From assembly GCF_001429295.1 (NCBI RefSeq), contig NZ_LMJL01000007.1:796835-860834 (forward strand): 64,000 nt of DNA, given 5' to 3'. The notes below the pieces were generated by a model. That model ran no database searches and was not told the DNA's origin. It was given only the letters and a program-made list of their open reading frames with translations. Source of the stretch: Flavobacterium sp. Root935. Lineage in GTDB: Bacteria; Bacteroidota; Bacteroidia; Flavobacteriales; Flavobacteriaceae. Position 1 is the stretch's first letter. Every line of letters starts with the position of its first letter. The position numbers and the translations under genes are program-made. Below, piece by piece: positions 1 through 64,000 of the stretch.

Positions 1-2
1 TT

Positions 3-440
3 CTATTTAAGGTACAAATAATGATTAAAATAATCAATTATAGCTTTTCCTTCCAATAAAACATCGGCACCAATAATACCATGAACAGGTTTAGCTTTAA
101 AAGATTCTAGAGCTTCGTTTACATGAGAAAGATCAAAAATAACAATACTGAAATCCTTGTTTTTCCAAGATCCTAACTGCAATTTATTTTGAGACGAAAT
201 CTGCGTTTTCATGCCGCTTCCGCCTGCTCCAGATGCTTTTGTTTTTGAATTTTTTGCAGCCAATTCAAAAAGTTCAATACTTTCAAAACCCACGCACGTA
301 TTAGATGCGCCGGTATCTAAAATGAAATTGCCAGAGACACCATTAATTTTGGCTTTTATCTGTAAATGCTGCGTTTTAGTTATCTTGAATTTTATTTTTT
401 TGTAATTCTCTGTTTTGAGAATTTCGTGAAGATTTTCCAT
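3..440 (-). CDS. Retropepsin-like aspartyl protease (clan AA), 145 aa
   Basis: Single-domain aspartic protease of the retroviral/PerP type, expected to act as a homodimer because it carries only one Asp-Thr-Gly motif. The active-site motif LDTGAS is at residues 41-46 (Asp42), a Gly-rich flap-like stretch SGAGGSGM lies at 70-77, and the second hydrophobic-Gly motif GIIGADVL lies at 121-128, which is the normal order for the family. There is no signal peptide, so it is probably cytoplasmic. I chose the Met at 440; a longer form starting at 473 would add only 11 residues. Either start lies inside the 3' end of the upstream CHAT gene (overlap 65-98 nt), so the two are probably co-transcribed and translationally coupled. 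The reading frame closes at the window edge and is complete. Substrate unknown; a role in processing a neighbour protein is inference. Confidence 0.8.
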   Translation of the reverse strand: MENLHEILKTENYKKIKFKITKTQHLQIKAKINGVSGNFILDTGASNTCVGFESIELFELAAKNSKTKASGAGGSGMKTQISSQNKLQLGSWKNKDFSIVIFDLSHVNEALESFKAKPVHGIIGADVLLEGKAIIDYFNHYLYLK

Positions 441-3051
441 TTCTGTAATGATTGAAAACCAAAAATAAGCCAATTACAGCCAAAAAACTAATGATATAGA
501 AGATATAATTTGTTGGTTTTTCTGCTTCTTCAATAGTTCCGTAATACACAAAAGCACTCCAATAATAAGGTGACTTTTTTGCATTGGGAATTGATTTATT
601 GTTTAAATAATCCAGTTTTGCATTGGTATTAGCTTCAAAATAAGGAACATCTTTTTGAATGTTTTTATAAAAATCCGACATAAAAACCGAAGTCGTAAAA
701 TCATTTACTTTCCATAAAGAAAATAATAAATTTTGTGCTCCTGCAAATTGAAAACCTCTCGCAATACTCATTGCGCCTTCTGCTTTATACAATTTACCAA
801 TACCGGTTTCGCAGGCACTTAAAACCACTAAATCTGGATTGATATGAAGATTATACAATTCAGAATACAGAATTTCCTGATCGTAAAATTTAATACTTGC
901 AGGAGTTTCAATATCGCCAGAAGATGCATGTGTGCTCAAATGAAGCATGGAATAGTGAGAGGCATTGTTTGTAAAATTAGTAAAACTTGCATTTGAATTT
1001 TCTAAATATTTTCCGCTAAAACTACTTCGGATAGATTCCATTTCTTTCTTGGAGTAACGAAGTTCAAAAGCCGATTTTTCAAAAACAGGAAAAATTCCTA
1101 AAACCGTTTTTTTCGAGTTAGAAATTGGTTTTGAGTTGAGGTAAATATTTGCCGACGTATTATAAGCAATCTTGAAATCGTTCAATAAATAATTCATTTT
1201 GCTAAAATTCGTCGTATTTGATTCTCGAGTAATTAAAGCTTCAAAAGGAAGAAAATTTAAGATTCCGTCAGGAACAATAATAAGGTTTTGATTAACATGA
1301 TTCGTAGGCAATTTCAATACATCATAAGCTATTTTAGCATAATGATTATAACCTGAAATATCATTTGTAATTGCTTCAGGACTATTAAAATAGTTTATGA
1401 ATTGAACAATTTTTGGAATTGCAATATCAGTAATATTAATATGGTTTAAAGCAATTCGGTTGTTTTGTAAAATGAAGAAATAGAGGTTTTCGGATCCCAT
1501 AAGATAATAAACCATCATCGCTTTATCATTTTCCAATTTCTTAAATAATGCTTTCAAATCACATTTTTCAGGAATGTAATCTGGGTTTTCAGATTGGATT
1601 TTTTTTAGTGAAATCATCAATTCATTTTGCTTTTTTATAAATTGATTGATCTTCAAAATATCAGCAGAATCTCCTTTTTGCTGTTCTTTTATAATATTAT
1701 TATTTAGATTTTGAAGTTTGTATAAAAGTTGTTTTTCATCTGTCGAAGCATTTTTAATAGTAGAGTGATAACTTTTTAAAATCCCAGCTTTTGTATTTTC
1801 AGCCAATTGAAAAGCCTTTTCCAAATATGAAGTTTTGCCTTCTTTTTTAAACAATTCATTACAAATAGAAAAGCATTTTTCGGTACGATTTCGAGATCGC
1901 AGCTGCATCAGGATTTTAGAATTTTCATAAACTAAACTGTTCATCATTAGATCTTCGATATAAAAAGACATATCAAAAGCTATAAGAGCCTTTTTGGGCT
2001 GATTTATCCTTAAAATTTCGGCTTGAAGATCGAGCGCATCAACCAAGACTGTTTCTGCATACAATTGATTTTTCGCTGGAAGAACATTTTTTGAATTGTA
2101 ATTTGGAATCAATGTTTTAAAAACGACAGCAATTTGCTTTGTACTTTCTTCATATTTTTCTTCATCAAAAAGCAGTAAAGCTTTTTCATAATAAAGTTTA
2201 GCTAGTTTTCTAGGCTGCTGATTTGCTGTCTGCAAAAATAATTTTTCAGCTTTTTCTAAATAAGATTTTGCAGCATCAAAATTTTGTCTTTGACGATTTA
2301 GAGCAGCAAGATTTCGATAGGAACTTGATAAGGTTTCCGATTGATTTTTTTCGGTTTGAAGATATTTTATCGAAGATTCAAATGCTTTCGTAGCGTTTTG
2401 ATGAGTTTCTGGTCTCATTAAATCTCCTGTAGAACTTAGCAGATAATTATTCCCCAGATTATTCCATAAAATTCCCTTTTGCAAATTGGATAATTTCTCC
2501 GTTTTTAAAGTCTTCTCTAAAAGTTCAATAGCCAAAGAAATTTTGCCTGAACTCTGATAAACATTTGATAAATTAAGAATTGCGGCAAACTTTTGTTTTT
2601 TTGCGTCAGGATAATTTTTAGAAGAATTTACGATAAAAAAGTATTGTTTTATGGTATTTTCTGCACTGTCATAGTCGCCTAAAACGGTATATAAATTTCC
2701 CAAAGGTTTTAAGCAGAACTCAATAATGTCGTAATCGCTTAGTTTATATTTTTGATAGATTTGCCACGCTTTTTCATAACTCGAAATCGCATTTTGAGTC
2801 TGCCCAAACTGATTTTCATAATATGCTTTATTGCAGTTTAGAATCACAATGGCCAGTAATTCATCTTTGGTTTTAGGTTTAGCGCTTTTCCAAAAATCAC
2901 TTTCAATATTTCTTAAATTTTGTAACGCTTCCGCGGAAGGATGAGCCGTAAAACCATCAATCGCATTATAAATTTTCTCAGCCTGATTTTGTCCAAAAAC
3001 ATTTAGACTCAGGAAAAGGAAAATAAAACCATATAAGCGATATAAGTTCAT
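376..3051 (-). CDS. TPR-CHAT domain protein, secreted caspase-like peptidase with C-terminal membrane anchor
   Basis: An 891-residue protein with an N-terminal signal peptide (residues 1-20, cut near VFG-Q), a long alpha-helical region of tetratricopeptide-like repeats (about 45-450), a coiled region, and a C-terminal CHAT domain (about 600-840). The caspase-type dyad is present: His708 in LHLSTHA and Cys747 in LSACETG, so the peptidase looks active. A single membrane segment follows near residues 853-873 (IFYIISFLAVIGLFLVF) with a basic tail, which would place the CHAT domain in the periplasm and the last 18 residues in the cytoplasm. TPR-CHAT proteins in other bacteria act as partner-activated proteases; here the target is unknown. 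It lies downstream of a PKD/beta-barrel gene and overlaps a second protease gene, divergent from an ECF sigma factor. Confidence 0.85.
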   Translation of the reverse strand: MNLYRLYGFIFLFLSLNVFGQNQAEKIYNAIDGFTAHPSAEALQNLRNIESDFWKSAKPKTKDELLAIVILNCNKAYYENQFGQTQNAISSYEKAWQIYQKYKLSDYDIIEFCLKPLGNLYTVLGDYDSAENTIKQYFFIVNSSKNYPDAKKQKFAAILNLSNVYQSSGKISLAIELLEKTLKTEKLSNLQKGILWNNLGNNYLLSSTGDLMRPETHQNATKAFESSIKYLQTEKNQSETLSSSYRNLAALNRQRQNFDAAKSYLEKAEKLFLQTANQQPRKLAKLYYEKALLLFDEEKYEESTKQIAVVFKTLIPNYNSKNVLPAKNQLYAETVLVDALDLQAEILRINQPKKALIAFDMSFYIEDLMMNSLVYENSKILMQLRSRNRTEKCFSICNELFKKEGKTSYLEKAFQLAENTKAGILKSYHSTIKNASTDEKQLLYKLQNLNNNIIKEQQKGDSADILKINQFIKKQNELMISLKKIQSENPDYIPEKCDLKALFKKLENDKAMMVYYLMGSENLYFFILQNNRIALNHINITDIAIPKIVQFINYFNSPEAITNDISGYNHYAKIAYDVLKLPTNHVNQNLIIVPDGILNFLPFEALITRESNTTNFSKMNYLLNDFKIAYNTSANIYLNSKPISNSKKTVLGIFPVFEKSAFELRYSKKEMESIRSSFSGKYLENSNASFTNFTNNASHYSMLHLSTHASSGDIETPASIKFYDQEILYSELYNLHINPDLVVLSACETGIGKLYKAEGAMSIARGFQFAGAQNLLFSLWKVNDFTTSVFMSDFYKNIQKDVPYFEANTNAKLDYLNNKSIPNAKKSPYYWSAFVYYGTIEEAEKPTNYIFYIISFLAVIGLFLVFNHYRNGKSSRNSQNRELQKNKIQDN

Positions 3052-3069
3052 ATTAAGCTGTTTTTTATT

Positions 3070-3165
3070 TCAAAGATATTCGCAAAGAGAGCTCAGAGAG
3101 GCACAAAATACGTTTATTTACTTTGTAAGTCTTTGCGAAAAAACTTTGCGTATCTCTGCGGCACA
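3070..3165. repeat. Intergenic word repeat (TTTGCG / CTCTGCGG family)
   Basis: The gap between the CHAT gene and the PKD gene is filled with words such as TTCGCAAAGA, GTCTTTGCGAAA, ACTTTGCGTATCTCTGCGG, arranged as partly complementary halves around an AT-rich centre. I recall similar strings as common intergenic repeats in Flavobacterium genomes. No gene seen in it. Confidence 0.5.
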
Positions 3166-3169
3166 ATCT

Positions 3170-5122
3170 CTAAAACTTCCAAATTCCATAAAACTGAAAA
3201 TAATTGAAATTCTGTTCAAAATTAATCACATATCGCGCGCCCAAACTCGGACCAATTCTGGCAAAACCAGCTGTAAAATCAAGCAGTAATCCAGTTTTAA
3301 AATTGGTAAAAGATTCTTTAGACGAACTCGATTCTGAGCGGGTATTGATAATATATTTATCGCTGTCGCCTTCAAAAAGATCTATTGTTCGATTGTAATT
3401 TTGTTGGGATGAAACATCAAAATTAGCCTGAATTCCAGCCCCGACTCCAAAGTAATTATTAATGTTGTAACGAATTAAAACAGGAACTTCCCAATTGACA
3501 TTTTTGTTTTCTGTTGAGGTCGTAACACGTTGCAATTGTTTTTGTCCGTTAGGATTCAGTACAGTCTCAGTTAGTACAGAAATATCGCTGTCGTATTTAT
3601 TTAATGCATTTTCCCACTCAACCTGCCAATAAAAGCGATACGATTTAAAAGGCGAAATTGTAGCGCCAACAAAATAACTGGTCGAATTTTCTAAATCTGG
3701 ATATAAATTGTAACCCGCTTTGGCACCAATCGAAATTCCAGGTAAGAATCGGGTAGTGGCATAATTGGTAATTATCGGTTCATTCTTGTCAAAAATAATG
3801 GCGGTTCTGCTTTTGGTTTTTACTTTATGAAAATCTTCTCCAAACTTCATCGAATATTTTACAAAACCTTTTGTAGAATCTTTTTCGTGCACATTTTTCT
3901 GTTCGCTTCCTGGAAGATAAATGTTTTTGAAGGTAAAAATGATTTGTTTCTGTTTGATAATCGTGTCAAGACAGCTTATAGTGGGTTCTTCGCCTTTAGG
4001 GCAAATTGGACATTCGGGATACATGCTTTCAATCTGGAAAGTTTTCTTGTCAAACATATCTGGGATATCAGTTTCTAAACGAATTTTTCGTGCCGGACCT
4101 TCTCCGTTATTCTGAAAACGGGTTTTAAAATTTACCCTTTTAAAACGCACCAATCTATAATTCATAAACCTTCCGTTAGATCCCATTTTGTTTGGATCGT
4201 GAGAAGTTACGATTTCCATTTCCAGATTTTTTACTTTATGGTTTTTATAACTTCGATTCGGAACAAAAATACCTCGCATCGTAACCGTTGCACTCGTGTC
4301 TTTAATCATTTCAGGAGTAGTTTTGAAAGTATAAAAAACATTTCGTGTTTCTCCTGGATTGGCATCATCAAATTCTAAAATAGAAACATTATGATATGTT
4401 TTATTGGCGTCTAATAACGAGGCATCCAAATCTTCTTCTGTAGTTGTATTTCGGTATTTTTTGGTTTTGAAATTTCCTTCGGCGGAAGCCATAAAATTAT
4501 TCGAATCGTTAAGATCATCAACCGCAGCAACTAAGTTTTCTTTTATTTCACGTTCGCCTGCATATGTTCTAAAGTCGCTTAATTCGAAATTGTTGTGTTT
4601 GAATTGCTTTTCATTATAAAATAAATAAAGCTTTCCGTTAGAAACATAATTTTCCAGATTTTGATAACTTACTACGACTACCATTTCCTGATCTGGAATA
4701 GGATCACAATTCTTAATAATCGCAAACCCATTCTGATCGGCAATTGAAGCGACATCGTTAAAATTCGTATCCGTAATATCATTTACTGCGACTTTCTTTG
4801 GGCGGGTTGCAGGCGGTTTTCCGTTGTCGTAATTGTTTGTTACAGCAAGTCTTGTGGTGTAATTTCCTTTCTTTTTGTACACATGTTTGGGTTCTGCTTC
4901 TTTGCTGTAATGTCCGTCGCCAAGTTCCCATAAATAAGAATAACTTGGTTTTGGTGCACCAGCAATCGGAATCAAAGGCGGTGTTTCAGGCTTAAAAATA
5001 ACCTGATTTCCGTTTTGTGTAAAACCAATATTGGCTCTTCGGGTTATGGTGTCTTTAACTTTTGTTTGTCCAATAGAATAAATGCTGAATAGAATAAAGA
5101 AAATAGACAGTTGTGGTTTCAT
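3170..5122 (-). CDS. PKD domain protein with C-terminal outer-membrane beta-barrel-like region
   Basis: A 650-residue exported protein. Signal peptide at residues 1-18 (FFILFSIYSIGQ). A PKD-type Ig fold is visible around 55-100 (YLWELGDGHYS followed by the HVYKKKGNYTTRLAV strand pair, the usual WdFGDG...HtY..pGtYtVtLtv pattern). A middle region of about 300 residues is not recognised. The last 190 residues alternate aromatic and polar residues and end in an aromatic residue (FQFYGIWKF), as outer-membrane beta-barrels do. It may sit in the outer membrane with the PKD domain facing outward or the periplasm. It is followed by the CHAT gene after 118 nt of repeat. A stem-loop lies between it and the upstream lipoprotein gene, so expression may be partly separate. 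Function unknown. Confidence 0.7.
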   Translation of the reverse strand: MKPQLSIFFILFSIYSIGQTKVKDTITRRANIGFTQNGNQVIFKPETPPLIPIAGAPKPSYSYLWELGDGHYSKEAEPKHVYKKKGNYTTRLAVTNNYDNGKPPATRPKKVAVNDITDTNFNDVASIADQNGFAIIKNCDPIPDQEMVVVVSYQNLENYVSNGKLYLFYNEKQFKHNNFELSDFRTYAGEREIKENLVAAVDDLNDSNNFMASAEGNFKTKKYRNTTTEEDLDASLLDANKTYHNVSILEFDDANPGETRNVFYTFKTTPEMIKDTSATVTMRGIFVPNRSYKNHKVKNLEMEIVTSHDPNKMGSNGRFMNYRLVRFKRVNFKTRFQNNGEGPARKIRLETDIPDMFDKKTFQIESMYPECPICPKGEEPTISCLDTIIKQKQIIFTFKNIYLPGSEQKNVHEKDSTKGFVKYSMKFGEDFHKVKTKSRTAIIFDKNEPIITNYATTRFLPGISIGAKAGYNLYPDLENSTSYFVGATISPFKSYRFYWQVEWENALNKYDSDISVLTETVLNPNGQKQLQRVTTSTENKNVNWEVPVLIRYNINNYFGVGAGIQANFDVSSQQNYNRTIDLFEGDSDKYIINTRSESSSSKESFTNFKTGLLLDFTAGFARIGPSLGARYVINFEQNFNYFQFYGIWKF

Positions 5123-5182
5123 AACTAGACAGTTTTGGGTTTTAAAATCATCAGAATCAATCTTAAAACAGGATTAAATGTA

Positions 5183-5216
5183 AAAAAAAGTGATGAGCAA
5201 ATCACCACTTTTTCTT
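5183..5216 (-). terminator. Stem-loop terminator after lipoprotein gene
   Basis: On the minus strand the sequence reads GTGAT, a six-base loop, ATCAC, then a run of eight T. It lies just past the stop of the lipoprotein gene that ends at 5234, so it is placed to terminate or attenuate transcription before the PKD gene. Flanking A and T runs make it partly bidirectional. Confidence 0.6.
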
Positions 5217-5233
5217 AAAAAAGCATTTGTAAG

Positions 5234-6217
5234 TTACTGAATGGCATTAATTGCAGCAACCAGCTGAGCTTCGGTACCGACTGTTGTTTCGGCAAGGGTA
5301 AAAGTGTAAACGTCATTGGCAGCAACGGTTACGGATTTTATCGCATATCTCCATTGGCCGTTATCTTCAGTCACAAAAATTACATGACAAGCTAATCCAA
5401 TAGGAATTTGTCCGTAATGTTCGCTAAATAAACCTGCAGGAGTAAAAGTATCAAGTTTAGCAAGTGCATTTGTTCCTTCGCCATCGTAAGAAAGGTAAAT
5501 GGCGCTGTTGTTATTATCATATCCTTCTGGTGCTTTGGCTAAAATTGTTGTTTTTGGTCTCGGATCGCTGTAAAAACGGTCAACATTTGTCCACCCAAAG
5601 TTTCCGAATGTTACATAATAATTGTTTCCTTCGCCTTGTACGCCGCCTTTTCCTCCAGTTCCGTCAGCGTTTGGTTTAGCTTCTCTCCAAGCCAATTCTC
5701 CAGCTTCGTCAATAACACCAGTCCACAAAGTCATTAAATTGTCAAAACCGTCAGTTAAAGCTGTTGGAACAATCATATTTAATGAGCAAGAAGTTTGAAG
5801 TTCTACACCGCCCTGCGTTGCTTTAATAAAGAATTCACCGCCAGAGATTAATAAATTTTTCTTTCCATCAGAAGTAATTCCCATTGTTGGTTTATTGGTA
5901 ACCAGCATATTTCCTTTGTCAAAGAGTTCGATATATTCAATATCTACTTGTCCAGTTACGGGATTTCCGTTTTTGGTCAAACAATCTCCGTTAATGTAAA
6001 GCTTTACACCCTTTGCGGAAGTTAAAGTTACCACTCCATTTCCCGCGGTCATGGTAAAATTTTGAGTATTTCTTTTTACACCTTTTTCATTAATGCTTTT
6101 AAACGATGCCGAAGTTGGAGGTGAAAGTTTAATATCATCTCCGTCGCTGTTATCGCAGCTGGCGAAAGTTGTCATTGCTATTATTAAAAGACCGATTTTT
6201 TTAAAATTTGTTTTCAT
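5234..6217 (-). CDS. Putative lipoprotein, 327 aa, unknown function
   Basis: Signal peptide with a lipobox ending at Cys21 (MTTFASC) followed by an acidic DNSDGDD stretch, as in Bacteroidota surface or periplasmic lipoproteins. The rest is beta-rich with few recognisable motifs; a segment near 75-100 (GVKLYINGDCLTKNG) resembles the start of beta-sandwich surface proteins. I do not recognise the family. It is the first long gene of the minus-strand block and has two copies of the GGGTAACAA element upstream (101 and 164 nt before its start), so it is the best candidate for direct control by the neighbouring ECF sigma factor. Confidence 0.7.
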   Translation of the reverse strand: MKTNFKKIGLLIIAMTTFASCDNSDGDDIKLSPPTSASFKSINEKGVKRNTQNFTMTAGNGVVTLTSAKGVKLYINGDCLTKNGNPVTGQVDIEYIELFDKGNMLVTNKPTMGITSDGKKNLLISGGEFFIKATQGGVELQTSCSLNMIVPTALTDGFDNLMTLWTGVIDEAGELAWREAKPNADGTGGKGGVQGEGNNYYVTFGNFGWTNVDRFYSDPRPKTTILAKAPEGYDNNNSAIYLSYDGEGTNALAKLDTFTPAGLFSEHYGQIPIGLACHVIFVTEDNGQWRYAIKSVTVAANDVYTFTLAETTVGTEAQLVAAINAIQ

Positions 6218-6277
6218 AATTTCTAGTTTTATAAATCTGGCTTGATTGTTTCAAGTGGTTTTCAGATTCTGGTTATT

Positions 6278-6381
6278 AATTTTATAGTTAAATCAATTTG
6301 GGTTTAATTTTGTTACCCTCAGTTTTGAATTATTTTTTAAGCTTATATGGTTATATCAATTGGCTTTAAAATTTGTTACCC
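6278..6381 (-). promoter_or_regulatory. Two direct copies of a GGGTAACAA element (candidate ECF sigma promoters)
   Basis: Reading the minus strand, GGGTAACAA begins at 6381 and again at 6318. In both copies the second block AATTGAT(A/T)TAAC begins exactly 20 nt from the first G, and the sequence continues similar for about 40 nt. The AAC-containing first block looks like the -35 region used by ECF sigma factors. Both copies point toward the lipoprotein gene that starts at 6217. Function as promoters is inferred from position and repetition. Confidence 0.5.
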
Positions 6382-6399
6382 ATTTATTTGTTTTTTTAT

Positions 6400-6699
6400 T
6401 TAGGCAGAAAGGCATTTATCTTCAAATAGATTTCCGTCTTCGTCAACAGCTACGAGAATATCTTTCTTTTGAGAGAAATTTAGAATGAGATAAATCCAGA
6501 CAATTATCCAGAAACCTAAAGTCATACAACTGATAAATAAATGAAGGGAATGATTTATGGCTTTTTTTTCTTTAGACAAAACCACATAAGGCAGTTTCTC
6601 ATTATGTTCTGTAATTACAAAACCGCTGCGAGTTTTGGCTGCGATTATCTCGTAGAATCGATCTGTGTTTTTTTCGTTTACAAATTGGTAACTTTCCAT
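6400..6699 (-). CDS. Small membrane protein, 99 aa, unknown function
   Basis: One clear hydrophobic segment at about residues 53-75 (LFISCMTLGFWIIVWIYLIL) separates a soluble N-terminal half from a short acidic tail. I do not recognise a family. I chose the Met at 6699 over one at 6756, because a third GGGTAACAA element starts at 6772 on the same strand; if that is a promoter, transcription would begin near 6737, downstream of the longer start. The gene lies between the sigma factor gene (divergent) and the lipoprotein gene (same strand, 182 nt away), and likely belongs to the same regulon. Confidence 0.6.
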   Translation of the reverse strand: MESYQFVNEKNTDRFYEIIAAKTRSGFVITEHNEKLPYVVLSKEKKAINHSLHLFISCMTLGFWIIVWIYLILNFSQKKDILVAVDEDGNLFEDKCLSA

Positions 6700-6735
6700 T
6701 TCTTTTAATTTTTTAAAGGTTTTTAAAAGACTTTT

Positions 6736-6772
6736 GTTTTCATAAATACAATTCATTGCATTATTGTTACCC
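6736..6772 (-). promoter_or_regulatory. Third GGGTAACAA element (candidate ECF promoter)
   Basis: On the minus strand GGGTAACAA starts at 6772 and an AATTG block follows 19 nt from its first base, nearly the same spacing as in the pair at 6381 and 6318. It points toward the small membrane protein gene with its start 73 nt downstream. Inferred, not proven, promoter. Confidence 0.45.
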
Positions 6773-6828
6773 TTTGTTTTGAAGTTTTATGAGATTCTTT
6801 TTTTACATTAGTATTAAAATAGCTTTCT

Positions 6829-7413
6829 ATGGATCAAAATAAAATTCATCCTGACCAAAAATATATCGTTGGACTTGCCGCAAATGATTCGGTGGTTATT
6901 GAAATGATATATAAAAAGTTCGCTCCAAAAGTAGTTTTGTTTATAACCAACAATTCTGGAGATAAGGATCAGGCGCAGGATGTGATTCAGGAAATTATGA
7001 TACTGCTTTTTAATCAGGCGAAAGCCAATGCACTTCAATTGACTTGTCCGTTTGATGCTTACTTTTTCTTACTATGCAAAAGACGCTGGCTCAATGAGCT
7101 GAAAAAATCATCGAATAAAGGGGTAACAATTCTAGAAGATGTTTTATCTATCAATGAATCTGCGCATGACTTGATTGCACAAACGGAAGAATTTGACGAA
7201 AAACAAAAGCTTTTTGACACCATGTTTCAGAAACTGGGAGAAAAATGCCAAGAAGTTTTAAAACTCAGTTTTACTTTAAAATCAATGGAAGAAGTGGCCG
7301 AAAAACTCAATGTAACTTACGGCTATGTTCGGAAAAAGAAATCGTTATGTGTTGGGCAGTTAACGCAATGGATTCAGGAAGCGAAAAATTTTAACTCTTT
7401 AAAAAACAAGTAA
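6829..7413 (+). CDS. ECF-type RNA polymerase sigma-70 family sigma factor, 194 aa
   Basis: Two-domain sigma factor of extracytoplasmic-function size. Sigma region 2 covers about residues 20-90, with the helix pattern of KDQAQDVIQEIMILLF near 44-60. Region 4 with its helix-turn-helix covers about 125-180 (KCQEVLKLSF followed by SMEEVAEKLNVTYGYVRKKK). No regulatory extension is present. Only 2 nt separate its stop from the next start, so it is co-transcribed with a TPR membrane protein that is its probable anti-sigma factor or sensor. It is divergent from a block whose promoters carry a repeated element; its own upstream region does not carry that element on the same strand. It probably directs RNA polymerase to the divergent CHAT/PKD block, by inference. 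Confidence 0.85.
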   Translation: MDQNKIHPDQKYIVGLAANDSVVIEMIYKKFAPKVVLFITNNSGDKDQAQDVIQEIMILLFNQAKANALQLTCPFDAYFFLLCKRRWLNELKKSSNKGVTILEDVLSINESAHDLIAQTEEFDEKQKLFDTMFQKLGEKCQEVLKLSFTLKSMEEVAEKLNVTYGYVRKKKSLCVGQLTQWIQEAKNFNSLKNK

Positions 7414-7415
7414 TC

Positions 7416-8141
7416 ATGAACGAAGAACGCTATATCTTATTTGATCAATATCTTCAAGGCGAACTGACCGTTGATGAAAGAGCTAATTTGGAGAAACAAT
7501 TAGCTGAAGATCCAGAATTGGCATCGGCATTAGAGAGTTTCAAAGAAATGCATTTTCAATTGGAAAATAAATTCGGACAAGAGCAGGATCGAGAAATTTT
7601 TAAAGAAAACCTAAGCCGAATTTCAGATAAATATTTTAATAAAAATAAAGGAAAAGTAGCTTCCCTTAAACCTTGGTACTACGTTGCGGCAGCGTCGGCA
7701 GCTATTTTATTCGGATTGTTTTTCTTTGATTATAATGAGAATCCGTCGTTTGATGATTATAATCATCCAGAAAGTGCCTATTTTACTGAAAGAGGTGTTT
7801 CTGAAGAAACTTTAAAACAAGCAGAGGATAATTTTAACGGAAAAAGATATGCAAAAGCAATTCCGCTTTTTGAAGCAATTTTAAAAGAAAATACATCTCC
7901 TGAAATTCAATATTTTTATGGTATTTCTTTGGTTGAAGAAAGTCAGTACAATAAAGCAGAAAGTATTTTTAAAGAATTGCAAGCAGGGAATTCTGCTTAC
8001 AAGGAAAAAGCAAAATGGAATCTGGCATTATCCAAATTAAAACAAAAAGATTATAAAGCCTGCAAAGAGATTCTTCAGACTATTTCTCAGGATTATGAAG
8101 ATTATGATGAAGTAGAACAGCTTTTAGATGAGTTGAATTAA
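7416..8141 (+). CDS. TPR membrane protein, probable anti-sigma factor or sensor, 241 aa
   Basis: The N-terminal 80 residues form an acidic helical cytoplasmic domain beginning with YILFDQYLQGELTVDER, which resembles the N-terminal helices of zinc-less anti-sigma proteins in Bacteroidota. One membrane segment follows at about residues 87-104 (WYYVAAASAAILFGLFFF), then about 130 residues of tetratricopeptide-like repeats (EDNFNGKRYAKAIPLFEAIL, FYGISLVEESQYNKAESIFK, NLALSKLKQKDYKACKEIL) that would lie in the periplasm. It follows the sigma gene by 2 nt. The arrangement suggests a transmembrane switch in which the periplasmic TPR domain senses or is cleaved by a partner. Anti-sigma activity is inferred from topology and context. 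Confidence 0.75.
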   Translation: MNEERYILFDQYLQGELTVDERANLEKQLAEDPELASALESFKEMHFQLENKFGQEQDREIFKENLSRISDKYFNKNKGKVASLKPWYYVAAASAAILFGLFFFDYNENPSFDDYNHPESAYFTERGVSEETLKQAEDNFNGKRYAKAIPLFEAILKENTSPEIQYFYGISLVEESQYNKAESIFKELQAGNSAYKEKAKWNLALSKLKQKDYKACKEILQTISQDYEDYDEVEQLLDELN

Positions 8142-8202
8142 TTAAAAATAAAAGCAAATTTGAAAATAAATTAAAAAATTTCCTGCTTTTACGTGAAACC
8201 TC

Positions 8203-8246
8203 AATCGAATTTAGATTTTTAGTTCTAAATTCGATTTTGTTTTTAT
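8203..8246 (+). terminator. Intrinsic terminator after sigma/TPR operon
   Basis: A perfect 13-bp stem (AATCGAATTTAGA with TCTAAATTCGATT) closes an 8-nt loop and is followed by a T-rich run. It ends the sigma/TPR pair about 60 nt after the stop codon. Confidence 0.75.
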
Positions 8247-8289
8247 AAGAATTGCCACCAAAACAACCAAAACTAACCAACCCAAGTCG

Positions 8290-9936
8290 ATGAAAAAAAT
8301 CACATTGTTTCTTTTTATCATTTTTTCTCAAACCATTTTTAGTGCTGCTAAAATTACAGAAGCCGAAAAGCTTTTTGCCACTTGCAAAGTTTGGGGATTT
8401 TTAAAGTATTATCATCCAAAAGTTGCTGGAGGAGAAGTTAATTGGGACAATCAATTATTAGAAAAACTTCCGAAAATAGAAAACGCGAAAACAAAAGAAG
8501 AGTTTTCATTAATATTGGAAAACTGGATCGACGATCTCGGACCAATAAAAGAAATAGCGCCAATTGCAGTGCCAAAAGATGTAAAGTTTTTTGACAAGAA
8601 TTTCGATTTAAGCTGGTTTAATTATAAGCTGTTTTCTAAAAAGCTTTCGAAGAAATTAAAATTTATTGAGGAAAATAGATTTCAAAGCGATGAGGAATTT
8701 GATTATAGTTTTGATGGTTTAAAATATGTTAAAAACTACTTCGATCTCGATTATACAAATAAAGGCTCAAGGATTCTAATGTTGTCTGCCTATTGGAATT
8801 TAATTGAATATTATTTTCCATATAAATATGTAATGGACCAAAAATGGGATTTGAGCTTAGAACATATATTGCCGTCTATTGCAGATGCTAAGAGTGAAGA
8901 CGATTTTTATTTTGCGTTTAAAAAACTAACCTCTAAACTTAATGATAGTCATGTAGAAACTCCGATTTACGGTGTTGGAGCGGGTAAGAAGGCGTCAAAT
9001 TATTTCCCTGCAACGGGTAAGATAATTAATGAAAAATTAGTTGTTACAGAGATTTTGGGAGACAGTCTCGCTGATGCAGATAATATTAAAATAGGAACTG
9101 TAATTAATAAAATAAATGGTAAAACGATAAAAGAGTTAATCGAAGAGAATAGAGATTTAATCTGTGCTTCAAACGAAGCAGCATATTTGGATAAAGCGGT
9201 TAAAAGAATTTTAAGCAGTAATTCTGAAAATGTTCAAGTAGAGTTTCTTAAAGACGGAAAATACGAAACAAAAGCAATGATTTGGTCTAATTATCACGAT
9301 TCACATCGAAATGAATTTAAAAAAGGAGCAATAAAACTAAAAGAAAAGTTTAAACTTTTGGATAATAATATTGGGTATGTTGACATGGGCATTATTAAAC
9401 CGAGAAATATTCCAGATATGATAGAGGCTTTAAAATCTACAAAAGCAATTGTTTTTGATATGAGAAATTATCCCAATGATACTTGGAAACAGATTTCAGA
9501 TTTTTTGAATGCAGAGGAGAAGAGATTTTGTGATTATACAGAACCGTATTTAAAATATCCAGGAAGATATGAATGGGTAGAAGGACGAAAGGCTGGTTTT
9601 GAAAACAAAGATCATTATAAGGGAAAAGTCATTGTTTTGCTTAATGAAGATGCTTTCAGCCAATCAGAATGGACAGCAATGTGTTTTCAAACAGCAGGAA
9701 ATACAACCATTATTGGAAGCCAGACAGCAGGGACAGATGGAAATGCGATTGATATCGATTTCAAGTATTTTCATACTAGATATACAGGAATTGGAGTTTA
9801 TTATCCTGATGGACGCGAAACCCAAAGAATTGGCATCATTCCTGATATTGAAGTAAAACCAACCATAAAAGGAATTCAGGAAGGAAAAGATGAGGTTTTA
9901 GATAGAGCTTTAAGTTTTATCGAAACTGGGAAATAA
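8290..9936 (+). CDS. S41 family peptidase, secreted, 548 aa
   Basis: Signal peptide at residues 1-18 (LFLFIIFSQTIFSA). The C-terminal half carries the S41 (C-terminal processing peptidase/tricorn) fold: a PDZ-like stretch near 250-300 (GTVINKINGKTIKEL), and the nucleophile motif AFSQSEW with Ser457 or Ser459. The lysine that CtpA-type enzymes use about 25 residues later is Thr482 here (IIGSQTAGTDG), so this belongs with tricorn-like members that use a different charge relay. The N-terminal 200 residues (starting KLFATCKVWGFLKYYHP) are typical of Bacteroidota S41 proteins with a helical front domain. Transcribed alone between two terminators, downstream of the ECF sigma operon. Substrate unknown. 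Confidence 0.85.
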   Translation: MKKITLFLFIIFSQTIFSAAKITEAEKLFATCKVWGFLKYYHPKVAGGEVNWDNQLLEKLPKIENAKTKEEFSLILENWIDDLGPIKEIAPIAVPKDVKFFDKNFDLSWFNYKLFSKKLSKKLKFIEENRFQSDEEFDYSFDGLKYVKNYFDLDYTNKGSRILMLSAYWNLIEYYFPYKYVMDQKWDLSLEHILPSIADAKSEDDFYFAFKKLTSKLNDSHVETPIYGVGAGKKASNYFPATGKIINEKLVVTEILGDSLADADNIKIGTVINKINGKTIKELIEENRDLICASNEAAYLDKAVKRILSSNSENVQVEFLKDGKYETKAMIWSNYHDSHRNEFKKGAIKLKEKFKLLDNNIGYVDMGIIKPRNIPDMIEALKSTKAIVFDMRNYPNDTWKQISDFLNAEEKRFCDYTEPYLKYPGRYEWVEGRKAGFENKDHYKGKVIVLLNEDAFSQSEWTAMCFQTAGNTTIIGSQTAGTDGNAIDIDFKYFHTRYTGIGVYYPDGRETQRIGIIPDIEVKPTIKGIQEGKDEVLDRALSFIETGK

Positions 9937-9943
9937 GTAAAGT

Positions 9944-10035
9944 TTGTCAACTGAGCGAAGTCGAAGGACATAAAAGCAATTCGAAAAGATTGGGGGCTTT
10001 TCTTTGCTGGACTTCGACTTCGCTCAGTTTGACAC
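9944..10035. repeat. Palindromic intergenic repeat (CTGAGCGAAGTCGAAG family)
   Basis: Left arm TGTCAA-CTGAGCGAAGTCGAAG (9945-9966) and right arm CTTCGACTTCGCTCAGTTTGACA (10012-10034) are complementary apart from a one-base bulge, around a 45-nt centre that itself folds. This follows the S41 gene. From memory the CTGAGCGAAGTCGAAG string is widespread between Flavobacterium genes. Confidence 0.7.
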
Positions 10036-10050
10036 AATTTAATAATTAGA

Positions 10051-10087
10051 CCTTTGTCAAAGTTAAAAACTTTGTCAAAGGTTTTTG
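10051..10087 (+). terminator. Intrinsic terminator
   Basis: CCTTTGTCAAAGTT pairs with AACTTTGTCAAAGG (13 of 14 positions), with a short A-rich loop and a following TTTTTG run. It insulates the TatD gene from the S41 gene. Confidence 0.7.
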
Positions 10088-10110
10088 TGTTCTATACAAA
10101 TTCTACAAAA

Positions 10111-10141
10111 TTGCTATTCTTTTAATATTGTCGTAATTTTG
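10111..10141 (+). promoter_or_regulatory. Bacteroidota-type promoter for the TatD gene
   Basis: TTG at 10111-10113, 20 nt, then TAATTTTG at 10134-10141 match the known sigma-ABfr promoter pattern (TTG, 17-23 nt, TAnnTTTG). The gene start at 10162 is 20 nt downstream, leaving a leader of roughly 14 nt. Confidence 0.7.
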
Positions 10142-10161
10142 ACAGCTTTAAAATTATACCC

Positions 10162-10941
10162 TTGAATTTGAAACCTATTATTACAGATACACACACGCAT
10201 TTATATTCTGAAGAATTTGATCAGGATCGCGACGAAATGATTCAGCGCGCTATTGATGCCGGCATTACTCGTTTTTTTATTCCGGCAATCGATGCGGCTG
10301 CGACACAGTCTATGTACGATTTAGAGAAAAATTATCCTGAAAATATATTCCTGATGATGGGGCTGCATCCTACTTACGTGAAAGATAATTATCTAGACGA
10401 ATTAACACATGTAGAAACTGAATTGTCTAAAAGAAAGTTTTACGCAGTTGGAGAAATCGGGATCGATTTGTACTGGGATAAGACACATCTTAAAGAACAG
10501 CAAATCGCTTTTAAGACGCAAATTCAACTGGCAAAACAATACAAACTTCCAATCGTAATTCATTGTCGAGAAGCTTTTGACGAGATCTTCGAAATCTTAG
10601 AAGAAGAAAAATCTGAAGATTTGTTTGGGATTTTTCATTGTTTTTCCGGAACTTTAGTACAAGCACAGCAGGCAATTTCCTATAATATGAAATTAGGAAT
10701 TGGTGGTGTGGTAACATTCAAGAACGGAAAAATTGATCAGTTTTTAAATCAAATTGATTTAAAACATATTGTTTTGGAGACAGATTCGCCTTATTTAGCG
10801 CCAATTCCATACAGAGGAAAAAGAAATGAAAGCAGTTATTTAGTCAATGTAATTTCTAAACTGGCAGCTCTATACGATGTTTCTGAAGAAGAGATTGCAG
10901 CAGTTACAACTCAAAACTCCAAAGACGTTTTTGGGATTTAA
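10162..10941 (+). CDS. TatD family metal-dependent hydrolase (DNase-type), 259 aa
   Basis: Amidohydrolase-fold metal enzyme of the TatD family, a presumed 3'-5' exonuclease acting on DNA (and in some members on D-amino-acyl bonds). All metal-binding positions are visible in order: THTHLY near the N-terminus (His-x-His), GEIGIDLYW (Glu), VIHCREAF (His), IFHCFSG (His), and ETDSPYLAP (Asp). Length is normal for the family. No ATG fits: the reading frame starts with TTG at 10162 (a second TTG follows at 10168), and a good promoter 20 nt upstream supports this position. The next gene follows after 64 nt. Confidence 0.9.
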   Translation: MNLKPIITDTHTHLYSEEFDQDRDEMIQRAIDAGITRFFIPAIDAAATQSMYDLEKNYPENIFLMMGLHPTYVKDNYLDELTHVETELSKRKFYAVGEIGIDLYWDKTHLKEQQIAFKTQIQLAKQYKLPIVIHCREAFDEIFEILEEEKSEDLFGIFHCFSGTLVQAQQAISYNMKLGIGGVVTFKNGKIDQFLNQIDLKHIVLETDSPYLAPIPYRGKRNESSYLVNVISKLAALYDVSEEEIAAVTTQNSKDVFGI

Positions 10942-11005
10942 TATAATCGTTACTTTAATCTAATTTTTTTTTTGTTCTTTTGCCCACTTAAAATCGATAA
11001 AAATA

Positions 11006-12142
11006 ATGCAGAAATTTGATGCCATTCGACCGTTTTATGATTCCGAAATAAATGAAGCACTTCATGATGTGGTAAACCATCCGATGATGAAAACCATGAT
11101 GAACTTTACTTTTCCGGAAGTAGAAGATGAGGTTTGGAAGGATCAATTAAAGAAGACACATTCGATTCGTGATTTTCAATGCAACTTTATTTATAATACA
11201 ATACAAAAGGTTTTAGAAAAAAGTTCTGAAGGACTTACAACTTCGGGTTTTGAGAAACTGGAAAAAAACACTTCTTATTTGTTTATCTCAAATCACAGAG
11301 ATATTCTTTTAGATACAACATTATTAAATGTCTGTCTTTTCGAACATGGTTTGGTCATGACGGCATCGGCAATTGGAGATAATCTCGTTAAAAAAGCTTT
11401 CTTGGCTACTTTGGCAAAACTGAATAGAAACTTTTTAGTTTTAAGAGGATTAACACCTCGTGAAATGCTTCAAAGTTCAAAATTATTAGCCGAATATATC
11501 GGACAACTGCTGCTTCGCGAAAATCGTTCGGTTTGGATTGCCCAAAGAGAAGGAAGAACTAAAGATGGAAACGACGAAACCAATCCAGGAGTTTTAAAAA
11601 TGATCGGAATGGGTTCTGATGAAGAAAACTTAATGGATTATTTTAAGAAATTAAAAATCGTTCCAGTTTCGATTTCTTATGAATACGATCCAACAGATGT
11701 TTTGAAAATGCCGCAATTAATGGCAGAAGCAAATAACGAAGTTTACGTTAAAGATAAAAACGAAGATTTCATGACCATTTTAAGCGGTATCATGGGAACT
11801 AAAAAGAGAATCCATATTTCTGTTGGAGATGTTTTAGACAAAGAAATCGATCAGATTGTGGCTGAAAATGACAATGTTAACAAGCAAGTTCAGGCTTTGG
11901 CACAAACTATTGATGATGTTGTTTTGAAAAACTACCAATTATGGCCGACCAATTTTATTGCATACGATATTTTAAACGAAACCGATAAATTTGCTCACAA
12001 GTACAAAGAGAGCGAAAAATCGCTTTTTGAGCGTCGTTTAGAAATGCGTATCGGAAGCGATAATCCTGTTACCAGACAAGGATTTTTGGCAATGTATGCC
12101 AATCCTGTTGTCAATAAATTAAAATACCAAGATGTCATCTAA
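11006..12142 (+). CDS. Glycerol/phospholipid acyltransferase (PlsC family), 378 aa
   Basis: Acyltransferase of the glycerophosphate acyltransferase superfamily, likely membrane-associated and acting in phospholipid synthesis. The catalytic motif NHRDILLD (the family NHx4D box) is near residue 97 and the substrate-binding motif REGRTKDG near 180. At 378 residues it is longer than typical PlsC (about 240), with extra N- and C-terminal parts that resemble the GPAT-like members found in Bacteroidota. Its last 11 nt overlap the start of the asparaginase gene, so the two are translationally coupled. Confidence 0.8.
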   Translation: MQKFDAIRPFYDSEINEALHDVVNHPMMKTMMNFTFPEVEDEVWKDQLKKTHSIRDFQCNFIYNTIQKVLEKSSEGLTTSGFEKLEKNTSYLFISNHRDILLDTTLLNVCLFEHGLVMTASAIGDNLVKKAFLATLAKLNRNFLVLRGLTPREMLQSSKLLAEYIGQLLLRENRSVWIAQREGRTKDGNDETNPGVLKMIGMGSDEENLMDYFKKLKIVPVSISYEYDPTDVLKMPQLMAEANNEVYVKDKNEDFMTILSGIMGTKKRIHISVGDVLDKEIDQIVAENDNVNKQVQALAQTIDDVVLKNYQLWPTNFIAYDILNETDKFAHKYKESEKSLFERRLEMRIGSDNPVTRQGFLAMYANPVVNKLKYQDVI

Positions 12143-13160
12143 AGCTAAAATATTATTGATTTATACCGGAGGAACAATCGGTATGAGCAAAGACTTTGAA
12201 ACAGGGGCACTTAAAGCCTTCAATTTTGGTAAATTAATACAAAAGATTCCAGAAATTAAGCAGTTGGACTGTGAAATCGAATCTATTTCATTCGAGCACC
12301 CAATTGATTCTTCTAATATGAATCCCGAAATGTGGACAAAAATTGCCACAATTATCGAGGAAAATTACGCTGCTTATGACGGATTCGTGGTGCTTCACGG
12401 ATCAGATACAATGTCATATTCGGCTTCTGCATTGAGTTTTATGCTGGAGAATTTAGCTAAACCAGTTGTGTTTACAGGTTCTCAGCTTCCTATTGGAGAT
12501 TTACGTACCGATGCAAAAGAAAACCTGATTACAGCGATTCAGATTGCTTCACTTCAAGAAAACGGAAAACCAGTTATTACCGAAGTCTGCTTGTATTTTG
12601 AATACAAATTGTACCGTGGCAACCGAACTTCTAAAGTAAATGCAGAACATTTTAGAGCTTTTACAGCACCAAATTATCCTGAATTAGTAGAATCTGGTGT
12701 TCACTTAAAACTAAACAGACATTTATTTCTTCCTATAAATAAAAACGCCGATTTGATCGTTCACAAAAATCTGAATAATCATGTAGCGATAATCAAAATG
12801 TTTCCAGGAATGAGCGAAGTAGTTTTGGCTTCAATTCTTGCTATTCCAGATTTAAGAGGAATTGTTTTAGAAACCTACGGCTCAGGAAATGCTCCAACAG
12901 AAGATTGGTTTTTAAATTTAATTGAAAAAGCAATTCAATCAGGATTACATATTGTAAATGTTACACAATGCTCAGGCGGAAGCGTAAACATGGGACAATA
13001 CGAAACTAGTACAGCTTTAAAATCGCTTGGAGTTATTTCAGGAAAAGACATTACTACCGAAGCAGCAATTACAAAATTAATGTATCTGCTTGGTCATAAT
13101 ATTCCACAAAACGAATTTAAAGATATTTTTGAAACTGCTTTACGCGGGGAGATATCGTAG
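12132..13160 (+). CDS. ansA: Type I L-asparaginase, 342 aa
   Basis: Cytoplasmic asparaginase that hydrolyses L-asparagine to aspartate and ammonia. The N-terminal Thr motif LIYTGGTIGM and the second Thr motif LHGSDTMSYSASAL are both intact, followed by the conserved TGSQLPIGDLRTDAKEN stretch. No signal peptide is present, which fits the type I cytoplasmic enzyme rather than the secreted type II enzyme. The start overlaps the preceding acyltransferase gene by 11 nt. Two word-repeat elements follow the stop. Confidence 0.9.
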   Translation: MSSKAKILLIYTGGTIGMSKDFETGALKAFNFGKLIQKIPEIKQLDCEIESISFEHPIDSSNMNPEMWTKIATIIEENYAAYDGFVVLHGSDTMSYSASALSFMLENLAKPVVFTGSQLPIGDLRTDAKENLITAIQIASLQENGKPVITEVCLYFEYKLYRGNRTSKVNAEHFRAFTAPNYPELVESGVHLKLNRHLFLPINKNADLIVHKNLNNHVAIIKMFPGMSEVVLASILAIPDLRGIVLETYGSGNAPTEDWFLNLIEKAIQSGLHIVNVTQCSGGSVNMGQYETSTALKSLGVISGKDITTEAAITKLMYLLGHNIPQNEFKDIFETALRGEIS

Positions 13161-13163
13161 ATG

Positions 13164-13284
13164 AAAATTCCAAAATAAAAAATTCCAAATTCCAAACTGA
13201 GTGAATCTCAAAATTGGAATTTGGAATTTTTATATTGGAACTTCTCTCTAAAATTGGAATTTGGAATTTTAATTTTTGGAATTT
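13164..13284. repeat. Word repeat of AATTCCAAATTCCAA type between convergent genes
   Basis: Repeated AAATTCCAAA words on the left and TTGGAATTTGGAATTTT words on the right form a long imperfect palindrome between the convergent asparaginase and MFS genes. Its right end overlaps the last codons of the MFS gene (stop at 13269), so the C-terminal QNSKN of that protein is written in repeat sequence. Related words recur at 37525-37575 and 38120-38165. Confidence 0.7.
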
Positions 13285-14510
13285 TGATAAGGAACCGGAC
13301 AAGTTTCCAAATCTTCTGAAGCCTTGTGATTTTTGTAATAGACATACACAATTACAGAAATAATACAGATAATTCCTTGAATAACAACAGTATTTCGAGT
13401 TCCGATAAAGTGAGAAACGTAACCAATAATTAAACTTCCCACAGGAATCATTCCTTGATAAGCCATCATGTAATAGCTGATGCTTCTAGAACGCATATTG
13501 ACTGTACTCTGCGTCTGGATATAAATGTTGATAGAAGAAGTTTGTCCCATCATTCCCACTCCGCTTAAGGTCATACAGATTAAGGCAATCGTCAAACTGC
13601 TAGAAACTGCCAAAATAATAATACTGAAACCAAGAAGTAAGCTTGCTGCGATCATCAATTTATTCATGTTTTCAGCCGATTTTAAATTGGCTAAATAGAT
13701 GGCAGATAAAACCGAGCCAATTCCGGCAGCACTTTCAAACCAGCTGAAAGTTTGTGCATTTCCGCTAAAAATATCTTTGGCAAAAACTGGCATCAAAGTA
13801 TTAAAAGAAATTACAAACAAACTGCTGCAGGTAAGCATAAGAAGCATTCTCGCCATTTCGGTTTCTTTTTTTACATAATCTAAACCTTCAATAAGATCGT
13901 CGAGCATATTTAACTTATTTTCGGCTTTAATGTGCGGAGTAATTTTCATCATCAGCAATGAAATCAAAACCGGAACATAACTAATGAAGTTCCCGATAAA
14001 ACAAATGTCTTCTCCATATTGGTGCAGAATAATTCCCGCAAGTGCAGGTCCGGCAATACGGGCAAAGTTGTTCATTGTAGAGTTAAGCGCAACGGCATTT
14101 GGAAGATCTTCTCTTTTGTCGACAATATCGATCATCATCGTTTGACGGCAGGTCATGTCAAAAGCATTGATTATTCCCTGAACAAGACTCAAAGCCAGAA
14201 TAAAGTTGATATTGTAAATTTTCAGGTAAATAAGCAAAGCTAAAGTTCCAGCCTGAAGCATTGCAAGAGACTGTAAAACAATCATGGCGCGGTGTTTATC
14301 GTAACGTCCGATCATGCTTCCTGCCAAAGGAGCTAAAAACAGTGAAGGAATCATACTTAAAAAAGTCGCTAATCCCAATAGAAAAACAGATCCTGTTATA
14401 CTGTAAACCATCCAGCTTACGGCGGTTTTTTGCAGCCAGGTTCCAATTACGGAAACAGATTGACCATAAAAGAATAACTTGAAATTTTTTGATTTTAACG
14501 CTTTAAACAT
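13269..14510 (-). CDS. MFS transporter (EntS/DHA3-like), 413 aa
   Basis: Twelve hydrophobic segments of a major facilitator transporter of the MFS_3 (enterobactin exporter-like) group, in the inner membrane. The N-terminus (NFKLFFYGQSVSVIGTWLQ) and the loop-2 motif (GRYDKHRAMIV, the G-x-x-x-D-R/K motif) are typical. The substrate cannot be told from sequence; this group usually exports drugs or siderophores. It is divergently transcribed from a LysR-type gene 91 nt away, the classic arrangement for a regulator controlling its neighbour. Confidence 0.85.
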   Translation of the reverse strand: MFKALKSKNFKLFFYGQSVSVIGTWLQKTAVSWMVYSITGSVFLLGLATFLSMIPSLFLAPLAGSMIGRYDKHRAMIVLQSLAMLQAGTLALLIYLKIYNINFILALSLVQGIINAFDMTCRQTMMIDIVDKREDLPNAVALNSTMNNFARIAGPALAGIILHQYGEDICFIGNFISYVPVLISLLMMKITPHIKAENKLNMLDDLIEGLDYVKKETEMARMLLMLTCSSLFVISFNTLMPVFAKDIFSGNAQTFSWFESAAGIGSVLSAIYLANLKSAENMNKLMIAASLLLGFSIIILAVSSSLTIALICMTLSGVGMMGQTSSINIYIQTQSTVNMRSRSISYYMMAYQGMIPVGSLIIGYVSHFIGTRNTVVIQGIICIISVIVYVYYKNHKASEDLETCPVPYQNSKN

Positions 14511-14572
14511 AACCTTGAAATATTTGATACAAAGGTCGGGATTATGATTTCATTAGAAAAATTAATAATTTT

Positions 14573-14585
14573 ACTTATAATAAGT
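14573..14585. promoter_or_regulatory. Possible LysR-type operator in the MFS/LysR divergent gap
   Basis: ACTTATAATAAGT is a near-perfect inverted repeat with 13-nt length located 17 nt before the LysR start, in the shared regulatory gap. LysR-type proteins bind short interrupted dyads in such positions. Assigned by position only. Confidence 0.35.
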
Positions 14586-14601
14586 AGTAAAACTTATCAA
14601 T

Positions 14602-15471
14602 ATGGAAATTTATCAACTGCAGTATTTTATCAAAACAGCTGAGGTTTTGCACTTTACCAAAGCTGCCGAATTGTGCTTTGTAACACAATCGGGACTTTCG
14701 CAACAAATTAAAAAGCTGGAAGAAGAGCTCGGAATGCCTTTGTTTAAAAGAATTGGGAAAAAAGTACAATTGACAGAAGCTGGAGCTGTTTTCTTAATTC
14801 ATGCTAAAAAAGTGGTAGAAAACGTAGAAAATGGAAAACAGGCAATTGAGGATTTAAACGAAATGATTGGCGGCGAACTCCGAATTGGCGTAACCTATAT
14901 CTTCGGATTATTGATTCTGCCTGTTGTAAATGCATTTGCTAAGAAATACCAAAATCTCAAAATTATTGTCGAGTATGGAACTACCGAGGTTTTAGAACAG
15001 AAATTACTTGATAACGAATTAGATTTAGTATTCGTTATTTCGTCACACGAAATTGAAATGCCGATTCAGAAAGTACCATTATTTACTTCAAATATGGTTA
15101 TGGTGGTTTCTAAAAATCATGCTTTAGCACATTTAGATAAGATCGCTTTTAAGAAAATAGAAGAGATTCCGCTGATATTGCCAGGGAAAGGATCCAATTC
15201 GCGAGAATATGTCGAAGAACTATTTAAAAAGTTTAATATGAAACCTAAAATTTCAATAGAGCTCCAGTCCATTCACGCATTATTGCAAATGGTAGAAAAT
15301 AGCGATTGGGCAACAATTGTTGCCGAGATGGCTCTAAAAGATTGGGACGATCTGAAAGCTATTCAAATTACAGGAGTTGTCACTAAACGAGATTCGTATA
15401 TGCTAACGCTTGGGAGTTACCAAAAGAAAGCTGTTAAACTATTTATGGAAGAATTTAAAAAAAGCATTTAA
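14602..15471 (+). CDS. LysR family transcriptional regulator, 289 aa
   Basis: N-terminal winged helix-turn-helix (residues 1-60, QLQYFIKTAEVLHFTKAAE then SGLSQQIKKLEEELG) and a C-terminal periplasmic-binding-protein-like effector domain (about 88-289), the normal LTTR layout and length. The effector region (ELRIGVTYIFGLLILP) is of the CynR/OxyR-like class. It probably controls the divergent MFS gene and itself; the ligand is unknown. Confidence 0.9.
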   Translation: MEIYQLQYFIKTAEVLHFTKAAELCFVTQSGLSQQIKKLEEELGMPLFKRIGKKVQLTEAGAVFLIHAKKVVENVENGKQAIEDLNEMIGGELRIGVTYIFGLLILPVVNAFAKKYQNLKIIVEYGTTEVLEQKLLDNELDLVFVISSHEIEMPIQKVPLFTSNMVMVVSKNHALAHLDKIAFKKIEEIPLILPGKGSNSREYVEELFKKFNMKPKISIELQSIHALLQMVENSDWATIVAEMALKDWDDLKAIQITGVVTKRDSYMLTLGSYQKKAVKLFMEEFKKSI

Positions 15472-15531
15472 AGTAAACTTGCATTTTGTTTTTGTAACTC
15501 AGATTTTTTTGTGTTCTTTGCAAACCAATAA

Positions 15532-15618
15532 AGAGAGGTGTCCGAGTGGTTGAAGGAGCTAGCCTGGAAAGCTAGTATATGGGTAACTGTATCGAGGGTT
15601 CGAATCCCTTCCTCTCTG
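15532..15618 (+). tRNA. tRNA-Ser (anticodon GGA)
   Basis: An 87-nt tRNA with acceptor stem AGAGAGG/CCTCTCT, D arm, anticodon stem GCTAG/CTAGT around CTGGAAAG (anticodon GGA), a long variable arm typical of serine tRNAs, and T arm with GGTTCGAATCC. The discriminator base is G; CCA is not encoded. Confidence 0.95.
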
Positions 15619-15631
15619 CTAAAAGTTAAGG

Positions 15632-15668
15632 TCCGTAGTTTCATAAAATGAAATTGCGGATTTTTTTT
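15632..15668 (+). terminator. Intrinsic terminator after tRNA-Ser
   Basis: TCCGTAGTTTCAT pairs with ATGAAATTGCGGA (two G-T wobble positions) around AAA, followed by eight T. Confidence 0.8.
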
Positions 15669-15783
15669 GTGCCTTACGAAACAAAACTTCGCCTTTCAAA
15701 AAAACAAAAAACAGCAACACATAGTCCTGATAAGTTATGCTAAAAATGCTTTTCTTTAGATTATTTTATTACAGAAATTATTA

Positions 15784-15791
15784 TATATTTG
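15784..15791 (+). promoter_or_regulatory. -7 promoter element (TATATTTG) of the polyamine cluster
   Basis: TATATTTG matches TAnnTTTG exactly and lies 25 nt before the ATG of the SAM decarboxylase gene. No good TTG -33 element is visible, so strength is uncertain. Confidence 0.5.
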
Positions 15792-15816
15792 GCTGCTGTG
15801 TAATATAAATAATTTG

Positions 15817-16179
15817 ATGGATTTACCTCCTTATTCGCCAGGTTTGCATAAACTGGTTACTTTACATGTCGACGAAATTTCTAAGCTTACCAATAGCAGC
15901 GGTTTTGTTGCGGTTACCAATTCTATTTTAGAAAAATATGAACTTGAAAAGGTTGGTGTTGTAGTGCATGATTTTGAAAACGAAAGTTTTACAATTTCAT
16001 TCTGCCTTAAAGAATCTCATATTTGTATACACACCTGGCCAGAATACAAGCAGCTTACTTTGGATGTTTATTTATGCAATTATCTTCAGGACAATTCACA
16101 GAAAGTACGTGCTGTAATGGCCGACTATATTGCCTATTTTGATGCAGAAATTATTAAAGATTTTGAAATTAACCGATAA
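15817..16179 (+). CDS. speD: S-adenosylmethionine decarboxylase proenzyme (SpeD, prokaryotic class 1B type)
   Basis: Pyruvoyl-dependent enzyme that makes decarboxylated SAM, the aminopropyl donor for spermidine-type polyamines. With the ATG at 15817 the protein is 120 residues, the usual class 1B size. The self-cleavage site Glu-Ser is in KESHICIHTWPE (Glu66-Ser67), followed by the conserved His and by the catalytic Cys87 in DVYLCNY, so it should process and be active. A preceding TTG at 15814 would add one Met and is unlikely. It opens a tightly packed cluster: the next gene starts 3 nt after its stop and a spermidine synthase-like gene lies four genes on. Confidence 0.9.
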   Translation: MDLPPYSPGLHKLVTLHVDEISKLTNSSGFVAVTNSILEKYELEKVGVVVHDFENESFTISFCLKESHICIHTWPEYKQLTLDVYLCNYLQDNSQKVRAVMADYIAYFDAEIIKDFEINR

Positions 16180-16182
16180 GAT

Positions 16183-17412
16183 ATGAAGATTCCTTGTTAC
16201 GATTGTAATACAGAAACCGAATTAGAGGTTGGTTTTGAAGTAATCAATTTTGTCTGTCCGAAATGTCAGAGTTTATATGCTATTGACAAAGAGGGAAAGT
16301 TTCGAAGAAGATCCAAATATAGAAACGTTCTCAGAGATTATCCGCTAGAAATTGGTGATGTAGGATTTCTGAAAGGGAGTGAATACAAAGTTACAGGCTT
16401 ATTAAGGAAAAATGTACATCCTAATTATACATGGACAGAGTTTATTCTACAGAATGACGCTAAAGAATTTCTATATCTTTCTGTTTCTAATGGACATTGG
16501 ATGATGCTTACCGAAATGGAAAGTATTGAAGAACTAAAAAAAGGTGTTAAAGTTCTAAAGCATGATGATGTAGATTATGATCTGTTTGAACATTCGGATG
16601 CTGAGATTATAGATGCACAAGGTTTTTTTGATTTTGAACTTCCTCAAAACAAATTAATTCATCTTGCTGAATTTATAAATCCGCCTAATATCATTTCTGT
16701 TGAAAAGATGAATAACGTACAAACGGCATATTATGGTGAATATGTGAGCAAAAGTGTCATTCAGAAAGCTTTTCCAAAAAGAACAATGCCATATCAGTCT
16801 GGTGTTAATATGATTCAGCCATCTCGCTTTGACCTTAGAAATACAGCCATTATTTTCTGTCTTTTCGCCTTATTGATTATAATGGCAAACTGGTATATTT
16901 ATAAAGATCAGGTGGAGCAAAATGTTTTCAATAGTGCTATTAAATTTAGCGAATTTGATAATAAAGAAATTACCAGTCCATCTTTTGTGCTCAATGGTGC
17001 TTCTGCTCCTATGACGATTAAGGTTTCAACAGGGGTTAATAATTCATGGGCAAATTTGAATGTTGCTTTAATTAATGAAGATAATGGCGACGAGATTTAT
17101 GCCAACAAAGATATAGAATACTATTACGGTTATTCTGATGGAGAATCTTGGACAGAAGGGAGTCAGTCTGAGAAGTTTAATATCTGTGGCGTAAAAGCAG
17201 GTAAATACCATCTTCTAATAACACCAATGAAAGCTCCTGAAGATGCTAATAATAGTGAAATGAATGTTAATGTGGTTTGGAATCAGCCTTCGAATAGAAA
17301 TCTATGGCTGGTTATCATCGGTATGGTTGTGATTTATTTCGTAATACGATATTTTAAAAATCAATTTGAAAAACAGAGATGGTCAGACAGTTCCTACTCG
17401 ACTTACGAATAA
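16183..17412 (+). CDS. DUF4178 domain protein with zinc-ribbon-like N-terminus and two membrane segments, 409 aa
   Basis: The N-terminus carries two Cys pairs (PCYDC and VCPKC at residues 4-8 and 25-29) that look like a zinc ribbon. A DUF4178-type beta domain follows (about 50-140, with LEIGDVGFLKGSEYKVTG and the WTEFIL...YLSVSNGHW pattern). One membrane segment lies at about residues 223-243 (TAIIFCLFALLIIMANWYIY), then a beta-rich extracytoplasmic region of about 120 residues, and a second membrane segment at about 374-392 (LWLVIIGMVVIYFVIRYF). Biochemical role unknown. It sits between SAM decarboxylase and DUF350/spermidine synthase genes, which recur as neighbours of DUF4178 genes in other bacteria as far as I recall. 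Confidence 0.8.
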   Translation: MKIPCYDCNTETELEVGFEVINFVCPKCQSLYAIDKEGKFRRRSKYRNVLRDYPLEIGDVGFLKGSEYKVTGLLRKNVHPNYTWTEFILQNDAKEFLYLSVSNGHWMMLTEMESIEELKKGVKVLKHDDVDYDLFEHSDAEIIDAQGFFDFELPQNKLIHLAEFINPPNIISVEKMNNVQTAYYGEYVSKSVIQKAFPKRTMPYQSGVNMIQPSRFDLRNTAIIFCLFALLIIMANWYIYKDQVEQNVFNSAIKFSEFDNKEITSPSFVLNGASAPMTIKVSTGVNNSWANLNVALINEDNGDEIYANKDIEYYYGYSDGESWTEGSQSEKFNICGVKAGKYHLLITPMKAPEDANNSEMNVNVVWNQPSNRNLWLVIIGMVVIYFVIRYFKNQFEKQRWSDSSYSTYE

Positions 17413-17416
17413 TAAT

Positions 17417-17596
17417 ATGAAAAGAATTTCAGATTTCTTTATCAATAATTGGGCGCCATTAGCAATTGGATTCTTTTGCTTTGGAGTTTATATTTATTTT
17501 GCTCTAGCAGGAAACAGAATCTGCGATTGTGAAACCACAGAAAATTACAAACCGACAGGAAGCCGTTCCTCTTATAATCATTTTTACCACAAATAA
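17417..17596 (+). CDS. Small membrane protein of the polyamine cluster, 59 aa
   Basis: A short protein with one hydrophobic segment (APLAIGFFCFGVYIYFALAG, about residues 13-32) followed by a small hydrophilic tail containing a Cys-x-Cys pair (RICDCET). It starts with ATG at 17417, 4 nt after the DUF4178 stop, and ends 13 nt before the DUF350 gene, so it is inside the operon. I do not recognise a family. Its place and spacing make it a likely real gene. Confidence 0.65.
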   Translation: MKRISDFFINNWAPLAIGFFCFGVYIYFALAGNRICDCETTENYKPTGSRSSYNHFYHK

Positions 17597-17609
17597 AAAC
17601 TCAAACAAT

Positions 17610-17825
17610 ATGGAATTAATTCACGCGCAGCCAATAGTAAATTCAATTATTTATTCTTTTTTAGGCATTATCATTTTATTAATCGGTTATTATATTATTG
17701 AGAAACTTACTCCAGAAAATACTTGGAAAGAAGTTGTAGAAAAGAATAATATTGCTGTTGCCATTGTTTTAGCAGCATTTATCATTGGAATTTCAATGAT
17801 TATTAGCGCCGCAATTCATGGGTAA
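17610..17825 (+). CDS. DUF350 family membrane protein, 71 aa
   Basis: Two hydrophobic segments (SIIYSFLGIIILLIGYYII and IAVAIVLAAFIIGISMIISA) separated by a short charged loop containing LTPENTWKEVVEKNN, matching the half-unit of DUF350 (YjfL-like) proteins; 71 residues corresponds to one repeat. The Met at 17610 is chosen; upstream in-frame codons belong to the previous gene region. Its last 8 nt overlap the start of the next gene, indicating translational coupling. Function of DUF350 is not established; genes of this family are often neighbours of polyamine or glutathionylspermidine genes. Confidence 0.8.
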   Translation: MELIHAQPIVNSIIYSFLGIIILLIGYYIIEKLTPENTWKEVVEKNNIAVAIVLAAFIIGISMIISAAIHG

Positions 17826-19338
17826 AAAGTTTCTTAGGTTTGAATTTCTTTTACTCTTTGCCGTATTTATAATTGCCACTTGCGGACTTATTTATGAGTT
17901 GGTTGCAGGAACTCTGGCGAGTTATTTATTAGGCGATTCGGTAAAACAGTTTTCATTTATTATTGGCGTGTACCTGTTTTCTATGGGTATAGGTTCTTTT
18001 TTTTCAAAGTTTTTTCACAAGAATCTGCTTAACACTTTTGTAGAAATAGAAATACTGGTTGGACTTATTGGAGGTCTGAGTTCGGTAGTTTTGTTTTTAC
18101 TGTTTGAAAGTGTGGGCTCTTTTCAATTCATCTTATATTTATTTGTTTTCGTAACCGGATTTTTGGTTGGTTTAGAGATTCCGCTTTTAATGAATATTTT
18201 AAAAGACAGAGTCGAGTTTAAAGATTTGGTTTCGAATGTTTTTACATTTGATTATATCGGAGCATTATTAGCTTCAATTTTATTTCCGTTGGTTTTAGTG
18301 CCAAAATTGGGAATTATGGGAACCTCTCTTTTCTTCGGAATGATTAATGTAAGTATTGCTATTGCTTTATGTTTTTTATTGAAAAGAGAACTAAAGAAAC
18401 CCGCTTTACTGCGTGCAAAAGCCGTTTTTTCATTTTTATTATTGCTGACTGTTTTTGTTTTTTCGAATGATATTCTAGCTTATTCAGAAGGGAAATTGTA
18501 CGGAGAAAATATTATTTATACCAATTCGACACCTTATCAGCGTATTGTTTTAACGCACAATAAAAGCGATTATAGGCTTTATTTAAATAATAACCTGCAA
18601 TTCAGTTCGGCAGACGAATATCGTTATCACGAAGCTTTGGTTCATCCGGTTATGTCGATGGCAAAAAGTGTAAAAAACGTTTTGGTTTTGGGGGGCGGAG
18701 ACGGTTTGGCAGTTCGCGAGATATTGAAATACAAAGAAGTGCAAAAAGTGACTTTGGTTGATTTAGATGAGGGAATGACAAAACTGTTTAAAACCAATAC
18801 GGTATTGACCAATTTCAATAAAAATTCGCTTAATAACCCTAAAGTTACCGTTATTAATACCGATGCTTATATTTGGGCGAAAAGCTGTAAAGAGAAATAT
18901 GATGTTGCGATAATCGATTTTCCAGATCCGTCCAATTATAGTTTAGGGAAATTGTATTCGCTTAATTTTTATCAAACTATAAAAACCATTTTGCAGCCAG
19001 ACGCTGCGGTTGTTATACAAACTACTTCGCCTTATTTTGCGCCAAAATCTTTTTGGTGTATCAATAAAACGGTAATGCAGGTTTTTCCGCAGGTCGATGC
19101 GTATCATGCCTATGTTCCGTCGTTTGGAGAGTGGGGTTATACCATCGCTATAAATGGTTTTGGAACAACTTTTAATACCGTAAACCGAAAAGCTGACGGA
19201 TTGAAATTTTACAATTATCAGTTTGACCGTTTTAATTATTTTACCAACGATATGATTTCAAATCAAATCGAAATCAATCGTTTAGATAACCAGATTTTAG
19301 TACGCTATTTTGATGAAGAGTGGGGAAGACTGCAATAA
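17818..19338 (+). CDS. Membrane-anchored spermidine synthase-like aminopropyltransferase, 506 aa
   Basis: The first ~215 residues form about seven membrane helices (LLFAVFIIATCGLIYELVAG, YLFSMGIGSFFSKFF and others), as in membrane-fused SpeE-like proteins. The C-terminal catalytic domain is a spermidine synthase fold: QRIVLTHN entry, the DLYLNNNLQFSS-type beta element, HEALVHP, the SAM-binding GGGDG at residues 292-296, VDLDEGM, and the IIDFPDPSN catalytic loop. It would transfer an aminopropyl group from decarboxylated SAM to an amine acceptor at the membrane. The acceptor is not clear; it need not be free putrescine. It overlaps the DUF350 gene by 8 nt and the next gene by 26 nt. Confidence 0.85.
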   Translation: MGKKFLRFEFLLLFAVFIIATCGLIYELVAGTLASYLLGDSVKQFSFIIGVYLFSMGIGSFFSKFFHKNLLNTFVEIEILVGLIGGLSSVVLFLLFESVGSFQFILYLFVFVTGFLVGLEIPLLMNILKDRVEFKDLVSNVFTFDYIGALLASILFPLVLVPKLGIMGTSLFFGMINVSIAIALCFLLKRELKKPALLRAKAVFSFLLLLTVFVFSNDILAYSEGKLYGENIIYTNSTPYQRIVLTHNKSDYRLYLNNNLQFSSADEYRYHEALVHPVMSMAKSVKNVLVLGGGDGLAVREILKYKEVQKVTLVDLDEGMTKLFKTNTVLTNFNKNSLNNPKVTVINTDAYIWAKSCKEKYDVAIIDFPDPSNYSLGKLYSLNFYQTIKTILQPDAAVVIQTTSPYFAPKSFWCINKTVMQVFPQVDAYHAYVPSFGEWGYTIAINGFGTTFNTVNRKADGLKFYNYQFDRFNYFTNDMISNQIEINRLDNQILVRYFDEEWGRLQ

Positions 19339-20941
19339 ATCCAGAAGGAATTTTATAAAAGGTGTCGGCGCTTCGTTGCTGCTGATTCCGTTTCTGCAGT
19401 TTTGTTCTGATAAAATTGCGGTACTAATGATTCGTTTATCCGGCACCAAACATTTGCTCGGACATCGTTTGTGGATCAAAGATTTTCCTAAACCAACCAG
19501 ACAAGTTGAGATTCCGTATCTAATTGTCGGAGGAGGTATTTCTGGCTTAAGTGCAGCACGCCAATTTCAAAAAAGAGGAATAACAAATTTTTTAATCGTA
19601 GAATTAGATAATCATTTGGGAGGAAATTCTTCAAACGGAGAAAACAAATATTCCAAATATCCTTTGGGTGCGCATTATCTGCCACTCCCTAATTTTCAAG
19701 ATAAAGAATTGCTTGGTTTTCTCGAAGAAGAAAAAATAATTCTGGGTTACGATCCAAAAGGTTTTCCTGTTTTCGATGAATTACAATTGACTTTTGCACC
19801 AGACGAGCGTTTGTTTTACAAAAATAATTGGCAGGAAGGCGTTGTTCCAAAAGACGGAAACACGGCTTCTGATGATTTGGAGTTTCAGAAATTCTTCAAA
19901 AAAATGGATGTTTTTAGAACAGCAAAAGGAGAAGATCAGAAATACTTATTTGATATTCCGCTTTATCTTTCATCGTCAGATGAAAAGACGAGAGCTTTAG
20001 ATAAAATTACAATGAAGAAATGGTTTAAAGATAATCATTTTACCTCTGAACCTTTATTCAATTATATCGATTACTGCTGTAAAGATGACTTTGGTTTAGG
20101 AATTGAATTTGTTTCGGCTTGGGCAGGGATTCATTATTTTGCAGGAAGAAAACAAGACAGCACAGCCGAAAAACACGACAGCGTTTTAACTTGGCCCGAG
20201 GGAAATTCGCGTCTTGCCAATCATTTAAAAAAGTATACAAACGATAAAGCTTTAAAAAGCCATTTGGTTTATGAAGTAAAAATCGAAAACAACAAAGTAA
20301 TTGCAAAAGCTTTTGATGATGTCAGCAAAACAGCTGTTGAAATCATTGCCAATAAAGTAATAATGGCTTCTCCGCAATTTGTAAATCAATATTTGATCAA
20401 GGACAGAAAAACGTTTACCAAAGATTTTCATTACACGCCTTGGCTTTTAGCAACTTTGGTTGTAGAGGATTTGCCCGATGATTTCAGTTTTCCACTGGCT
20501 TGGGATAATGTAATTTACGGTTCCAAAGGTTTGGGTTATGTTTACGATCAGCATCAGAATTTAAATCAGGTTCAGGAGAAAAAAGTAATTACGTATTACT
20601 TTAGTTTTTCTTCTGCAGATTTAAGAAAAACGAGAAAAGAGCTGTATAAAAAAGACAAAGAATATTGGAAACAGTTTGTTTTGAATGATTTAAAAATTGC
20701 GCATCCTGATATTGAAGAATATACAGAAGACATTGAAGTTTTTCTATTAGGGCACGGCATGATTTCGCCTGCGCCGGGGTTTATTTTTGGAGAATCGAAG
20801 AAACTAGCCAAACAGAATATTCAGAATGCTGTTTATTTTGCACATAGCGATTTATCGGGAATTTCGATTTTTGAAGAAGCTTTTCACCAAGGAATTAATG
20901 TTGTAAATGAGATTTTAGATGGAACAACCGTGGATTCATAA
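19313..20941 (+). CDS. Tat-exported FAD-dependent amine-oxidase-like oxidoreductase, 542 aa
   Basis: The N-terminus carries a twin-arginine signal (KSRRNFIKG, Arg11-Arg12) followed by a hydrophobic stretch and Cys31 (LLIPFLQFC), which could also be a lipobox. An FAD-binding Rossmann motif GGGISGLSAA lies at residues 73-82, with the GG-doublet motif LGGNSSNG shortly after. The length and C-terminal GHGMISPAPGF / HSDLSGISIFEEA region fit the protoporphyrinogen oxidase/polyamine oxidase family. It is likely folded in the cytoplasm with FAD and exported. The start at 19313 lies inside the previous gene (26-nt overlap). The substrate may be a polyamine or aminopropylated product, by inference from its neighbours. 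Confidence 0.8.
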   Translation: MKSGEDCNKSRRNFIKGVGASLLLIPFLQFCSDKIAVLMIRLSGTKHLLGHRLWIKDFPKPTRQVEIPYLIVGGGISGLSAARQFQKRGITNFLIVELDNHLGGNSSNGENKYSKYPLGAHYLPLPNFQDKELLGFLEEEKIILGYDPKGFPVFDELQLTFAPDERLFYKNNWQEGVVPKDGNTASDDLEFQKFFKKMDVFRTAKGEDQKYLFDIPLYLSSSDEKTRALDKITMKKWFKDNHFTSEPLFNYIDYCCKDDFGLGIEFVSAWAGIHYFAGRKQDSTAEKHDSVLTWPEGNSRLANHLKKYTNDKALKSHLVYEVKIENNKVIAKAFDDVSKTAVEIIANKVIMASPQFVNQYLIKDRKTFTKDFHYTPWLLATLVVEDLPDDFSFPLAWDNVIYGSKGLGYVYDQHQNLNQVQEKKVITYYFSFSSADLRKTRKELYKKDKEYWKQFVLNDLKIAHPDIEEYTEDIEVFLLGHGMISPAPGFIFGESKKLAKQNIQNAVYFAHSDLSGISIFEEAFHQGINVVNEILDGTTVDS

Positions 20942-21938
20942 AGCAAAAACAGATTTAGCATTCATTATAGGTCCGTCATTTTTTGTGCTGGCCATAATTT
21001 TTATTTTTCAAGGTTATATTACGAGAATTGAAGAAAATTATTCTTTTTATACTTGGCTTTTTTTAATTGTTTTTATTGATGTAGCACACGTTTATGCAAC
21101 ATTATTCAAAACCTATTTTGTTGCCGATGAATTCAAGAAACAAAAACAAAGATTGATTCTTTTACCGATTATTTGTTTTGTTACAGGAATTGTACTTTTT
21201 TCTCTTGGCAGTTTAATTTTTTGGTCGTTTTTGGCTTATGTTGCTGTCTTTCATTTTATCAGACAGCAGTATGGTTTTATGAGATTGTACGCCAGAAAAG
21301 AAACCAAAACTAAAATATCGGTTTGGATTGATAATCTGGCAATTTATGCTTCAACTGGATATCCAATGTTGTATTGGTTTTTTTCGTCTAAGCGAAAGTT
21401 TAACTGGTTTGTAGAAAATGAATTTTTTAGGTTTGAAAGCCAAACAATCTTAGAAATCCTATTTTGGATTTATATCGGAATTTTGATTTTGTATGTCTTT
21501 TATACTGCCATAAAATCAATTCGAAATCACTTTTTTAATATTCCGAAAAACAGCATTATTCTAGGAACAGCACTTTCTTGGTATTTCGGAATTGTGTATT
21601 TTAATGACGATTTGATTTTTACTTTACTAAATGTCGTTTCGCACGGAATTCCGTATATGGCACTAGTTTATTTTAAGGAAATTGACGGCAAATCAGATTC
21701 AGAATTAGGTCGTCTGTCTTTTTTAAAACAATATAAAGGCATTCTTGTTTACGTTGGTATCTTAGTTTTAATTGCCTTTTCAGAAGAATTTCTTTGGGAA
21801 CTTTTTGTTTGGAATGAAAACATAAACATAACCAATTTTGATTTTTCGAGTTGGCAGATTTTATTAGTTCCGTTGTTGAGTGTTCCGCAGTTTACGCATT
21901 ATCTGCTGGATGGATTTATCTGGAAATCTAAAAAATAA
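20919..21938 (+). CDS. Multipass membrane protein of the polyamine cluster, 339 aa
   Basis: About eight to nine hydrophobic segments are spread along the protein, with a conserved-looking HxxRQQYGFMRLYARK loop near 110-125 and histidines in membrane segments (DVAHVYAT, VVSHGIPYMALVYF, PQFTHYLLDGFIW), which suggests metal or heme ligands. I do not recognise a named family. Its ATG is 23 nt inside the end of the FAD oxidoreductase gene, so it is co-translated with it and is the last gene of the cluster. A role in electron transfer with the exported oxidoreductase is possible but speculative. Confidence 0.65.
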   Translation: MEQPWIHKAKTDLAFIIGPSFFVLAIIFIFQGYITRIEENYSFYTWLFLIVFIDVAHVYATLFKTYFVADEFKKQKQRLILLPIICFVTGIVLFSLGSLIFWSFLAYVAVFHFIRQQYGFMRLYARKETKTKISVWIDNLAIYASTGYPMLYWFFSSKRKFNWFVENEFFRFESQTILEILFWIYIGILILYVFYTAIKSIRNHFFNIPKNSIILGTALSWYFGIVYFNDDLIFTLLNVVSHGIPYMALVYFKEIDGKSDSELGRLSFLKQYKGILVYVGILVLIAFSEEFLWELFVWNENINITNFDFSSWQILLVPLLSVPQFTHYLLDGFIWKSKK

Positions 21939-21940
21939 AT

Positions 21941-22447
21941 TTAAACCTTAATCTCAAACAAACTAAAAGAACCTTCTTTGTAATGTTCTGGTAATTCATT
22001 GGTCCATTCTATGGTGCTGATTCCTTTGTATGTAAAACCACAGCTGGTGTAATACTTATTTATTCTTTCGTTTCCGCTGTGTGTGTCAAGACGAATGTAT
22101 TCTTTACCATTTTCTTTGGCATATTCCTTAGTCCATTCTATAATTTTTTTAACATACGACTGCCCTCTGAATTTTGGATTCGTAGCAATACGATGCAAAT
22201 ATACCGCAGGATCTTTGCTAGCTTCTTTCCAAATAATTTCATCATTAAAAGTAATTACAAATGTACAAGCAACTTCATCTCCTTCTTTGATTACAAAATG
22301 ACGATTTTCGGCAATTTCTTTTTCTATTAATGCTCTTTCAAAACCTCTCCAGCTTTTATTATTGACTGTTTTTTGATACGATGTAGCTTGATTGTAAATA
22401 TCGAAAACAGCGTCGATATCTTGAGTTGTAGTTTTAAAAAATTCCAT
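21941..22447 (-). CDS. GNAT family N-acetyltransferase, 168 aa
   Basis: Acetyl-CoA-dependent acetyltransferase of the GNAT fold. Motif A with the Arg/Gln-x-x-Gly pattern is visible (LHRIATNPKFRGQSYVKKII), preceded by the beta4 strand CTFVITFNDEIIW and followed by IRLDTHSGNERINKYYTSCGF with the alpha4 Asn/Tyr region near the C-terminus. Substrate unknown. Its stop is 3 nt from the convergent polyamine cluster end, so no terminator fits between them. Confidence 0.85.
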   Translation of the reverse strand: MEFFKTTTQDIDAVFDIYNQATSYQKTVNNKSWRGFERALIEKEIAENRHFVIKEGDEVACTFVITFNDEIIWKEASKDPAVYLHRIATNPKFRGQSYVKKIIEWTKEYAKENGKEYIRLDTHSGNERINKYYTSCGFTYKGISTIEWTNELPEHYKEGSFSLFEIKV

Positions 22448-22519
22448 TATTGGGCTAATTCTGTAAATTAATGAATCTTCAAAGATAAATCTTTCAACAG
22501 CTTTATACGGGTGAAATGT

Positions 22520-23485
22520 TTAATTTATGCTTTTTTTATCAGGGTTTAACCAAACGACATTTTGTTCAGAATTGTGATCTTGTCCAATAATTTCTTTGTA
22601 CAATTCTGGTCTTCTAGCTTTTATATAACGATTTCCTCCTGCTTGAATGCATTTTTCGGGAGTAATTATAGCTGCTGCAAAAGAATCATCAAAAGTTCTG
22701 CATTCTGCCAATATATCTCCAAACGGATCAATAATCATAGAACAGCCATTTTTGAGCTGGTCGTCATCCATACCAATCGGGTTTGAAAATATGGTATAAA
22801 CCGCATTGTCATAAGCTCTTGCCGGAAGCCATTTCATAAGCCAGTCACGGCCTTTCATCCCATCAAATTCTAATCGTAACGATGTTGGATCAGCTTCTCG
22901 GTTTTCCCAAAGCTGCGGAGCAACAAAACCAGCGCCCGGTCGGGTAGAAGGTGTGCACATTGTTACATGAGGCATAAAAATAATATCGGCTCCTAGAAGC
23001 TTTGTGGCGCGGACATTTTCTATAATATTATTGTCGTAACAAATTAAGATACCGCATTTCCATCCTGCAATTTCAAAAACACAATAACGATCTCCAGCGG
23101 TTAAATATGGATTTATAAAAGGATGTAATTTTCGATATTTGGCAACTAGACCATTTTTATCAACACATACATAGGCTTTGAATAAATTATCATTTTCATC
23201 TTTCTCAAAAAGCCCTGCCAATATTACAATGTTGTTGTTTTTAGCAATTTGAGTCAATTTTAAAATACTTTCCCCGCTCGGAATTAATTCTGCCAAGTCT
23301 AGCATTTGCTCTTTGGATAGATTTCTTGCGAATGTATATCCTGTTATTGAACATTCGTGAAACGAAATTACATCGCAGCCTTCTTCAGATGCCTTTTTCG
23401 AAAGCTTTTCAATTACAGATAAATTATAGTTTTTATTGCCGCTTTTGTTTTCAAATTGAGCTGTAGCTATTTTTAGATTTTTCAT
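22520..23485 (-). CDS. Carbon-nitrogen hydrolase (nitrilase superfamily), 321 aa
   Basis: Amidase/nitrilase-fold hydrolase. The Glu-Lys-Cys triad is intact: Glu44 in FHECSITGY, Lys119 in KYRKLHPF and Cys149 in GILICYDNN. Length is normal. I chose the Met at 23485 (MKNLKIATAQF) because it begins the first beta strand; a start at 23494 would add three residues. It lies 70 nt downstream of an AraC-type regulator and 72 nt upstream of the GNAT gene on the same strand. The specific substrate (aliphatic nitrile, amide or carbamoyl compound) cannot be told from sequence. Confidence 0.85.
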   Translation of the reverse strand: MKNLKIATAQFENKSGNKNYNLSVIEKLSKKASEEGCDVISFHECSITGYTFARNLSKEQMLDLAELIPSGESILKLTQIAKNNNIVILAGLFEKDENDNLFKAYVCVDKNGLVAKYRKLHPFINPYLTAGDRYCVFEIAGWKCGILICYDNNIIENVRATKLLGADIIFMPHVTMCTPSTRPGAGFVAPQLWENREADPTSLRLEFDGMKGRDWLMKWLPARAYDNAVYTIFSNPIGMDDDQLKNGCSMIIDPFGDILAECRTFDDSFAAAIITPEKCIQAGGNRYIKARRPELYKEIIGQDHNSEQNVVWLNPDKKSIN

Positions 23486-23554
23486 ATTGGTCACTATTAA
23501 TTAGGGTCAAAATTAGTGTGAGCAATACGTTATAAATTGTATAAAACCGACATT

Positions 23555-24373
23555 TTAGAATGTTGATGCGGGAAATCTTTTTATAAGATTATTGGTTAGT
23601 TTTCCCGTGGTGCAGACATATTCTGTTGGAGTAATTCCAGTATGTTTTCTAAATTCTTTTATTAAATGCGACTGATCTGAAAATCCAGCATCATAACAAA
23701 TTGTGGTTAGATTGGTGTCGTCAGGTTTGTTTTTTAATAATTTCAAAAAATGATGGATTCGTATAACATTCCCAAATTTCTTTGGATTTAATCCAATGCA
23801 TTCTTTGAATTTTCTTTCCAAATGTCTTTCGGTATACCCAGTGTATTCTACCAATTGTTTTATAGAAAAGATACCTTTTTTGTCAATGATAAAATTTAGG
23901 GAACCATTTATTAGGAACTGATTTGAAGACGGTTTAGAAGCAATGATTGATCTGAAGAAATGATTTAAAAGATTAACACGAGCCTGATTATTTTGTTCTA
24001 ATAATTTTTCTTGGAGCTCAATAATTTTTTGGTCAAACACATCTTCTACCGGAATAATAGAATCGTGAAATTCATGGGCAGGAATTCCTAATAATTGATG
24101 AATTCCGTTGGGTTGGAAAACGACAATTATTAATGTTATTTTATTCTCAGAATATAGATCTTTAAAACAGTTAAGCTGTCCATACAAAAATGAAGCTGGT
24201 AAATAATCTTTTACTTCGCCGATTTCAGAAATGAGTTTACTTTTTACAGAAAATACAATACCAGTATTACCATCAGAAAACAAACGAAACTTTTGGACAG
24301 CAGTTTCTGCATTATCTAAAAACAGATAATGTTTGATATAAGGTGATAATTCTTTTGATGGCGAAACCTGCAT
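23555..24373 (-). CDS. AraC family transcriptional regulator, 272 aa
   Basis: C-terminal AraC helix-turn-helix pair (about residues 165-265: IKQLVEYTGYTERHLERKFKECIGLNPKKF and TTICYDAGFSDQSHLIKEFRKHTGITPTEY) behind an N-terminal DUF6597-like cupin-type sensor (PSKELSPYIKHYLFLDN). I prefer the Met at 24373 since the upstream extension to 24409 (12 residues) is not part of the sensor domain. It probably regulates the nitrilase-family gene that follows on the same strand. Confidence 0.85.
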   Translation of the reverse strand: MQVSPSKELSPYIKHYLFLDNAETAVQKFRLFSDGNTGIVFSVKSKLISEIGEVKDYLPASFLYGQLNCFKDLYSENKITLIIVVFQPNGIHQLLGIPAHEFHDSIIPVEDVFDQKIIELQEKLLEQNNQARVNLLNHFFRSIIASKPSSNQFLINGSLNFIIDKKGIFSIKQLVEYTGYTERHLERKFKECIGLNPKKFGNVIRIHHFLKLLKNKPDDTNLTTICYDAGFSDQSHLIKEFRKHTGITPTEYVCTTGKLTNNLIKRFPASTF

Positions 24374-24475
24374 AACTCTAATTGATTTGAATGCAAATTG
24401 AAATGTCATTTTGCAAGTAATTATGAGTTTAGCAAAATTAGGGATATTTTTCTTGAAAAACTTTTATTATCTAAT

Positions 24476-24551
24476 CTAGCCCCGATAGAAACGATATCCT
24501 TTGCGGCGGGGTTCGCCGCAAAAGATATAGTGAATAGCGGGACTAAAGGTG
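24476..24551. repeat. Structured intergenic element (CTAGCCCCGAT...AGCGGGACTA family)
   Basis: Outer complementary halves TAGCCCCG and AGCGGGACTA enclose an inner hairpin (GATATCCTTTGCGGCG, five-base loop, CGCCGCAAAAGATAT at about 24493-24528) and the spacer words GATAGAAACG and AGTGAATAGCGGG. It lies between the divergent AraC start and the convergent SGNH stop. From memory the frame of this element, with variable inner stems, occurs at many intergenic sites of Flavobacterium genomes. Confidence 0.65.
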
Positions 24552-24589
24552 TAATGAAAATGAATTTTCTGCTTCTGGAAATAAAAATA

Positions 24590-25345
24590 TTAATTCTGCA
24601 AAGCTTTTTTTACCTCCGGCATCATTTTGTCCACAAATAATTTATAGGCTGATTCTGAAGGGTGTAAACCATCTGAAGCAACAAGATTGGGACTGTTGAG
24701 TCCTTGTCGTGTAATGTCTGTAATGGAAACAAAAGCCACTTGATTATTGGCACAATATTTCTCGGCAAAAGAATTGTATTGGTCAATTTCGGCAGAAATC
24801 GTTGAGGTTTGATCACCGGCGAGACTTTTTCCGTAAGGCGTGTAAGCATAATCTGGAATAGAAATGACTACAACATTTTTTCGGTCACCTTTGGCAAGCA
24901 TGATTGCTTTGGTTACCAATTCTGGAAATTCTTTTTCGTAAACCGAAAAATTTCTGTGTTGATATTGATTGTTTACACCAATTAAAAGCGTCACCAAATC
25001 GTAATTGGCTTCTGGATTTTGTGTGTTTATTGCTGAAAGTAAATTGGATGTTGTCCAGCCTGTTGTAGCAATTATTTTTAGCGAAATTGTACTGGAATAC
25101 ATCGCGTTTAAACTGGTCTTTAATTGTTCTGGAAAACGACATGTAGCACAAACACTCTGCCCGATTGTGTAACTGTCACCTAATGCTAAATAATTGATCG
25201 AACTAGCAATTGGTGGTTCTGGGGTTTTGGGAGGGTTTACAACTGGCGGTGTAGTTGTGATAGGGGCAGATTCTTCTGATGAGCTGCAGCTCAGAAGAAA
25301 TACTGAAAGTATAATGGTAACTATTTGTTTAAAATGTGGTTTCAT
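24590..25345 (-). CDS. SGNH/GDSL hydrolase lipoprotein, 251 aa
   Basis: Signal peptide with lipobox LLSC (Cys20), a Pro/Thr-rich linker, then a GDSL-type esterase domain. Block I GDSYTIG (Ser58), block III-like LIGVNNQY, and block V SDGLHPSE (Asp225, His228) are present, so the catalytic triad is complete. The Asn/Asp in block III is within GVNN. It is likely anchored in the outer or inner membrane and acts on an ester, possibly carbohydrate acetyl or lipid esters. The ATG at 25345 (MKPHFKQ) is preferred because the upstream extension lacks signal-peptide character. Confidence 0.85.
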   Translation of the reverse strand: MKPHFKQIVTIILSVFLLSCSSSEESAPITTTPPVVNPPKTPEPPIASSINYLALGDSYTIGQSVCATCRFPEQLKTSLNAMYSSTISLKIIATTGWTTSNLLSAINTQNPEANYDLVTLLIGVNNQYQHRNFSVYEKEFPELVTKAIMLAKGDRKNVVVISIPDYAYTPYGKSLAGDQTSTISAEIDQYNSFAEKYCANNQVAFVSITDITRQGLNSPNLVASDGLHPSESAYKLFVDKMMPEVKKALQN

Positions 25346-25416
25346 AATTTGTTTAAGTTTAAATCTTGAGGTCGTTTTAAACAAATAGTTACGTTAAATA
25401 TGCGGGTTTGGATTTA

Positions 25417-26199
25417 TTAAACCATTTCGGTTTTCATCACAATATCTTCTTCGATTGCATTCCAAAGTCCGATACGTCTTTCTAGGGCTAGAATAGAAAC
25501 TTCTTCTACTTCTTTCCATTTTTGAGCATCATCTTCGCATAATTCTGTAATCATCTGCATGGCCATTGGTCCGTGTTCGTCGGCATCCAATTCGATATGT
25601 CTTTCAAAATAGTAAAGCAATTTTGTCAAATCAACTTCGGGAAGATTCTTTTGGAAATTTTTTAGGATTTCAGTAAACATACTCGGAATCAAATCTTCTC
25701 TTCCAAAAGTAAATGCAGCGGCAATTTGGTGTGGTTTTCCTTCTTCAATAACTCTAAAAGTAAAATCTAAGAAAGCTTTCACATTCGGGTGCAGCTGACT
25801 TTGTTTAATAGCAACAAATATATTGTGAAGCGAACTTACTTCTGATAGGAAATTTAAAATACCAGTTGTGTCAGCGCCACAAGCTTCCATTGCTTCCAAA
25901 TACATTTCGTAGTGACTTTGTCTTCTTCCGTCAAGCGTTAAATCTGTTTCTTCGGCAAGAACAATTTCATTAATTAAATAACGAGTTTCTGGATTTTTAG
26001 TAGCAAACCAAGGAGTTGTTGTGCAGGTAAGTTTGGCTTGTAAAGCTTTCAATAACGACATAAAATCCCAAACAGCAAAAACATGACTTTCTAAAAAACT
26101 ATGTAAGTCATCTATGTTCTGAATCTTATTATATAAAGAATGTTTTAACAGTTGGTCTTTTTGTGGTTGTATGCTTTTGTTTATTGCTTCAATATTCAT
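25417..26199 (-). CDS. DUF3050 family protein, 260 aa
   Basis: All-helical protein whose first half (HSFLESHVFAVWDFMSLLKALQ) and conserved histidines match the DUF3050 family, which has a heme-oxygenase-like helical fold. Conserved-looking elements include AEETDLTLDGRRQSHYEMYLEAM and FTFGREDLIPSMF, with ERHIELDADEHGPMA near the C-terminus containing likely metal-ligand His and Glu residues. No signal peptide is present. The function is unknown. It is a single gene with about 70-90 nt to its neighbours. Confidence 0.8.
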   Translation of the reverse strand: MNIEAINKSIQPQKDQLLKHSLYNKIQNIDDLHSFLESHVFAVWDFMSLLKALQAKLTCTTTPWFATKNPETRYLINEIVLAEETDLTLDGRRQSHYEMYLEAMEACGADTTGILNFLSEVSSLHNIFVAIKQSQLHPNVKAFLDFTFRVIEEGKPHQIAAAFTFGREDLIPSMFTEILKNFQKNLPEVDLTKLLYYFERHIELDADEHGPMAMQMITELCEDDAQKWKEVEEVSILALERRIGLWNAIEEDIVMKTEMV

Positions 26200-26290
26200 T
26201 TTTGGAAAAAATTTTGGTGCAAAGATAAAAAGCTTCTTTGTTAGAAGAAGCTTTTTAGATCGATTTTGTATATATTTTAATAGTTGTCTA

Positions 26291-27469
26291 CTATTTAAAT
26301 GCTGGAATTCCAGTCACATCCATTCCAGTTATTAGTAAATGGATGTCATGAGTTCCTTCATAAGTAATTACACTTTCAAGGTTCATCATGTGACGCATAA
26401 TAGAGTATTCGCCAGTGATTCCCATACCTCCAAGCATTTGTCTAGCTTCTCTTGCAATGGTAATTGCCATGTTTACATTATTACGTTTTGCCATCGAAAT
26501 TTGTGCTGTAGTAGCTTTTCCTTCATTTCTTAAAACACCTAAACGCCAGGTTAATAATTGCGCTTTTGTGATTTCAGTAATCATTTCGGCTAATTTCTTT
26601 TGCTGTAATTGAGTACCTCCAATTGGTTTTCCAAACTGAATTCTTTCTTTAGAATATCTTAATGCCGTATCGTAACAGTCCATCGCCGCTCCTATTGCTC
26701 CCCAGGCAATTCCGTAACGAGCTGAATCTAAACAGCCAAGCGGAGCTCCTAAACCAGATTTATTAGGTAAAAGATTTTCTTTAGGAACTTTTACGTTATC
26801 AAAAATCAACTCTCCAGTTGCAGATGCACGAAGCGACCATTTATTATGCGTTTCTGGAGTTGTAAAACCTTCCATTCCTCGTTCTACAATTAAACCATGA
26901 ATTCTTCCTTCTTCATTTTTTGCCCAAACAATAGCAATATCAGCAAAAGGCGCATTTGAGATCCACATTTTGGCACCATTTAAAAGATAATGATCTCCCA
27001 TGTCTTTAAAATTGGTAATCATACTTCCAGGATCAGAACCGTGATCTGGTTCGGTCAAACCAAAACATCCTATAAATTCACCAGTTGCCAGCTTCGGAAG
27101 GTATTTCATTCGCTGTTCTTCATTACCATATTTCCAAATTGGATACATTACTAAAGAAGATTGAACAGATGAGGTAGATCTTACGCCAGAATCGCCTCTT
27201 TCAATTTCCTGCATGATTAAGCCGTAGGAGATTTGATCTAATCCCGCTCCGCCATATTCTACAGGAATATAAGGTCCGAAACCGCCAATTTCTCCAAGTC
27301 CTTTAATAATTTGTTTAGGAAATTCTGCTTTTTGAGCATATTCTTCTATTATAGGAGAAACTTCCTTTTTTACCCATGCACGAGCAGATTCTCGAACTAA
27401 TTTATGTTCGTCGGTTAGTAAATCATCTAGGTTATAATAATCTGGAGATTGAAATAAGTCTGGTTTCAT
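26291..27469 (-). CDS. Acyl-CoA dehydrogenase (glutaryl-CoA dehydrogenase-like), 392 aa
   Basis: Flavoprotein that oxidises acyl-CoA thioesters. FAD/substrate motifs are present: FGLTEPDHGSDPGSM, MWISNAPFADI, and the C-terminal catalytic Glu371 in ITYEGTHDIH. The YEGTHDIH context and the N-terminal LTDEHKLVRESARAWVKKEV resemble glutaryl-CoA dehydrogenases of lysine/tryptophan degradation, but substrate choice among short-chain acyl-CoAs cannot be fixed from sequence. Cytoplasmic, expected tetramer. Transcribed alone and divergent from a TPR/HTH regulator. Confidence 0.9.
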   Translation of the reverse strand: MKPDLFQSPDYYNLDDLLTDEHKLVRESARAWVKKEVSPIIEEYAQKAEFPKQIIKGLGEIGGFGPYIPVEYGGAGLDQISYGLIMQEIERGDSGVRSTSSVQSSLVMYPIWKYGNEEQRMKYLPKLATGEFIGCFGLTEPDHGSDPGSMITNFKDMGDHYLLNGAKMWISNAPFADIAIVWAKNEEGRIHGLIVERGMEGFTTPETHNKWSLRASATGELIFDNVKVPKENLLPNKSGLGAPLGCLDSARYGIAWGAIGAAMDCYDTALRYSKERIQFGKPIGGTQLQQKKLAEMITEITKAQLLTWRLGVLRNEGKATTAQISMAKRNNVNMAITIAREARQMLGGMGITGEYSIMRHMMNLESVITYEGTHDIHLLITGMDVTGIPAFK

Positions 27470-27581
27470 GTTTTTTAATTTTACTTAAACAAATTTACGT
27501 AATAAAAATATAACAAATAACGCTTAAATTGTTATATTTTTTTAAGGCAAAAATAAAATTAATAGGAATTTGGCAAATTAA

Positions 27582-27615
27582 TTGTAGTTTATTGATAATT
27601 TATAGACTATTTTTG
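27582..27615 (+). promoter_or_regulatory. Promoter of the TPR/HTH regulator gene
   Basis: TTG at 27582-27584, 23 nt, then TATTTTTG at 27608-27615, matching the Bacteroidota consensus at the long end of its spacing range. The ATG lies 19 nt downstream. Confidence 0.5.
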
Positions 27616-27634
27616 AATACCAAAAACTAATTAA

Positions 27635-29410
27635 ATGAGGCTGATCATCTCTTTTTTATTTTTATTGATACTTAATACTACTGTGGCTCAACCTAAAAAA
27701 GAGCTTACTGAACAAGAGTATTTAGAATTGCAGGATAAAATTCGTTTCAGCATGAACGGTAATTTTGATGAAGGACTTAAGTATGCTGCTGAATTACAAA
27801 AATCTAGTAATAATGAACATTTAGCTTTTGCTTATGGATCAGGATCTTATTTATATCAACTAAAGAACAATAGAGCTAAGTGTGATGAATGGTATAAAAA
27901 AGCACTAGAATATTATAATAGAATTCCCGAATCTGTTCAAAAAATAAATCTTCGCGCCTACTTATATAATTATAGAGGATTAACGGAATGGAAAAGAAAA
28001 AATTTCAGTAATGCTTTAAGTAATTACCAGGAAGGAATAAAACTTTCTACCAAAACATTGGATGTTATACAGATCGTTAAGTTTAAAAGCAATATAGCTT
28101 TAGTTAATGAAGAAGTAGGGAATTATGAACTTGCTATTAGAAATCTAAGGCAGAATAGTATTTTTTTAGATAAAAATGAAAGTCTATACGAAAAAGATCA
28201 ATTTCAAAATAGTAAAAGTAATATTTATACCAATTTAGGAAATGTCTATGAAGGCTATTTCATGAAAGCTCGAGGTAAATTATTTTTATTAGATTCTGCC
28301 GAATACTTTTATAAAAGAGCAATCAATTATTCGCAAAATTATTTAGACAATAAAATTACTTCTACTCTTAGTTTAGGAAATATTTATCTATACAAAAAAG
28401 ATTTTAAAAATGCAGAAAGAACCTACTTCGATATTTCGATGTATGCTAAGCAAAATAATGATGATTATTATTATAGGATTGCAAATTATAATTTAGGAGA
28501 CCTTTATCATTCATTAAAAAATTATGATAAAGCTTTGGTATTTTTAAAGAAGGTTGATTCTATGTCTGTTAAAGAAAAAAAAACAGATAGAATTTCTTTT
28601 CAGTCCAATTATCTTCAGGCTAAAATTTATAGTGCAAAAAATGAACCCGAATTAGCTTTCAAATATTCTAAAATGTATTTAGATTCTTATGAAAAGTACG
28701 AAGGAGAATTAAGAGAAGAAGCTTTAGAAGTCAATTACAAACTGGGTACGGCGAATCTTAGCGATGAGATGATAAGCATTCAAGAAAAGTATAAGTACGA
28801 GGTTTTATGGAATAAAGCCCTTAAAGTTTTATATGTTATTTTGGTTGTTGGAATTGTGTTTTTCCTAATTAAAAATATTCGCGACAAAAATAAAGCACAG
28901 AAAAAAATGAATGCTTTAATTGAAGAATTTAAAGCTAATCTGGAGAAAAAAGAAATTGAAAAAGCTGAAATCGAAAAAGCAGCTGCAGAACAAAATATAC
29001 TTGTTGAAACTCCAGAACTAGAAGATACATTACTTAAAAAGGAAAATGCAAACCTTAGTATTGATGAAGCTAAAGAAAATAAAATTGTAGAAAAATTATT
29101 GGCACTAGAAGAAAAATTAGAATACCTAAATCCTGATTTTACATTGTCTTATGTTGCCAAAAAAATCAAAACTAATACAACTTATTTGTCTTATGTTGTA
29201 AATAAACGATTTGGTAAATCTTTTGGAGAATATTCTAATGAGTTAAAAATTAATTATGTTATTAATCAAATGATTACAAACCACTTATATCGTAAATATT
29301 CAACACAGGCAATTGCAGAAAGTGTTGGGTTTAAGAATGCGGTTTCATTTGCAAAATCGTTTCGCAAAAGAACTGGAGTATCTCCAGCTCAATTTGCGAA
29401 CAATATTTAA
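27635..29410 (+). CDS. TPR sensor with membrane segment and C-terminal AraC-type HTH, 591 aa
   Basis: Signal peptide (residues 1-18), a periplasmic array of tetratricopeptide-like repeats (about 35-385), one membrane segment (about 395-415, VLYVILVVGIVFFLI), a charged coiled-coil linker (about 418-470, EKKEIEKAEIEKAAAEQ), and a cytoplasmic AraC-like HTH (about 490-591). One-component transmembrane regulators of this design are common in Flavobacteria. It lies directly upstream of, and convergent with, the double-glycine peptide cluster, so it may control that locus or the divergent acyl-CoA dehydrogenase; sequence does not decide. The ligand is unknown. Confidence 0.85.
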   Translation: MRLIISFLFLLILNTTVAQPKKELTEQEYLELQDKIRFSMNGNFDEGLKYAAELQKSSNNEHLAFAYGSGSYLYQLKNNRAKCDEWYKKALEYYNRIPESVQKINLRAYLYNYRGLTEWKRKNFSNALSNYQEGIKLSTKTLDVIQIVKFKSNIALVNEEVGNYELAIRNLRQNSIFLDKNESLYEKDQFQNSKSNIYTNLGNVYEGYFMKARGKLFLLDSAEYFYKRAINYSQNYLDNKITSTLSLGNIYLYKKDFKNAERTYFDISMYAKQNNDDYYYRIANYNLGDLYHSLKNYDKALVFLKKVDSMSVKEKKTDRISFQSNYLQAKIYSAKNEPELAFKYSKMYLDSYEKYEGELREEALEVNYKLGTANLSDEMISIQEKYKYEVLWNKALKVLYVILVVGIVFFLIKNIRDKNKAQKKMNALIEEFKANLEKKEIEKAEIEKAAAEQNILVETPELEDTLLKKENANLSIDEAKENKIVEKLLALEEKLEYLNPDFTLSYVAKKIKTNTTYLSYVVNKRFGKSFGEYSNELKINYVINQMITNHLYRKYSTQAIAESVGFKNAVSFAKSFRKRTGVSPAQFANNI

Positions 29411-29420
29411 AGCTGTACTA

Positions 29421-29567
29421 TTAACCATTTCCGTTTCCTCCAGTACCTTTAGCAGGATTGTTTTTTGGATCAACATCTTCTCCATCACCGCCTCGGATAA
29501 CTTTTTGAGCTTCTTTATTTATTTTTTCTAATTGAAAGTCTTCAAATGTCAATTTTATATTTTTCAT
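29421..29567 (-). CDS. Double-glycine-leader precursor peptide, copy 1, 48 aa
   Basis: MKNIKLTFEDFQLEKINK begins a helical leader that ends in the double-glycine site QKVIRGG (residues 21-27), followed by a 21-residue core DGEDVDPKNNPAK and GTGGNGNG. The leader-plus-GG form is that of peptides cut and exported by C39 peptidase-containing ABC transporters, one of which lies 3.8 kb away. No Cys, Ser/Thr is sparse, and the end is Gly/Asn only. It resembles the TIGR04149-like GG-leader peptide class of Bacteroidota. Copies 2-4 lie directly upstream; the stop-to-stop period to copy 2 is 191 nt. Confidence 0.8.
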   Translation of the reverse strand: MKNIKLTFEDFQLEKINKEAQKVIRGGDGEDVDPKNNPAKGTGGNGNG

Positions 29568-29611
29568 GTCGTATGTTTTTTAATTATTATTTACACTATT
29601 ATAAATGAGGG

Positions 29612-29758
29612 TTAACCATTTCCGTTTCCTCCAGTACCTTTAGCTGGATTGTTCTGCGGATCGACATCTTCTCCATCACCGCCTTTTATAACTTTTTGAG
29701 CTTCTTTATTTATTTTTTCTAATTGAAAATCTTTAATTGCCAATTTTATATTTTTCAT
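29612..29758 (-). CDS. Double-glycine-leader precursor peptide, copy 2, 48 aa
   Basis: Nearly identical to copy 1: leader MKNIKLAIKDFQLEKINK, site QKVIKGG, core DGEDVDPQNNPAK followed by GTGGNGNG. The core differs from copy 1 only by Gln for Lys. The 44-nt spacer to copy 1 is almost the same as the spacer to copy 3 (GTCGTATGTTTTTTAATTAT words), so the unit of gene plus spacer was duplicated in tandem recently. Confidence 0.8.
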   Translation of the reverse strand: MKNIKLAIKDFQLEKINKEAQKVIKGGDGEDVDPQNNPAKGTGGNGNG

Positions 29759-29802
29759 GTCGTATGTTTTTTAATTATTATTTACACTATTATAAATGAG
29801 AG

Positions 29803-29949
29803 TTAACCATTTCCGTTTCCTCCAGTACCTTTAGCTGGATTGTTCTGCGGATCCACATCTTCTCCATCACCGCCTTTTATAACTTTTTGAGCTTCTGTGC
29901 TTATTTTTTCTATTTCAAAATCTTTGATTTTCAGTGAATTATTTTTCAT
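29803..29949 (-). CDS. Double-glycine-leader precursor peptide, copy 3, 48 aa
   Basis: Leader MKNNSLKIKDFEIEKIST, site QKVIKGG, and a core identical to copy 2 (DGEDVDPQNNPAK plus GTGGNGNG). The leader has diverged more than the core, the opposite of many bacteriocin families, which hints that the core is under constraint. Confidence 0.8.
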   Translation of the reverse strand: MKNNSLKIKDFEIEKISTEAQKVIKGGDGEDVDPQNNPAKGTGGNGNG

Positions 29950-30012
29950 GTTTCTTTTTTTTTGGATTGCTTTTTATACTATTTACTATGTATTTTAATT
30001 TTGTAGAAAGAA

Positions 30013-30171
30013 TTAACCATTTCCGTTTCCTCCAGTACCTTTTACAGGATTGTTTGTGTCAGTAGGTGGTGGTGTTTGGCTGTCATTACCTCCGCCTTTA
30101 ATAGCTTGCTGTTGTTGTTTAGAAATTGTTTCTGTTTCAAAATTTTCTAATGTGAATGCTGAATTTTTCAT
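30013..30171 (-). CDS. Double-glycine-leader precursor peptide, copy 4 (divergent), 52 aa
   Basis: The first gene of the minus-strand array. Leader MKNSAFTLENFETETISK, cleavage site QQAIKGG, then GNDSQTPPPTDTNNPVK and the same GTGGNGNG end. The middle of the core is different and proline-rich, while the last 8 residues and the preceding NNP-x-K are kept in all four copies, which marks that C-terminal block as the functional or modified part. Confidence 0.78.
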   Translation of the reverse strand: MKNSAFTLENFETETISKQQQQAIKGGGNDSQTPPPTDTNNPVKGTGGNGNG

Positions 30172-30756
30172 GTCTTTTAATTTTTTTGGATTTAAATTTA
30201 ATACGATTAATCTTTCATAAAATTTTTAAGCAATTTTGTCATATTGCGATGAAAAAGCGCTAAAAATTGGTTTACGTTAAGAATTTTGGGTTGTTATTTT
30301 ACTTAAAAAAAACAATAAAATTGAACTTTATTTATAAGTTAAATCTTGTCAAATTATTTTTAAGCATTGCTTTTTTGGGGGGATTTTTGCTGCGAATTTG
30401 AGGTTGATTTTAGACTTTTTTTGAGTCATTTTAATCTCTTCTATTTTGTTTTTTCTTCTTCAAAACCATTCGATTTTGATACCATGTTTTTCATGTTTTT
30501 CGGTATTTAGATTATTGCTTTTCCAAAACTAGGCAAAAAGTAAAGCCGTTAATCGAAAATAGCCTTTCTGAGCTTTTTATACTAGATAATCAATCATAAT
30601 ATATTGTTTTACAGTAATTTATGTTGTGTACTATACTTGGTATAATTTATAAATTGTATGTGGTATAATTAATAAATTGTATATATGCATGCGATTTTTA
30701 TCAATAAAAACTACAATATTTGCAGTGTAATTATGATTTAAAAACGATCAAAAGCG
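30172..30756. other. 585-nt divergent intergenic region of the peptide locus
   Basis: Very AT-rich region between the minus-strand peptide array and the plus-strand VKOR gene. It contains a G-tract at about 30370-30382 (TTTTTTGGGGGGATTTTT), a pair of direct repeats at 30638-30682, and a near-consensus -7 element AATATTTG at 30715-30722. No coding frame or RNA gene is recognised. Confidence 0.5.
30638..30682. repeat. Two tandem copies of a 23-nt unit upstream of the VKOR gene
   Basis: TGGTATAATTTATAAATTGT and TGGTATAATTAATAAATTGT follow each other without a gap (start points 30638 and 30661). Each unit contains the palindromic AATTTATAAATT or a one-change variant. They sit about 75-120 nt before the start at 30757, where an operator would be expected. 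Confidence 0.6.
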
Positions 30757-32313
30757 ATGTTGAAACTGGTCCAAAAATTTCTACAAATTAATCGATACTC
30801 AGATATAAAAAATGAGTTCAAGGATCTGTTTTTGTCTCATCCCAATTATCCGAGTTTATTTGCGATTACAGATTCATTCGATTTGCTTTCTGTAGAGAAT
30901 GCAGCAGTAAGAGTTTCGAAAGAGCAAATTGTAGATTTACCGTCTAATTTTTTGGCGTATTTTAAAGATGAATTGATATTGGTTGAAAAGACTAAAAGTG
31001 GTGTTCGAATTACGACTAACAAAAAAGGAACTCAAAAGTTATCTTATGATAAATTTCTTTTGGACTGGAATGGAGTAATTGTTGCTATTGAGCCAAATAA
31101 TGTAGTTTCGAGAGATAATTTAAAAGTAGAATATAATTGGTTAAAATATTTTCTGCCTCTTGCCCTTCTTACAGGATTATCTTTTTTCTATAACGGCTTT
31201 GATTTATTTAGTACTATTTTTTTAGTAACATCAATATTGGGTTTAATCGTGAGCATATTTATTGTTCAGGAGAAATGGGGTGTTAAAAACACTGTAATTT
31301 CAAAATTTTGTAATTTAAGTTCTAACTCTTCTTGTCACTCAGTAATTAGTTTTAATGACGATATAGCAAATAGATGGTTGAGTTTTTCAGATTTACCATT
31401 GCTTTTCTTTAGTTCAAGCATTATTGCAATTTTGGTACAGCCATTGAGTTCAGCAGTTTTTGTTGGGTTTTTAAGTCTGTTGGCAATTCCAGTAGTAGTT
31501 TGTTCTATTTGGATTCAGAAATTTGAAATTCAAAAATGGTGTGTTATGTGTTTAGCAGTATCATTTTTAATTGTAGTTCAAAGTGTTTTATGGTTTTCAT
31601 CAGACCTATTTACATTGAGCTTTAGTTTAAGTGCTATTTTTCCTTATGTATTTTCTTTATTGCTTTTAATCCCGATTTGGGCAGCAGTTAAAGTGATGAT
31701 TAGAAAAATGCTCGATAATGAAAGTTCATTAAAAGAACTTAAAAAGTTTAAAAGAAATTATTCTTTATTAAACTTCTTGTCTAAGAAAGTAAAATACACA
31801 AAAGGATTTGAAGATTTAAGAGGGTTGAACTTTGGAAATAAAAATGCAGCCGTAAAGCTTTCTATTATACTAAGCCCAAGCTGCGGACACTGTTATAAAA
31901 CTTTTCAGGAAGCTTTTGATCTAGTATTAAAGTTTCCGGATAAAATATATTTGAACGTTCTTTTTAATATTAATCCAGAAAACAACGACAATCCTTATAA
32001 GGCAGTTGTTGAAAGACTTTTAACTATTAATAGAACAACGCCTGGAAAAACAGTAGAGGCAATTTCTGATTGGTACATTAAGAGAATGGTTCATAAAAAA
32101 TGGCTTAAAAAATGGCCTGTTGAGTCAGTGAGTATGATGATTAGTCAGGAAATTCAAAAACAATATGATTGGTGTTCAATGAATAATTTTAATTACACAC
32201 CAGTTAAAATTGTAAACGAAAGGTTATTTCCAAATGAATATGAGCTGAATGAGTTAAAATACTTCTTGAACGATTTTGTCGATGAAGTTCAAATTTTAGA
32301 AAAAACAGCATAA
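30757..32313 (+). CDS. C39-like / VKOR / thioredoxin fusion, membrane disulfide-forming protein, 518 aa
   Basis: Three parts in order. Residues 1-115 resemble a C39-type peptidase domain (SHPNYPSLFAITDSFDLLS, LPSNFLAYFKDELILVE, then a DWNGVIVAIEP strand) but have no catalytic Cys at the N-terminus, so it should bind rather than cut leaders. Residues 130-310 form a VKOR domain of membrane helices with both cysteine pairs: Cys185/Cys193 in the loop and Cys262-Cys265 (WCVMC). Residues 365-518 form a thioredoxin-like domain with SCGHC (Cys376/Cys379). This is the layout of a self-contained disulfide-bond generator. It lies 58 nt upstream of genes for Cys-rich precursor peptides, and the natural reading is that it oxidises those peptides. 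Confidence 0.85.
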   Translation: MLKLVQKFLQINRYSDIKNEFKDLFLSHPNYPSLFAITDSFDLLSVENAAVRVSKEQIVDLPSNFLAYFKDELILVEKTKSGVRITTNKKGTQKLSYDKFLLDWNGVIVAIEPNNVVSRDNLKVEYNWLKYFLPLALLTGLSFFYNGFDLFSTIFLVTSILGLIVSIFIVQEKWGVKNTVISKFCNLSSNSSCHSVISFNDDIANRWLSFSDLPLLFFSSSIIAILVQPLSSAVFVGFLSLLAIPVVVCSIWIQKFEIQKWCVMCLAVSFLIVVQSVLWFSSDLFTLSFSLSAIFPYVFSLLLLIPIWAAVKVMIRKMLDNESSLKELKKFKRNYSLLNFLSKKVKYTKGFEDLRGLNFGNKNAAVKLSIILSPSCGHCYKTFQEAFDLVLKFPDKIYLNVLFNINPENNDNPYKAVVERLLTINRTTPGKTVEAISDWYIKRMVHKKWLKKWPVESVSMMISQEIQKQYDWCSMNNFNYTPVKIVNERLFPNEYELNELKYFLNDFVDEVQILEKTA

Positions 32314-32371
32314 AATGAAAACAGAATTTAAACTGTTTAAATAGAAATAATAACCCCTAAAACCTGCAGTT

Positions 32372-32554
32372 ATGTTAAAGAATATTTTGAAGTTGAAAGG
32401 TGCAGTAGAATTATCTGCTAATGAGCAAAAAACAATAAACGGAAGTAACGCTCCTATTTGTGATGACGGATTTAAAGCTAAAAGATGTACAGAATTTGGA
32501 ACAGTATCATCATATTGGGATTGTGTGCCAAATAATTATGTCGGAAGCTGTTAA
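32372..32554 (+). CDS. Cys-rich leader-containing precursor peptide A, 60 aa, 4 Cys
   Basis: The leader MLKNILKLKGAVELSANEQK is followed by TINGS where related peptides have a double-glycine site, then a 35-residue core with Cys30, Cys39, Cys51 and Cys60. Four cysteines with a Cys at the very C-terminus suggest two disulfides. The leader closely matches those of the two following peptides, which marks it as one family. The variant Gly-Ser at the expected cut site might be processed after the Ser or less efficiently. Confidence 0.75.
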   Translation: MLKNILKLKGAVELSANEQKTINGSNAPICDDGFKAKRCTEFGTVSSYWDCVPNNYVGSC

Positions 32555-32622
32555 GGAAATTTTTAAGCATCAAGTTTTTTACAGATTTGAGGCTTATACC
32601 CAGAAAACGTAAATAACCAATT

Positions 32623-32757
32623 ATGTTAGAAAAGATTTTAAAAAGTAAAGAAACTAAAAAGCTGACAAAAAAAGAGCAGAAAAACATTTTGGCAGGTGAA
32701 TATGCACTAGAACCAAATTGTAATAATCCTGCTGACGAAAAATATTATGCTTGCTAA
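32623..32757 (+). CDS. Precursor peptide B, 44 aa, 2 Cys
   Basis: Leader MLEKILKSKETKKLTKKEQK, cleavage region NILAGE (Ala-Gly in place of Gly-Gly), and an 18-residue core with Cys33 and Cys44 (the last residue). One disulfide would close a ring of 12 residues. It shares the MLxxILxxKxxxxLxxxEQKxI leader pattern with its neighbours and is too short for most gene finders. Confidence 0.72.
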   Translation: MLEKILKSKETKKLTKKEQKNILAGEYALEPNCNNPADEKYYAC

Positions 32758-32819
32758 TTTGAATATTTAAATAGTAACAGAGACCAAAAACTCTGTTACT
32801 ATTAAAAATGAGATTAAAG

Positions 32820-33011
32820 ATGTTAAAGAAAATTTTAAATCTGAACGGTGCTCAAAGTATTAATAAAAATGAGCAGAAAACCATGAGAGGAGGAATTCCT
32901 GAGTGCTGGATTTATGCCTTAGAAGCTGGATGCATTTTAATTTCATCAGACGAAACTTGTCCTTTAAATACCACATCAGGTATTTGCGATACAAGTCGTC
33001 TTTGTTGTTGA
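32820..33011 (+). CDS. Cys-rich double-glycine precursor peptide C, 63 aa, 6 Cys
   Basis: Leader MLKKILNLNGAQSINKNEQK, canonical site TMRGG (residues 21-25), and a 38-residue core with Cys29, 38, 47, 56, 62 and 63. The cysteines are spaced by 8 residues three times (29-38-47-56) and end in a Cys-Cys pair, a regular pattern suited to three disulfides. An upstream in-frame ATG at 32808 would add MRLK; the Met at 32820 gives the leader length seen in peptides A and B. Confidence 0.75.
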   Translation: MLKKILNLNGAQSINKNEQKTMRGGIPECWIYALEAGCILISSDETCPLNTTSGICDTSRLCC

Positions 33012-33324
33012 TTTTTTTAACTTTTTTAGAAGTAATACGATATAGCCTTATTTAGAATTTAGTCATGTTTTTTTTGAATGTATAGGCGCTCGATCGTGGA
33101 ACATTGAGCAAATTCTCAGTATTGATGATTGGTACTGGGATTCTTAGGAGTTGGCCGCTGTGTTAATTTTAATTGGTTAGGGTAAACCGCGGCCATGTCC
33201 TAAAGAAATTGTGTTACTGGTAATTTTGTTTTTAAATACCCAAACAGAGAAGATTTATATCTTCTCTGTTTTTTTATGGATTAACAAGAATTTTTTTTCT
33301 TAAATTGGCCTTGAATAAATCAAA
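33012..33324. other. 313-nt gap between peptide genes and the ABC exporter, with hairpins
   Basis: No intact gene. The stretch 33085-33215 has higher GC than its surroundings and holds GGCCGC at 33152 and GCGGCC near 33189, complementary arms around a 31-nt centre. A strong terminator follows at 33243. No decayed precursor peptide could be shown. Confidence 0.45.
33243..33276 (+). terminator. Intrinsic terminator between peptide genes and exporter
   Basis: AACAGAGAAGAT and ATCTTCTCTGTT form a perfect 12-bp stem with a TTAT loop, followed by T7. It separates the VKOR/peptide transcript from the exporter genes, so the exporter must either be served by read-through or by a promoter within 33277-33324. 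Confidence 0.85.
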
Positions 33325-35523
33325 TTGAAATTGAAAAAATTCACTCATTACAGACAAGCCGATCATAAAGATTGCGGACCGACATGTTTAAAGATAATAG
33401 CTAAATATTACGGTAAGACAATCAATATTCAGGAGTTGAGAGATTTTAGCGAAACAACTCGTGAAGGAAGTAATTTGCTTTTTTTGAGTGATGCTGCCGA
33501 GAAAATCGGTTTTAGGACTTTAGGGGTTAAATTGTCTGTAAAGAGAATAGAGGAAGCTCCGCTGCCATGTATTCTGCATTGGAATAAAGATCATTACGTT
33601 GTACTTTACAAAATAAAAAAAGGCAAATACTATATATCCGATCCCGCTTTTGGACTTTTAGAATATAACAAAGAAGATTTTGTTAAGTTCTGGATTGGTA
33701 ATAACGCAGGCGACGAGACGAAGGAAGGAATTGCATTACTGATCGAAGCGACACCAAACTTTTTTCAATCTGATTTTGACAAAGAAGAAAATTCCGGTTT
33801 AGGATTTAAATTTCTTTTTAAATATTTATTTCAATACAAATCATTTCTTATACAGCTTGCAATTGGACTTGTAGCCAGCAGTCTGCTGCAGCTTATTTTT
33901 CCATTTTTAACCCAGAGTATAGTCGACGTCGGGATTCAGAATCAGAACATTCATTTTATCTATTTAATTCTTTTTGCAATGCTTTTTATTTTTGCAGGAA
34001 GGACTGGTTTGGAGTTAATTAGAAGCTGGATTTTACTCCATTTATCAACGAGAATCAATATTTCGTTAATTTCAGATTTCTTTATTAAATTAATGAATCT
34101 GCCTATTTCCTATTTTGATGTCCGCATGACAGGAGATATTATGCAGCGAATAAACGATCACCGCCGTATCGAGAGAATACTTACCACATCCTCTCTTAAT
34201 GTGCTGTTTTCTGTAATAAATATGTTTATAATGGGAGCGGTTTTAGCCTATTTCAATCTGCAGATATTCTTAGTTTTCTTTTTAGGAAGCGTACTTTATT
34301 TTGCATGGATAACAATGTTCCTAAAAAGAAGAGAAGTTTTAGATTATAAACGTTTTGCAGAAGTTTCAAACGAACAGAGTAAAGTAATGGAGCTGATAAA
34401 CGGCATGCAGGAAATAAAGCTTCATAATGCCGAAAAACAAAAACGCTGGGGCTGGGAGTATGTGCAGGCAAGACTTTTTAGGGTTTCAATAAAAGGCTTG
34501 GTTTTAGAACAGGCACAAACGATCGGTTCGTCGGTTATCAATGAGCTTAAAAACATTTTTATAATTCTTCTTTCTGCAAAACTTGTAATTGATGGATCCA
34601 TTACATTAGGGATGATGCTCGCGATAAGCGCCATTGTTGGAAATTTAAATGGCCCAATTACTCAGTTAATAGAATTTGTTAGAGAATTGCAGGATGCTAA
34701 AATTTCACTTGCCAGATTATCCGAGATTCATCAAAAAGAAGATGAACTGCAGCAGGAAGTGCACCAGACAACTGAAGTGCCGAATGATGTTGATATTGAG
34801 ATTAAAAATCTTTCGTATCGTTATTTAGGGTCGGATATTCCAGTATTGGATAATTTAAGTTTAATCATCCCGGCCAATAAAGTAACTGCAATTGTGGGTG
34901 TCAGCGGAAGCGGTAAAACAACCCTGATGAAACTGCTTTTGAAATTTTACGAACCCGAAAAAGGAGAGGTTTTAATTGGAAATGCACAGCTTAAAAATAT
35001 ATCTCAAAAAGCCTGGAGGTCAAATATTGGTGCTGTGATGCAGGAAGGCTTTATTTTTAGTGATACAATTGCTAATAATATTGCTTTTGGAGTAGACAGG
35101 ATAGATAAAGAAAGATTAATCTACGCTTCAGATGTGGCAAATATTAAAGAATACATCAGCAGTCTGCCGTTGGGTTTTAATACTAAAATAGGAGCGGAAG
35201 GTATTGGAATGAGCACAGGCCAGAAGCAGCGACTTCTTATTGCCAGAGCTGTTTATAAAAACCCAGAAATACTTTTCTTTGATGAGGCTACTTCTGCATT
35301 AGATGCCAATAATGAGAAAGAAATAATGAAAAAATTAGATATTTTTTTCAAAGATAAAACGGTAATCGTAATTGCGCATCGATTGAGTACTGTTATGAAT
35401 GCAGATCAGATTGTGGTTTTAGATAAAGGAAAAATTATCGAAATCGGAAGTCATTCAGCATTAGTAGAACAGAAGGGAAATTATTTTGAACTGGTTAGAA
35501 ATCAACTGCAATTAGGAAATTAA
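33325..35523 (+). CDS. Peptidase-containing ABC transporter (C39 family bacteriocin exporter), 732 aa
   Basis: The N-terminal C39 peptidase domain (1-140) has Cys17 in KDCGPTC, His90 in KDHYVV and Asp106 in ISDPAFG, so cleavage after a double-glycine leader should work. A transmembrane domain of six helices follows (about 165-470). The nucleotide-binding domain has Walker A GVSGSGKTT (about 525), signature MSTGQKQRL (about 629), and Walker B ILFFDEATSALD (about 650). It would cut and export both peptide families in this locus across the inner membrane. No ATG is available: the frame starts with TTG at 33325 or 33331. It is followed after 2 nt by an HlyD-type adaptor gene. Confidence 0.92.
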   Translation: MKLKKFTHYRQADHKDCGPTCLKIIAKYYGKTINIQELRDFSETTREGSNLLFLSDAAEKIGFRTLGVKLSVKRIEEAPLPCILHWNKDHYVVLYKIKKGKYYISDPAFGLLEYNKEDFVKFWIGNNAGDETKEGIALLIEATPNFFQSDFDKEENSGLGFKFLFKYLFQYKSFLIQLAIGLVASSLLQLIFPFLTQSIVDVGIQNQNIHFIYLILFAMLFIFAGRTGLELIRSWILLHLSTRINISLISDFFIKLMNLPISYFDVRMTGDIMQRINDHRRIERILTTSSLNVLFSVINMFIMGAVLAYFNLQIFLVFFLGSVLYFAWITMFLKRREVLDYKRFAEVSNEQSKVMELINGMQEIKLHNAEKQKRWGWEYVQARLFRVSIKGLVLEQAQTIGSSVINELKNIFIILLSAKLVIDGSITLGMMLAISAIVGNLNGPITQLIEFVRELQDAKISLARLSEIHQKEDELQQEVHQTTEVPNDVDIEIKNLSYRYLGSDIPVLDNLSLIIPANKVTAIVGVSGSGKTTLMKLLLKFYEPEKGEVLIGNAQLKNISQKAWRSNIGAVMQEGFIFSDTIANNIAFGVDRIDKERLIYASDVANIKEYISSLPLGFNTKIGAEGIGMSTGQKQRLLIARAVYKNPEILFFDEATSALDANNEKEIMKKLDIFFKDKTVIVIAHRLSTVMNADQIVVLDKGKIIEIGSHSALVEQKGNYFELVRNQLQLGN

Positions 35524-35525
35524 TC

Positions 35526-36812
35526 ATGGCTGAAGATACATTTGAATTAAGAAGCGAAGAAGTTCAGGATATCCTGACCAAAGTACCGCATTGGATGATC
35601 CGATGGGGAACAGTGCTGATATTTGCCATAATTGTAATGCTGTTTTTTGTTTCCTGGTTTGTCAAATATCCAGATGTTGTGCATACCGAAATCGTAATTA
35701 CCACTAATATTCCTCCTGAGAGAATTGTTTCGAAATCTTCTGGTCGTATTGAGGCAATTTTGGTAAAAAACAAAACTTTGGTTCCTAAAAACAGCACACT
35801 AGCCATCATTGAAAATACCGCTGACTACAAGGATGTTTTTTTATTAAAAAGCATTATAGATAGCTATGATATTAATGCTAAAAAAGCATTTCCGTTTGCG
35901 ATGCTGAAAAATAAACAGCTAGGTGAAATAGAAAGTGCCTTTGCTGTTTTTCAGAAAGATTATCAGGCTCAGGAATTAAACGAAAACCTGCATCCTTTTG
36001 AAATTGAAAGCAGGGCGCAGAGCTCAGAGAAAATCCAGATCAAAGAAAGGCTGGATATTCTCCAGCAGCAAAAGGTAATTAATGAAAGTGAACTGGAACT
36101 GCAGAAAAATGAAATAGCGCGTTTTGAAGTTTTATTCAATAAAGGAATTATTTCTGCTCAGGAAATGGAATTGAAGAAACTGGGTTATCTTCAGGCAATG
36201 AAGAGTTATAAAAGCCTTTTAACCTCGATTTCCCAATTAAGGTCCTCTTTGATCGACAATACAAAATCGAGCCAAAATTCGCACATAAACAGCACAAAAG
36301 AGGAGGTTAATCTTGGAAGAAGTATGGCGCAGTCATTTTATCAGCTGAAAAAAGTGATAAAAGACTGGGAACTGGCTTATACATTAAAATCTTCTGTAAG
36401 CGGGGTTGTTACTTTTCTGCAGGTTTGGAACGAAAATCAGACTATAAATGTGGGGGATAATGTTTTCTCTATAATTCCAGATGCTAAAAACAGTTTTGTT
36501 GGAAAAGTAAAAGCTCCTGCTCTGAATTCAGGAAAAATAAAAGTAGGGCAGAGAGTCAATATCCGGCTGGCCAATTATCCTGATAGAGAGTTTGGTGTAT
36601 TGAAAGGTGAAATCAAAAATATTTCGTTAGTGCCCGATAAAGATGGAAACTTATTGCTGGACGTCGCACTTCCAAACGGCTTAAAAACATCCTATAATAA
36701 ACAAATTATTTTCCAGCAGGAAATGAAAGGAACTGCCGAAATTGTGACAGAAGATTTACGATTAATTGAAAGAATCTTGTATCAATTTAAAAGTATATTT
36801 GAACAAGTTTAG
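35526..36812 (+). CDS. HlyD family secretion periplasmic adaptor, 428 aa
   Basis: Membrane fusion protein that would bridge the ABC exporter to an outer-membrane channel. One N-terminal membrane segment at about residues 22-45 (WMIRWGTVLIFAIIVMLFFV), a lipoyl/barrel-sandwich half (IVSKSSGRIEAILVKNKTLVPKNSTLAIIENT), a long coiled-coil hairpin (about 115-270), and the return half (LKSSVSGVVTFLQVWNENQTINVGDNVFSIIP) are in the proper order. The start is 2 nt after the exporter stop. No TolC-like gene is in the window. Its stop overlaps the stop of a convergent methyltransferase gene by 4 nt. Confidence 0.9.
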   Translation: MAEDTFELRSEEVQDILTKVPHWMIRWGTVLIFAIIVMLFFVSWFVKYPDVVHTEIVITTNIPPERIVSKSSGRIEAILVKNKTLVPKNSTLAIIENTADYKDVFLLKSIIDSYDINAKKAFPFAMLKNKQLGEIESAFAVFQKDYQAQELNENLHPFEIESRAQSSEKIQIKERLDILQQQKVINESELELQKNEIARFEVLFNKGIISAQEMELKKLGYLQAMKSYKSLLTSISQLRSSLIDNTKSSQNSHINSTKEEVNLGRSMAQSFYQLKKVIKDWELAYTLKSSVSGVVTFLQVWNENQTINVGDNVFSIIPDAKNSFVGKVKAPALNSGKIKVGQRVNIRLANYPDREFGVLKGEIKNISLVPDKDGNLLLDVALPNGLKTSYNKQIIFQQEMKGTAEIVTEDLRLIERILYQFKSIFEQV

Positions 36813-37516
36813 AATTTCAAATAAAAATCCTTAGTTAGTTCGATATATTCTGGAGTATAAACATGTCTGTCGATTTCGATAACTAATTCATCGATTTCAA
36901 TTGTGGAAACTTCATTGCGGCTAAAAGCCAGTAAACTTCGCTTGATTTCTGATTTTGGAGTGCCTTTTACTCTTGTGATTTTTATTGGGTACAATTCAGC
37001 TTTTTTTGCTAAAGCGATGAATTTTTCTTCTTCTTTAAAAGGAATAATTATAGCAAGTATTCCGTTTTCTGAAAGCAATAAATCTGCAGCTTCGACGATT
37101 TCTTCAAAAGGCATTGCATCTTGAAAACGTGCTAAATCTCTCTGTTCATTCTCTGTTTTGTAATCTTCAGCATAAAAAGGAGGATTCGAAACAATCAAAT
37201 CATATTCGTCTTCAGGTTCTTCGATAAATTCGTCTAAACCAGCATGAAAGCAAAATAAACGATCTCCCCAAGGAGAACTTTCAAAATTTTCAACGGCTTG
37301 TTCGTAAGCATCTTCATCAATTTCAAGAGCATCGATTTGTTCTGCATGAGTGCGCTGAGCCAGCATCAAAGCTATAATTCCTGTTCCTGCACCAATATCC
37401 AAAATACTAAACGGATTGTGATTTATTGGAGCCCAAGAACCCAATATAACGCCGTCTGTACCAACTTTCATTGCACAACGATCTTGATTAATGGTAAATT
37501 GCTTAAATGAAAACAT
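36809..37516 (-). CDS. trmN6: tRNA1(Val) (adenine(37)-N6)-methyltransferase family protein, 235 aa
   Basis: SAM-dependent methyltransferase of the YfiC/TrmN6 type that methylates adenine 37 of tRNA1(Val). The SAM-binding GAGTG motif is at residues 42-46 and the N6-adenine-methylase motif NPPF at 111-114. The N-terminus FKQFTINQDRCAMKVGTDGV is characteristic. I chose the Met at 37516 because the 15 residues upstream are written in AATTCC-type repeat sequence and are not part of the family. Convergent with the HlyD-type gene, with 4-nt overlap of the ends. Confidence 0.88.
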   Translation of the reverse strand: MFSFKQFTINQDRCAMKVGTDGVILGSWAPINHNPFSILDIGAGTGIIALMLAQRTHAEQIDALEIDEDAYEQAVENFESSPWGDRLFCFHAGLDEFIEEPEDEYDLIVSNPPFYAEDYKTENEQRDLARFQDAMPFEEIVEAADLLLSENGILAIIIPFKEEEKFIALAKKAELYPIKITRVKGTPKSEIKRSLLAFSRNEVSTIEIDELVIEIDRHVYTPEYIELTKDFYLKF

Positions 37517-37524
37517 AAGTGAAA

Positions 37525-37575
37525 AATTCCAATTTTTTTTTAAATTCCAAATTCCAACCAAATAGTGTAAATTCC
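37525..37575. repeat. AATTCCAAATTCCAA word repeat
   Basis: A cluster of AAATTCCAA words just upstream of the methyltransferase start, of the same type as the element at 13164-13284. Confidence 0.5.
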
Positions 37576-37657
37576 AAAAACGAAATTCTCAAACCAATTG
37601 AAAGCAGTAAATCAGTATGATTTATTGTTGGTAAAAGTAAGATTAAAATCTTAATAA

Positions 37658-38008
37658 TTATTTTGAAGTTTTCGTGATTATTGCTGATAAAATTTTACGC
37701 AATTCTTCTACCTCAAATAATAAAGAATCAGAAATCATTCTTTGATCAGGGTTGAGTTCGTGTAATAAGCGCAGCCAGAATTTAGATTCTTTGGCTTCTT
37801 TTCGGGATATTTTAAGTCTAAATATTAAATCTTTATCACCTAATTTTTCATTCGCTTCAATGTAGTTTGCTCCCACAGAACCAGACGATCTTATTAATTG
37901 TTTGCCGTCTTCAATATTGGATGTTGTTTTCGATAAAGTTCTAATATATGTTCGACATTCTTTTGCAAACAAGAAAGTCCTCTCTTCTAAATCATAAGGT
38001 TTGTTCAT
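37658..38008 (-). CDS. Four-helix bundle protein (S23 / 23S rRNA intervening-sequence protein family), 116 aa
   Basis: All-helical small protein with the family pattern LEERTFLFAKECRTYIRTL, QLIRSSGSVGANYIEANEK, and FRLKISRKEAKESKFWLRLL. Such proteins form pentameric helical bundles and are found as stand-alone genes between repeats in many Bacteroidota; their function is not established. Flanked on both sides by AATTCC-type repeats, with 177 nt to the rimM stop. Confidence 0.88.
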   Translation of the reverse strand: MNKPYDLEERTFLFAKECRTYIRTLSKTTSNIEDGKQLIRSSGSVGANYIEANEKLGDKDLIFRLKISRKEAKESKFWLRLLHELNPDQRMISDSLLFEVEELRKILSAIITKTSK

Positions 38009-38119
38009 AAAATAAAATAAATTCCAATTTTTAATCTCAATAGCTGGATTTCAAAAATAAGCATTTATTTTTTATGAGTTTTTTCTTTCAAAAAAACATT
38101 AAAGAATAATTTTTATAGC

Positions 38120-38165
38120 AATTTAGAATTTGGAATTTCCTTCCGTTTGGAATTTGGAATTTAAA
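38120..38165. repeat. AATTTGGAATTTCC word repeat
   Basis: TTTAGAATTTGGAATTTCC and TTTGGAATTTGGAATTT lie in the gap downstream of rimM, again of the AATTCC word type. Confidence 0.5.
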
Positions 38166-38184
38166 AAAAAATTGAAATTTAAAA

Positions 38185-38709
38185 CTAAAGGTACATCTCC
38201 ACAAGACCTTCTGGAAGATCCATGATTACTTTTTTGTTGTCGCGGTCAATCTTTACCAAGAAATGGTCGATCATTGGAACTAAGATTTCCACTTCACCAT
38301 TTAAAACTTCAAAAAGTGGTTGAGCAGTTGAGTCATTAATAGAAGTTATTTTTCCGAAAACACCTAAACGTTTGTCTTCGATTTCAAAACCAATAACTTC
38401 GTGGAAATAAAATTTGTTACCTGTAAGTTTTGGTAACATGGTTAAAGGAAGATAAATCGCGTTGCCAACTAGGGCATCTGCTTCTTCCTCTGTATTTACA
38501 TCTTCAAAACGAACTCTTAGAAAGTCGTTTTTATGTAAAGAACTTGTTTCAATAAAAAAAGGAACCAAGTGTTTGTTGTGTTCAACAAACACTGATTCCA
38601 GATTTTCGTATAACTCAGGTTCATCCGTATCTAAATAGATTAGGACTTCACCTTTGAAACTAAATTTTTTAGCGATTTTACCTAAATAAAAACATTCTTC
38701 TTTACGCAT
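38185..38709 (-). CDS. rimM: Ribosome maturation factor RimM, 174 aa
   Basis: Assists assembly of the 30S subunit head by binding ribosomal protein S19. N-terminal beta-barrel domain (FYLGKIAKKFSFKGEVLIYL, the family GxxxxxhGxkGevkv pattern) and C-terminal PRC-barrel (FYFHEVIGFEIED then GEVEILVPMIDHFLVKID) are both present at normal length. It follows the S16 gene by 15 nt, the usual rpsP-rimM pair. Confidence 0.93.
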   Translation of the reverse strand: MRKEECFYLGKIAKKFSFKGEVLIYLDTDEPELYENLESVFVEHNKHLVPFFIETSSLHKNDFLRVRFEDVNTEEEADALVGNAIYLPLTMLPKLTGNKFYFHEVIGFEIEDKRLGVFGKITSINDSTAQPLFEVLNGEVEILVPMIDHFLVKIDRDNKKVIMDLPEGLVEMYL

Positions 38710-38724
38710 TCTCGCTAAGTAAAA

Positions 38725-39294
38725 TTATGCTTCAGTTGTTTCGTTATTCTCTTCAGCAGCAGGAGCTTCTTCAGTTGCAGCTTCAACTTCAGCAACTTCT
38801 TCTTCTTCAACTGCAGGAGTTGCAGCAGCGATAGCATCAGCTTCAGCCTGAGCTGCAGCAGCTAAACGTTTAGCATTAACTTCTTGTTCAGCTTTTAAAG
38901 CTTTAGCTTTAACATCAGCTTGTGCTTTTGATAAACCATCTTTTTTAGCATCAACTTTTCCAGCTTTAGCCTCTAACCAAGCAGCTAATTTAGCGTCAGC
39001 TTGCTCTTGAGTTAAAGCTCCTTTACGGATACCTCCATCAAGGTGGTGTTTCAATAAAGCACCTTTGTAAGAAAGGATTGCTCTAGCAGTATCAGTTGGT
39101 TGAGCACCATTGTGTAACCATTTAACTGCGCTGTCAAGGTCTAACTCAACAGTTGCTGGGTTTGTGTTTGGATTGTAAGTACCGATTTTCTCTAAGTATT
39201 TACCATCTCTTTTTGAGCGTGCATCTGCAGCTACAACCCAGTAAAAAGGTTTTCCTTTTTTACCGTGTCTTTGTAATCTAATTTTTACTGACAT
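38725..39294 (-). CDS. rpsP: 30S ribosomal protein S16 with long acidic/Ala-rich C-terminal extension, 189 aa
   Basis: The first 80 residues are standard S16 (KIRLQRHGKKGKPFYWVVAA, GTYNPNTNP). Typical S16 ends near residue 85-90; here about 100 more residues follow, first a helical Lys/Ala-rich part (QADAKLAAWLEAKAGKVDAKK), then an Ala/Glu-rich acidic end (VEEEEVAEVEAATEEAPAAEE). Long S16 tails occur in Bacteroidota generally. It is the first gene of the rpsP-rimM pair. Confidence 0.95.
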   Translation of the reverse strand: MSVKIRLQRHGKKGKPFYWVVAADARSKRDGKYLEKIGTYNPNTNPATVELDLDSAVKWLHNGAQPTDTARAILSYKGALLKHHLDGGIRKGALTQEQADAKLAAWLEAKAGKVDAKKDGLSKAQADVKAKALKAEQEVNAKRLAAAAQAEADAIAAATPAVEEEEVAEVEAATEEAPAAEENNETTEA

Positions 39295-39343
39295 AATCTT
39301 ATGATTAAATTTTGAGGTACTCGACCTCTGTTAATTAAGGGCG

Positions 39344-39351
39344 CAAAGATA
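39344..39351 (-). promoter_or_regulatory. -7 promoter element (TATCTTTG) of rpsP
   Basis: On the minus strand TATCTTTG matches TAnnTTTG and lies 50 nt before the rpsP ATG. A TTG occurs 12 nt upstream, which is closer than usual. The leader holds a small hairpin GAGGT/ACCTC. Confidence 0.5.
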
Positions 39352-39467
39352 TAATTTTTTTATCAATAATGCGTTTCAAAAAGTATTAAATATCTTTAAG
39401 ATAAATTTTTACCATTTTTTTGGCTGTTTTTGCTTTTCCTTTCAAACGTTTATTAATTGTAATGCGG

Positions 39468-39475
39468 TATTTTTG
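39468..39475 (+). promoter_or_regulatory. -7 promoter element (TATTTTTG) of the lipoprotein gene
   Basis: Exact TAnnTTTG match, 21 nt upstream of the ATG at 39497; no good -33 element. Confidence 0.4.
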
Positions 39476-39496
39476 TGCCAAATTCATCCTAAGAAT

Positions 39497-39985
39497 ATGA
39501 AAAAATACTTTTACTTTTTACCACTTATATTTTTACTAACATCATGCACAGAGGATATTAGGTTTAATAATCCTGCTTTTCAAACTTTAAAAGATAATGT
39601 TTTTTGGAGGGCTCAGAGCTATAAGTCGGGAACAGAAACAACTGGAATTTTTGTTGTTGAAGGTTCTTTGGGTTATGAAAAAATAAGTTTTCAGCTCCCT
39701 GCACCATCTCAAAAAACATATATTTTGGGTGTAGATGATGTTACAAAAGCGACATTTAAAAATACTTATCCAGGACAAGAAGAAGAATTTACTACTGGAG
39801 AAGGCAAAGGCAGTGGGCAAATTATAGTTACAGAATACAATACTATTGATAAGACAATTTCGGGTACATTTAAATTTACAGCCATTAATGTAAATAATGG
39901 TGCTGAAAAAAAAGAAATACATTTTACAGAAGGTGTTTTCTATAAAATCCCCGTTGAACTAGATACTAAATTTACCATAGATTAA
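39497..39985 (+). CDS. DUF6252-like lipoprotein, 162 aa
   Basis: Lipobox LLTSC at residues 14-18 of the protein starting at the ATG of 39497. The mature part has a beta-rich pattern (FWRAQSYKSG, FVVEGSLGYEKISFQLP, GEGKGSGQIIVTEYN, KTISGTFKFTAINVNN, FTEGVFYKIPV) matching small Flavobacterial lipoproteins of DUF6252 type as I remember them. Function unknown; single gene. Confidence 0.75.
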   Translation: MKKYFYFLPLIFLLTSCTEDIRFNNPAFQTLKDNVFWRAQSYKSGTETTGIFVVEGSLGYEKISFQLPAPSQKTYILGVDDVTKATFKNTYPGQEEEFTTGEGKGSGQIIVTEYNTIDKTISGTFKFTAINVNNGAEKKEIHFTEGVFYKIPVELDTKFTID

Positions 39986-40067
39986 GGTTTTTGAGGCTTT
40001 TTAGGTTTTAAAATCAAAATAAAAACATAAATAAACTAATATATAGTAGATTACAGAATAATAAGAG

Positions 40068-40075
40068 TACATTTG
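40068..40075 (+). promoter_or_regulatory. -7 promoter element (TACATTTG) of the RRM protein gene
   Basis: Exact TAnnTTTG match, 23 nt upstream of the ATG at 40099. Confidence 0.45.
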
Positions 40076-40098
40076 CTTATTATTATAAATAAATATCT

Positions 40099-40446
40099 AT
40101 GAATATTTTTGTTGGAAGCCTTCCATTCAGTATTGAGGAAGCAGATTTAAGAGAGTCTTTTGAGGCTTATGGAACAGTTGACTCTGTTAAAATTATTACT
40201 GATAAATTTACTGGAAGAAGTAAAGGCTTTGGTTTTGTTGAAATGCCAAATGATAGCGAAGCTCAGAAAGCTATCGACGAATTGAACGGTGCTGTTGTTT
40301 CAGGACGTACAATCGTTGTTAATAAGTCTGAGCCAAAACCAGAAGGCGAAAGAAGAAGTTTTAATAACAACCGTGGAGGAGACTCTCGTGGAAGTTATGG
40401 AAACAACCGTGGAGGAAATGACCGCGGAAACAGAGGAGGATATTAA
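40099..40446 (+). CDS. RRM-type RNA-binding protein with RGG tail, 115 aa
   Basis: One RNA recognition motif: RNP2 NIFVGSLPF at residues 2-10 and RNP1 KGFGFVEM at about 41-48, with the aromatic residues needed to stack on RNA. The tail (about 80-115) is rich in Gly, Arg, Asn and Asp (NRGGDSRGSYGNNRGG), like cyanobacterial and Bacteroidota Rbp proteins. Probably binds single-stranded RNA and may act in cold or growth-phase response; that is knowledge of the family. It has its own strong terminator. Confidence 0.92.
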   Translation: MNIFVGSLPFSIEEADLRESFEAYGTVDSVKIITDKFTGRSKGFGFVEMPNDSEAQKAIDELNGAVVSGRTIVVNKSEPKPEGERRSFNNNRGGDSRGSYGNNRGGNDRGNRGGY

Positions 40447-40466
40447 TATTTTTTTTCTACAATATA

Positions 40467-40498
40467 AAAGGGATCAACGCAAGTTGATCCCTTTTTTT
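40467..40498 (+). terminator. Intrinsic terminator of the RRM gene
   Basis: AAAGGGATCAAC and GTTGATCCCTTT form a perfect 12-bp stem with loop GCAA, followed by T run. It can also serve transcripts from the minus strand. Confidence 0.85.
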
Positions 40499-40556
40499 GT
40501 TTAAAGTTTCAGGTTTCAAGTTCGAGCAACTTGGAACTTTAAACCTGAAACAAAAA
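40499..40556. repeat. GTTTCAGGTTTCAAGTT word palindrome
   Basis: GTTTCAGGTTTCAAGTT and AACTTGGAACTTTAAACC with CTGAAAC form an imperfect inverted repeat of about 24-nt arms between the RRM and leuB ends. Confidence 0.55.
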
Positions 40557-40564
40557 TTAACTAA

Positions 40565-41620
40565 TTATACATTCGCAGCTAACCAGTCACCAACTTCTTT
40601 AGTGCCGTATGCTTTGCCTCCATTGGCTAAATCTTCGGTAACTACTCCAGCTTCTAGAGCCTTGTTTACTGCATCTCTCATTGCTTTCCCTTCTTCCATC
40701 AATCCGAAATTTTCGAACATCATAGCAGCAGATAAAATAGTAGCCATTGGGTTTGCTATGTTTAATCCTGTAGCTTGCGGGTAAGAACCGTGAATAGGTT
40801 CAAACAAAGATACTTCAGCTCCCATAGAAGCAGAAGGCATTAATCCCATTGAGCCAGAAATTACAGAAGCTTCATCTGTTAAAATATCTCCAAATAAGTT
40901 TTCAGTAATCAATACATCATAAGAGTTTGGCCATTGTACTAAACGCATAGCAACCGCATCAACAAATTCGTAGCTCACTTCAACTTCTGGATAATCTTTT
41001 TCCATTGCCTGAACTGTTTCTCTCCATAAACGTGAAGTTTCTAGAACGTTAGCTTTGTCAACGCAGCATAATTTTTTAGAACGTGTCATTGCTAATTCGA
41101 AACCTTTTTTAGCCAAACGCTGCACTTCAGCTCTTGTGTAAACACAGTTGTCAAATGCAGTATCGCCATTGTCTCTTCTTCCTTTTTCACCAAAGTAAAT
41201 ACCGCCAGTTAATTCTCTTAAGAAAACTAAGTCAGTTCCTTCGATTCTTTCTCTTTTTAATGGAGATTTATCTAATAACGAAGGGAATGTAAAAGTTGGT
41301 CTCACGTTTGCGAACAAACCTAACGCTTTACGCATTTTTAACAAACCTTGTTCTGGTCTTACAGGTGCAGAAGGATCATTATCGTATTTAGGGTGGCCGA
41401 TTGCTCCAAAAAGAACTGCATCAGCATTTTTGCAAATCTCGTGTGTTGCATCTGGATAAGGTTCGCCTACTGCATCAATTGCAGCAGCTCCAGTTAAAGC
41501 TGGTTTCCAAGTGATTTCATGTCCGAATTTTTTTGCAATAGCATCAGATACTTTTACAGCTTCATTTATTACTTCTGGTCCGATTCCGTCTCCAGCTAAA
41601 AGGGCTATGTTTAATTTCAT
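40565..41620 (-). CDS. leuB: 3-isopropylmalate dehydrogenase, 351 aa
   Basis: NAD-dependent oxidative decarboxylation of 3-isopropylmalate in leucine synthesis; also able in some organisms to act on methylmalate. GDGIGPEVI near the N-terminus, the REL(T)GGIYFG substrate loop, CVDKANVLETSRLW, and NLFGDILTDEASVI are all intact. Length is normal. Last gene of the leuC-leuD-synthase-leuB cluster, separated from the synthase gene by a word repeat. Confidence 0.93.
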   Translation of the reverse strand: MKLNIALLAGDGIGPEVINEAVKVSDAIAKKFGHEITWKPALTGAAAIDAVGEPYPDATHEICKNADAVLFGAIGHPKYDNDPSAPVRPEQGLLKMRKALGLFANVRPTFTFPSLLDKSPLKRERIEGTDLVFLRELTGGIYFGEKGRRDNGDTAFDNCVYTRAEVQRLAKKGFELAMTRSKKLCCVDKANVLETSRLWRETVQAMEKDYPEVEVSYEFVDAVAMRLVQWPNSYDVLITENLFGDILTDEASVISGSMGLMPSASMGAEVSLFEPIHGSYPQATGLNIANPMATILSAAMMFENFGLMEEGKAMRDAVNKALEAGVVTEDLANGGKAYGTKEVGDWLAANV

Positions 41621-41635
41621 TCTATGTGTTATTTA

Positions 41636-41790
41636 AGATTCTAAGGTTCTGAGTTGCTAAGATTCTAAGGTTTTATTTTTAGTGACTTAGTTTTTTTTAA
41701 AAGGTTCTAAGGTTCTGAGTTGTTAAGATTCTAAGGTCAAAGAAAAAATCTTAGTAACTTAGAATCTTAGTCTCTTAGCACCTTAGGCTA
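41636..41790. repeat. GATTCTAAGGTTCTGAG word repeat
   Basis: AAGATTCTAAGGTTCTGAGT is written twice and answered on the right by AATCTTAGTAACTTAGAATC and TTAGTCTCTTAGCACCTTAG, a sentence-like imperfect palindrome between leuB and the synthase gene. It touches the first bases after the synthase stop. Confidence 0.7.
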
Positions 41791-43303
41791 TTACGTTAAG
41801 CATTTTCTGCGTTGCAATAATCGCGGCAACGGTTTGATCAGAGTCTAATCCGCGGGTTTTGAATTCTTTTCCGTTATTTACCCATGTAATGATGGTTTCG
41901 CACAACGCATCAGAACTACTTCCTGGCGGGATTCTTACTGCATAATCAATTAATTTTGGGAGCGTTAATTTTTTGCTTTTATAGATTTTGGATAAAGCAT
42001 TCATAAAAGCATCAAACTGACCGTCGCCCTGCGCATTTTCTTCGATGATTTCTTCGCCAAATTTTAAACACAAAGTGGTTGACGGACGCATTCCCTTTGA
42101 GTGTACTAATATATAGGACTCAATTTTTATTTTTTCTTCGTAAGTATGACTGTCCAAAACATCTGAAATAATGTATGGAAGGTCTTCCTTAGTTACAGTT
42201 TCTTTTTTGTCGCCCAATTCGATAATTCTTTGGGTAACCAATTTTAGATCTTCATTGTTTAGTTTTAAACCTAATTCCTGAAGATTTTTTTCGATATTGG
42301 CTTTTCCAGAAGTTTTTCCGAGAGCATATTTTCTTTTTCTTCCAAAACGTTCTGGAAGTAAATCATTAAAATATAAATTGTTTTTATTGTCTCCATCGGC
42401 GTGTATTCCAGCTGTTTGTGTAAAAACATTATCGCCGACAATTGGCTTATTGGCAGGAATTCTATAACCAGTAAAAGTTTCCACTAATTTACTGACAGTG
42501 TATAAAGATGTCTCTTTAATATTAATGCTTACTTCTGGCAGATAATCGTTTATAACAGCAACAGTACTTTCAAGGGGTGCGTTTCCAGCACGTTCTCCCA
42601 TTCCGTTTACCGTAACGTGAAGTCCGTTTACTCCAGCTTTTATGGCTTCCATAACATTAGCGATACTTAAATCGTAGTCGTTATGAGCATGAAAATCAAA
42701 ATGAATTTGAGGATATTTTGCTCTAATTTTCGAAATAAATTCAAAAGTCAAAGACGGAATTAAAACTCCTAAAGTATCGGGAAGTAAAATTCTTTTTACG
42801 GGCTGCGTTGCTAGAAAATCCAGAAACTGAAAAACATATTCAGGAGAATTTCGCATTCCGTTGCTCCAGTCTTCCAGATAAACATTCGTTTCAATATTGT
42901 TTTCTTTAGCTAAAGCTATGATTTGAGCGATTTCAGAAAAATGCTGTTCTGGTGTCTTTTTTAATTGATGTGTTAAGTGGTTCATTGAACCTTTTGTTAA
43001 CAAATTCTGCACTTTAGCGCCGGCTTTTTTCATCCAATCAATTGAAACACCTCCGTCAACAAATGAAAGCACTTCGATTCTGTCAATATAACCGCGTTCT
43101 TCAGCCCACGAAGTAATGCCTTTTACAGCTTGAAATTCTCCTTCGCTTACGCGTGCTGAAGCAATTTCGATTCTATCAATATTTAGTTCTTCCAGCAATA
43201 ATTGCGCAATGGTTAGTTTTTCTGCAGCAGAAAAAGATACTCCTGAGGTTTGTTCACCATCACGAAGCGTCGTATCCATTATTTCAATTTTTCTTTTTTC
43301 CAT
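41783..43303 (-). CDS. cimA: 2-isopropylmalate/(R)-citramalate synthase family enzyme with regulatory domain, 506 aa (probable CimA)
   Basis: Claisen-condensing enzyme of the LeuA/CimA family. TIM-barrel domain (1-320) has the metal and catalytic residues: MDTTLRDGEQ (Arg14, Asp15), Glu144 in VYLEDWSN, and HAHNDYDLS. A C-terminal LeuA-type regulatory domain (about 380-506) follows. The whole sequence is close to the Leptospira citramalate synthase as I remember it, and the three pyruvate-pocket positions match it: Leu79, Leu102 and Tyr142. This favours citramalate synthesis from pyruvate and acetyl-CoA over isopropylmalate synthesis. It lies between leuD and leuB, whose products can process either intermediate. 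Automated pipelines may label it leuA; biochemical choice is an inference. Confidence 0.75.
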   Translation of the reverse strand: MEKRKIEIMDTTLRDGEQTSGVSFSAAEKLTIAQLLLEELNIDRIEIASARVSEGEFQAVKGITSWAEERGYIDRIEVLSFVDGGVSIDWMKKAGAKVQNLLTKGSMNHLTHQLKKTPEQHFSEIAQIIALAKENNIETNVYLEDWSNGMRNSPEYVFQFLDFLATQPVKRILLPDTLGVLIPSLTFEFISKIRAKYPQIHFDFHAHNDYDLSIANVMEAIKAGVNGLHVTVNGMGERAGNAPLESTVAVINDYLPEVSINIKETSLYTVSKLVETFTGYRIPANKPIVGDNVFTQTAGIHADGDNKNNLYFNDLLPERFGRKRKYALGKTSGKANIEKNLQELGLKLNNEDLKLVTQRIIELGDKKETVTKEDLPYIISDVLDSHTYEEKIKIESYILVHSKGMRPSTTLCLKFGEEIIEENAQGDGQFDAFMNALSKIYKSKKLTLPKLIDYAVRIPPGSSSDALCETIITWVNNGKEFKTRGLDSDQTVAAIIATQKMLNVIA

Positions 43304-43362
43304 ATTGATGTTTCTAACGGGTCGAATATTATTAATATCCTATTTAATTTTGATGCTGATTT

Positions 43363-43445
43363 TACGGATTCGCTTTGCGAAGACGCTGATAAAACGGATT
43401 TTTTTATATTGAATAGAATAAAATCCGTGGCAATTCGCGCTTTTG
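43363..43445. repeat. CGGATT / CGCTGAT word palindrome, copy 1
   Basis: ACGGATTCGCTTTGCGAAGACGCTGAT with AAAACGGATTTT on the left and AAAATCCGTGG, AATTCGCGC on the right. Same word set as the element at 48258-48376. Confidence 0.65.
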
Positions 43446-43486
43446 TGAAAGGAAATCAGTTTCATCCGCGTCCTATTATTCTAGAA

Positions 43487-43519
43487 AGACCCGACTGGTC
43501 TTTGAAACCTGTCGGGTCT
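43487..43519. repeat. AGACCCGAC hairpin between leuD and synthase gene
   Basis: AGACCCGAC (43487-43495) pairs with GTCGGGTCT (43511-43519), with an inner GGT/ACC extension. It lies after the leuD stop on the opposite strand direction and could act as an attenuating or RNA-processing hairpin within the cluster. Confidence 0.6.
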
Positions 43520-43542
43520 AATATCCTGAATGAGATTTCTAT

Positions 43543-44139
43543 TTAGTAAGGAAGTTTATCAGCGAAAGCTTTAATATCTTCTTTCATATCTTGTAAATAA
43601 TCAATGTCATCAAAGCCATTAATCATGTTGTTCTTTTTGTATCCGTTGATAGCAAAAGATTCTTGCTGACCAGTTGACAATAAAGTAATAGTCTGTTCTG
43701 GTAGATTGATTTCTAATTCCGTTTTAGGATCAGCTTCAATAGCTTTGAAGATATTTTCCAAAAACTCTGGGCTGATTTGTACTGGTAAAACTCCAATATT
43801 CAAACAGTTTCCTTTAAAGATATCAGCAAAGAAACTAGAAACTACAGCTCTAAATCCGTAATCGTAAACTGCCCAAGCAGCATGCTCTCTAGAAGATCCT
43901 GAACCGAAGTTTTTTCCTCCCACAAGGATTTTTCCAGAGTAAGTTGAATCATTTAAAACGAAATCTGCTTTTGGAGTATCGTCTCCGTTGTATCTCCAGT
44001 CTCTAAAAAGATTGTCTCCAAAACCTTCACGTTTTGTAGCTTTTAAGAAACGAGCTGGAATAATTTGATCTGTATCTACGTTTTCAATTGGCAGCGGCAC
44101 TGCACTGCTGGTAAGTATATTAAATTTATCGTATGCCAT
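43543..44139 (-). CDS. leuD: 3-isopropylmalate dehydratase small subunit, 198 aa
   Basis: Small subunit that forms the swivelling domain of isopropylmalate isomerase. VDTDQIIPARFL near the N-terminus and GKNFGSGSSREHAAWA are the family signatures. Length is normal. It follows leuC by 169 nt; the gap contains a word repeat. Confidence 0.93.
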   Translation of the reverse strand: MAYDKFNILTSSAVPLPIENVDTDQIIPARFLKATKREGFGDNLFRDWRYNGDDTPKADFVLNDSTYSGKILVGGKNFGSGSSREHAAWAVYDYGFRAVVSSFFADIFKGNCLNIGVLPVQISPEFLENIFKAIEADPKTELEINLPEQTITLLSTGQQESFAINGYKKNNMINGFDDIDYLQDMKEDIKAFADKLPY

Positions 44140-44145
44140 TTGATT

Positions 44146-44298
44146 TTTGATTTTAGATTAACGATTTCTGATTTTAGATTTATTGCTAGAACGTAAAATT
44201 GTAATCGTTAAATTTTTTTGTAAAATGTAAATTGAAATTTTAGAAGATTTTTTAATGAAGTGTGCCGAAATCTTAAATCAGAAATCGTTAATCTTCAT
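44146..44298. repeat. TTAACGATTTCTGATTTTAGATT inverted word repeat
   Basis: The left part TTAGATTAACGATTTCTGA and the right part TCAGAAATCGTTAATCTT are inverted copies at the two ends of the leuC-leuD gap. Confidence 0.6.
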
Positions 44299-44308
44299 TC
44301 ATAAATCT

Positions 44309-45703
44309 TTAAAAAAGCTCTCTCGGATCTGTTAGTTTTCCTGTAACCGCAGCTGCAGCAGCCATAATTGGACTTGCAAGAAGTGTTCTTGATCCAGGAC
44401 CTTGACGGCCTTCAAAGTTTCTGTTTGAAGTACTCACTGCATATTTCCCAGCAGGAACTTTATCATCGTTCATTGCTAGACAAGCAGAACAACCCGGCTG
44501 GCGTAATACGAAACCAGCTTCTGTCAAAATATCTAAAATTCCTTCTTCTTTAATCTGCGCTTCAACAACGTGAGAACCTGGAACTAACCAAGCGGTAACA
44601 TTATCTGCTTTTTTTCTTCCTTTTACAATTTCAGCGAAAGCTCTAAAATCTTCAATACGTCCGTTTGTACAACTTCCTAAGAAAACATAATCAATTGGTT
44701 TTCCAATCATCACATCATCTTCGTGGAAGCCCATATAAGCTAAAGATTTTTTGTAAGTTTCCTCACCGCCTTCAACTTGGTTGGCATTCGGAATATGTTT
44801 TGTAATACCAATTCCCATTCCAGGGTTAGTACCATAAGTAATCATTGGTTCGATATCTTCCGCTTTAATGTTTAATTCGGCATCAAAAACAGCATCAGCA
44901 TCCGTTTTAAGAGTTTTCCAATATTCAACAGCTTTTGTCCAAGCTTCACCTTTTGGAGCATATAATCTTCCTTCAAGGAAATCGAAAGTAGTTTGGTCAG
45001 GAGCGATCATTCCGCCGCGAGCACCCATTTCGATACTTAAATTACAAACTGTCATACGACCTTCCATAGTCATGTTTTCAAAAACATCACCAGCATATTC
45101 AACAAAATATCCTGTTCCTCCGGAAGTAGTTAATTGAGCGATAATATAAAGTGCAACGTCTTTTGGACCAACACCTTTGCTTAATTGACCGTTTACGTTA
45201 ATACGCATTTTCTTTGGTTTAGGCTGCATAATACATTGAGTAGAAAGCACCATTTCAACCTCAGAAGTTCCGATACCAAAAGCAATAGCTCCAAAAGCAC
45301 CGTGAGTAGATGTATGCGAATCCCCGCATACAATAGTAGCACCTGGCAAAGTAATTCCGTTTTCAGGACCAACTACGTGTACAATTCCATTTTTTTGATG
45401 ACCTAATCCCCAGTGAGAAATTCCGTATTCGATTGCATTGTCTTCAAGAGCTTTAAGCTGATTAGCAGAAAGCGGATCCTGAACTGGTAAATGTTGGTTT
45501 ATGGTTGGTGTATTGTGGTCTGCAGTTGCAAAAGTACGTTCTGGATATAATACGTTAACGCCTCTTGATTTTAATCCTAAAAAAGCAACAGGACTCGTAA
45601 CTTCGTGAATGAAATGGCGGTCAATAAAAAACACATCTGGTCCATCTTCAATTTTACGCACTACATGTGAATCCCATACTTTGTCAAATAATGTCTTACT
45701 CAT
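44309..45703 (-). CDS. leuC: 3-isopropylmalate dehydratase large subunit, 464 aa
   Basis: Aconitase-type subunit that binds a 4Fe-4S cluster. The cluster cysteines are in [10 protein letters not shown] and in [10 protein letters not shown], and the active-site [13 protein letters not shown] stretch ([12 protein letters not shown]) is intact. Length is normal. First gene of the cluster, behind a clear promoter and a short Leu-containing mini-ORF that ends 24 nt before its start. Confidence 0.95.
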
Positions 45704-45727
45704 TTTTATTTTTTTTAATTGTAATTT

Positions 45728-45754
45728 CTATAACCACAGCAATCTCCTGTTCAT
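45728..45754 (-). CDS. Possible leader mini-ORF of the leu cluster, MNRRLLWL
   Basis: An eight-codon frame (ATG AAC AGG AGA TTG CTG TGG TTA TAG) in which three of eight residues are Leu, each with a different Leu codon. It begins about 13 nt after the promoter -7 element and ends 24 nt before the leuC ATG. There is no terminator hairpin between it and leuC, so if real it would act by translation, not by classic transcription attenuation. Could be chance. Confidence 0.35.
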   Translation of the reverse strand: MNRRLLWL

Positions 45755-45767
45755 TATAATAGCAAAA

Positions 45768-45797
45768 CAAAAGTAAAAAAAGATAGAAAAGCGTCAA
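45768..45797 (-). promoter_or_regulatory. leu cluster promoter (TTG, 19 nt, TACTTTTG)
   Basis: On the minus strand TTG (45797-45795), 19 nt, then TACTTTTG (45775-45768): a full match to the Bacteroidota consensus. It points at leuC with about 60 nt of leader. Confidence 0.75.
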
Positions 45798-46219
45798 TTT
45801 CAATATTTCATTATATACGATACCCAAATTAAATTACAAATTGCGAAACTGCTTTTATGCATTAAAATTTGAAAGAAAAATGATAAAGAAATTGATTTTG
45901 ATTTTCTTTTTCGGCTTTAATTTTCCTTGTTTGTTTTTTGTTTTAATAGTTTGCAAATTTATCTCAAAATCGCTATAAAATATAAGGATTTAATTAAAAA
46001 AATCTAACAAAATGAATAAAAATAGTAATAATTGTTAGTTTTGATTTCTGTATGCAAACTATGCTTTTGCGGTTTTTTAAAGCTTTTAAAGGAGTTTTAT
46101 GGACATTATTTAGATTCAATAAAGTATCAAAATACTACGACATCCAAGAAGTATATTTTTATAAAATTTTATGTTTTTTTAGTCAAAAAGGGAATTTTTG
46201 CTGCTAATAATTTTGAAAA

Positions 46220-47140
46220 CTAGTTCAATGAATTTTTAAATTCGAGAGGAGTAAGGTTTGTTTTCTTTTTAAATAATTTACTAAACGACTGTGGATATTC
46301 AAAACCCAGTTGATACGCAATTTCTGCGACTGAAAGATCGGTAGTAATTAGGAAATCCTTTGATTTTTCAATTAGTTTTGAATGAATGTGCTGCTGTGTA
46401 TTCTGTCCGGTTAAATTGCGGAGCATGTCACTTAGATAGTGAGTAGACACGTTAATTTTGGAGGCAAGAAAATCTACTGTTGGTAAACCGTCTTTTAGGG
46501 TTTCGGCATTATTTATATAATTATCCAGCGTTTCTTCAACTTTGATTAATAAGTCATGACTGATTGTTTTTCTGGTAATAAATTGACGTTTATAAAAACG
46601 ATTACTGTAATTCAGCAAAACATCAATATAGGAAACAATTACATCCTGGCTCATTTCGTCTATAGCGTTCCGAAGTTCAGTGTCAATACTGTTTAATAAA
46701 CCTATAATAATTGTTTTTTCGCTGTCAGAAAGATGCAGTGCTTCGTTGGTGTCATAAGAAAAGAAACCATATTTCTTGATGTTTTTCCCTAAAGGATAAT
46801 TTCGAATAAAATCTGGATGAAAAAGCAGCGTATAACCGCCATATTCAGCACCTTCTTCATTTTCGGTAAAGATTAGCTGATTGGGAGAAGAAAATAGTAA
46901 TCCGCCTTCATTAAAATCATAAAAACCTTGTCCGTAACCCATTTTTCCATTGGTAGAAAATTTATAAGAGATCTTATAAAGATCAAGTAAAAAGGCATAG
47001 TTTGCCAAATCTTCACTTATAACCAATTGTGTATTGTCTATTAAACTCACCATCGGATGAAGAGGTTTTTGCAGTTTAAGCAGGTCATGAAACTGCGATA
47101 TAGAGGAAATCTTTGCAGGGTTATTTTTTTTCTTTTCCAT
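46220..47140 (-). CDS. AraC family transcriptional regulator, 306 aa
   Basis: C-terminal HTH of AraC type (about residues 205-305: VDFLASKINVSTHYLSDMLRNLTGQNTQQH and LSVAEIAYQLGFEYPQSFSKLFKKKTNLTPLEF), with an N-terminal AraC-binding-like sensor (ISSISQFHDLLKL). The next gene upstream on the same strand is an SDR oxidoreductase whose 3' end is 188 nt away, and regulator-SDR pairs of this type are common in Bacteroidota. The effector is unknown. Confidence 0.85.
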   Translation of the reverse strand: MEKKKNNPAKISSISQFHDLLKLQKPLHPMVSLIDNTQLVISEDLANYAFLLDLYKISYKFSTNGKMGYGQGFYDFNEGGLLFSSPNQLIFTENEEGAEYGGYTLLFHPDFIRNYPLGKNIKKYGFFSYDTNEALHLSDSEKTIIIGLLNSIDTELRNAIDEMSQDVIVSYIDVLLNYSNRFYKRQFITRKTISHDLLIKVEETLDNYINNAETLKDGLPTVDFLASKINVSTHYLSDMLRNLTGQNTQQHIHSKLIEKSKDFLITTDLSVAEIAYQLGFEYPQSFSKLFKKKTNLTPLEFKNSLN

Positions 47141-47221
47141 AATATAAAAATATAAAATATGACATTAAAAGACTAATGAGGCTTTCCGAAAAGTATTAAA
47201 CAAGCTCTTTGATTTATGAAA

Positions 47222-47285
47222 CATCAGCTTCGGAGAAGCGAAATATTTTTAATACTGTTGTATTTCGCTCCGCTGGAGCTTAATA
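47222..47285. repeat. GCGAAATA stem-loop between SDR and AraC genes
   Basis: AGCGAAATA and TATTTCGCT form a 9-bp stem with a 15-nt loop, flanked by partly complementary AGCTTCGGAG and CTCCGCTGGAGCTT. Likely ends the SDR transcript. Confidence 0.5.
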
Positions 47286-47328
47286 AAAAGAACGTAAAAT
47301 ACTTTTTGGATTGCCTCATCAGGAATTA

Positions 47329-48132
47329 TTATGCTTCAAAAAACTGTTTTCCAAATGCAGTACGAAAAACTTCGTCGCCTTGTTCCAATCTTTGCTGGTA
47401 CAGTGCTTTAGCATCTTCTCCGGCTACATATCTTAATTTAGTTTTTCCGTCTGTAGCGGCTTCGTAAACTACATCTGCAATTTGTTCTGCAGTTGATGCC
47501 ATTTCAAACATTGCATCTACATTTTTAAACATTTTGTCTGCCATTGCCTGATATTCAGGTTTAACTCCGGTGTCAAGAGAACCATGAAGAAATTCTGTTT
47601 TGATTCCTCCTGGAGAAACTGTTTTAATATTTATTCCAAATGGATTTAATTCATAAGCCATGCTTTCGCTCCAGCCTTCTAACCCCCATTTTGTTGCGTG
47701 ATAAATTGATCCTAAAGGAAAAGAAATCAATCCGCCAATTGAAGTTGTTGAAATAAATAATCCGCTTTTTCTTTCTCTGAAATACGGGATAAAAGCATTT
47801 GTAACACGAATTACTCCCAATAAATTAGTATTCAATTGTTTTGTGATCTGATCATCTGAAAAGCTTTCTAGAGGGCCAATTAACCCATAACCAGCATTGT
47901 TAAAGACAATATCGATGTCACTAATTTCAAGTGCTTTTTGAACTGTATTTTGTATTTGATCGTAATCTGTAACGTCTAACGGTAATAGCGTTACGTTCTT
48001 TAAATTAGAAAGTTCTGTTTCTTTTTCTGGAGTTCTCATAGTTGCAATTACATTCCATCCTTTTTCGTGGAATAATTTTGCTGTTGCTTTTCCTAAACCT
48101 GATGATGCACCTGTGATAAAAATTGTTTTCAT
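47329..48132 (-). CDS. SDR family oxidoreductase, 267 aa
   Basis: NAD(P)-dependent short-chain dehydrogenase of the classical type: cofactor motif TGASSGLGKATA at residues 6-17, NNAG near 88, and catalytic Tyr-x-x-x-Lys in YHATKWGLEG. Substrate not known. A palindromic word repeat lies upstream; an AraC regulator is encoded downstream on the same strand. Confidence 0.9.
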   Translation of the reverse strand: MKTIFITGASSGLGKATAKLFHEKGWNVIATMRTPEKETELSNLKNVTLLPLDVTDYDQIQNTVQKALEISDIDIVFNNAGYGLIGPLESFSDDQITKQLNTNLLGVIRVTNAFIPYFRERKSGLFISTTSIGGLISFPLGSIYHATKWGLEGWSESMAYELNPFGINIKTVSPGGIKTEFLHGSLDTGVKPEYQAMADKMFKNVDAMFEMASTAEQIADVVYEAATDGKTKLRYVAGEDAKALYQQRLEQGDEVFRTAFGKQFFEA

Positions 48133-48257
48133 GATTATTATTTTTTAATTGTTATAATTTGATGAAGCAAAGTTCAGGATACATCACAGTTTAAAAGTGT
48201 TCATTTTGGTGTAATGAGTGTTCAAAATGAATAATCGATGATTTAACGTAAAATTAT

Positions 48258-48376
48258 AACGCGGATGACACGGATTTGCTTTGCAAAAACGCTGATTAAA
48301 ACGGATTTTGTATTTTATCTGAAAAATCCGTTTTAATCAGCGTCTTCGTGATAACGAATCCGTATCATCCGCGTTG
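48258..48376. repeat. CGGATT / CGCTGAT word palindrome, copy 2
   Basis: Outer arms of 19 nt (AACGCGGATGACACGGATT and AATCCGTATCATCCGCGTT, one mismatch) and inner perfect 20-nt arms CGCTGATTAAAACGGATTTT and its complement at 48323-48342. It lies in the 458-nt gap between the SDR and dnaE starts; the rest of that gap shows only an upstream region of dnaE. Confidence 0.8.
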
Positions 48377-48473
48377 AAATCTATATTTTGAGTTTTTTAA
48401 GAATTACATTTTACAAGGTGTTAAAAATGCTTTTGTTAACAACTTTAGCTTCTTTATTTCTGTAAAAAAAGCG

Positions 48474-48481
48474 TAAATTTG
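48474..48481 (+). promoter_or_regulatory. -7 promoter element (TAAATTTG) upstream of dnaE
   Basis: Exact TAnnTTTG match, 110 nt before the dnaE ATG, no good -33. Confidence 0.35.
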
Positions 48482-48590
48482 AACTTCTTCCATTTTTCAT
48501 TTCGCATTTTGTTATGTTTCATGTTGTCAATGTTTTGCAATGTGTAGGATTTGAAATTTTGGAGCTTTAAAATTTGATTTTTACAACTCT

Positions 48591-51500
48591 ATGTATTTAA
48601 TATTCGATACCGAAACAACCGGATTACCAAAACGATGGGATGCCCCGATAACCGATTCTGATAACTGGCCCCGCTGTATACAGATCGCTTGGCAGCTTCA
48701 TGACGAAATGGGACAGCTTATTGAGCATCAGGATTATTTGGTAAAACCAGAAGGATTTAATATTCCGTATGATGCCGAACGTATTCACGGAATCTCGACT
48801 GAATTGGCTGAAGCCGATGGAATCTCTTTGGCCGAAGTTTTAGAAAAATTCAACATCGCTTTAAGCAAAACCAAATTTATCGTTGGTCAGAATTTAGGTT
48901 TCGACGTTAATATTATGGGAGCTGAATTTCACAGAATGGGTGTGGATTCTCCTATGGGTACAATGCCGGTTTTGGATACATGTACAGAAGTTACGGCTTC
49001 GTTATTGCAGCTTCCTGGAGGTCGTGGAGGAAAATTCAAACTTCCAACCTTAACAGAATTACACAGTTATCTTTTCAATCAGCCATTCGCGGAAGCGCAC
49101 AACGCAACTGCCGACGTTGAGGCAACTACGCGTTGTTTCTTGGAATTGGTAAGAAGAGAAGTTTTTACCAAAGAAGAATTAGACGTTCCGAAGGAATATT
49201 TTAAAGAATTTCAAGATAGAAATCCGCAGGAATTTAAACTGATTGGTTTAAAGCATATCAATTTAAAAGCGGCTTCTGAAAAAGTTAGGGAACAAATCAA
49301 AGCTTTACAAGTTGATGATACTCCAACTGTAGTTTCAGAATCTGATAAAGCAGATTTTAAAGCAGCAAAATTTGCTCATTTACACAATCATACACAGTTT
49401 TCGGTTCTGCAGTCCACTATCGGAATCGGAAATATTGTTGCGGCTGCAGCCAAAAACGGAATGCCTGCAGTTGCCATGACGGATACCGGAAACATGATGG
49501 GAGCTTTTCACTTTGTGAGCGCCGTTATGAACCATAACAAAGCAGCATCTGGAAAAAACAAAGCTCTGGTTGAAGCGGGAGAAGAGCCAACAGAAACTGA
49601 GGTAAAACCAATTGTTGGCTGTGAATTTAATATCTGTGAAAATCATTTAGATAAAAGCAAAAAAGACAACGGTTATCAGGTTGTTTTACTGGCGAAAAAT
49701 AAAGCTGGTTACCATAATCTGGCGAAAATGGCTTCGATTGCTTACACGGAGGGATTTTATTATGTTCCGAGAATTGACCGAAAAATTGTGGAGCAATATA
49801 AAGCAGATATCATGGTCTTGTCTGGGAATTTATACGGAGAAATTCCGAGTAAAATCTTGAATATTGGTGAAAATCAAGCAGAAGAAGCTTTAATTTGGTG
49901 GAAAGAACAATTTGGCGAAGATTTCTATTTAGAGGTAATGCGCCACAATCAGGAAGATGAAAATCGCGTAAACAAAACCCTGATTGAGTTTTCACAAAAG
50001 CATAATGTCAAATTAATTGCGACCAACAATACTTATTATTTAAACAAAGAAGATGCCAATGCCCACGATATTTTACTTTGTGTAAAAGACGGTGAAAAGC
50101 AGGCAACACCTATTGGACGCGGTCGAGGATATCGCTACGGACTTCCAAATCAGGAATATTATTTCAAGTCGGAAGAAGAGATGAAAAAACTCTTTGCCGA
50201 TTTGCCAGAAGCGATTATCAATATTCAGGAAATTATAGATAAGGTTGAAGGATATTCTCTTTATCGAGATGTATTGCTTCCGAAATTTGATATTCCAGAA
50301 GAATTTATGGTTCCCGAAGATGAAGCAGACGGCGGTGTTAGAGGGGAAAATAAATACCTGCGACACCTTACTATGGAAGGTGCCAAAAGAAGATATGGCG
50401 AAATTACAGAATCGATTCAGGAACGTTTGGATTTTGAATTATTAACGATTTCGAATTCTGGATATCCAGGTTACTTTTTGATCGTTCAGGATTTCATTGC
50501 CGAAGCCAGAAAAATGGACGTATCGGTAGGGCCAGGTCGTGGATCTGCCGCGGGTTCTGCCGTTGCGTACTGCCTCGGAATCACCAATATTGACCCTATT
50601 AAATACGACTTACTTTTTGAGCGTTTCCTTAATCCTGACCGTGTATCGATGCCCGATATTGATATCGATTTTGATGACGAGGGTCGTGGACGTGTAATGG
50701 ATTACGTAATCAATAAATACGGACAAAAACAGGTGGCGCAGATTATCACTTATGGTAAAATGGCAACCAAATCGGCAATTCGTGATACCGCCCGTGTACT
50801 GGATTTACCTTTGTTCGAAGCCGACAGAATTGCCAAACTGATTCCGGGAATGATGCCGTCAAAATGGAATTTGGCGCGTTTTATTTCTGAAAGTGAAGAA
50901 GAGGTAAAAAAAGCACTTCGTTCTGACGAATTTGATAATGTAAAAGAATTAATCGCGATTGCCAATGAAGATGATTTGGCAGGAGAAACCATTCAGCAGG
51001 CAAAAATCCTGGAAGGATCAATGCGTAATACTGGAATTCACGCCTGCGGGGTAATCATTACGCCGTCGGATATTACGAATTATGTTCCCGTTACTACCGC
51101 AAAAGATTCTGATTTATATGTAACCCAGTTTGATAACTCGGTTGCAGAAAGTGCCGGGCTGCTTAAAATGGACTTCTTGGGTCTGAAGACCCTTACGCTG
51201 ATAAAAGATACCGTTAAACTGGTAAAATATAGAACAGGAATTGATTTAGATCCAGATAATTTCCCGATTGATGATGAAGAAACGTATGCGCTTTTCCAAA
51301 GAGGTGAAACGGTAGGTATTTTCCAATACGAGTCACCTGGAATGCAGAAATACATGAAAGATCTGAAACCAACAGTTTTTGGAGATTTAATTGCGATGAA
51401 TGCACTTTATCGTCCAGGACCTTTGGAGTATATTCCGTCTTTCGTTCGAAGAAAAAATGGTGACGAAGAAATTAAATACGACTTAGATGCCTGTGCCGAA

Positions 51501-53126
51501 TATTTGTCTGAAACCTACGGAATTACAGTTTATCAAGAGCAGGTAATGCTTTTGTCTCAGTCTTTGGCAGGATTTACAAAGGGTGAGGCCGACGTTTTGC
51601 GTAAAGCGATGGGTAAGAAACAAAAAGACGTACTAGATAAAATGAAGCCGAAGTTTGTCGAACAAGCTGCTGCTAAAGGTCACGATGCTAAAATTCTAGA
51701 GAAAATCTGGAAAGACTGGGAAGCTTTTGCGAGTTACGCCTTCAACAAATCGCACTCGACTTGTTATGCTTGGATTGCGTATCAAACGGCTTATTTGAAA
51801 GCGCATTATCCTGCAGAATATATGGCAGCGGTACTTTCGAATAATATGAATGATATTAAACAAGTGTCATTTTTCATGGAAGAATGTAAGCGTATGGGAT
51901 TACAGGTTTTGGGTCCCTGTGTAAATGAATCGTATTATAAATTTACGGTAAATGATGAATATGCTGTTCGTTTCGGAATGGGAGCGATTAAAGGTGTTGG
52001 TTCTGGAGCCGTTGAAACTATTGTAGCCAACAGAAAAGACGGAAGATACAAATCGATTTTTGATTTGGCGAAGCGAATTGATTTGCGTGCTGCCAATAAA
52101 AAAGCGATTGAGAATTTAGCTCTTGCCGGTGGTTTTGATTCATTTGAAGGAACAACCAGAGCGCAGTATTTTCATGACGATGGCGACGGAATTACATTCT
52201 ACGAAAAAGCAATGCGTTATGGATCGAAGTTTCAGGAAAATGAAAATTCCTCTCAGGTAAGTTTATTTGGGGAAACCAGCGAAGTACAAATTGCAGAACC
52301 AGTTGTGCCTCCATGCGAGGACTGGAGTACAATGGAAAAACTGGCCAAAGAAAAAGAAGTTGTCGGAATTTATATTTCTGGACATCCTCTGGACGATTTT
52401 AGATTTGAAATGAAATACTTCTGTAATGCCCGATTAGAAGCATTAAAAAGTATGAATGAATATGTGGGTAAAAATTTGAACTTCGCCGGAATCATTAATA
52501 ACGTACAGCACCGTGTAGCTAAAAATGGAAAAGGATGGGCAGTATTCAACTTAGAAGGATATGACGAAAGTTATGAGTTTAAAATTTTTGGTGAAGAATA
52601 TTTAAAATTCCGTCATTTCCTGATTCAGAATAATTTTGCCTACATAAAGATATTGATAAAAGACGGTTGGGTAAATCATGACACAGGTAAAAAATCTGAA
52701 CCGAGGATGCAGTTTGTAGAGATACGACAACTGCAGGATATTTTAGAAGCTTTTGCTAAGAAATTAATTGTCCTATTAAATATTAAAGATATTCAGGCAG
52801 AATTTATTCATAAGCTGAGTCATTTGTTTAACGAGAACAAGGGAGATAATTCTGTGACTTTTGAAATCATGGAATTAGAAAAGATAAAACGATTAGTTGA
52901 GGTAGAAACACCAACAGATTTTGAACCCGATGATGCCGTTTTTGAAGATGAAAATGAAAACGAAGATGAAGTACTTGAAAGTACAAAAGTGCAAGAGGTA
53001 AATGAGGTTGAAGAAATAAAAGTCGTGACGAAATTAACTATGCCAAGTCGTCGTTTAAAAGTGAGAATTTCAACTGAATTATTGCAGGAATTGGAGAAAA
53101 TGCAGATCAATTTTAAATTGAACTAA
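48591..53126 (+). CDS. dnaE: DNA polymerase III alpha subunit with fused N-terminal 3'-5' exonuclease, 1511 aa
   Basis: Replicative polymerase. Residues 1-190 are a DEDDh proofreading exonuclease (FDTETTG with Asp6/Glu8, AHNATADVEATTR near 160-172), the role that a separate DnaQ subunit plays in E. coli. The PHP domain begins at about residue 258 (HLHNHTQFSVL, His263), the polymerase active site is MPDIDIDFDD (about residues 687-695), followed by the finger, beta-clamp and OB-fold (about 1230-1330, FAGIINNVQHRVAKNGKGWA) regions and an acidic tail. Total length 1511 is about 350 more than E. coli DnaE, explained by the exonuclease and the tail. This fusion is, as I recall, normal in Bacteroidota. 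Confidence 0.95.
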   Translation: MYLIFDTETTGLPKRWDAPITDSDNWPRCIQIAWQLHDEMGQLIEHQDYLVKPEGFNIPYDAERIHGISTELAEADGISLAEVLEKFNIALSKTKFIVGQNLGFDVNIMGAEFHRMGVDSPMGTMPVLDTCTEVTASLLQLPGGRGGKFKLPTLTELHSYLFNQPFAEAHNATADVEATTRCFLELVRREVFTKEELDVPKEYFKEFQDRNPQEFKLIGLKHINLKAASEKVREQIKALQVDDTPTVVSESDKADFKAAKFAHLHNHTQFSVLQSTIGIGNIVAAAAKNGMPAVAMTDTGNMMGAFHFVSAVMNHNKAASGKNKALVEAGEEPTETEVKPIVGCEFNICENHLDKSKKDNGYQVVLLAKNKAGYHNLAKMASIAYTEGFYYVPRIDRKIVEQYKADIMVLSGNLYGEIPSKILNIGENQAEEALIWWKEQFGEDFYLEVMRHNQEDENRVNKTLIEFSQKHNVKLIATNNTYYLNKEDANAHDILLCVKDGEKQATPIGRGRGYRYGLPNQEYYFKSEEEMKKLFADLPEAIINIQEIIDKVEGYSLYRDVLLPKFDIPEEFMVPEDEADGGVRGENKYLRHLTMEGAKRRYGEITESIQERLDFELLTISNSGYPGYFLIVQDFIAEARKMDVSVGPGRGSAAGSAVAYCLGITNIDPIKYDLLFERFLNPDRVSMPDIDIDFDDEGRGRVMDYVINKYGQKQVAQIITYGKMATKSAIRDTARVLDLPLFEADRIAKLIPGMMPSKWNLARFISESEEEVKKALRSDEFDNVKELIAIANEDDLAGETIQQAKILEGSMRNTGIHACGVIITPSDITNYVPVTTAKDSDLYVTQFDNSVAESAGLLKMDFLGLKTLTLIKDTVKLVKYRTGIDLDPDNFPIDDEETYALFQRGETVGIFQYESPGMQKYMKDLKPTVFGDLIAMNALYRPGPLEYIPSFVRRKNGDEEIKYDLDACAEYLSETYGITVYQEQVMLLSQSLAGFTKGEADVLRKAMGKKQKDVLDKMKPKFVEQAAAKGHDAKILEKIWKDWEAFASYAFNKSHSTCYAWIAYQTAYLKAHYPAEYMAAVLSNNMNDIKQVSFFMEECKRMGLQVLGPCVNESYYKFTVNDEYAVRFGMGAIKGVGSGAVETIVANRKDGRYKSIFDLAKRIDLRAANKKAIENLALAGGFDSFEGTTRAQYFHDDGDGITFYEKAMRYGSKFQENENSSQVSLFGETSEVQIAEPVVPPCEDWSTMEKLAKEKEVVGIYISGHPLDDFRFEMKYFCNARLEALKSMNEYVGKNLNFAGIINNVQHRVAKNGKGWAVFNLEGYDESYEFKIFGEEYLKFRHFLIQNNFAYIKILIKDGWVNHDTGKKSEPRMQFVEIRQLQDILEAFAKKLIVLLNIKDIQAEFIHKLSHLFNENKGDNSVTFEIMELEKIKRLVEVETPTDFEPDDAVFEDENENEDEVLESTKVQEVNEVEEIKVVTKLTMPSRRLKVRISTELLQELEKMQINFKLN

Positions 53127-53273
53127 AAAATTAACAGTTAAAATTTAACCAAATGTTAAATTTTTTAGTTAAAAATATGCATGCATAATACTTTTTTAGT
53201 AATATTGCCCAAAATTACAACGTTTTCGTGCCAAGTCTAACTTTACAAACTATAAGAATATGTTAAAATACTC

Positions 53274-53281
53274 TAAGTTTG
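53274..53281 (+). promoter_or_regulatory. -7 promoter element (TAAGTTTG)
   Basis: Exact TAnnTTTG match, 23 nt before the ATG at 53305. Confidence 0.4.
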
Positions 53282-53304
53282 TATTAATCAATTAAATCAG
53301 AATT

Positions 53305-54264
53305 ATGAAAAAGAACCTATTTTTATTAGGATTATTAGTTTGCTCTATGGCCACAATGGCGCAAACAGAAAAAGCAGATAAACCAGAAAGCTGGTATTTT
53401 AAACTAGGTGGATCTTATTTTATTCAAACAGCAGCTACAGAGTTTCCAATTGTAAATGGTGCATTGCCTAATACAGATGTTTATGCCGCAGATGGTACAA
53501 CATTACTTTCAAGAGAAACAAATCACGGCTCATTTGGGGAAGGATTTCGTACAGGTATAACTGCAGGATATCGTTTTACAGCTCGTTTGGGAGTTGAAAT
53601 GGGAATTAATTATTTTAGCAGTGCTAGTAAAACTATGGTTCAAACCACTAATAGATTAGTTGCTGCTGGACCTACCTTTGCTAGTGGAAAAGCAGTTGGG
53701 AAAATTGAAGCTTTTGATGTTGCTCCAGCTCTTGTATTGTTTTTAGGAGAATCTCATGGCTTTGAACCTTATACGAAAGTAGGAGTTATTGTACCTATAC
53801 ACGGAGATTTAACAATCGAAACTACTAGAACTTACACTAATCCTGCGGGAGTTGTCAATAGTTATGCTAAAGATGTAGTAAAACCAAATCCAACAGTAGG
53901 GTTTTTGGCAGCTTTAGGAACATCATATAAATTAGGTAAGCACATAGCTGTTTTTGCAGAATTAGAGTACCGTAACTTTACTGTTCATGGTAAAAGTAAA
54001 GAAACAGAGGTATATACTGAAAATGGTGTAGACAAATTAAACACGCCTACATCTTTCCGTCCAGACGCTTCTTATTCTGCTAGTCATGTTGATTACGTTA
54101 AGCAATTAAACACAGGGTCTAATCACTATTTGTTTAATCCAAATACTGCAACAACAAATATTCCTACTGATACAACTAGACCTAATGATGCTATGAATGA
54201 TATTAGTTCATATGTTGGAATCTCTGGATTAGGTTTGACTTTCGGTCTTAAATACAGCTTGTAA
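53305..54264 (+). CDS. Outer-membrane beta-barrel protein, 319 aa
   Basis: Signal peptide at residues 1-20 (LLGLLVCSMATMAQ). The rest alternates polar and hydrophobic residues with Gly-rich turns and starts with WYFKLGGSYFIQT, and ends with GLGLTFGLKYSL, typical of 8-12-stranded outer-membrane barrels of the OmpW/outer membrane protein beta-barrel family in Bacteroidota. No ligand is indicated. It has its own promoter and terminator. Confidence 0.85.
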   Translation: MKKNLFLLGLLVCSMATMAQTEKADKPESWYFKLGGSYFIQTAATEFPIVNGALPNTDVYAADGTTLLSRETNHGSFGEGFRTGITAGYRFTARLGVEMGINYFSSASKTMVQTTNRLVAAGPTFASGKAVGKIEAFDVAPALVLFLGESHGFEPYTKVGVIVPIHGDLTIETTRTYTNPAGVVNSYAKDVVKPNPTVGFLAALGTSYKLGKHIAVFAELEYRNFTVHGKSKETEVYTENGVDKLNTPTSFRPDASYSASHVDYVKQLNTGSNHYLFNPNTATTNIPTDTTRPNDAMNDISSYVGISGLGLTFGLKYSL

Positions 54265-54286
54265 TTTTAGACTTTTTATAGTTTAC

Positions 54287-54324
54287 AAAAAGAGGATATT
54301 CATAACGAATATCCTCTTTTTTTT
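54287..54324 (+). terminator. Intrinsic terminator of the outer-membrane protein gene
   Basis: AAAAGAGGATATTC and GAATATCCTCTTTT form a 14-bp stem with a 5-nt loop (ATAAC), followed by more T. Confidence 0.85.
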
Positions 54325-54359
54325 ACAGATGCCAGCCTTAGTCAAAGTTTTTACGATGA

Positions 54360-54391
54360 ATTGCCTCCAGCTAAAGCTGGAGGCAATTCAA
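54360..54391. repeat. TTGCCTCCAGCT palindrome
   Basis: AATTGCCTCCAGCT and AGCTGGAGGCAATT are perfect inverted arms with two bases between them. It lies just before the end of the next gene on the minus strand and may terminate it; the string is common in Flavobacterium intergenic DNA as I recall. Confidence 0.7.
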
Positions 54392-54403
54392 TTCTAAATG
54401 CTA

Positions 54404-55396
54404 TTATTTTGAAGAATTCCTAAACTCTTTCAAAACTTCATCAATAACCCAAGTCGTTCTTGAACCAGAAATTCCTTTTGATGGAGAAGCGCCATCTCCT
54501 AATAGTTCAGCAATAACAGTTTCTATAAATGGCTGTTGAATATGTAATGGATTTTCTATCGTAATACTTTCTTTTTCTCCATCTGCATATTGAATATGCA
54601 AAGGATCATTGCCAAAAGTTGAGAAAGAAATTTTTCCTTTATCACCCACAATTTCAGTATTATCATAACGTTCAAAACTGGCAAAATTCCATAGACCAGA
54701 TCCGTGAATTCCGTTTTCGAATAAAAACGACATCGAAACAGCATCTTCAGCAGGATAAGCTTTAAGCTGAGAAGTTGCATGACCGCGAACTGATTTTATC
54801 GGACCTAAGACGAAATCTAGAAAATCTAGAGTATGACACGCTAAATCAACAAAAATTCCACCCCCGGAAATGTGAGGCAGAACAGTCCACGGAAGATTGA
54901 TTTCATCATCATAGCGCTGTTCAAAAGGATGATATAAAACACAGTTTACATGTCTTATTGTTCCTAATTTTCCTTGGTCGATAATTTCTTTTATTTTTAA
55001 GAAACGCGGTAAAGCTCTTCTATAATAAGCAACAAACAACGGAACATTATGTTCTTTGCAAACGCTGATCATTTCATTGCATTCTTCAAAAGTTAGTGCC
55101 ATTGGTTTTTCAACATAAACTGGTTTTCCGGCTTTGGCACATAAAATAGTATATTCTTTATGAGATGACGGAGGAGTTGCGATATAAACAGCATCAACTT
55201 CTGGATCATTAATTAAATCTGCGGCGTTTGAATACCATTTCGGAACATTATGGCGTTTTGCATAATCTTCAGCAAGTGCAGCATCTCTTCGCATTACAGC
55301 AACTAAAGCAGAGTTTGGGGCTTTCTGAAAAGCTGGTCCGCTTTTTACTTCGGTTACATTCCCACAGCCTATAATTCCCCATTTTATAATTTTCAT
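54404..55396 (-). CDS. Gfo/Idh/MocA family oxidoreductase, 330 aa
   Basis: NAD(P)-dependent sugar/inositol oxidoreductase type. Rossmann motif GIIGCGNVTE at residues 7-16, the conserved EKPMAL at about 94-99, and the C-terminal alpha/beta domain with HISGGGIFVDLACHTLDF. Substrate unknown. A word repeat separates it from the prolyl oligopeptidase gene on the same strand. Confidence 0.9.
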   Translation of the reverse strand: MKIIKWGIIGCGNVTEVKSGPAFQKAPNSALVAVMRRDAALAEDYAKRHNVPKWYSNAADLINDPEVDAVYIATPPSSHKEYTILCAKAGKPVYVEKPMALTFEECNEMISVCKEHNVPLFVAYYRRALPRFLKIKEIIDQGKLGTIRHVNCVLYHPFEQRYDDEINLPWTVLPHISGGGIFVDLACHTLDFLDFVLGPIKSVRGHATSQLKAYPAEDAVSMSFLFENGIHGSGLWNFASFERYDNTEIVGDKGKISFSTFGNDPLHIQYADGEKESITIENPLHIQQPFIETVIAELLGDGASPSKGISGSRTTWVIDEVLKEFRNSSK

Positions 55397-55433
55397 CGTT
55401 TGGTTTTTTAGTTTCTCAAATTTAAAAAAGGTT

Positions 55434-55602
55434 TGCCACGAATTACACGAATTGTCACGAATTTATTTTTTGAATTTTTGCCACAGATTAAAGGATTTTC
55501 ACAGATTAAATTAAAAGCACGCGAATAAATCATTTTAATCCTTTTATATGTGGCAAAAAAGAAAGCCACAAATTCACAAAATATATTCGTGAATTCGTGG
55601 CT
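55434..55602. repeat. GCCACGAATTCACGAATT word palindrome
   Basis: Left words GCCACGAATTACACGAATT, TTGTCACGAATTTATTTT and GCCACAGATTAAAGGATTTTC answer right words AATCCTTTTATATGTGGC, GCCACAAATTCAC and GTGAATTCGTGGC. Only in the gap between the oxidoreductase and peptidase genes. Confidence 0.75.
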
Positions 55603-55624
55603 TAAAAAAGTCCAGTTTAAAGTT

Positions 55625-57727
55625 TTACTTTTTCGGTAAAGCTTTAAAACCCATATTGTAAAGTGTGAAAGCTTGAATGTCTACATTTTCTTGTATCGAA
55701 GCAGCAACAGATTTTCCTGCACCGTGACCAGCTTTAACATCAATTCTAATTAATACCGGATTTTCTCCTGTCTGTTTTTCTTGTAATTCAGAAGCAAATT
55801 TGAAACTATGCGCTGGAACCACACGATCATCATGATCACCTGTAGTTACCATTGTTGCAGGATAATGAGTTCCTTTTTTAACATTATGAACAGGAGAATA
55901 TCCTTTTAAGTATTCAAACATTTCTTTGTTGTCTTGAGCAGTTCCATAATCAAAAGCCCATCCTGCACCAGCTGTAAAAGCATTGTAACGAAGCATATCC
56001 ATAACCCCAACCGCTGGTAAAGCCACTTTCATTAAATCAGGACGCTGCGTCATAGTTGCTCCAACTAATAAACCTCCGTTCGATCCTCCGCGAATAGCTA
56101 GATAATCTGATGAAGTATATTTTTGAGCAATTAAGTATTCTGCCGCAGCAATAAAATCATCAAATACATTTTGTTTTTGCAATTTTGTTCCTGCATCATG
56201 CCATTTTTTACCGTACTCGCCGCCGCCTCTTAAATTGGCAACTGCATAAATACCTCCGTTTTCCATCCAAACAGCATTTGCAATACTGAAACTTGGAGTT
56301 AAACTAATATTGAATCCACCGTAACCGTAAAGGATAGTTGGGTTTTTACCGTCTAATTTGATTCCTTTTTTATAAGTAATAATCATTGGAACTTTTGTGC
56401 CGTCTTTTGAAGTGTAGAATACTTGTTTAGACTCGTAATCTTCACTTTTGAAATCAACTTTTGGTTTTTGATATACTTCTGATTTACCAGATTTTGGTTC
56501 AAAAGAATAAATACTTCCTGGAGTTGTGTAATTTGTAAAGCTGTAATACAAAATCTTTTCTTCTTTTTTGCCGCCAAATCCGCCTGCAGTTCCAACAGCA
56601 GGAAGTTTGATTTCGCGAACCAATTTTCCGTTGTAATCATATTGCTGTACAAACGAAACAGCATCTTTTGTATAATTAGCAAAGAAGTATCCTGCTCCAG
56701 TTGAAGGAGATAAAACATTTTCAGTTTCTTTGATAAAATCTTTCCAGTTTTCCACCTTCGGATTTGCAGCATCTACAGTAACTACGCGTACGTTTGGAGC
56801 ATTTAAGTCAGTTTCTATAAATAACTTAGTTCCCTCATTTTCAATAATTGAGTTTGAACTATTGAAATTATCTACAATCGTAACAATTGGACTATTAGGT
56901 TTCGTCAAATCTTTGATGTACAATTCATTTCCATAAGTAGAATTGGCAGCAGAAATAATTAAAAAATGATCATCTTCGGTAACATAACCGCTTACGTATC
57001 TTCTTTTTTGATCTGCACCAAAAATTACTTTATCCTCTTTTTGAGAAGTTCCCAGTTTATGAAAATACAATTTATGCTGATCTGTTTTGGCAGATAATTC
57101 ACTTCCTTTCGGTTTGTCATAACTAGAATAGTAGAAACCTTCATTTCCGTGCCAAGAAACCCCGCTGAATTTTACATCAACTAAAGTATCTTCTAAAACT
57201 TTTTTAGAAAGAGCATCAATTATAATTACTTTTCTCCAGTCGCTTCCTCCTTCAGAGATAGAATAAGCGGCTTTGTTTCCGTCTTTAGAGAAATCTAAAC
57301 CTCCAAGAGAAGTTGTTCCGTCTTTTGAAAATGTATTCGGATCTAAGAAAACTTCTTCTTTTCCATTTGCATCTTTTCTATAAACAACAGATTGGTTTTG
57401 AAGACCATTATTTTTAGAATAATAAGTAAACTTTCCTTCTTTAAAAGGAGCACCTATTTTTTCATAGTTCCATAGTTTTTCCATTCGTTTTTTAAGTTCT
57501 TCACGAAACGGAATTTTATCTAAATATCCATAAGTAACTTCATTTTCAGCTTTTACCCAAGCTCCAGTTTCTGCAGATTTGTCGTCTTCAAGCCATCGGT
57601 ACGGATCGCTTACTTTGGTATCAAAATATACATCAACAGTTTCTCCTTTTTTTGTTTCAGGGTATTTTAGCTGCCCGAATGAAATTCCTGCGGTTGTAAG
57701 TGTCATTAATAAAAATGTTTTTTTCAT
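55625..57727 (-). CDS. Prolyl oligopeptidase family serine peptidase, 700 aa
   Basis: Secreted (signal peptide 1-18, LLMTLTTAGISFG) S9A peptidase cutting after proline in small peptides. The N-terminal beta-propeller (about 60-400) is followed by an alpha/beta-hydrolase domain with Ser549 in RGGSNGG, the Asp in DHDDRVVPAH, and His668 in AGHGAGK. Length is as expected for the family. It is preceded by a promoter -7 element and lies between word repeats. Confidence 0.93.
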   Translation of the reverse strand: MKKTFLLMTLTTAGISFGQLKYPETKKGETVDVYFDTKVSDPYRWLEDDKSAETGAWVKAENEVTYGYLDKIPFREELKKRMEKLWNYEKIGAPFKEGKFTYYSKNNGLQNQSVVYRKDANGKEEVFLDPNTFSKDGTTSLGGLDFSKDGNKAAYSISEGGSDWRKVIIIDALSKKVLEDTLVDVKFSGVSWHGNEGFYYSSYDKPKGSELSAKTDQHKLYFHKLGTSQKEDKVIFGADQKRRYVSGYVTEDDHFLIISAANSTYGNELYIKDLTKPNSPIVTIVDNFNSSNSIIENEGTKLFIETDLNAPNVRVVTVDAANPKVENWKDFIKETENVLSPSTGAGYFFANYTKDAVSFVQQYDYNGKLVREIKLPAVGTAGGFGGKKEEKILYYSFTNYTTPGSIYSFEPKSGKSEVYQKPKVDFKSEDYESKQVFYTSKDGTKVPMIITYKKGIKLDGKNPTILYGYGGFNISLTPSFSIANAVWMENGGIYAVANLRGGGEYGKKWHDAGTKLQKQNVFDDFIAAAEYLIAQKYTSSDYLAIRGGSNGGLLVGATMTQRPDLMKVALPAVGVMDMLRYNAFTAGAGWAFDYGTAQDNKEMFEYLKGYSPVHNVKKGTHYPATMVTTGDHDDRVVPAHSFKFASELQEKQTGENPVLIRIDVKAGHGAGKSVAASIQENVDIQAFTLYNMGFKALPKK

Positions 57728-57749
57728 AGTTAGTTTTTATCTGTTGTAA

Positions 57750-57757
57750 CAAAAATA
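57750..57757 (-). promoter_or_regulatory. -7 promoter element (TATTTTTG) of the prolyl oligopeptidase gene
   Basis: Exact TAnnTTTG on the minus strand, 22 nt before the ATG at 57727. Confidence 0.45.
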
Positions 57758-57791
57758 GCACTTTTTGTTGTGAAAATTGAATGAAAAAATT

Positions 57792-57860
57792 AAACCATAT
57801 AAGACATATAAGTTCACTTAAACGCTTTACTTAATTTTACTTATATGACTTATATGGTTT
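57792..57860. repeat. ACTTATATGACTTATATGG palindrome
   Basis: Arms of 22 nt (57792-57813 and 57839-57860), built from two ATATAAG words each, match with one difference. Between the TonB receptor stop and the peptidase promoter. Confidence 0.75.
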
Positions 57861-57867
57861 AAAAATG

Positions 57868-60075
57868 TTACAGATTAAAATTAACTCCCAAAACGATGTT
57901 TCTTCCAATGTTCGGAATTCCGTCTGTTTTTAATCTAGAAAGGTGTGCAATATATTTTTTATCAAATAAATTGTTTCCGTTTAAGTTAATGTCAAATGCT
58001 GTTTTTCCTAGTTTTACAGTTCCTCCAAAACCTAAATTTACTAAAGTATAACCTTTAGAAGCAGTTTCAAATCCGCTTACATTATCTTGGCTGAAAGTAG
58101 ACGAAACATTTAATGAAGCAAAACCTTCGCTTAACCAATCTTTGATATTAAATTCAGTTCTAAGCGTGTTGTTCCAATTGTTAGCAGGAATTAAAGGCAG
58201 ATAATCATCATTGTCTTTTTTACCTGTTACAGTTTCAAAACTAGTTTCAAAATGTAACCAATCTAAAGGATGCGGGTGAAAGTGTAAACCAACTTCGCCT
58301 CCAAACAATTTTGCATTATCTTGAACATAAGCAAAAACATCATTATCATCTAAAACGTCTCCAGTTGGAGAGGTATAAATATAATTGTTTACGTGATTGT
58401 AAAATCCGTTAACAAAGAATTCGAAATGTGTGTTTTTGTATTCTAAGTTCAAATCAGTCTGAACGTTTTGTTCTGTTTTCAAATTAGCATTTCCAATTTC
58501 ATAACGATTTGTTCCTTCGTGAACACCGTTTGAAGTTAATTCGGCTAAGTTTGGTGCTCTAAAACCAGTTGCCACATTTAAACGAAGCGTCAACGGTTCT
58601 GCCAGTTTTGTTTTATATCCTAAAGAAGCATTAAAACTGTCAAACGATTTATCTAAAGCTTGAAAATAGCCTTCTTCGCCTTCAGTTCCGTGAGCAATTG
58701 AAGTAATATTTCTGTTATCAAAACGCAATCCGGCTTGAATAACACTATTGTCCCATTCGTAATTCGCAGTTCCAAAAACGCCAAAATCATTTGTTGTAGC
58801 ATCTGGAATTAAATATTCTTCACCAGAATTTTTATTGGTTTGATGCATTCCCTGAACTCCAAAAATAGTTTCGATTTTTCCGAATTTAGGTAAATGATAT
58901 TTTGCATTATAGTTGAAAGTATTCAATTTCATATGAAGAGAAGCTTCGTTGCTGTCTTCAAATTCGCTTCTATCATTCGCGATATAACCTAAGTCAACGT
59001 CTAATTTTGAGTTTTCAAAAAAGATAACATTATTCAAACTCAATAAATGATTAAAAATTCCTTGTCTCGGAAATTGAGTGTCTTTGCTTGAAGACTGTTC
59101 TGCAATTCCATCTTCTGGAATTCCGATATCTAGTTTGTTGTAATTGTATCTTAAAACACTTGAAAAGCTTGAATTGCTGTATCCAATTCCAGTTTTAAAA
59201 TCAGTTTCATTGTAGCGTGAATTGGTTACGCGGTCGCCATCGGCAATTTTATAATCAGAATGTGTGTTGTAACTTCCACGAGCTAAGAATTTCCAATTAT
59301 CTGTCGAAGTTTTTAATCCGATAGAAGAATTACTTCCCTGCGTATTAGTGAAATATTTTTGACTGAAATTAGCTTTAAAATCTCCAGCATCAGCAAATTT
59401 TTCGGGGTTAAAATATAAAACACCTCCCAAAGCATCAGAACCATATAATAAGGAAGCTGGTCCTTTTATAACCTCGACACTTTCGATTCCGGCATCATTT
59501 AAACCTAAACCATGTTCGTCTCCAAACTGCTGATTTTCGATACGAACGCCTTGAGAATATACTAAAACACGATTACCGCTAAGTCCGCGAATTACGGGTT
59601 TTCCGATAGAAGTTCCAGTCGAAATCTGAGAAACTCCAGGAATTGTTGCTAAACCTTCAATTAAAGTTGAGGTGCCTTTTTGCTGTAATGTTTTGATGCT
59701 TTCGTGCTCAATTTTCATTACGTTTTGCGATTGCAATTTATTAAAAGGCGTAGAAACAACCACTTCATCCATTTCTAAAACAGATTCTAAAAGGATAATA
59801 TCAAGGGTGTTTTCCTTTACTAATTTCGCAATAGTTTGATTCTGATTAGCATATCCAACATAAGAAAAAGCAATGCGAAGACTTCCGTTTGGAAGATTTT
59901 TTAATTCGTATTTTCCGTTCACATCTGTTGTTGTTCCTTTATGTAATTCAGGTGCGTAAACTGAAACTCCTGGTAATGGCTGATTTTGAGCATCGGTTAC
60001 AATACCTGAAACCGAATTTTGAGCAGTAAGAATGCTCGAGAACCCTAAAATAAGGGCAATTATAATTTTTTTCAT
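57868..60075 (-). CDS. TonB-dependent outer-membrane receptor, 735 aa
   Basis: Signal peptide 1-18, a carboxypeptidase-regulatory-like N-terminal domain (about 22-100, VSGIVTDAQNQPLPGVSVYAP), a plug (about 110-225, with GVSQISTGTSIGKPVIRGLSG), and a 22-strand barrel to the C-terminus (ending IVLGVNFNL). It would carry a metal chelate or other ligand across the outer membrane with TonB energy. Two of its features, the upstream small His/Cys-rich protein and the size, fit the copper/zinc-type receptors of Bacteroidota, but the ligand is inferred only from context. Confidence 0.9.
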   Translation of the reverse strand: MKKIIIALILGFSSILTAQNSVSGIVTDAQNQPLPGVSVYAPELHKGTTTDVNGKYELKNLPNGSLRIAFSYVGYANQNQTIAKLVKENTLDIILLESVLEMDEVVVSTPFNKLQSQNVMKIEHESIKTLQQKGTSTLIEGLATIPGVSQISTGTSIGKPVIRGLSGNRVLVYSQGVRIENQQFGDEHGLGLNDAGIESVEVIKGPASLLYGSDALGGVLYFNPEKFADAGDFKANFSQKYFTNTQGSNSSIGLKTSTDNWKFLARGSYNTHSDYKIADGDRVTNSRYNETDFKTGIGYSNSSFSSVLRYNYNKLDIGIPEDGIAEQSSSKDTQFPRQGIFNHLLSLNNVIFFENSKLDVDLGYIANDRSEFEDSNEASLHMKLNTFNYNAKYHLPKFGKIETIFGVQGMHQTNKNSGEEYLIPDATTNDFGVFGTANYEWDNSVIQAGLRFDNRNITSIAHGTEGEEGYFQALDKSFDSFNASLGYKTKLAEPLTLRLNVATGFRAPNLAELTSNGVHEGTNRYEIGNANLKTEQNVQTDLNLEYKNTHFEFFVNGFYNHVNNYIYTSPTGDVLDDNDVFAYVQDNAKLFGGEVGLHFHPHPLDWLHFETSFETVTGKKDNDDYLPLIPANNWNNTLRTEFNIKDWLSEGFASLNVSSTFSQDNVSGFETASKGYTLVNLGFGGTVKLGKTAFDINLNGNNLFDKKYIAHLSRLKTDGIPNIGRNIVLGVNFNL

Positions 60076-60240
60076 TTGAAAATGATGCTATAGTTAAATT
60101 GATTTTTCCTTTTTGAATGAAAACCAAAACAAGCAGCAAAGCATTCTGATCCTAATTAAAAATAAGTTAGGATTAGGAAACTCAACGCAGTTTCAATTTA
60201 AAATAAAAAGAAAATGTGATTTTTTTAGAAACCGAAAAAT

Positions 60241-60594
60241 TTAAGAAACTACAGCAAAAGGAGGTCCGCGCAATAAGTAGGCACTTGTGGAAACAGAAAA
60301 AATCTTTTCTGACAGCGGAAAGAAATAAGGAATATCGCTGTTGAAATAATAAAACTGAAAAGAGAAATCTTGCGGAACTACAAACGATTCAAACGCAAAA
60401 TTACAAACAAAACAAACTTCATAATTATGATGCTGGTGCGTTATTTCTCCGCTGGGATCATTGTACTTATGATGACACTGCTTTTCTAAAAGCTGTTTTG
60501 CAATATGCTCATAACTGTGTATCGACTGAAACAATATCGAGAACAATATTGTTACAGCAAAAGATAAACTTAATATGAGCTGTTTTTTCTTCAT
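60241..60594 (-). CDS. Small exported His/Cys-rich protein, probable metal-binding, 117 aa
   Basis: One N-terminal hydrophobic segment (about residues 5-25, signal or anchor) is followed by clustered metal-type residues: Cys40-His41-His42, His53-x-His55-His56 and Cys61-x-x-Cys64, then a hydrophobic region and a YLLRGPPF motif near the C-terminus. Similar small proteins with an RGPP ending sit beside TonB receptor genes in other Bacteroidota in my recollection. It lies 165 nt upstream of the receptor on the same strand. The ATG at 60594 is only 6 nt from a -7 promoter element, so the mRNA may be leaderless. Function is inferred. Confidence 0.65.
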   Translation of the reverse strand: MKKKQLILSLSFAVTILFSILFQSIHSYEHIAKQLLEKQCHHKYNDPSGEITHQHHNYEVCFVCNFAFESFVVPQDFSFQFYYFNSDIPYFFPLSEKIFSVSTSAYLLRGPPFAVVS

Positions 60595-60600
60595 TTCCTG

Positions 60601-60608
60601 CAAAGGTA
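60601..60608 (-). promoter_or_regulatory. -7 promoter element (TACCTTTG) of the His/Cys-rich protein gene
   Basis: Exact TAnnTTTG match on the minus strand 6 nt before the ATG at 60594, which would give a leaderless transcript. A TTG at 60603 would be inside the element. Confidence 0.45.
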
Positions 60609-60744
60609 TAAAAGATAAAAAGAAAATTCATTTATTTTTTGCTTATCCCTATTGATTTATTGCAAAAAACGCAGCAATTAATTTTAATCTCCAACAAAAA
60701 GAGAATATTTATATTTCTTATCGTTACTAGAAAAAGCAATATGT

Positions 60745-60752
60745 TATATTTG
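60745..60752 (+). promoter_or_regulatory. -7 promoter element (TATATTTG)
   Basis: Exact TAnnTTTG, 65 nt before the ATG of the outer-membrane protein at 60818; no TTG -33. Confidence 0.4.
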
Positions 60753-60817
60753 TATATGAAATAAATAGACGCAGAAGAGCGTTTATTTTTAAAACCTCTT
60801 TAAAACCAAACCACGAT

Positions 60818-61522
60818 ATGCGAATTATTTTTAGCTGCTTGTTTTTACTCACTTTTTTTAGCTCTTTTGCACAGGAAGAAGTTAAACCTGAAGTAAAACC
60901 AGTAATCAAAATTGATTCTTTATATCGAGAAGATCAGTTTTTCTTTTCGGTTACCTATAACATGTTTACAGATATTCCTGATAAGTTTAAACAGAATAAA
61001 TTTTCTTTGGGACTTTCTGGAGGTTTTCTGCGCGATATGCCGGTTAACAAATCAAGAACAGTATCAATTGCTGCCGGTTTAGGATTAAGCTATCAAAATT
61101 ATTATCAAAATCTAACCATTTTTCAAGATGGATCAGGTGCAATTGCTTATGGGGTAAATGATTACGGAGAATTTGTTTCAAATCGTTATAAACAATATTC
61201 TGTAGATCTTCCGATAGAATTTAGATGGAGAAATTCAACTTATGAAAGCACTAAATTCTGGCGTATTTATGGCGGTGTAAAATTGAGTTATGTTTTTTCG
61301 AGTGCATCAATTTTGGATGATGGAGAGAAAACCTATAAAATCAATAATAATCCCGATATCAACAAATTTCAATACGGACCTTATCTTGCCGCGGGATATA
61401 ATACCTGGAACATATATATTTACTACGGTTTAAATCCGTTGTTTAATTCTGCAACTACTGGGGCTGGCGAAAAAATCAATTTGAAAACTTTAAATGCTGG
61501 ATTGATCTTTTATATTTTATAA
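60818..61522 (+). CDS. Outer-membrane beta-barrel protein of the porin/PorT-like family, 234 aa
   Basis: Signal peptide at residues 1-17 (FSCLFLLTFFSSFAQ) and a barrel-like remainder with repeated aromatic strands (FSLGLSGGFLRDMP, SIAAGLGLSYQNYYQN, KFWRIYGGVKLSYVF, YGPYLAAGYNTWNIYIYYG, LNAGLIFYIL). It resembles proteins annotated as PorT-family, but it is probably not the type IX secretion component itself; nothing nearby belongs to that system. Its 3' end overlaps the convergent membrane protein gene by 6 nt. Confidence 0.75.
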   Translation: MRIIFSCLFLLTFFSSFAQEEVKPEVKPVIKIDSLYREDQFFFSVTYNMFTDIPDKFKQNKFSLGLSGGFLRDMPVNKSRTVSIAAGLGLSYQNYYQNLTIFQDGSGAIAYGVNDYGEFVSNRYKQYSVDLPIEFRWRNSTYESTKFWRIYGGVKLSYVFSSASILDDGEKTYKINNNPDINKFQYGPYLAAGYNTWNIYIYYGLNPLFNSATTGAGEKINLKTLNAGLIFYIL

Positions 61523-62149
61523 CCACAGGTATAAAAATAAAAGCTGGGGCATAATTCCAATAAATAATCCAATTAATATTTCTCTTGATGTATGTGCATT
61601 CATCTCTAAACGGGATGAAGCCACAACTCCAGATAATAAAATAAGCAAAGCCGGCCAATATGGATTATGCATTTGCAGGTGAATGTTTAAGCCAATTACA
61701 AAAATGGCAAAGCCACAAATAGCAACCATATGTAAACTTGCCTTTACTTTAAATAGTGTACTTACTAAAGCCAAAATTGTACTAAACAAGGCTCCCAGAA
61801 AAAAGAAATGAAGTTCAGGATAACGAATAATAACTATACTTCGTTTTACCAGTAAAATATACAAAAAGCACTGTAAAATTAGCGGAATGGTGCGTTCTGA
61901 AGTCTGGCTCAGCATGATCGATTTTACATGTCCAGTTGATCGCAGCAGTAAATAAAATAAAACAGGAACAACCACATTAATCACCAAAATCTGGATTAAA
62001 ACAAAATATTTTTCCTGTGTGCTAAAAATGTCTCCTTTATAGAATAAATAAAACAATGTTGCATACAACGATATAAAAATGGGGTGTAATATATAGGAGA
62101 AAATAGGAAGTAACTTTTTCAAAACGCTCAAATTTGTGGTAATAAACAA
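61517..62149 (-). CDS. PAP2-like integral membrane protein, 210 aa
   Basis: Six or seven hydrophobic segments with the remnants of the phosphatase pattern: SERTIP near 80-90, KASLHM near 135-140 (the place of the SGH motif) and NAHTSREILIGLFIG near 182-196 (the place of the SRxxxxxH motif). Such proteins are common in Bacteroidota; phosphatase activity is doubtful because the full active-site signature is not complete. Convergent with the outer-membrane protein gene. Confidence 0.65.
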   Translation of the reverse strand: MFITTNLSVLKKLLPIFSYILHPIFISLYATLFYLFYKGDIFSTQEKYFVLIQILVINVVVPVLFYLLLRSTGHVKSIMLSQTSERTIPLILQCFLYILLVKRSIVIIRYPELHFFFLGALFSTILALVSTLFKVKASLHMVAICGFAIFVIGLNIHLQMHNPYWPALLILLSGVVASSRLEMNAHTSREILIGLFIGIMPQLLFLYLWL

Positions 62150-62228
62150 ATATACAGAAATATAAATAGCGAAGCTAAAACGCTTTATTTTTTAAGAAAA
62201 TCACAACTCTTTTCTATCTTTAATATCT

Positions 62229-62236
62229 TAATTTTG
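62229..62236 (+). promoter_or_regulatory. -7 promoter element (TAATTTTG) of murF-alr
   Basis: Exact TAnnTTTG, 18 nt before the ATG at 62255; no clear TTG -33. Confidence 0.5.
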
Positions 62237-62254
62237 AAAAAAAGATTTTCCTAA

Positions 62255-64000
62255 ATGAGCCTAAATTTAAAAAGCCTAGTTTCAGTTCTTAATGCCAAAT
62301 GGATTGGCTCTGATGAATCTATTTCTATAGATCATATTTCGATTGACAGCCGTTCACTCCAAAACGGACCTCAGACATTATTTTTTGCCTTGGCCGGCAT
62401 AAACAATGATGCTCATTTATTTATTCCCGATTTAATAGAAAAAGGAGTGCAGAACTTTGTTGTGCAATATATTCCCAATAATTATTCTGGAAAAGCTAAT
62501 TTTTTGGTTGTTGAAAATACGCTGGAAGCATTACAGAAATTTGCAGCATATTATAGAAATCTTTTTCATTTTCCAGTTATTGGATTAACGGGAAGTAACG
62601 GAAAAACGATAGTAAAAGAATGGCTTAACTTTTTACTAAGCCCAGAATACAATATTATCAGAAGTCCAAAAAGTTACAATTCGCAGGTTGGTGTGCCGCT
62701 TTCGGTAATTGCCATTAACGAAAAACACAATCTCGGAATTTTTGAAGCTGGAATTTCTACGGTTAACGAAATGGTTAATCTCGAAAAAATCATTAAACCT
62801 ACAATTGGCGTGCTCACAAATATTGGAAGCGCACACGATGAAGGCTTTTTAAATTTAGTGCAAAAGATTGATGAAAAATTGCTTTTATTTAAAGACTGCC
62901 CAGTTATTATTTATCAAAAAAATGAAGTTGTAGATTCTTGTTTGACACAATTTGCAGCCGAATATATGCTTCATCCTCGAAAACTTTTTTCATGGAGTTT
63001 TACCGATAAAACTGCTGATGTTTTTATTCTGAAAAAAGAAAGTAAAAACGATCACACCCAGATTCAATATCAATATCAAAATGAAATTTTTGATTTAGAA
63101 ATTCCGTTCAGTGATTCGGCTTCTGTAGAAAACAGTATTTCTTGTTTATTGGTTTTATTGCATTTTAACTATGATCAGGCAGCGATTCAAAATCGAATCC
63201 AGATGCTTTATCCCGTTCGAATGCGCCTTGAAGTTAAGAATGGAATTAACAATTGCAGTATAATAGATGATAGTTACAGCTCCGATTTTCAATCGCTTAA
63301 AATCGCTTTAGATTTCTTGGAAAGCCAAAAAAAGAATGCTGCTAAAACAGTTATTTTGTCGGATATTTTTCAAAGCGGATTTTCAAATGAAGAGTTATAC
63401 TCAAAAGTTGCAGACTTAATCGCTTCTAATAAAATAAACCGTATAATTGGAATTGGAGAAACGATTAGTGCTTTCGCCTCAAAATTTTCAAATATTACTA
63501 TTTTTCCAACTAAAAATGATTTTATCCAGGCCATTGAAAGTTTAAATTTTGCCAATGAAACCATTTTAATAAAAGGAGCAAGGTCGTTTCATTTTGAAGA
63601 AATTGTTTCAATGCTTGAAGAGAAAACACACGAAACAGTTCTTGAAATTAATCTCGATGCAATCAGCCATAACTTTAATTACTACAAATCGAAACTGGCA
63701 CCAAATGTGAAAATGATGGTAATGGTTAAGGCTTTTGGTTATGGAAACGGAGGTTTGGAAATCGCTAAATTATTAGAACATCATAAAGTAGATTATTTAG
63801 GTGTGGCTTTCGCCGATGAAGGGATTTTGTTGAAAAACGGCGGCATCAAACTACCTATTATGGTTTTAAATCCAGAATCGACAAGTTTTCCCTCTATTAT
63901 ACAATATCAGTTAGAACCTGAAATTTACAGCATAAAAGGGTTGAATGCCTTTTTGAAAATTGCCCGCGAAAAGAATCTAAAAGATTTTCCGATTCATATT
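62255..64000 (+). CDS. MurF-Alr fusion (UDP-MurNAc-tripeptide:D-Ala-D-Ala ligase / alanine racemase), partial
   Basis: 582 codons are in the window and the frame runs off the right edge without a stop, so the gene is partial at its 3' end. Residues 1-460 are MurF: ATP-binding GLTGSNGKT at 110-118, the KSYNSQVGVPLS segment, the FEAGIST motif, and LSDIFQSG. From about residue 464 (VLEINLDAISHNFNYYK) an alanine racemase domain begins, with the PLP lysine at about residue 492 in MVKAFGYGNG. The fusion joins the supply of D-Ala with the step that uses D-Ala-D-Ala and is known in Bacteroidota. Confidence 0.92.
   Translation, partial: MSLNLKSLVSVLNAKWIGSDESISIDHISIDSRSLQNGPQTLFFALAGINNDAHLFIPDLIEKGVQNFVVQYIPNNYSGKANFLVVENTLEALQKFAAYYRNLFHFPVIGLTGSNGKTIVKEWLNFLLSPEYNIIRSPKSYNSQVGVPLSVIAINEKHNLGIFEAGISTVNEMVNLEKIIKPTIGVLTNIGSAHDEGFLNLVQKIDEKLLLFKDCPVIIYQKNEVVDSCLTQFAAEYMLHPRKLFSWSFTDKTADVFILKKESKNDHTQIQYQYQNEIFDLEIPFSDSASVENSISCLLVLLHFNYDQAAIQNRIQMLYPVRMRLEVKNGINNCSIIDDSYSSDFQSLKIALDFLESQKKNAAKTVILSDIFQSGFSNEELYSKVADLIASNKINRIIGIGETISAFASKFSNITIFPTKNDFIQAIESLNFANETILIKGARSFHFEEIVSMLEEKTHETVLEINLDAISHNFNYYKSKLAPNVKMMVMVKAFGYGNGGLEIAKLLEHHKVDYLGVAFADEGILLKNGGIKLPIMVLNPESTSFPSIIQYQLEPEIYSIKGLNAFLKIAREKNLKDFPIHI

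Follow-up and report, generated by a model that had tools for sequence, protein, structure and literature searches.

A putative pheromone-controlled bacteriocin locus with a TPR-AraC regulator in Flavobacterium sp. Root935

Why should two unlike families of short peptide precursors surround a single exporter? The question is raised by a locus in the window, a stretch of 64,000 nucleotides from Flavobacterium sp. Root935 in whose coordinates all positions below are given. A first-pass annotation of positions 29421-36812 had described seven precursors, a VKOR protein, an exporter and an HlyD protein, and had taken the Cys-free precursors to be a second set of products beside a Cys-rich one. All of these genes were found at the positions claimed; the range, however, leaves a TPR-AraC regulator (27635-29410) outside it, and a direct repeat (30640-30685), a structured RNA (33079-33205) and a terminator-like hairpin within it had been overlooked. 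As a whole, the locus is probably best explained as a pheromone-controlled bacteriocin locus, in which the Cys-free peptides are most likely the inducing pheromone, a signalling role that we infer from sequence comparisons.

Gene content of the locus

The plus strand carries the genes for the Cys-rich peptides and for export. A membrane VKOR/thioredoxin protein (30757-32313) has an N-terminal C39-like domain without any Cys (Peptidase_C39, 22.8 bits, profile positions 46-132 of 133), scores above the Pfam cut-off for VKOR (33.3 bits) and below it for Thioredoxin_4, and contains C185, C193, C262xxC265 and C376xxC379, which are invariant in 39 homologues; its domain, CxxC and further Cys pair class it as a predicted VKOR family oxidase. 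Its structure model is poor (mean pLDDT 61.3, with residues 1-52 below 50), and the C39-like domain therefore rests on Pfam. Downstream lie peptides with four Cys (32372-32554) and two Cys (32623-32757), both with GG-type leaders, and a GG-leader peptide with six Cys (32823-33011); if cut after GS, AG and GG, they would have cores of 35, 19 and 37 residues, respectively, behind leaders of 25 residues. We compared these with a set of named loci (80 loci, the best among 124 relatives that a search with TPR-AraC alone had found; they overlap partly with the 199 genomes of the genus used below), in which 207 of 215 Cys-rich peptides have two, four or six Cys. This agrees with the earlier suggestion that the VKOR/thioredoxin protein probably introduces disulfide bonds into the Cys-rich set, whose members are probably antibacterial. 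The exporter (33325-35523, plus strand, with a TTG start in the list of open reading frames) combines C39, permease and ATPase domains in a single chain (Pfam C39, ABC_membrane and ABC_tran, all above cut-off), and is followed by an HlyD-type periplasmic adaptor (35526-36812, plus strand; Pfam HlyD_3 above cut-off).

Four Cys-free GG-leader peptides, the proposed pheromone precursors, are encoded on the minus strand (copy 1, 29421-29567; copy 2, 29612-29758; copy 3, 29803-29949; copy 4, 30013-30171). Copies 2 to 4 are 90, 77 and 54% identical to copy 1, and all four end in KGTGGNGNG; the promoter-proximal copy 4 has the most diverged leader and the same tail. The leaders of the two families had been described as different, which is true mainly of their N-terminal halves; positions -12 to -1, by contrast, share one pattern, approximately L-S-K-x-[E/Q]-Q-K-x-[I/V]-x-G-G. 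In loose form it is present in 148 of the 223 Cys-free leaders and 153 of the 187 Cys-rich ones that have a recognised cleavage site, 3 and 28 peptides, respectively, having been excluded for lack of one. Substrates that one C39 peptidase cleaves would be expected to share such a pattern. Within this genome the exporter is the only full-length match to Peptidase_C39, the VKOR protein being a partial one, and both observations bear out the view that a single C39 exporter serves both families.

Between 25.4 and 40 kb, the genes scanned include no maturase, as had been noted before, and neither a histidine kinase nor a response regulator; hydropathy points to just four multi-TM frames of at least 90 amino acids there: the VKOR protein, the exporter, the regulator and a soluble-type methyltransferase. 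Peptides of the window score at most 13.7 bits against TIGR04149 (cut-off 25; relatives reach 16.6) and 7.2 bits against NF047798 leader_Chryseo (cut-off 23.5; relatives reach 17.9). Lasso, darobactin, rSAM-modified and grasp-with-spasm precursors were rejected on sub-cut-off matches, and a plasmid-borne locus on the lack of a megablast match to plasmids.

Association of the Cys-free peptides with the TPR-AraC regulator

Of the 199 genus genomes, 35 (its own counted) carry the Cys-free family; in one case a weak match (E 9.7e-4) lies on a different contig from the VKOR genes of that genome. Among 298 other genomes of the bacterial family its profile gave three matches only (E 2.7e-4 to 7.3e-4). 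The leader models were built from the same group of loci that they later scored, with a 14-bit limit chosen by eye. Across the 80 named loci we read 226 Cys-free copies, several per locus. When copies of the same locus are compared (291 pairs), the nine-residue tail shows a higher similarity in amino acids (0.91) than in nucleotides (0.86) and the 24-residue leader the opposite (0.76 and 0.83, respectively), from which we conclude that selection acts on the encoded tail; of the 184 pairs with identical tails, 164 differ at silent bases. Identical tails are found in those 184 of 291 pairs within loci, as against 7 of 3081 between loci (leaving out 11 of the 229 peptides, which had no anchor, and applying no filter on tail similarity). 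Chance open reading frames can thus be dismissed as the identity of these genes, given the recurrence of the family across the genus and the selection on its tails.

Of 82 VKOR units of the genus, 45 have both TPR-AraC and Cys-free peptides, 3 have TPR-AraC alone, none has the peptides alone and 34 have neither (85 units were found, of which 3 without enough upstream DNA were dropped; Fisher's test on these counts ignores phylogeny). In two of the three regulator-alone units, a divergent Cys-free GG peptide can be picked out by eye; one unit has a distant TPR-AraC match and no Cys-free peptide. In 20 loci of other genera the Cys-free peptides are absent. Regulator, Cys-free peptides, VKOR and repeat occur together in all 75 named loci with more than 4 kb downstream, and four of the five loci with less, which were set aside, still show Cys-free peptides.

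The regulator (27635-29410, plus strand; Pfam TPR and HTH_18/HTH_AraC above cut-off) consists of a signal-like N-terminus, a TPR solenoid (residues ~26-372), a TM stretch (~394-414) and an HTH (508-589), and hydropathy, the sole basis for its topology, predicts a periplasmic TPR domain and a single TM helix. Its AlphaFold2 model (mean pLDDT 82.8) aligns with peptide-bound Rap and NprR at Z 22-24, and APPBP2 and LGN score equally to or above Rap; the TPR fold is one that accommodates many sorts of peptide.

Among close relatives (74 pairs), identity is 0.74 for the sensor, 0.96 for the HTH and 0.91 for VKOR. Two sensor types, separated by a dS of at least 2.19 (dN 0.23) alongside 0.68 for a flanking dehydrogenase, 0.99 for the HTH and 1.03 for VKOR, cut across VKOR similarity and the VKOR tree, the sensors being divided into old allelic types. 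It is the sensor, and not VKOR, that the peptide cores track. In partial Mantel tests, core similarity followed sensor similarity given VKOR and HTH in 29 units (r 0.28, p 0.0002; those of the 45 with VKOR identity above 0.74, one unit with a truncated TPR-AraC frame being left out) and in 71 units (r 0.36, p 0.0005, the floor of the test; 0.32 with third-position controls; near-duplicates and loci without core or VKOR removed). Given the sensor, the correlation of core with VKOR was 0.10 (p 0.10) in the 29 units and -0.002 in the 71, and that of core with HTH third positions was weakly positive (r 0.15, p 0.0075). Part of this co-variation could come from physical linkage, with sensor, HTH and peptides inherited together in one recombination tract. 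Peptides that are bound to the presence of TPR-AraC and whose cores co-vary with its sensor fit the roles of signal and receptor.

The divergent promoter region between the Cys-free and VKOR genes holds a tandem direct repeat with a 23-bp period (30640-30685, plus strand), the proposed operator of TPR-AraC. Its score is 33-46 of 46 in 36 of 48 units with TPR-AraC and lower in 12 (24-28 in 7 of those), and never exceeds 27 in the 36 units without the regulator (1 of 85 units was dropped); the best match elsewhere in TPR-AraC loci is 34. The 46-base consensus was drawn from the same group of loci that it scored and the 33/34 limits were chosen by eye; the contrast with the TPR-AraC-free units is independent of both. 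This genome contains six sites with two or fewer mismatches, and the only adjacent pair is the repeat itself. A candidate promoter of the Cys-free genes, TAGTTTTG (30524-30531, minus strand), lies inside a conserved block in an alignment of 21 of the 45 promoter regions and fits TAnnTTTG, which we take to be the Bacteroidota -7 element.

Proposed regulation, alternatives and known systems

In the model that we favor, the C39 exporter/HlyD pair would cut the Cys-free precursors after GG and export them, the signal being their hydrophilic Cys-free cores, some 20 residues long, or perhaps a C-terminal piece to which these are trimmed, P-x-[K/R]-G-x-G-x-G. This signal would be bound in the periplasm by the TPR superhelix of the single-TM TPR-AraC protein. 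The AraC domain would then act on the tandem repeat that separates the divergent Cys-free and VKOR operons, raising the expression of both and giving positive feedback on the signal. VKOR and the Cys-rich peptides would be induced, and with them the exporter, through transcription that runs on across the structured RNA and the terminator. Oxidation of the Cys-rich peptides would fall to the VKOR/thioredoxin protein, whose inactive C39-like domain may recruit it by binding the same leader, and the peptides would be released as disulfide-bonded bacteriocins. It counts against the pheromone model that an exported signal needs to get back into the periplasm.

We weighed this model against three others. 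The Cys-free peptides might be a second secreted effector, with TPR-AraC sensing something else and regulating both divergent operons; this reading, the closest to the first-pass view, accommodates the common export leader, the multiple copies per locus and the repeat-bearing promoter region common to both operons. We nevertheless regard it as unlikely: the cores are short and very hydrophilic (GRAVY -1.38), 223 of 229 have no Cys and aromatic residues are almost absent; tails are constant within a locus and different between loci; Cys-free peptides occur in none of the 34 VKOR units without TPR-AraC; and an unrelated effector leaves unexplained why core similarity follows the sensor. At VKOR units the peptides are separable from the VKOR and Cys-rich genes and inseparable from the regulator, and a second product set is not supported. 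It had also been proposed that related genomes retaining the exporter without precursors would refute the earlier reading, a comparison that is unusable for both families jointly because they behave differently.

Co-occurrence and co-variation would suit any ligand of the sensor, including kin-recognition tags that hold the regulator off, the bacteriocin operon being set off when strangers appear or kin are lost, and allelic types among close relatives suit kin recognition. Multi-copy precursors that share a repeat-bearing promoter region with the target operon are better explained by positive feedback, however, and we consider this reversed sign of regulation quite unlikely. That two unlinked peptide systems are neighbours by chance, as their opposite strands would allow, is highly improbable in view of an arrangement kept in 75 of 75 loci, the repeat in the common promoter region, the single full C39 protein of the genome and the common leader pattern of the two families.

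By analogy, the proposed pheromone-controlled locus most likely works like streptococcal pheromone-induced bacteriocins, with a different receptor. GSP/gallocin of Streptococcus gallolyticus (BlpAB, BlpHR) is a pheromone-induced class II bacteriocin whose GG-leader signal and GG-leader bacteriocin are likewise exported by one ABC transporter (PMC8545107), and gallocin requires disulfides (PMC10100652). That Gram-positive system uses a histidine kinase and response regulator, whereas here a single-TM TPR-AraC protein is found in a Gram-negative, together with a VKOR protein, HlyD and multi-copy signal genes. Three-component regulated class II loci have a distinct GG-leader peptide gene beside the operon, as do 75 of 75 named loci with more than 4 kb downstream here. 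Bacteroidetocins (class IIf), from Bacteroidota, resemble this locus in having a thiol oxidoreductase and a peptidase-containing exporter with a 4-Cys GG-leader peptide (PMC6671954). Their operon encodes a five-TM accessory protein, whereas by hydropathy none lies beside the Cys-rich genes here; their core has 42 residues and four Cys behind a 15-residue GG leader, as against the dimensions given above; and this locus differs in its several Cys-rich genes, its regulator and its Cys-free peptides. The words AraC and transcriptional regulator are absent from PMC6671954.

The predicted TPR superhelix resembles that of the RRNPP proteins (Rap-Phr, NprR-NprX, Rgg), which serve as receptors of peptide pheromones; other TPR proteins also match it, and it may bind a peptide. 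RRNPP receptors are cytoplasmic, use imported peptides and have an Xre-type HTH or phosphatase output; the regulator here differs from them in its signal-like N-terminus, its TM stretch and its AraC-type HTH. TPR genes occur in two Bacteroidales RiPP clusters, of other types, where TPR-pheromone binding was pointed to, with neither a receptor-peptide pairing nor an operator in the available portions of the paper (PMC10352776). A narrow search of open-access papers found no match to the combination of genes, as the first reading had supposed, and no GG-leader pheromone system with experiments in Bacteroidota. Textbooks treat quorum sensing by peptides as a trait of Gram-positives, and an in silico double-glycine peptide screen by Dirix et al. 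in 2004 reportedly proposed GG-leader signals in Gram-negatives. We lean toward regarding the locus as representing a new class of quorum sensing by extracellular peptides in Gram-negative Bacteroidota, with multi-copy GG-leader pheromones bearing species-specific tails, a membrane-spanning TPR-AraC one-component receptor, exchangeable pherotypes, and disulfide-bonded bacteriocins controlled through a dedicated tandem-repeat operator and a locus-specific structured RNA ahead of the exporter. If so, the phylum would gain a compact signal-receptor pair and a type of receptor that reads its signal outside the inner membrane and needs neither import nor a kinase; the timing of disulfide-bonded peptide production in flavobacteria would be explained, and these bacteria would have a new way to talk before fighting. 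Specificity could be tested directly in soil Flavobacterium, with the natural allelic types as material.

Structured RNA ahead of the exporter

A conserved structured RNA element (33079-33205, plus strand), whose regulatory function in the model is conjectural, provides a separate and easily tested lead. The fold of 33070-33280 has a z score of -5.76, and paired changes in the element exceed both shuffled and slid controls. Strong matches to its model were found in 32 of 199 genomes of the genus, all shortly 3' of the VKOR gene of this locus (the model matches its own source loci by construction). A known RNA family was rejected, since Rfam gave none at gathering and nothing credible at E<=5, as was a repeated element, for which 33040-33300 retrieved only itself and its own hairpin from the genome. 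Of the two stems of a candidate pseudoknot before the Cys-rich genes, one does clearly better than dealt-out partners and the other does not. Between the peptide genes and the exporter, a terminator-like hairpin with a T run (~33243-33276, plus strand) is conserved with paired changes.

Peptide genes, oxidoreductase and exporter

The first-pass annotation had placed seven short precursors, a VKOR protein, one exporter and HlyD at 29421-36812; this placement was confirmed, and we hold with very high confidence that the observation is real. Four Cys-free peptides of 48-52 residues, each ending in KGTGGNGNG, are encoded on the minus strand of the window. The plus strand encodes three Cys-rich peptides (with 4, 2 and 6 Cys), directly 3' of the gene for a 518-residue VKOR-domain protein. 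In that protein the VKOR domain scores above the Pfam cut-off and a thioredoxin match below it; the N-terminus exceeds the Peptidase_C39 cut-off with a match limited to profile positions 46-132, and the first Cys is C185, which together with C193, C262xxC265 and C376xxC379 is unchanged across all 39 homologues. The exporter (C39, permease and ATPase domains, by Pfam) is the sole full-length C39 match in its 5.08-Mb genome. Because one half of the leader is common to both peptide families and the genome encodes one full C39 protein, the sequences support a single export route for both, and the C39-like domain of the VKOR protein may recruit the leaders.

The Cys-rich peptides are likely to be disulfide-bonded bacteriocins. 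Among their plus-strand matches at the named loci (those of the best 80 of 124 TPR-AraC relatives), 207 of 215 contain 2, 4 or 6 Cys, the exceptions being two with no Cys and six with an odd number. Each of four loci (L062-L065) holds an array of 8 to 19 different Cys-rich genes, which looks like the shuffling of a bacteriocin gene repertoire.

An upstream TPR-AraC regulator and its distribution

Directly upstream, beyond the range of the first-pass annotation, lies the gene for a protein of 591 residues that combines TPR repeats with an AraC-type HTH. Hydropathy indicates that its N-terminal segment is signal-like and that a TM stretch spans about 394-414, and the AlphaFold2 model (mean pLDDT 82.8) consists of a TPR solenoid (about 26-372; the sensor, predicted to be periplasmic), a long helix spanning the TM stretch, and the HTH. 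The best structural alignment of the TPR domain is to the APPBP2 degron receptor (Z 28.8), followed by LGN (Z 24.8), Rap proteins (best Z 24.3, 314 residues, rmsd 4.3) and NprR-NprX (Z 22.5, 276 residues, rmsd 3.5). TPR superhelices are widespread and bind many kinds of peptide; the alignments of the model indicate only a TPR fold that would suit a peptide receptor. Judged by predicted topology and HTH type, the protein is not a member of the RRNPP family. A scan of the genes surrounding the locus (25.4-40 kb) revealed no kinase and no maturase; the neighbours (a DUF3050 protein, acyl-CoA dehydrogenase, small methyltransferase, 23S-IVP protein, RimM, ribosomal protein S16 and DUF6252) are housekeeping or without known role. 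About 9 kb away from the locus, at 20919-21938, is a frame of 339 residues with seven TM-like stretches. Seven loci (L048, L049, L054, L073, L195, L196 and L198) carry two or three tandem TPR-AraC frames ahead of one Cys-free gene; in L048, L054 and L073 the sensor of the inner copy is the more diverged one, and the frames in L049 are partial and overlapping.

Across 199 genomes of the genus (own genome included), the Cys-free family was matched in 35 (E<=0.001), the VKOR protein in 61 (E<=1e-10) and the exporter in 73 (E<=1e-100); one genome, G102, has its weak Cys-free match (E 9.7e-4) on a different contig from its VKOR gene. We compared 80 stretches from the genus, comprising the VKOR places and some additional exporter places. 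The usual order at TPR-AraC loci is acyl-CoA dehydrogenase, TPR-AraC, Cys-free genes (minus strand), VKOR, Cys-rich genes, exporter, HlyD and methyltransferase, with exceptions in which genes are inserted ahead of the exporter (for example, L034 and L060) or the left flank differs (for example, L067 and L070). Regulator and Cys-free peptides occur together: of the VKOR units (a VKOR gene with its surroundings; three of 85 with short upstream DNA were left out), 45 have both, three have TPR-AraC alone, none has the peptides alone and 34 have neither. A divergent Cys-free GG peptide is visible by eye in two of the three TPR-AraC-only units and not in the third (L086), and six loci (L034, L048, L070, L071, L076 and L078) combine one unit having both with another having neither. 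A search started from TPR-AraC alone found 124 relatives. We used the best 80 (titles all Flavobacterium, save three 'Flavobacteriaceae bacterium' and one '[Flexibacter] sp.'), which include F. johnsoniae CI04, F. hibernum and F. aquidurense; Cys-free peptides, VKOR and the promoter repeat described below (>=34 of 46 matches) were present in all 75 of these loci with >4 kb downstream.

Outside the genus, a VKOR relative (E<=1e-30) was found in 29 of 298 other genomes of a draw from the family. We inspected 20 of its 38 VKOR places, all in other genera, by pattern and by eye: at least one Cys-rich GG-type peptide was present at every one, a Cys-free family peptide was readable at none, and none had a TPR-AraC match near the VKOR gene. 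The disulfide-peptide machinery is thus broader than the TPR-AraC and Cys-free module, which looks like an addition within Flavobacterium.

When 21 of the 45 Cys-free/VKOR intergenic regions are aligned, a tandem direct repeat of 23-bp period (30640-30685) stands out as nearly invariant. Another block, at about 30514-30562, is also conserved and carries, on the minus strand, TAGTTTTG, which fits the Bacteroidota -7 consensus. Against the 46-base repeat consensus, the median is 40 matches in units with TPR-AraC (n=48; >=33 in 36 and 24-28 in seven) and 24 in units without it (n=36, maximum 27). Elsewhere in these loci the best match reaches 25-34 (two loci with a true second site excepted), which casts doubt on the few scores of 28-34 obtained in distant units. 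The repeat pair occurs once in the genome that carries the window. Since AraC proteins typically bind such repeats, it is most likely the TPR-AraC site, positioned to serve both divergent operons. The gap separating Cys-free from VKOR genes (30172-30756 in the window) measures 569-589 bases in the window and its ten closest relatives (L033-L042) and 201-284 bases in most other units; the added bases lie between the promoter-like block and the first Cys-free start.

Cys-free peptides as candidate signals

The 229 Cys-free cores (the peptide after the leader) are short and hydrophilic (median length 20, mean GRAVY -1.38; Gly 24%, Pro 14%, Asp and Asn 12% each); 223 lack Cys, and 212 contain a proline followed by K/R within three residues and then two glycines. 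Anchoring at this Pro-K/R-Gly motif allowed comparison of the nine-residue tail in 218 of the 229. Tail residues are alike at 0.91 within a locus versus 0.45 between loci, and leader residues at 0.76 versus 0.54; identical tails occur in 184 of 291 within-locus pairs versus 7 of 3081 between-locus pairs, and 164 of those 184 differ by silent bases. That redundant copies keep a single hydrophilic tail is more in line with a signal than with a membrane-active toxin. In some loci (L044, L046, L149, L150 and others), the promoter-proximal copy often extends beyond the GNG tail; there the proposed signal stretch would be internal and need extra trimming.

Among close relatives the sensor is more diverged than the HTH and VKOR, with a mean identity of 0.74 compared with 0.96 for the HTH and 0.91 for VKOR (74 pairs with VKOR identity >0.85). 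In the 11 closest genomes it falls into two types, A (window, L037, L038, L040 and L042) and B (L033-L036, L039 and L041); L040 and L042 have a type A sensor, yet their VKOR is nearest to the B genomes. Between types, mean dS is 2.19 (a lower bound, saturated pairs being omitted) and dN 0.231 for the sensor, against dS/dN of 0.68/0.009 for the dehydrogenase, 0.99/0.013 for the HTH and 1.03/0.043 for VKOR. Streptococcal and staphylococcal pheromone-receptor pairs have the same divergence pattern.

The cores track the sensor rather than VKOR: the partial Mantel correlation of core with sensor, given VKOR and HTH, is 0.28 (p 0.0002, 29 units) and, in a larger set, 0.36 (p 0.0005, the floor; 71 units), and that of core with VKOR, given the sensor, is 0.10 (p 0.10, 29 units) and -0.002 (71 units). 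Linkage may underlie part of this co-variation, given that third positions of the HTH still correlate with the cores (r 0.15, p 0.0075); with third positions of the HTH and the VKOR start as linkage controls the core-sensor correlation is 0.32, and with the sensor's own third positions 0.25. We consider it quite probable that the TPR-AraC protein has the Cys-free peptides as its ligands, and hold with moderate confidence that these peptides act as pheromones inducing the Cys-rich operon.

In systems of the GSP/gallocin type, as outlined in PMC8545107, signal and bacteriocin leave by one ABC transporter. Under the pheromone reading the present locus would operate in the same manner; however, its receptor would be the TPR-AraC protein and not a kinase pair, and we therefore do not class it with that type. 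Comparison with PMC6671954 led us to reject a bacteroidetocin locus. A survey of Bacteroidales briefly raises the possibility of pheromone binding by TPR proteins encoded near RiPP genes (PMC10352776); a narrow search of the open-access literature found no description of the present system.

A structured RNA element and a pseudoknot-like motif

The stretch from the last Cys-rich gene to the exporter contains a structured RNA element of 127 nt (33079-33205), followed 3' by a terminator-like hairpin (element and hairpin, 33079-33276); the fold z-score of 33070-33280 is -5.76. The region is matched by blastn in 76 of the 80 named loci, the match being the hairpin only in L177 and two short pieces in L179. 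Across 31 aligned rows, 98.8% of cells are paired, and both-sided changes occur at 12 of 42 pairs (seven in the element, five in the hairpin), compared with a mean of 4.9 in shuffles (none of 500 reaching 12) and at most three with slid partners. No Rfam family matched the element at gathering. Of the 199 genus genomes, 33 are matched by a model of the element, 32 of them strongly and one marginally; there is also one marginal second match. All 32 strong matches lie at most about 1.5 kb downstream of this locus's VKOR gene, and their genomes all fall within the 35 Cys-free-positive ones, the genomes G004, G013 and G173 being Cys-free-positive without a match. By this search the element is confined to these loci. 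It might alternatively be a 3' sRNA; the simplest reading is a putative attenuator ahead of the exporter. A few loci (L150, L181, L189 and L192) have a second same-strand blastn match.

A small pseudoknot-like motif, approximately GAC..CTTCA..GTC..TTAAAATGAT..TGAAG, occurs roughly 20-60 bases before Cys-rich genes (L062-L065, L069, L077, L078 and others). Its anchor, picked independently of pairing, was found at 49 of 198 Cys-rich genes and not in the window. The first stem pairs in 27 of the 49 (dealt-out partners: mean 22.6, maximum 31) and the second in 35 (mean 13.4, maximum 20).
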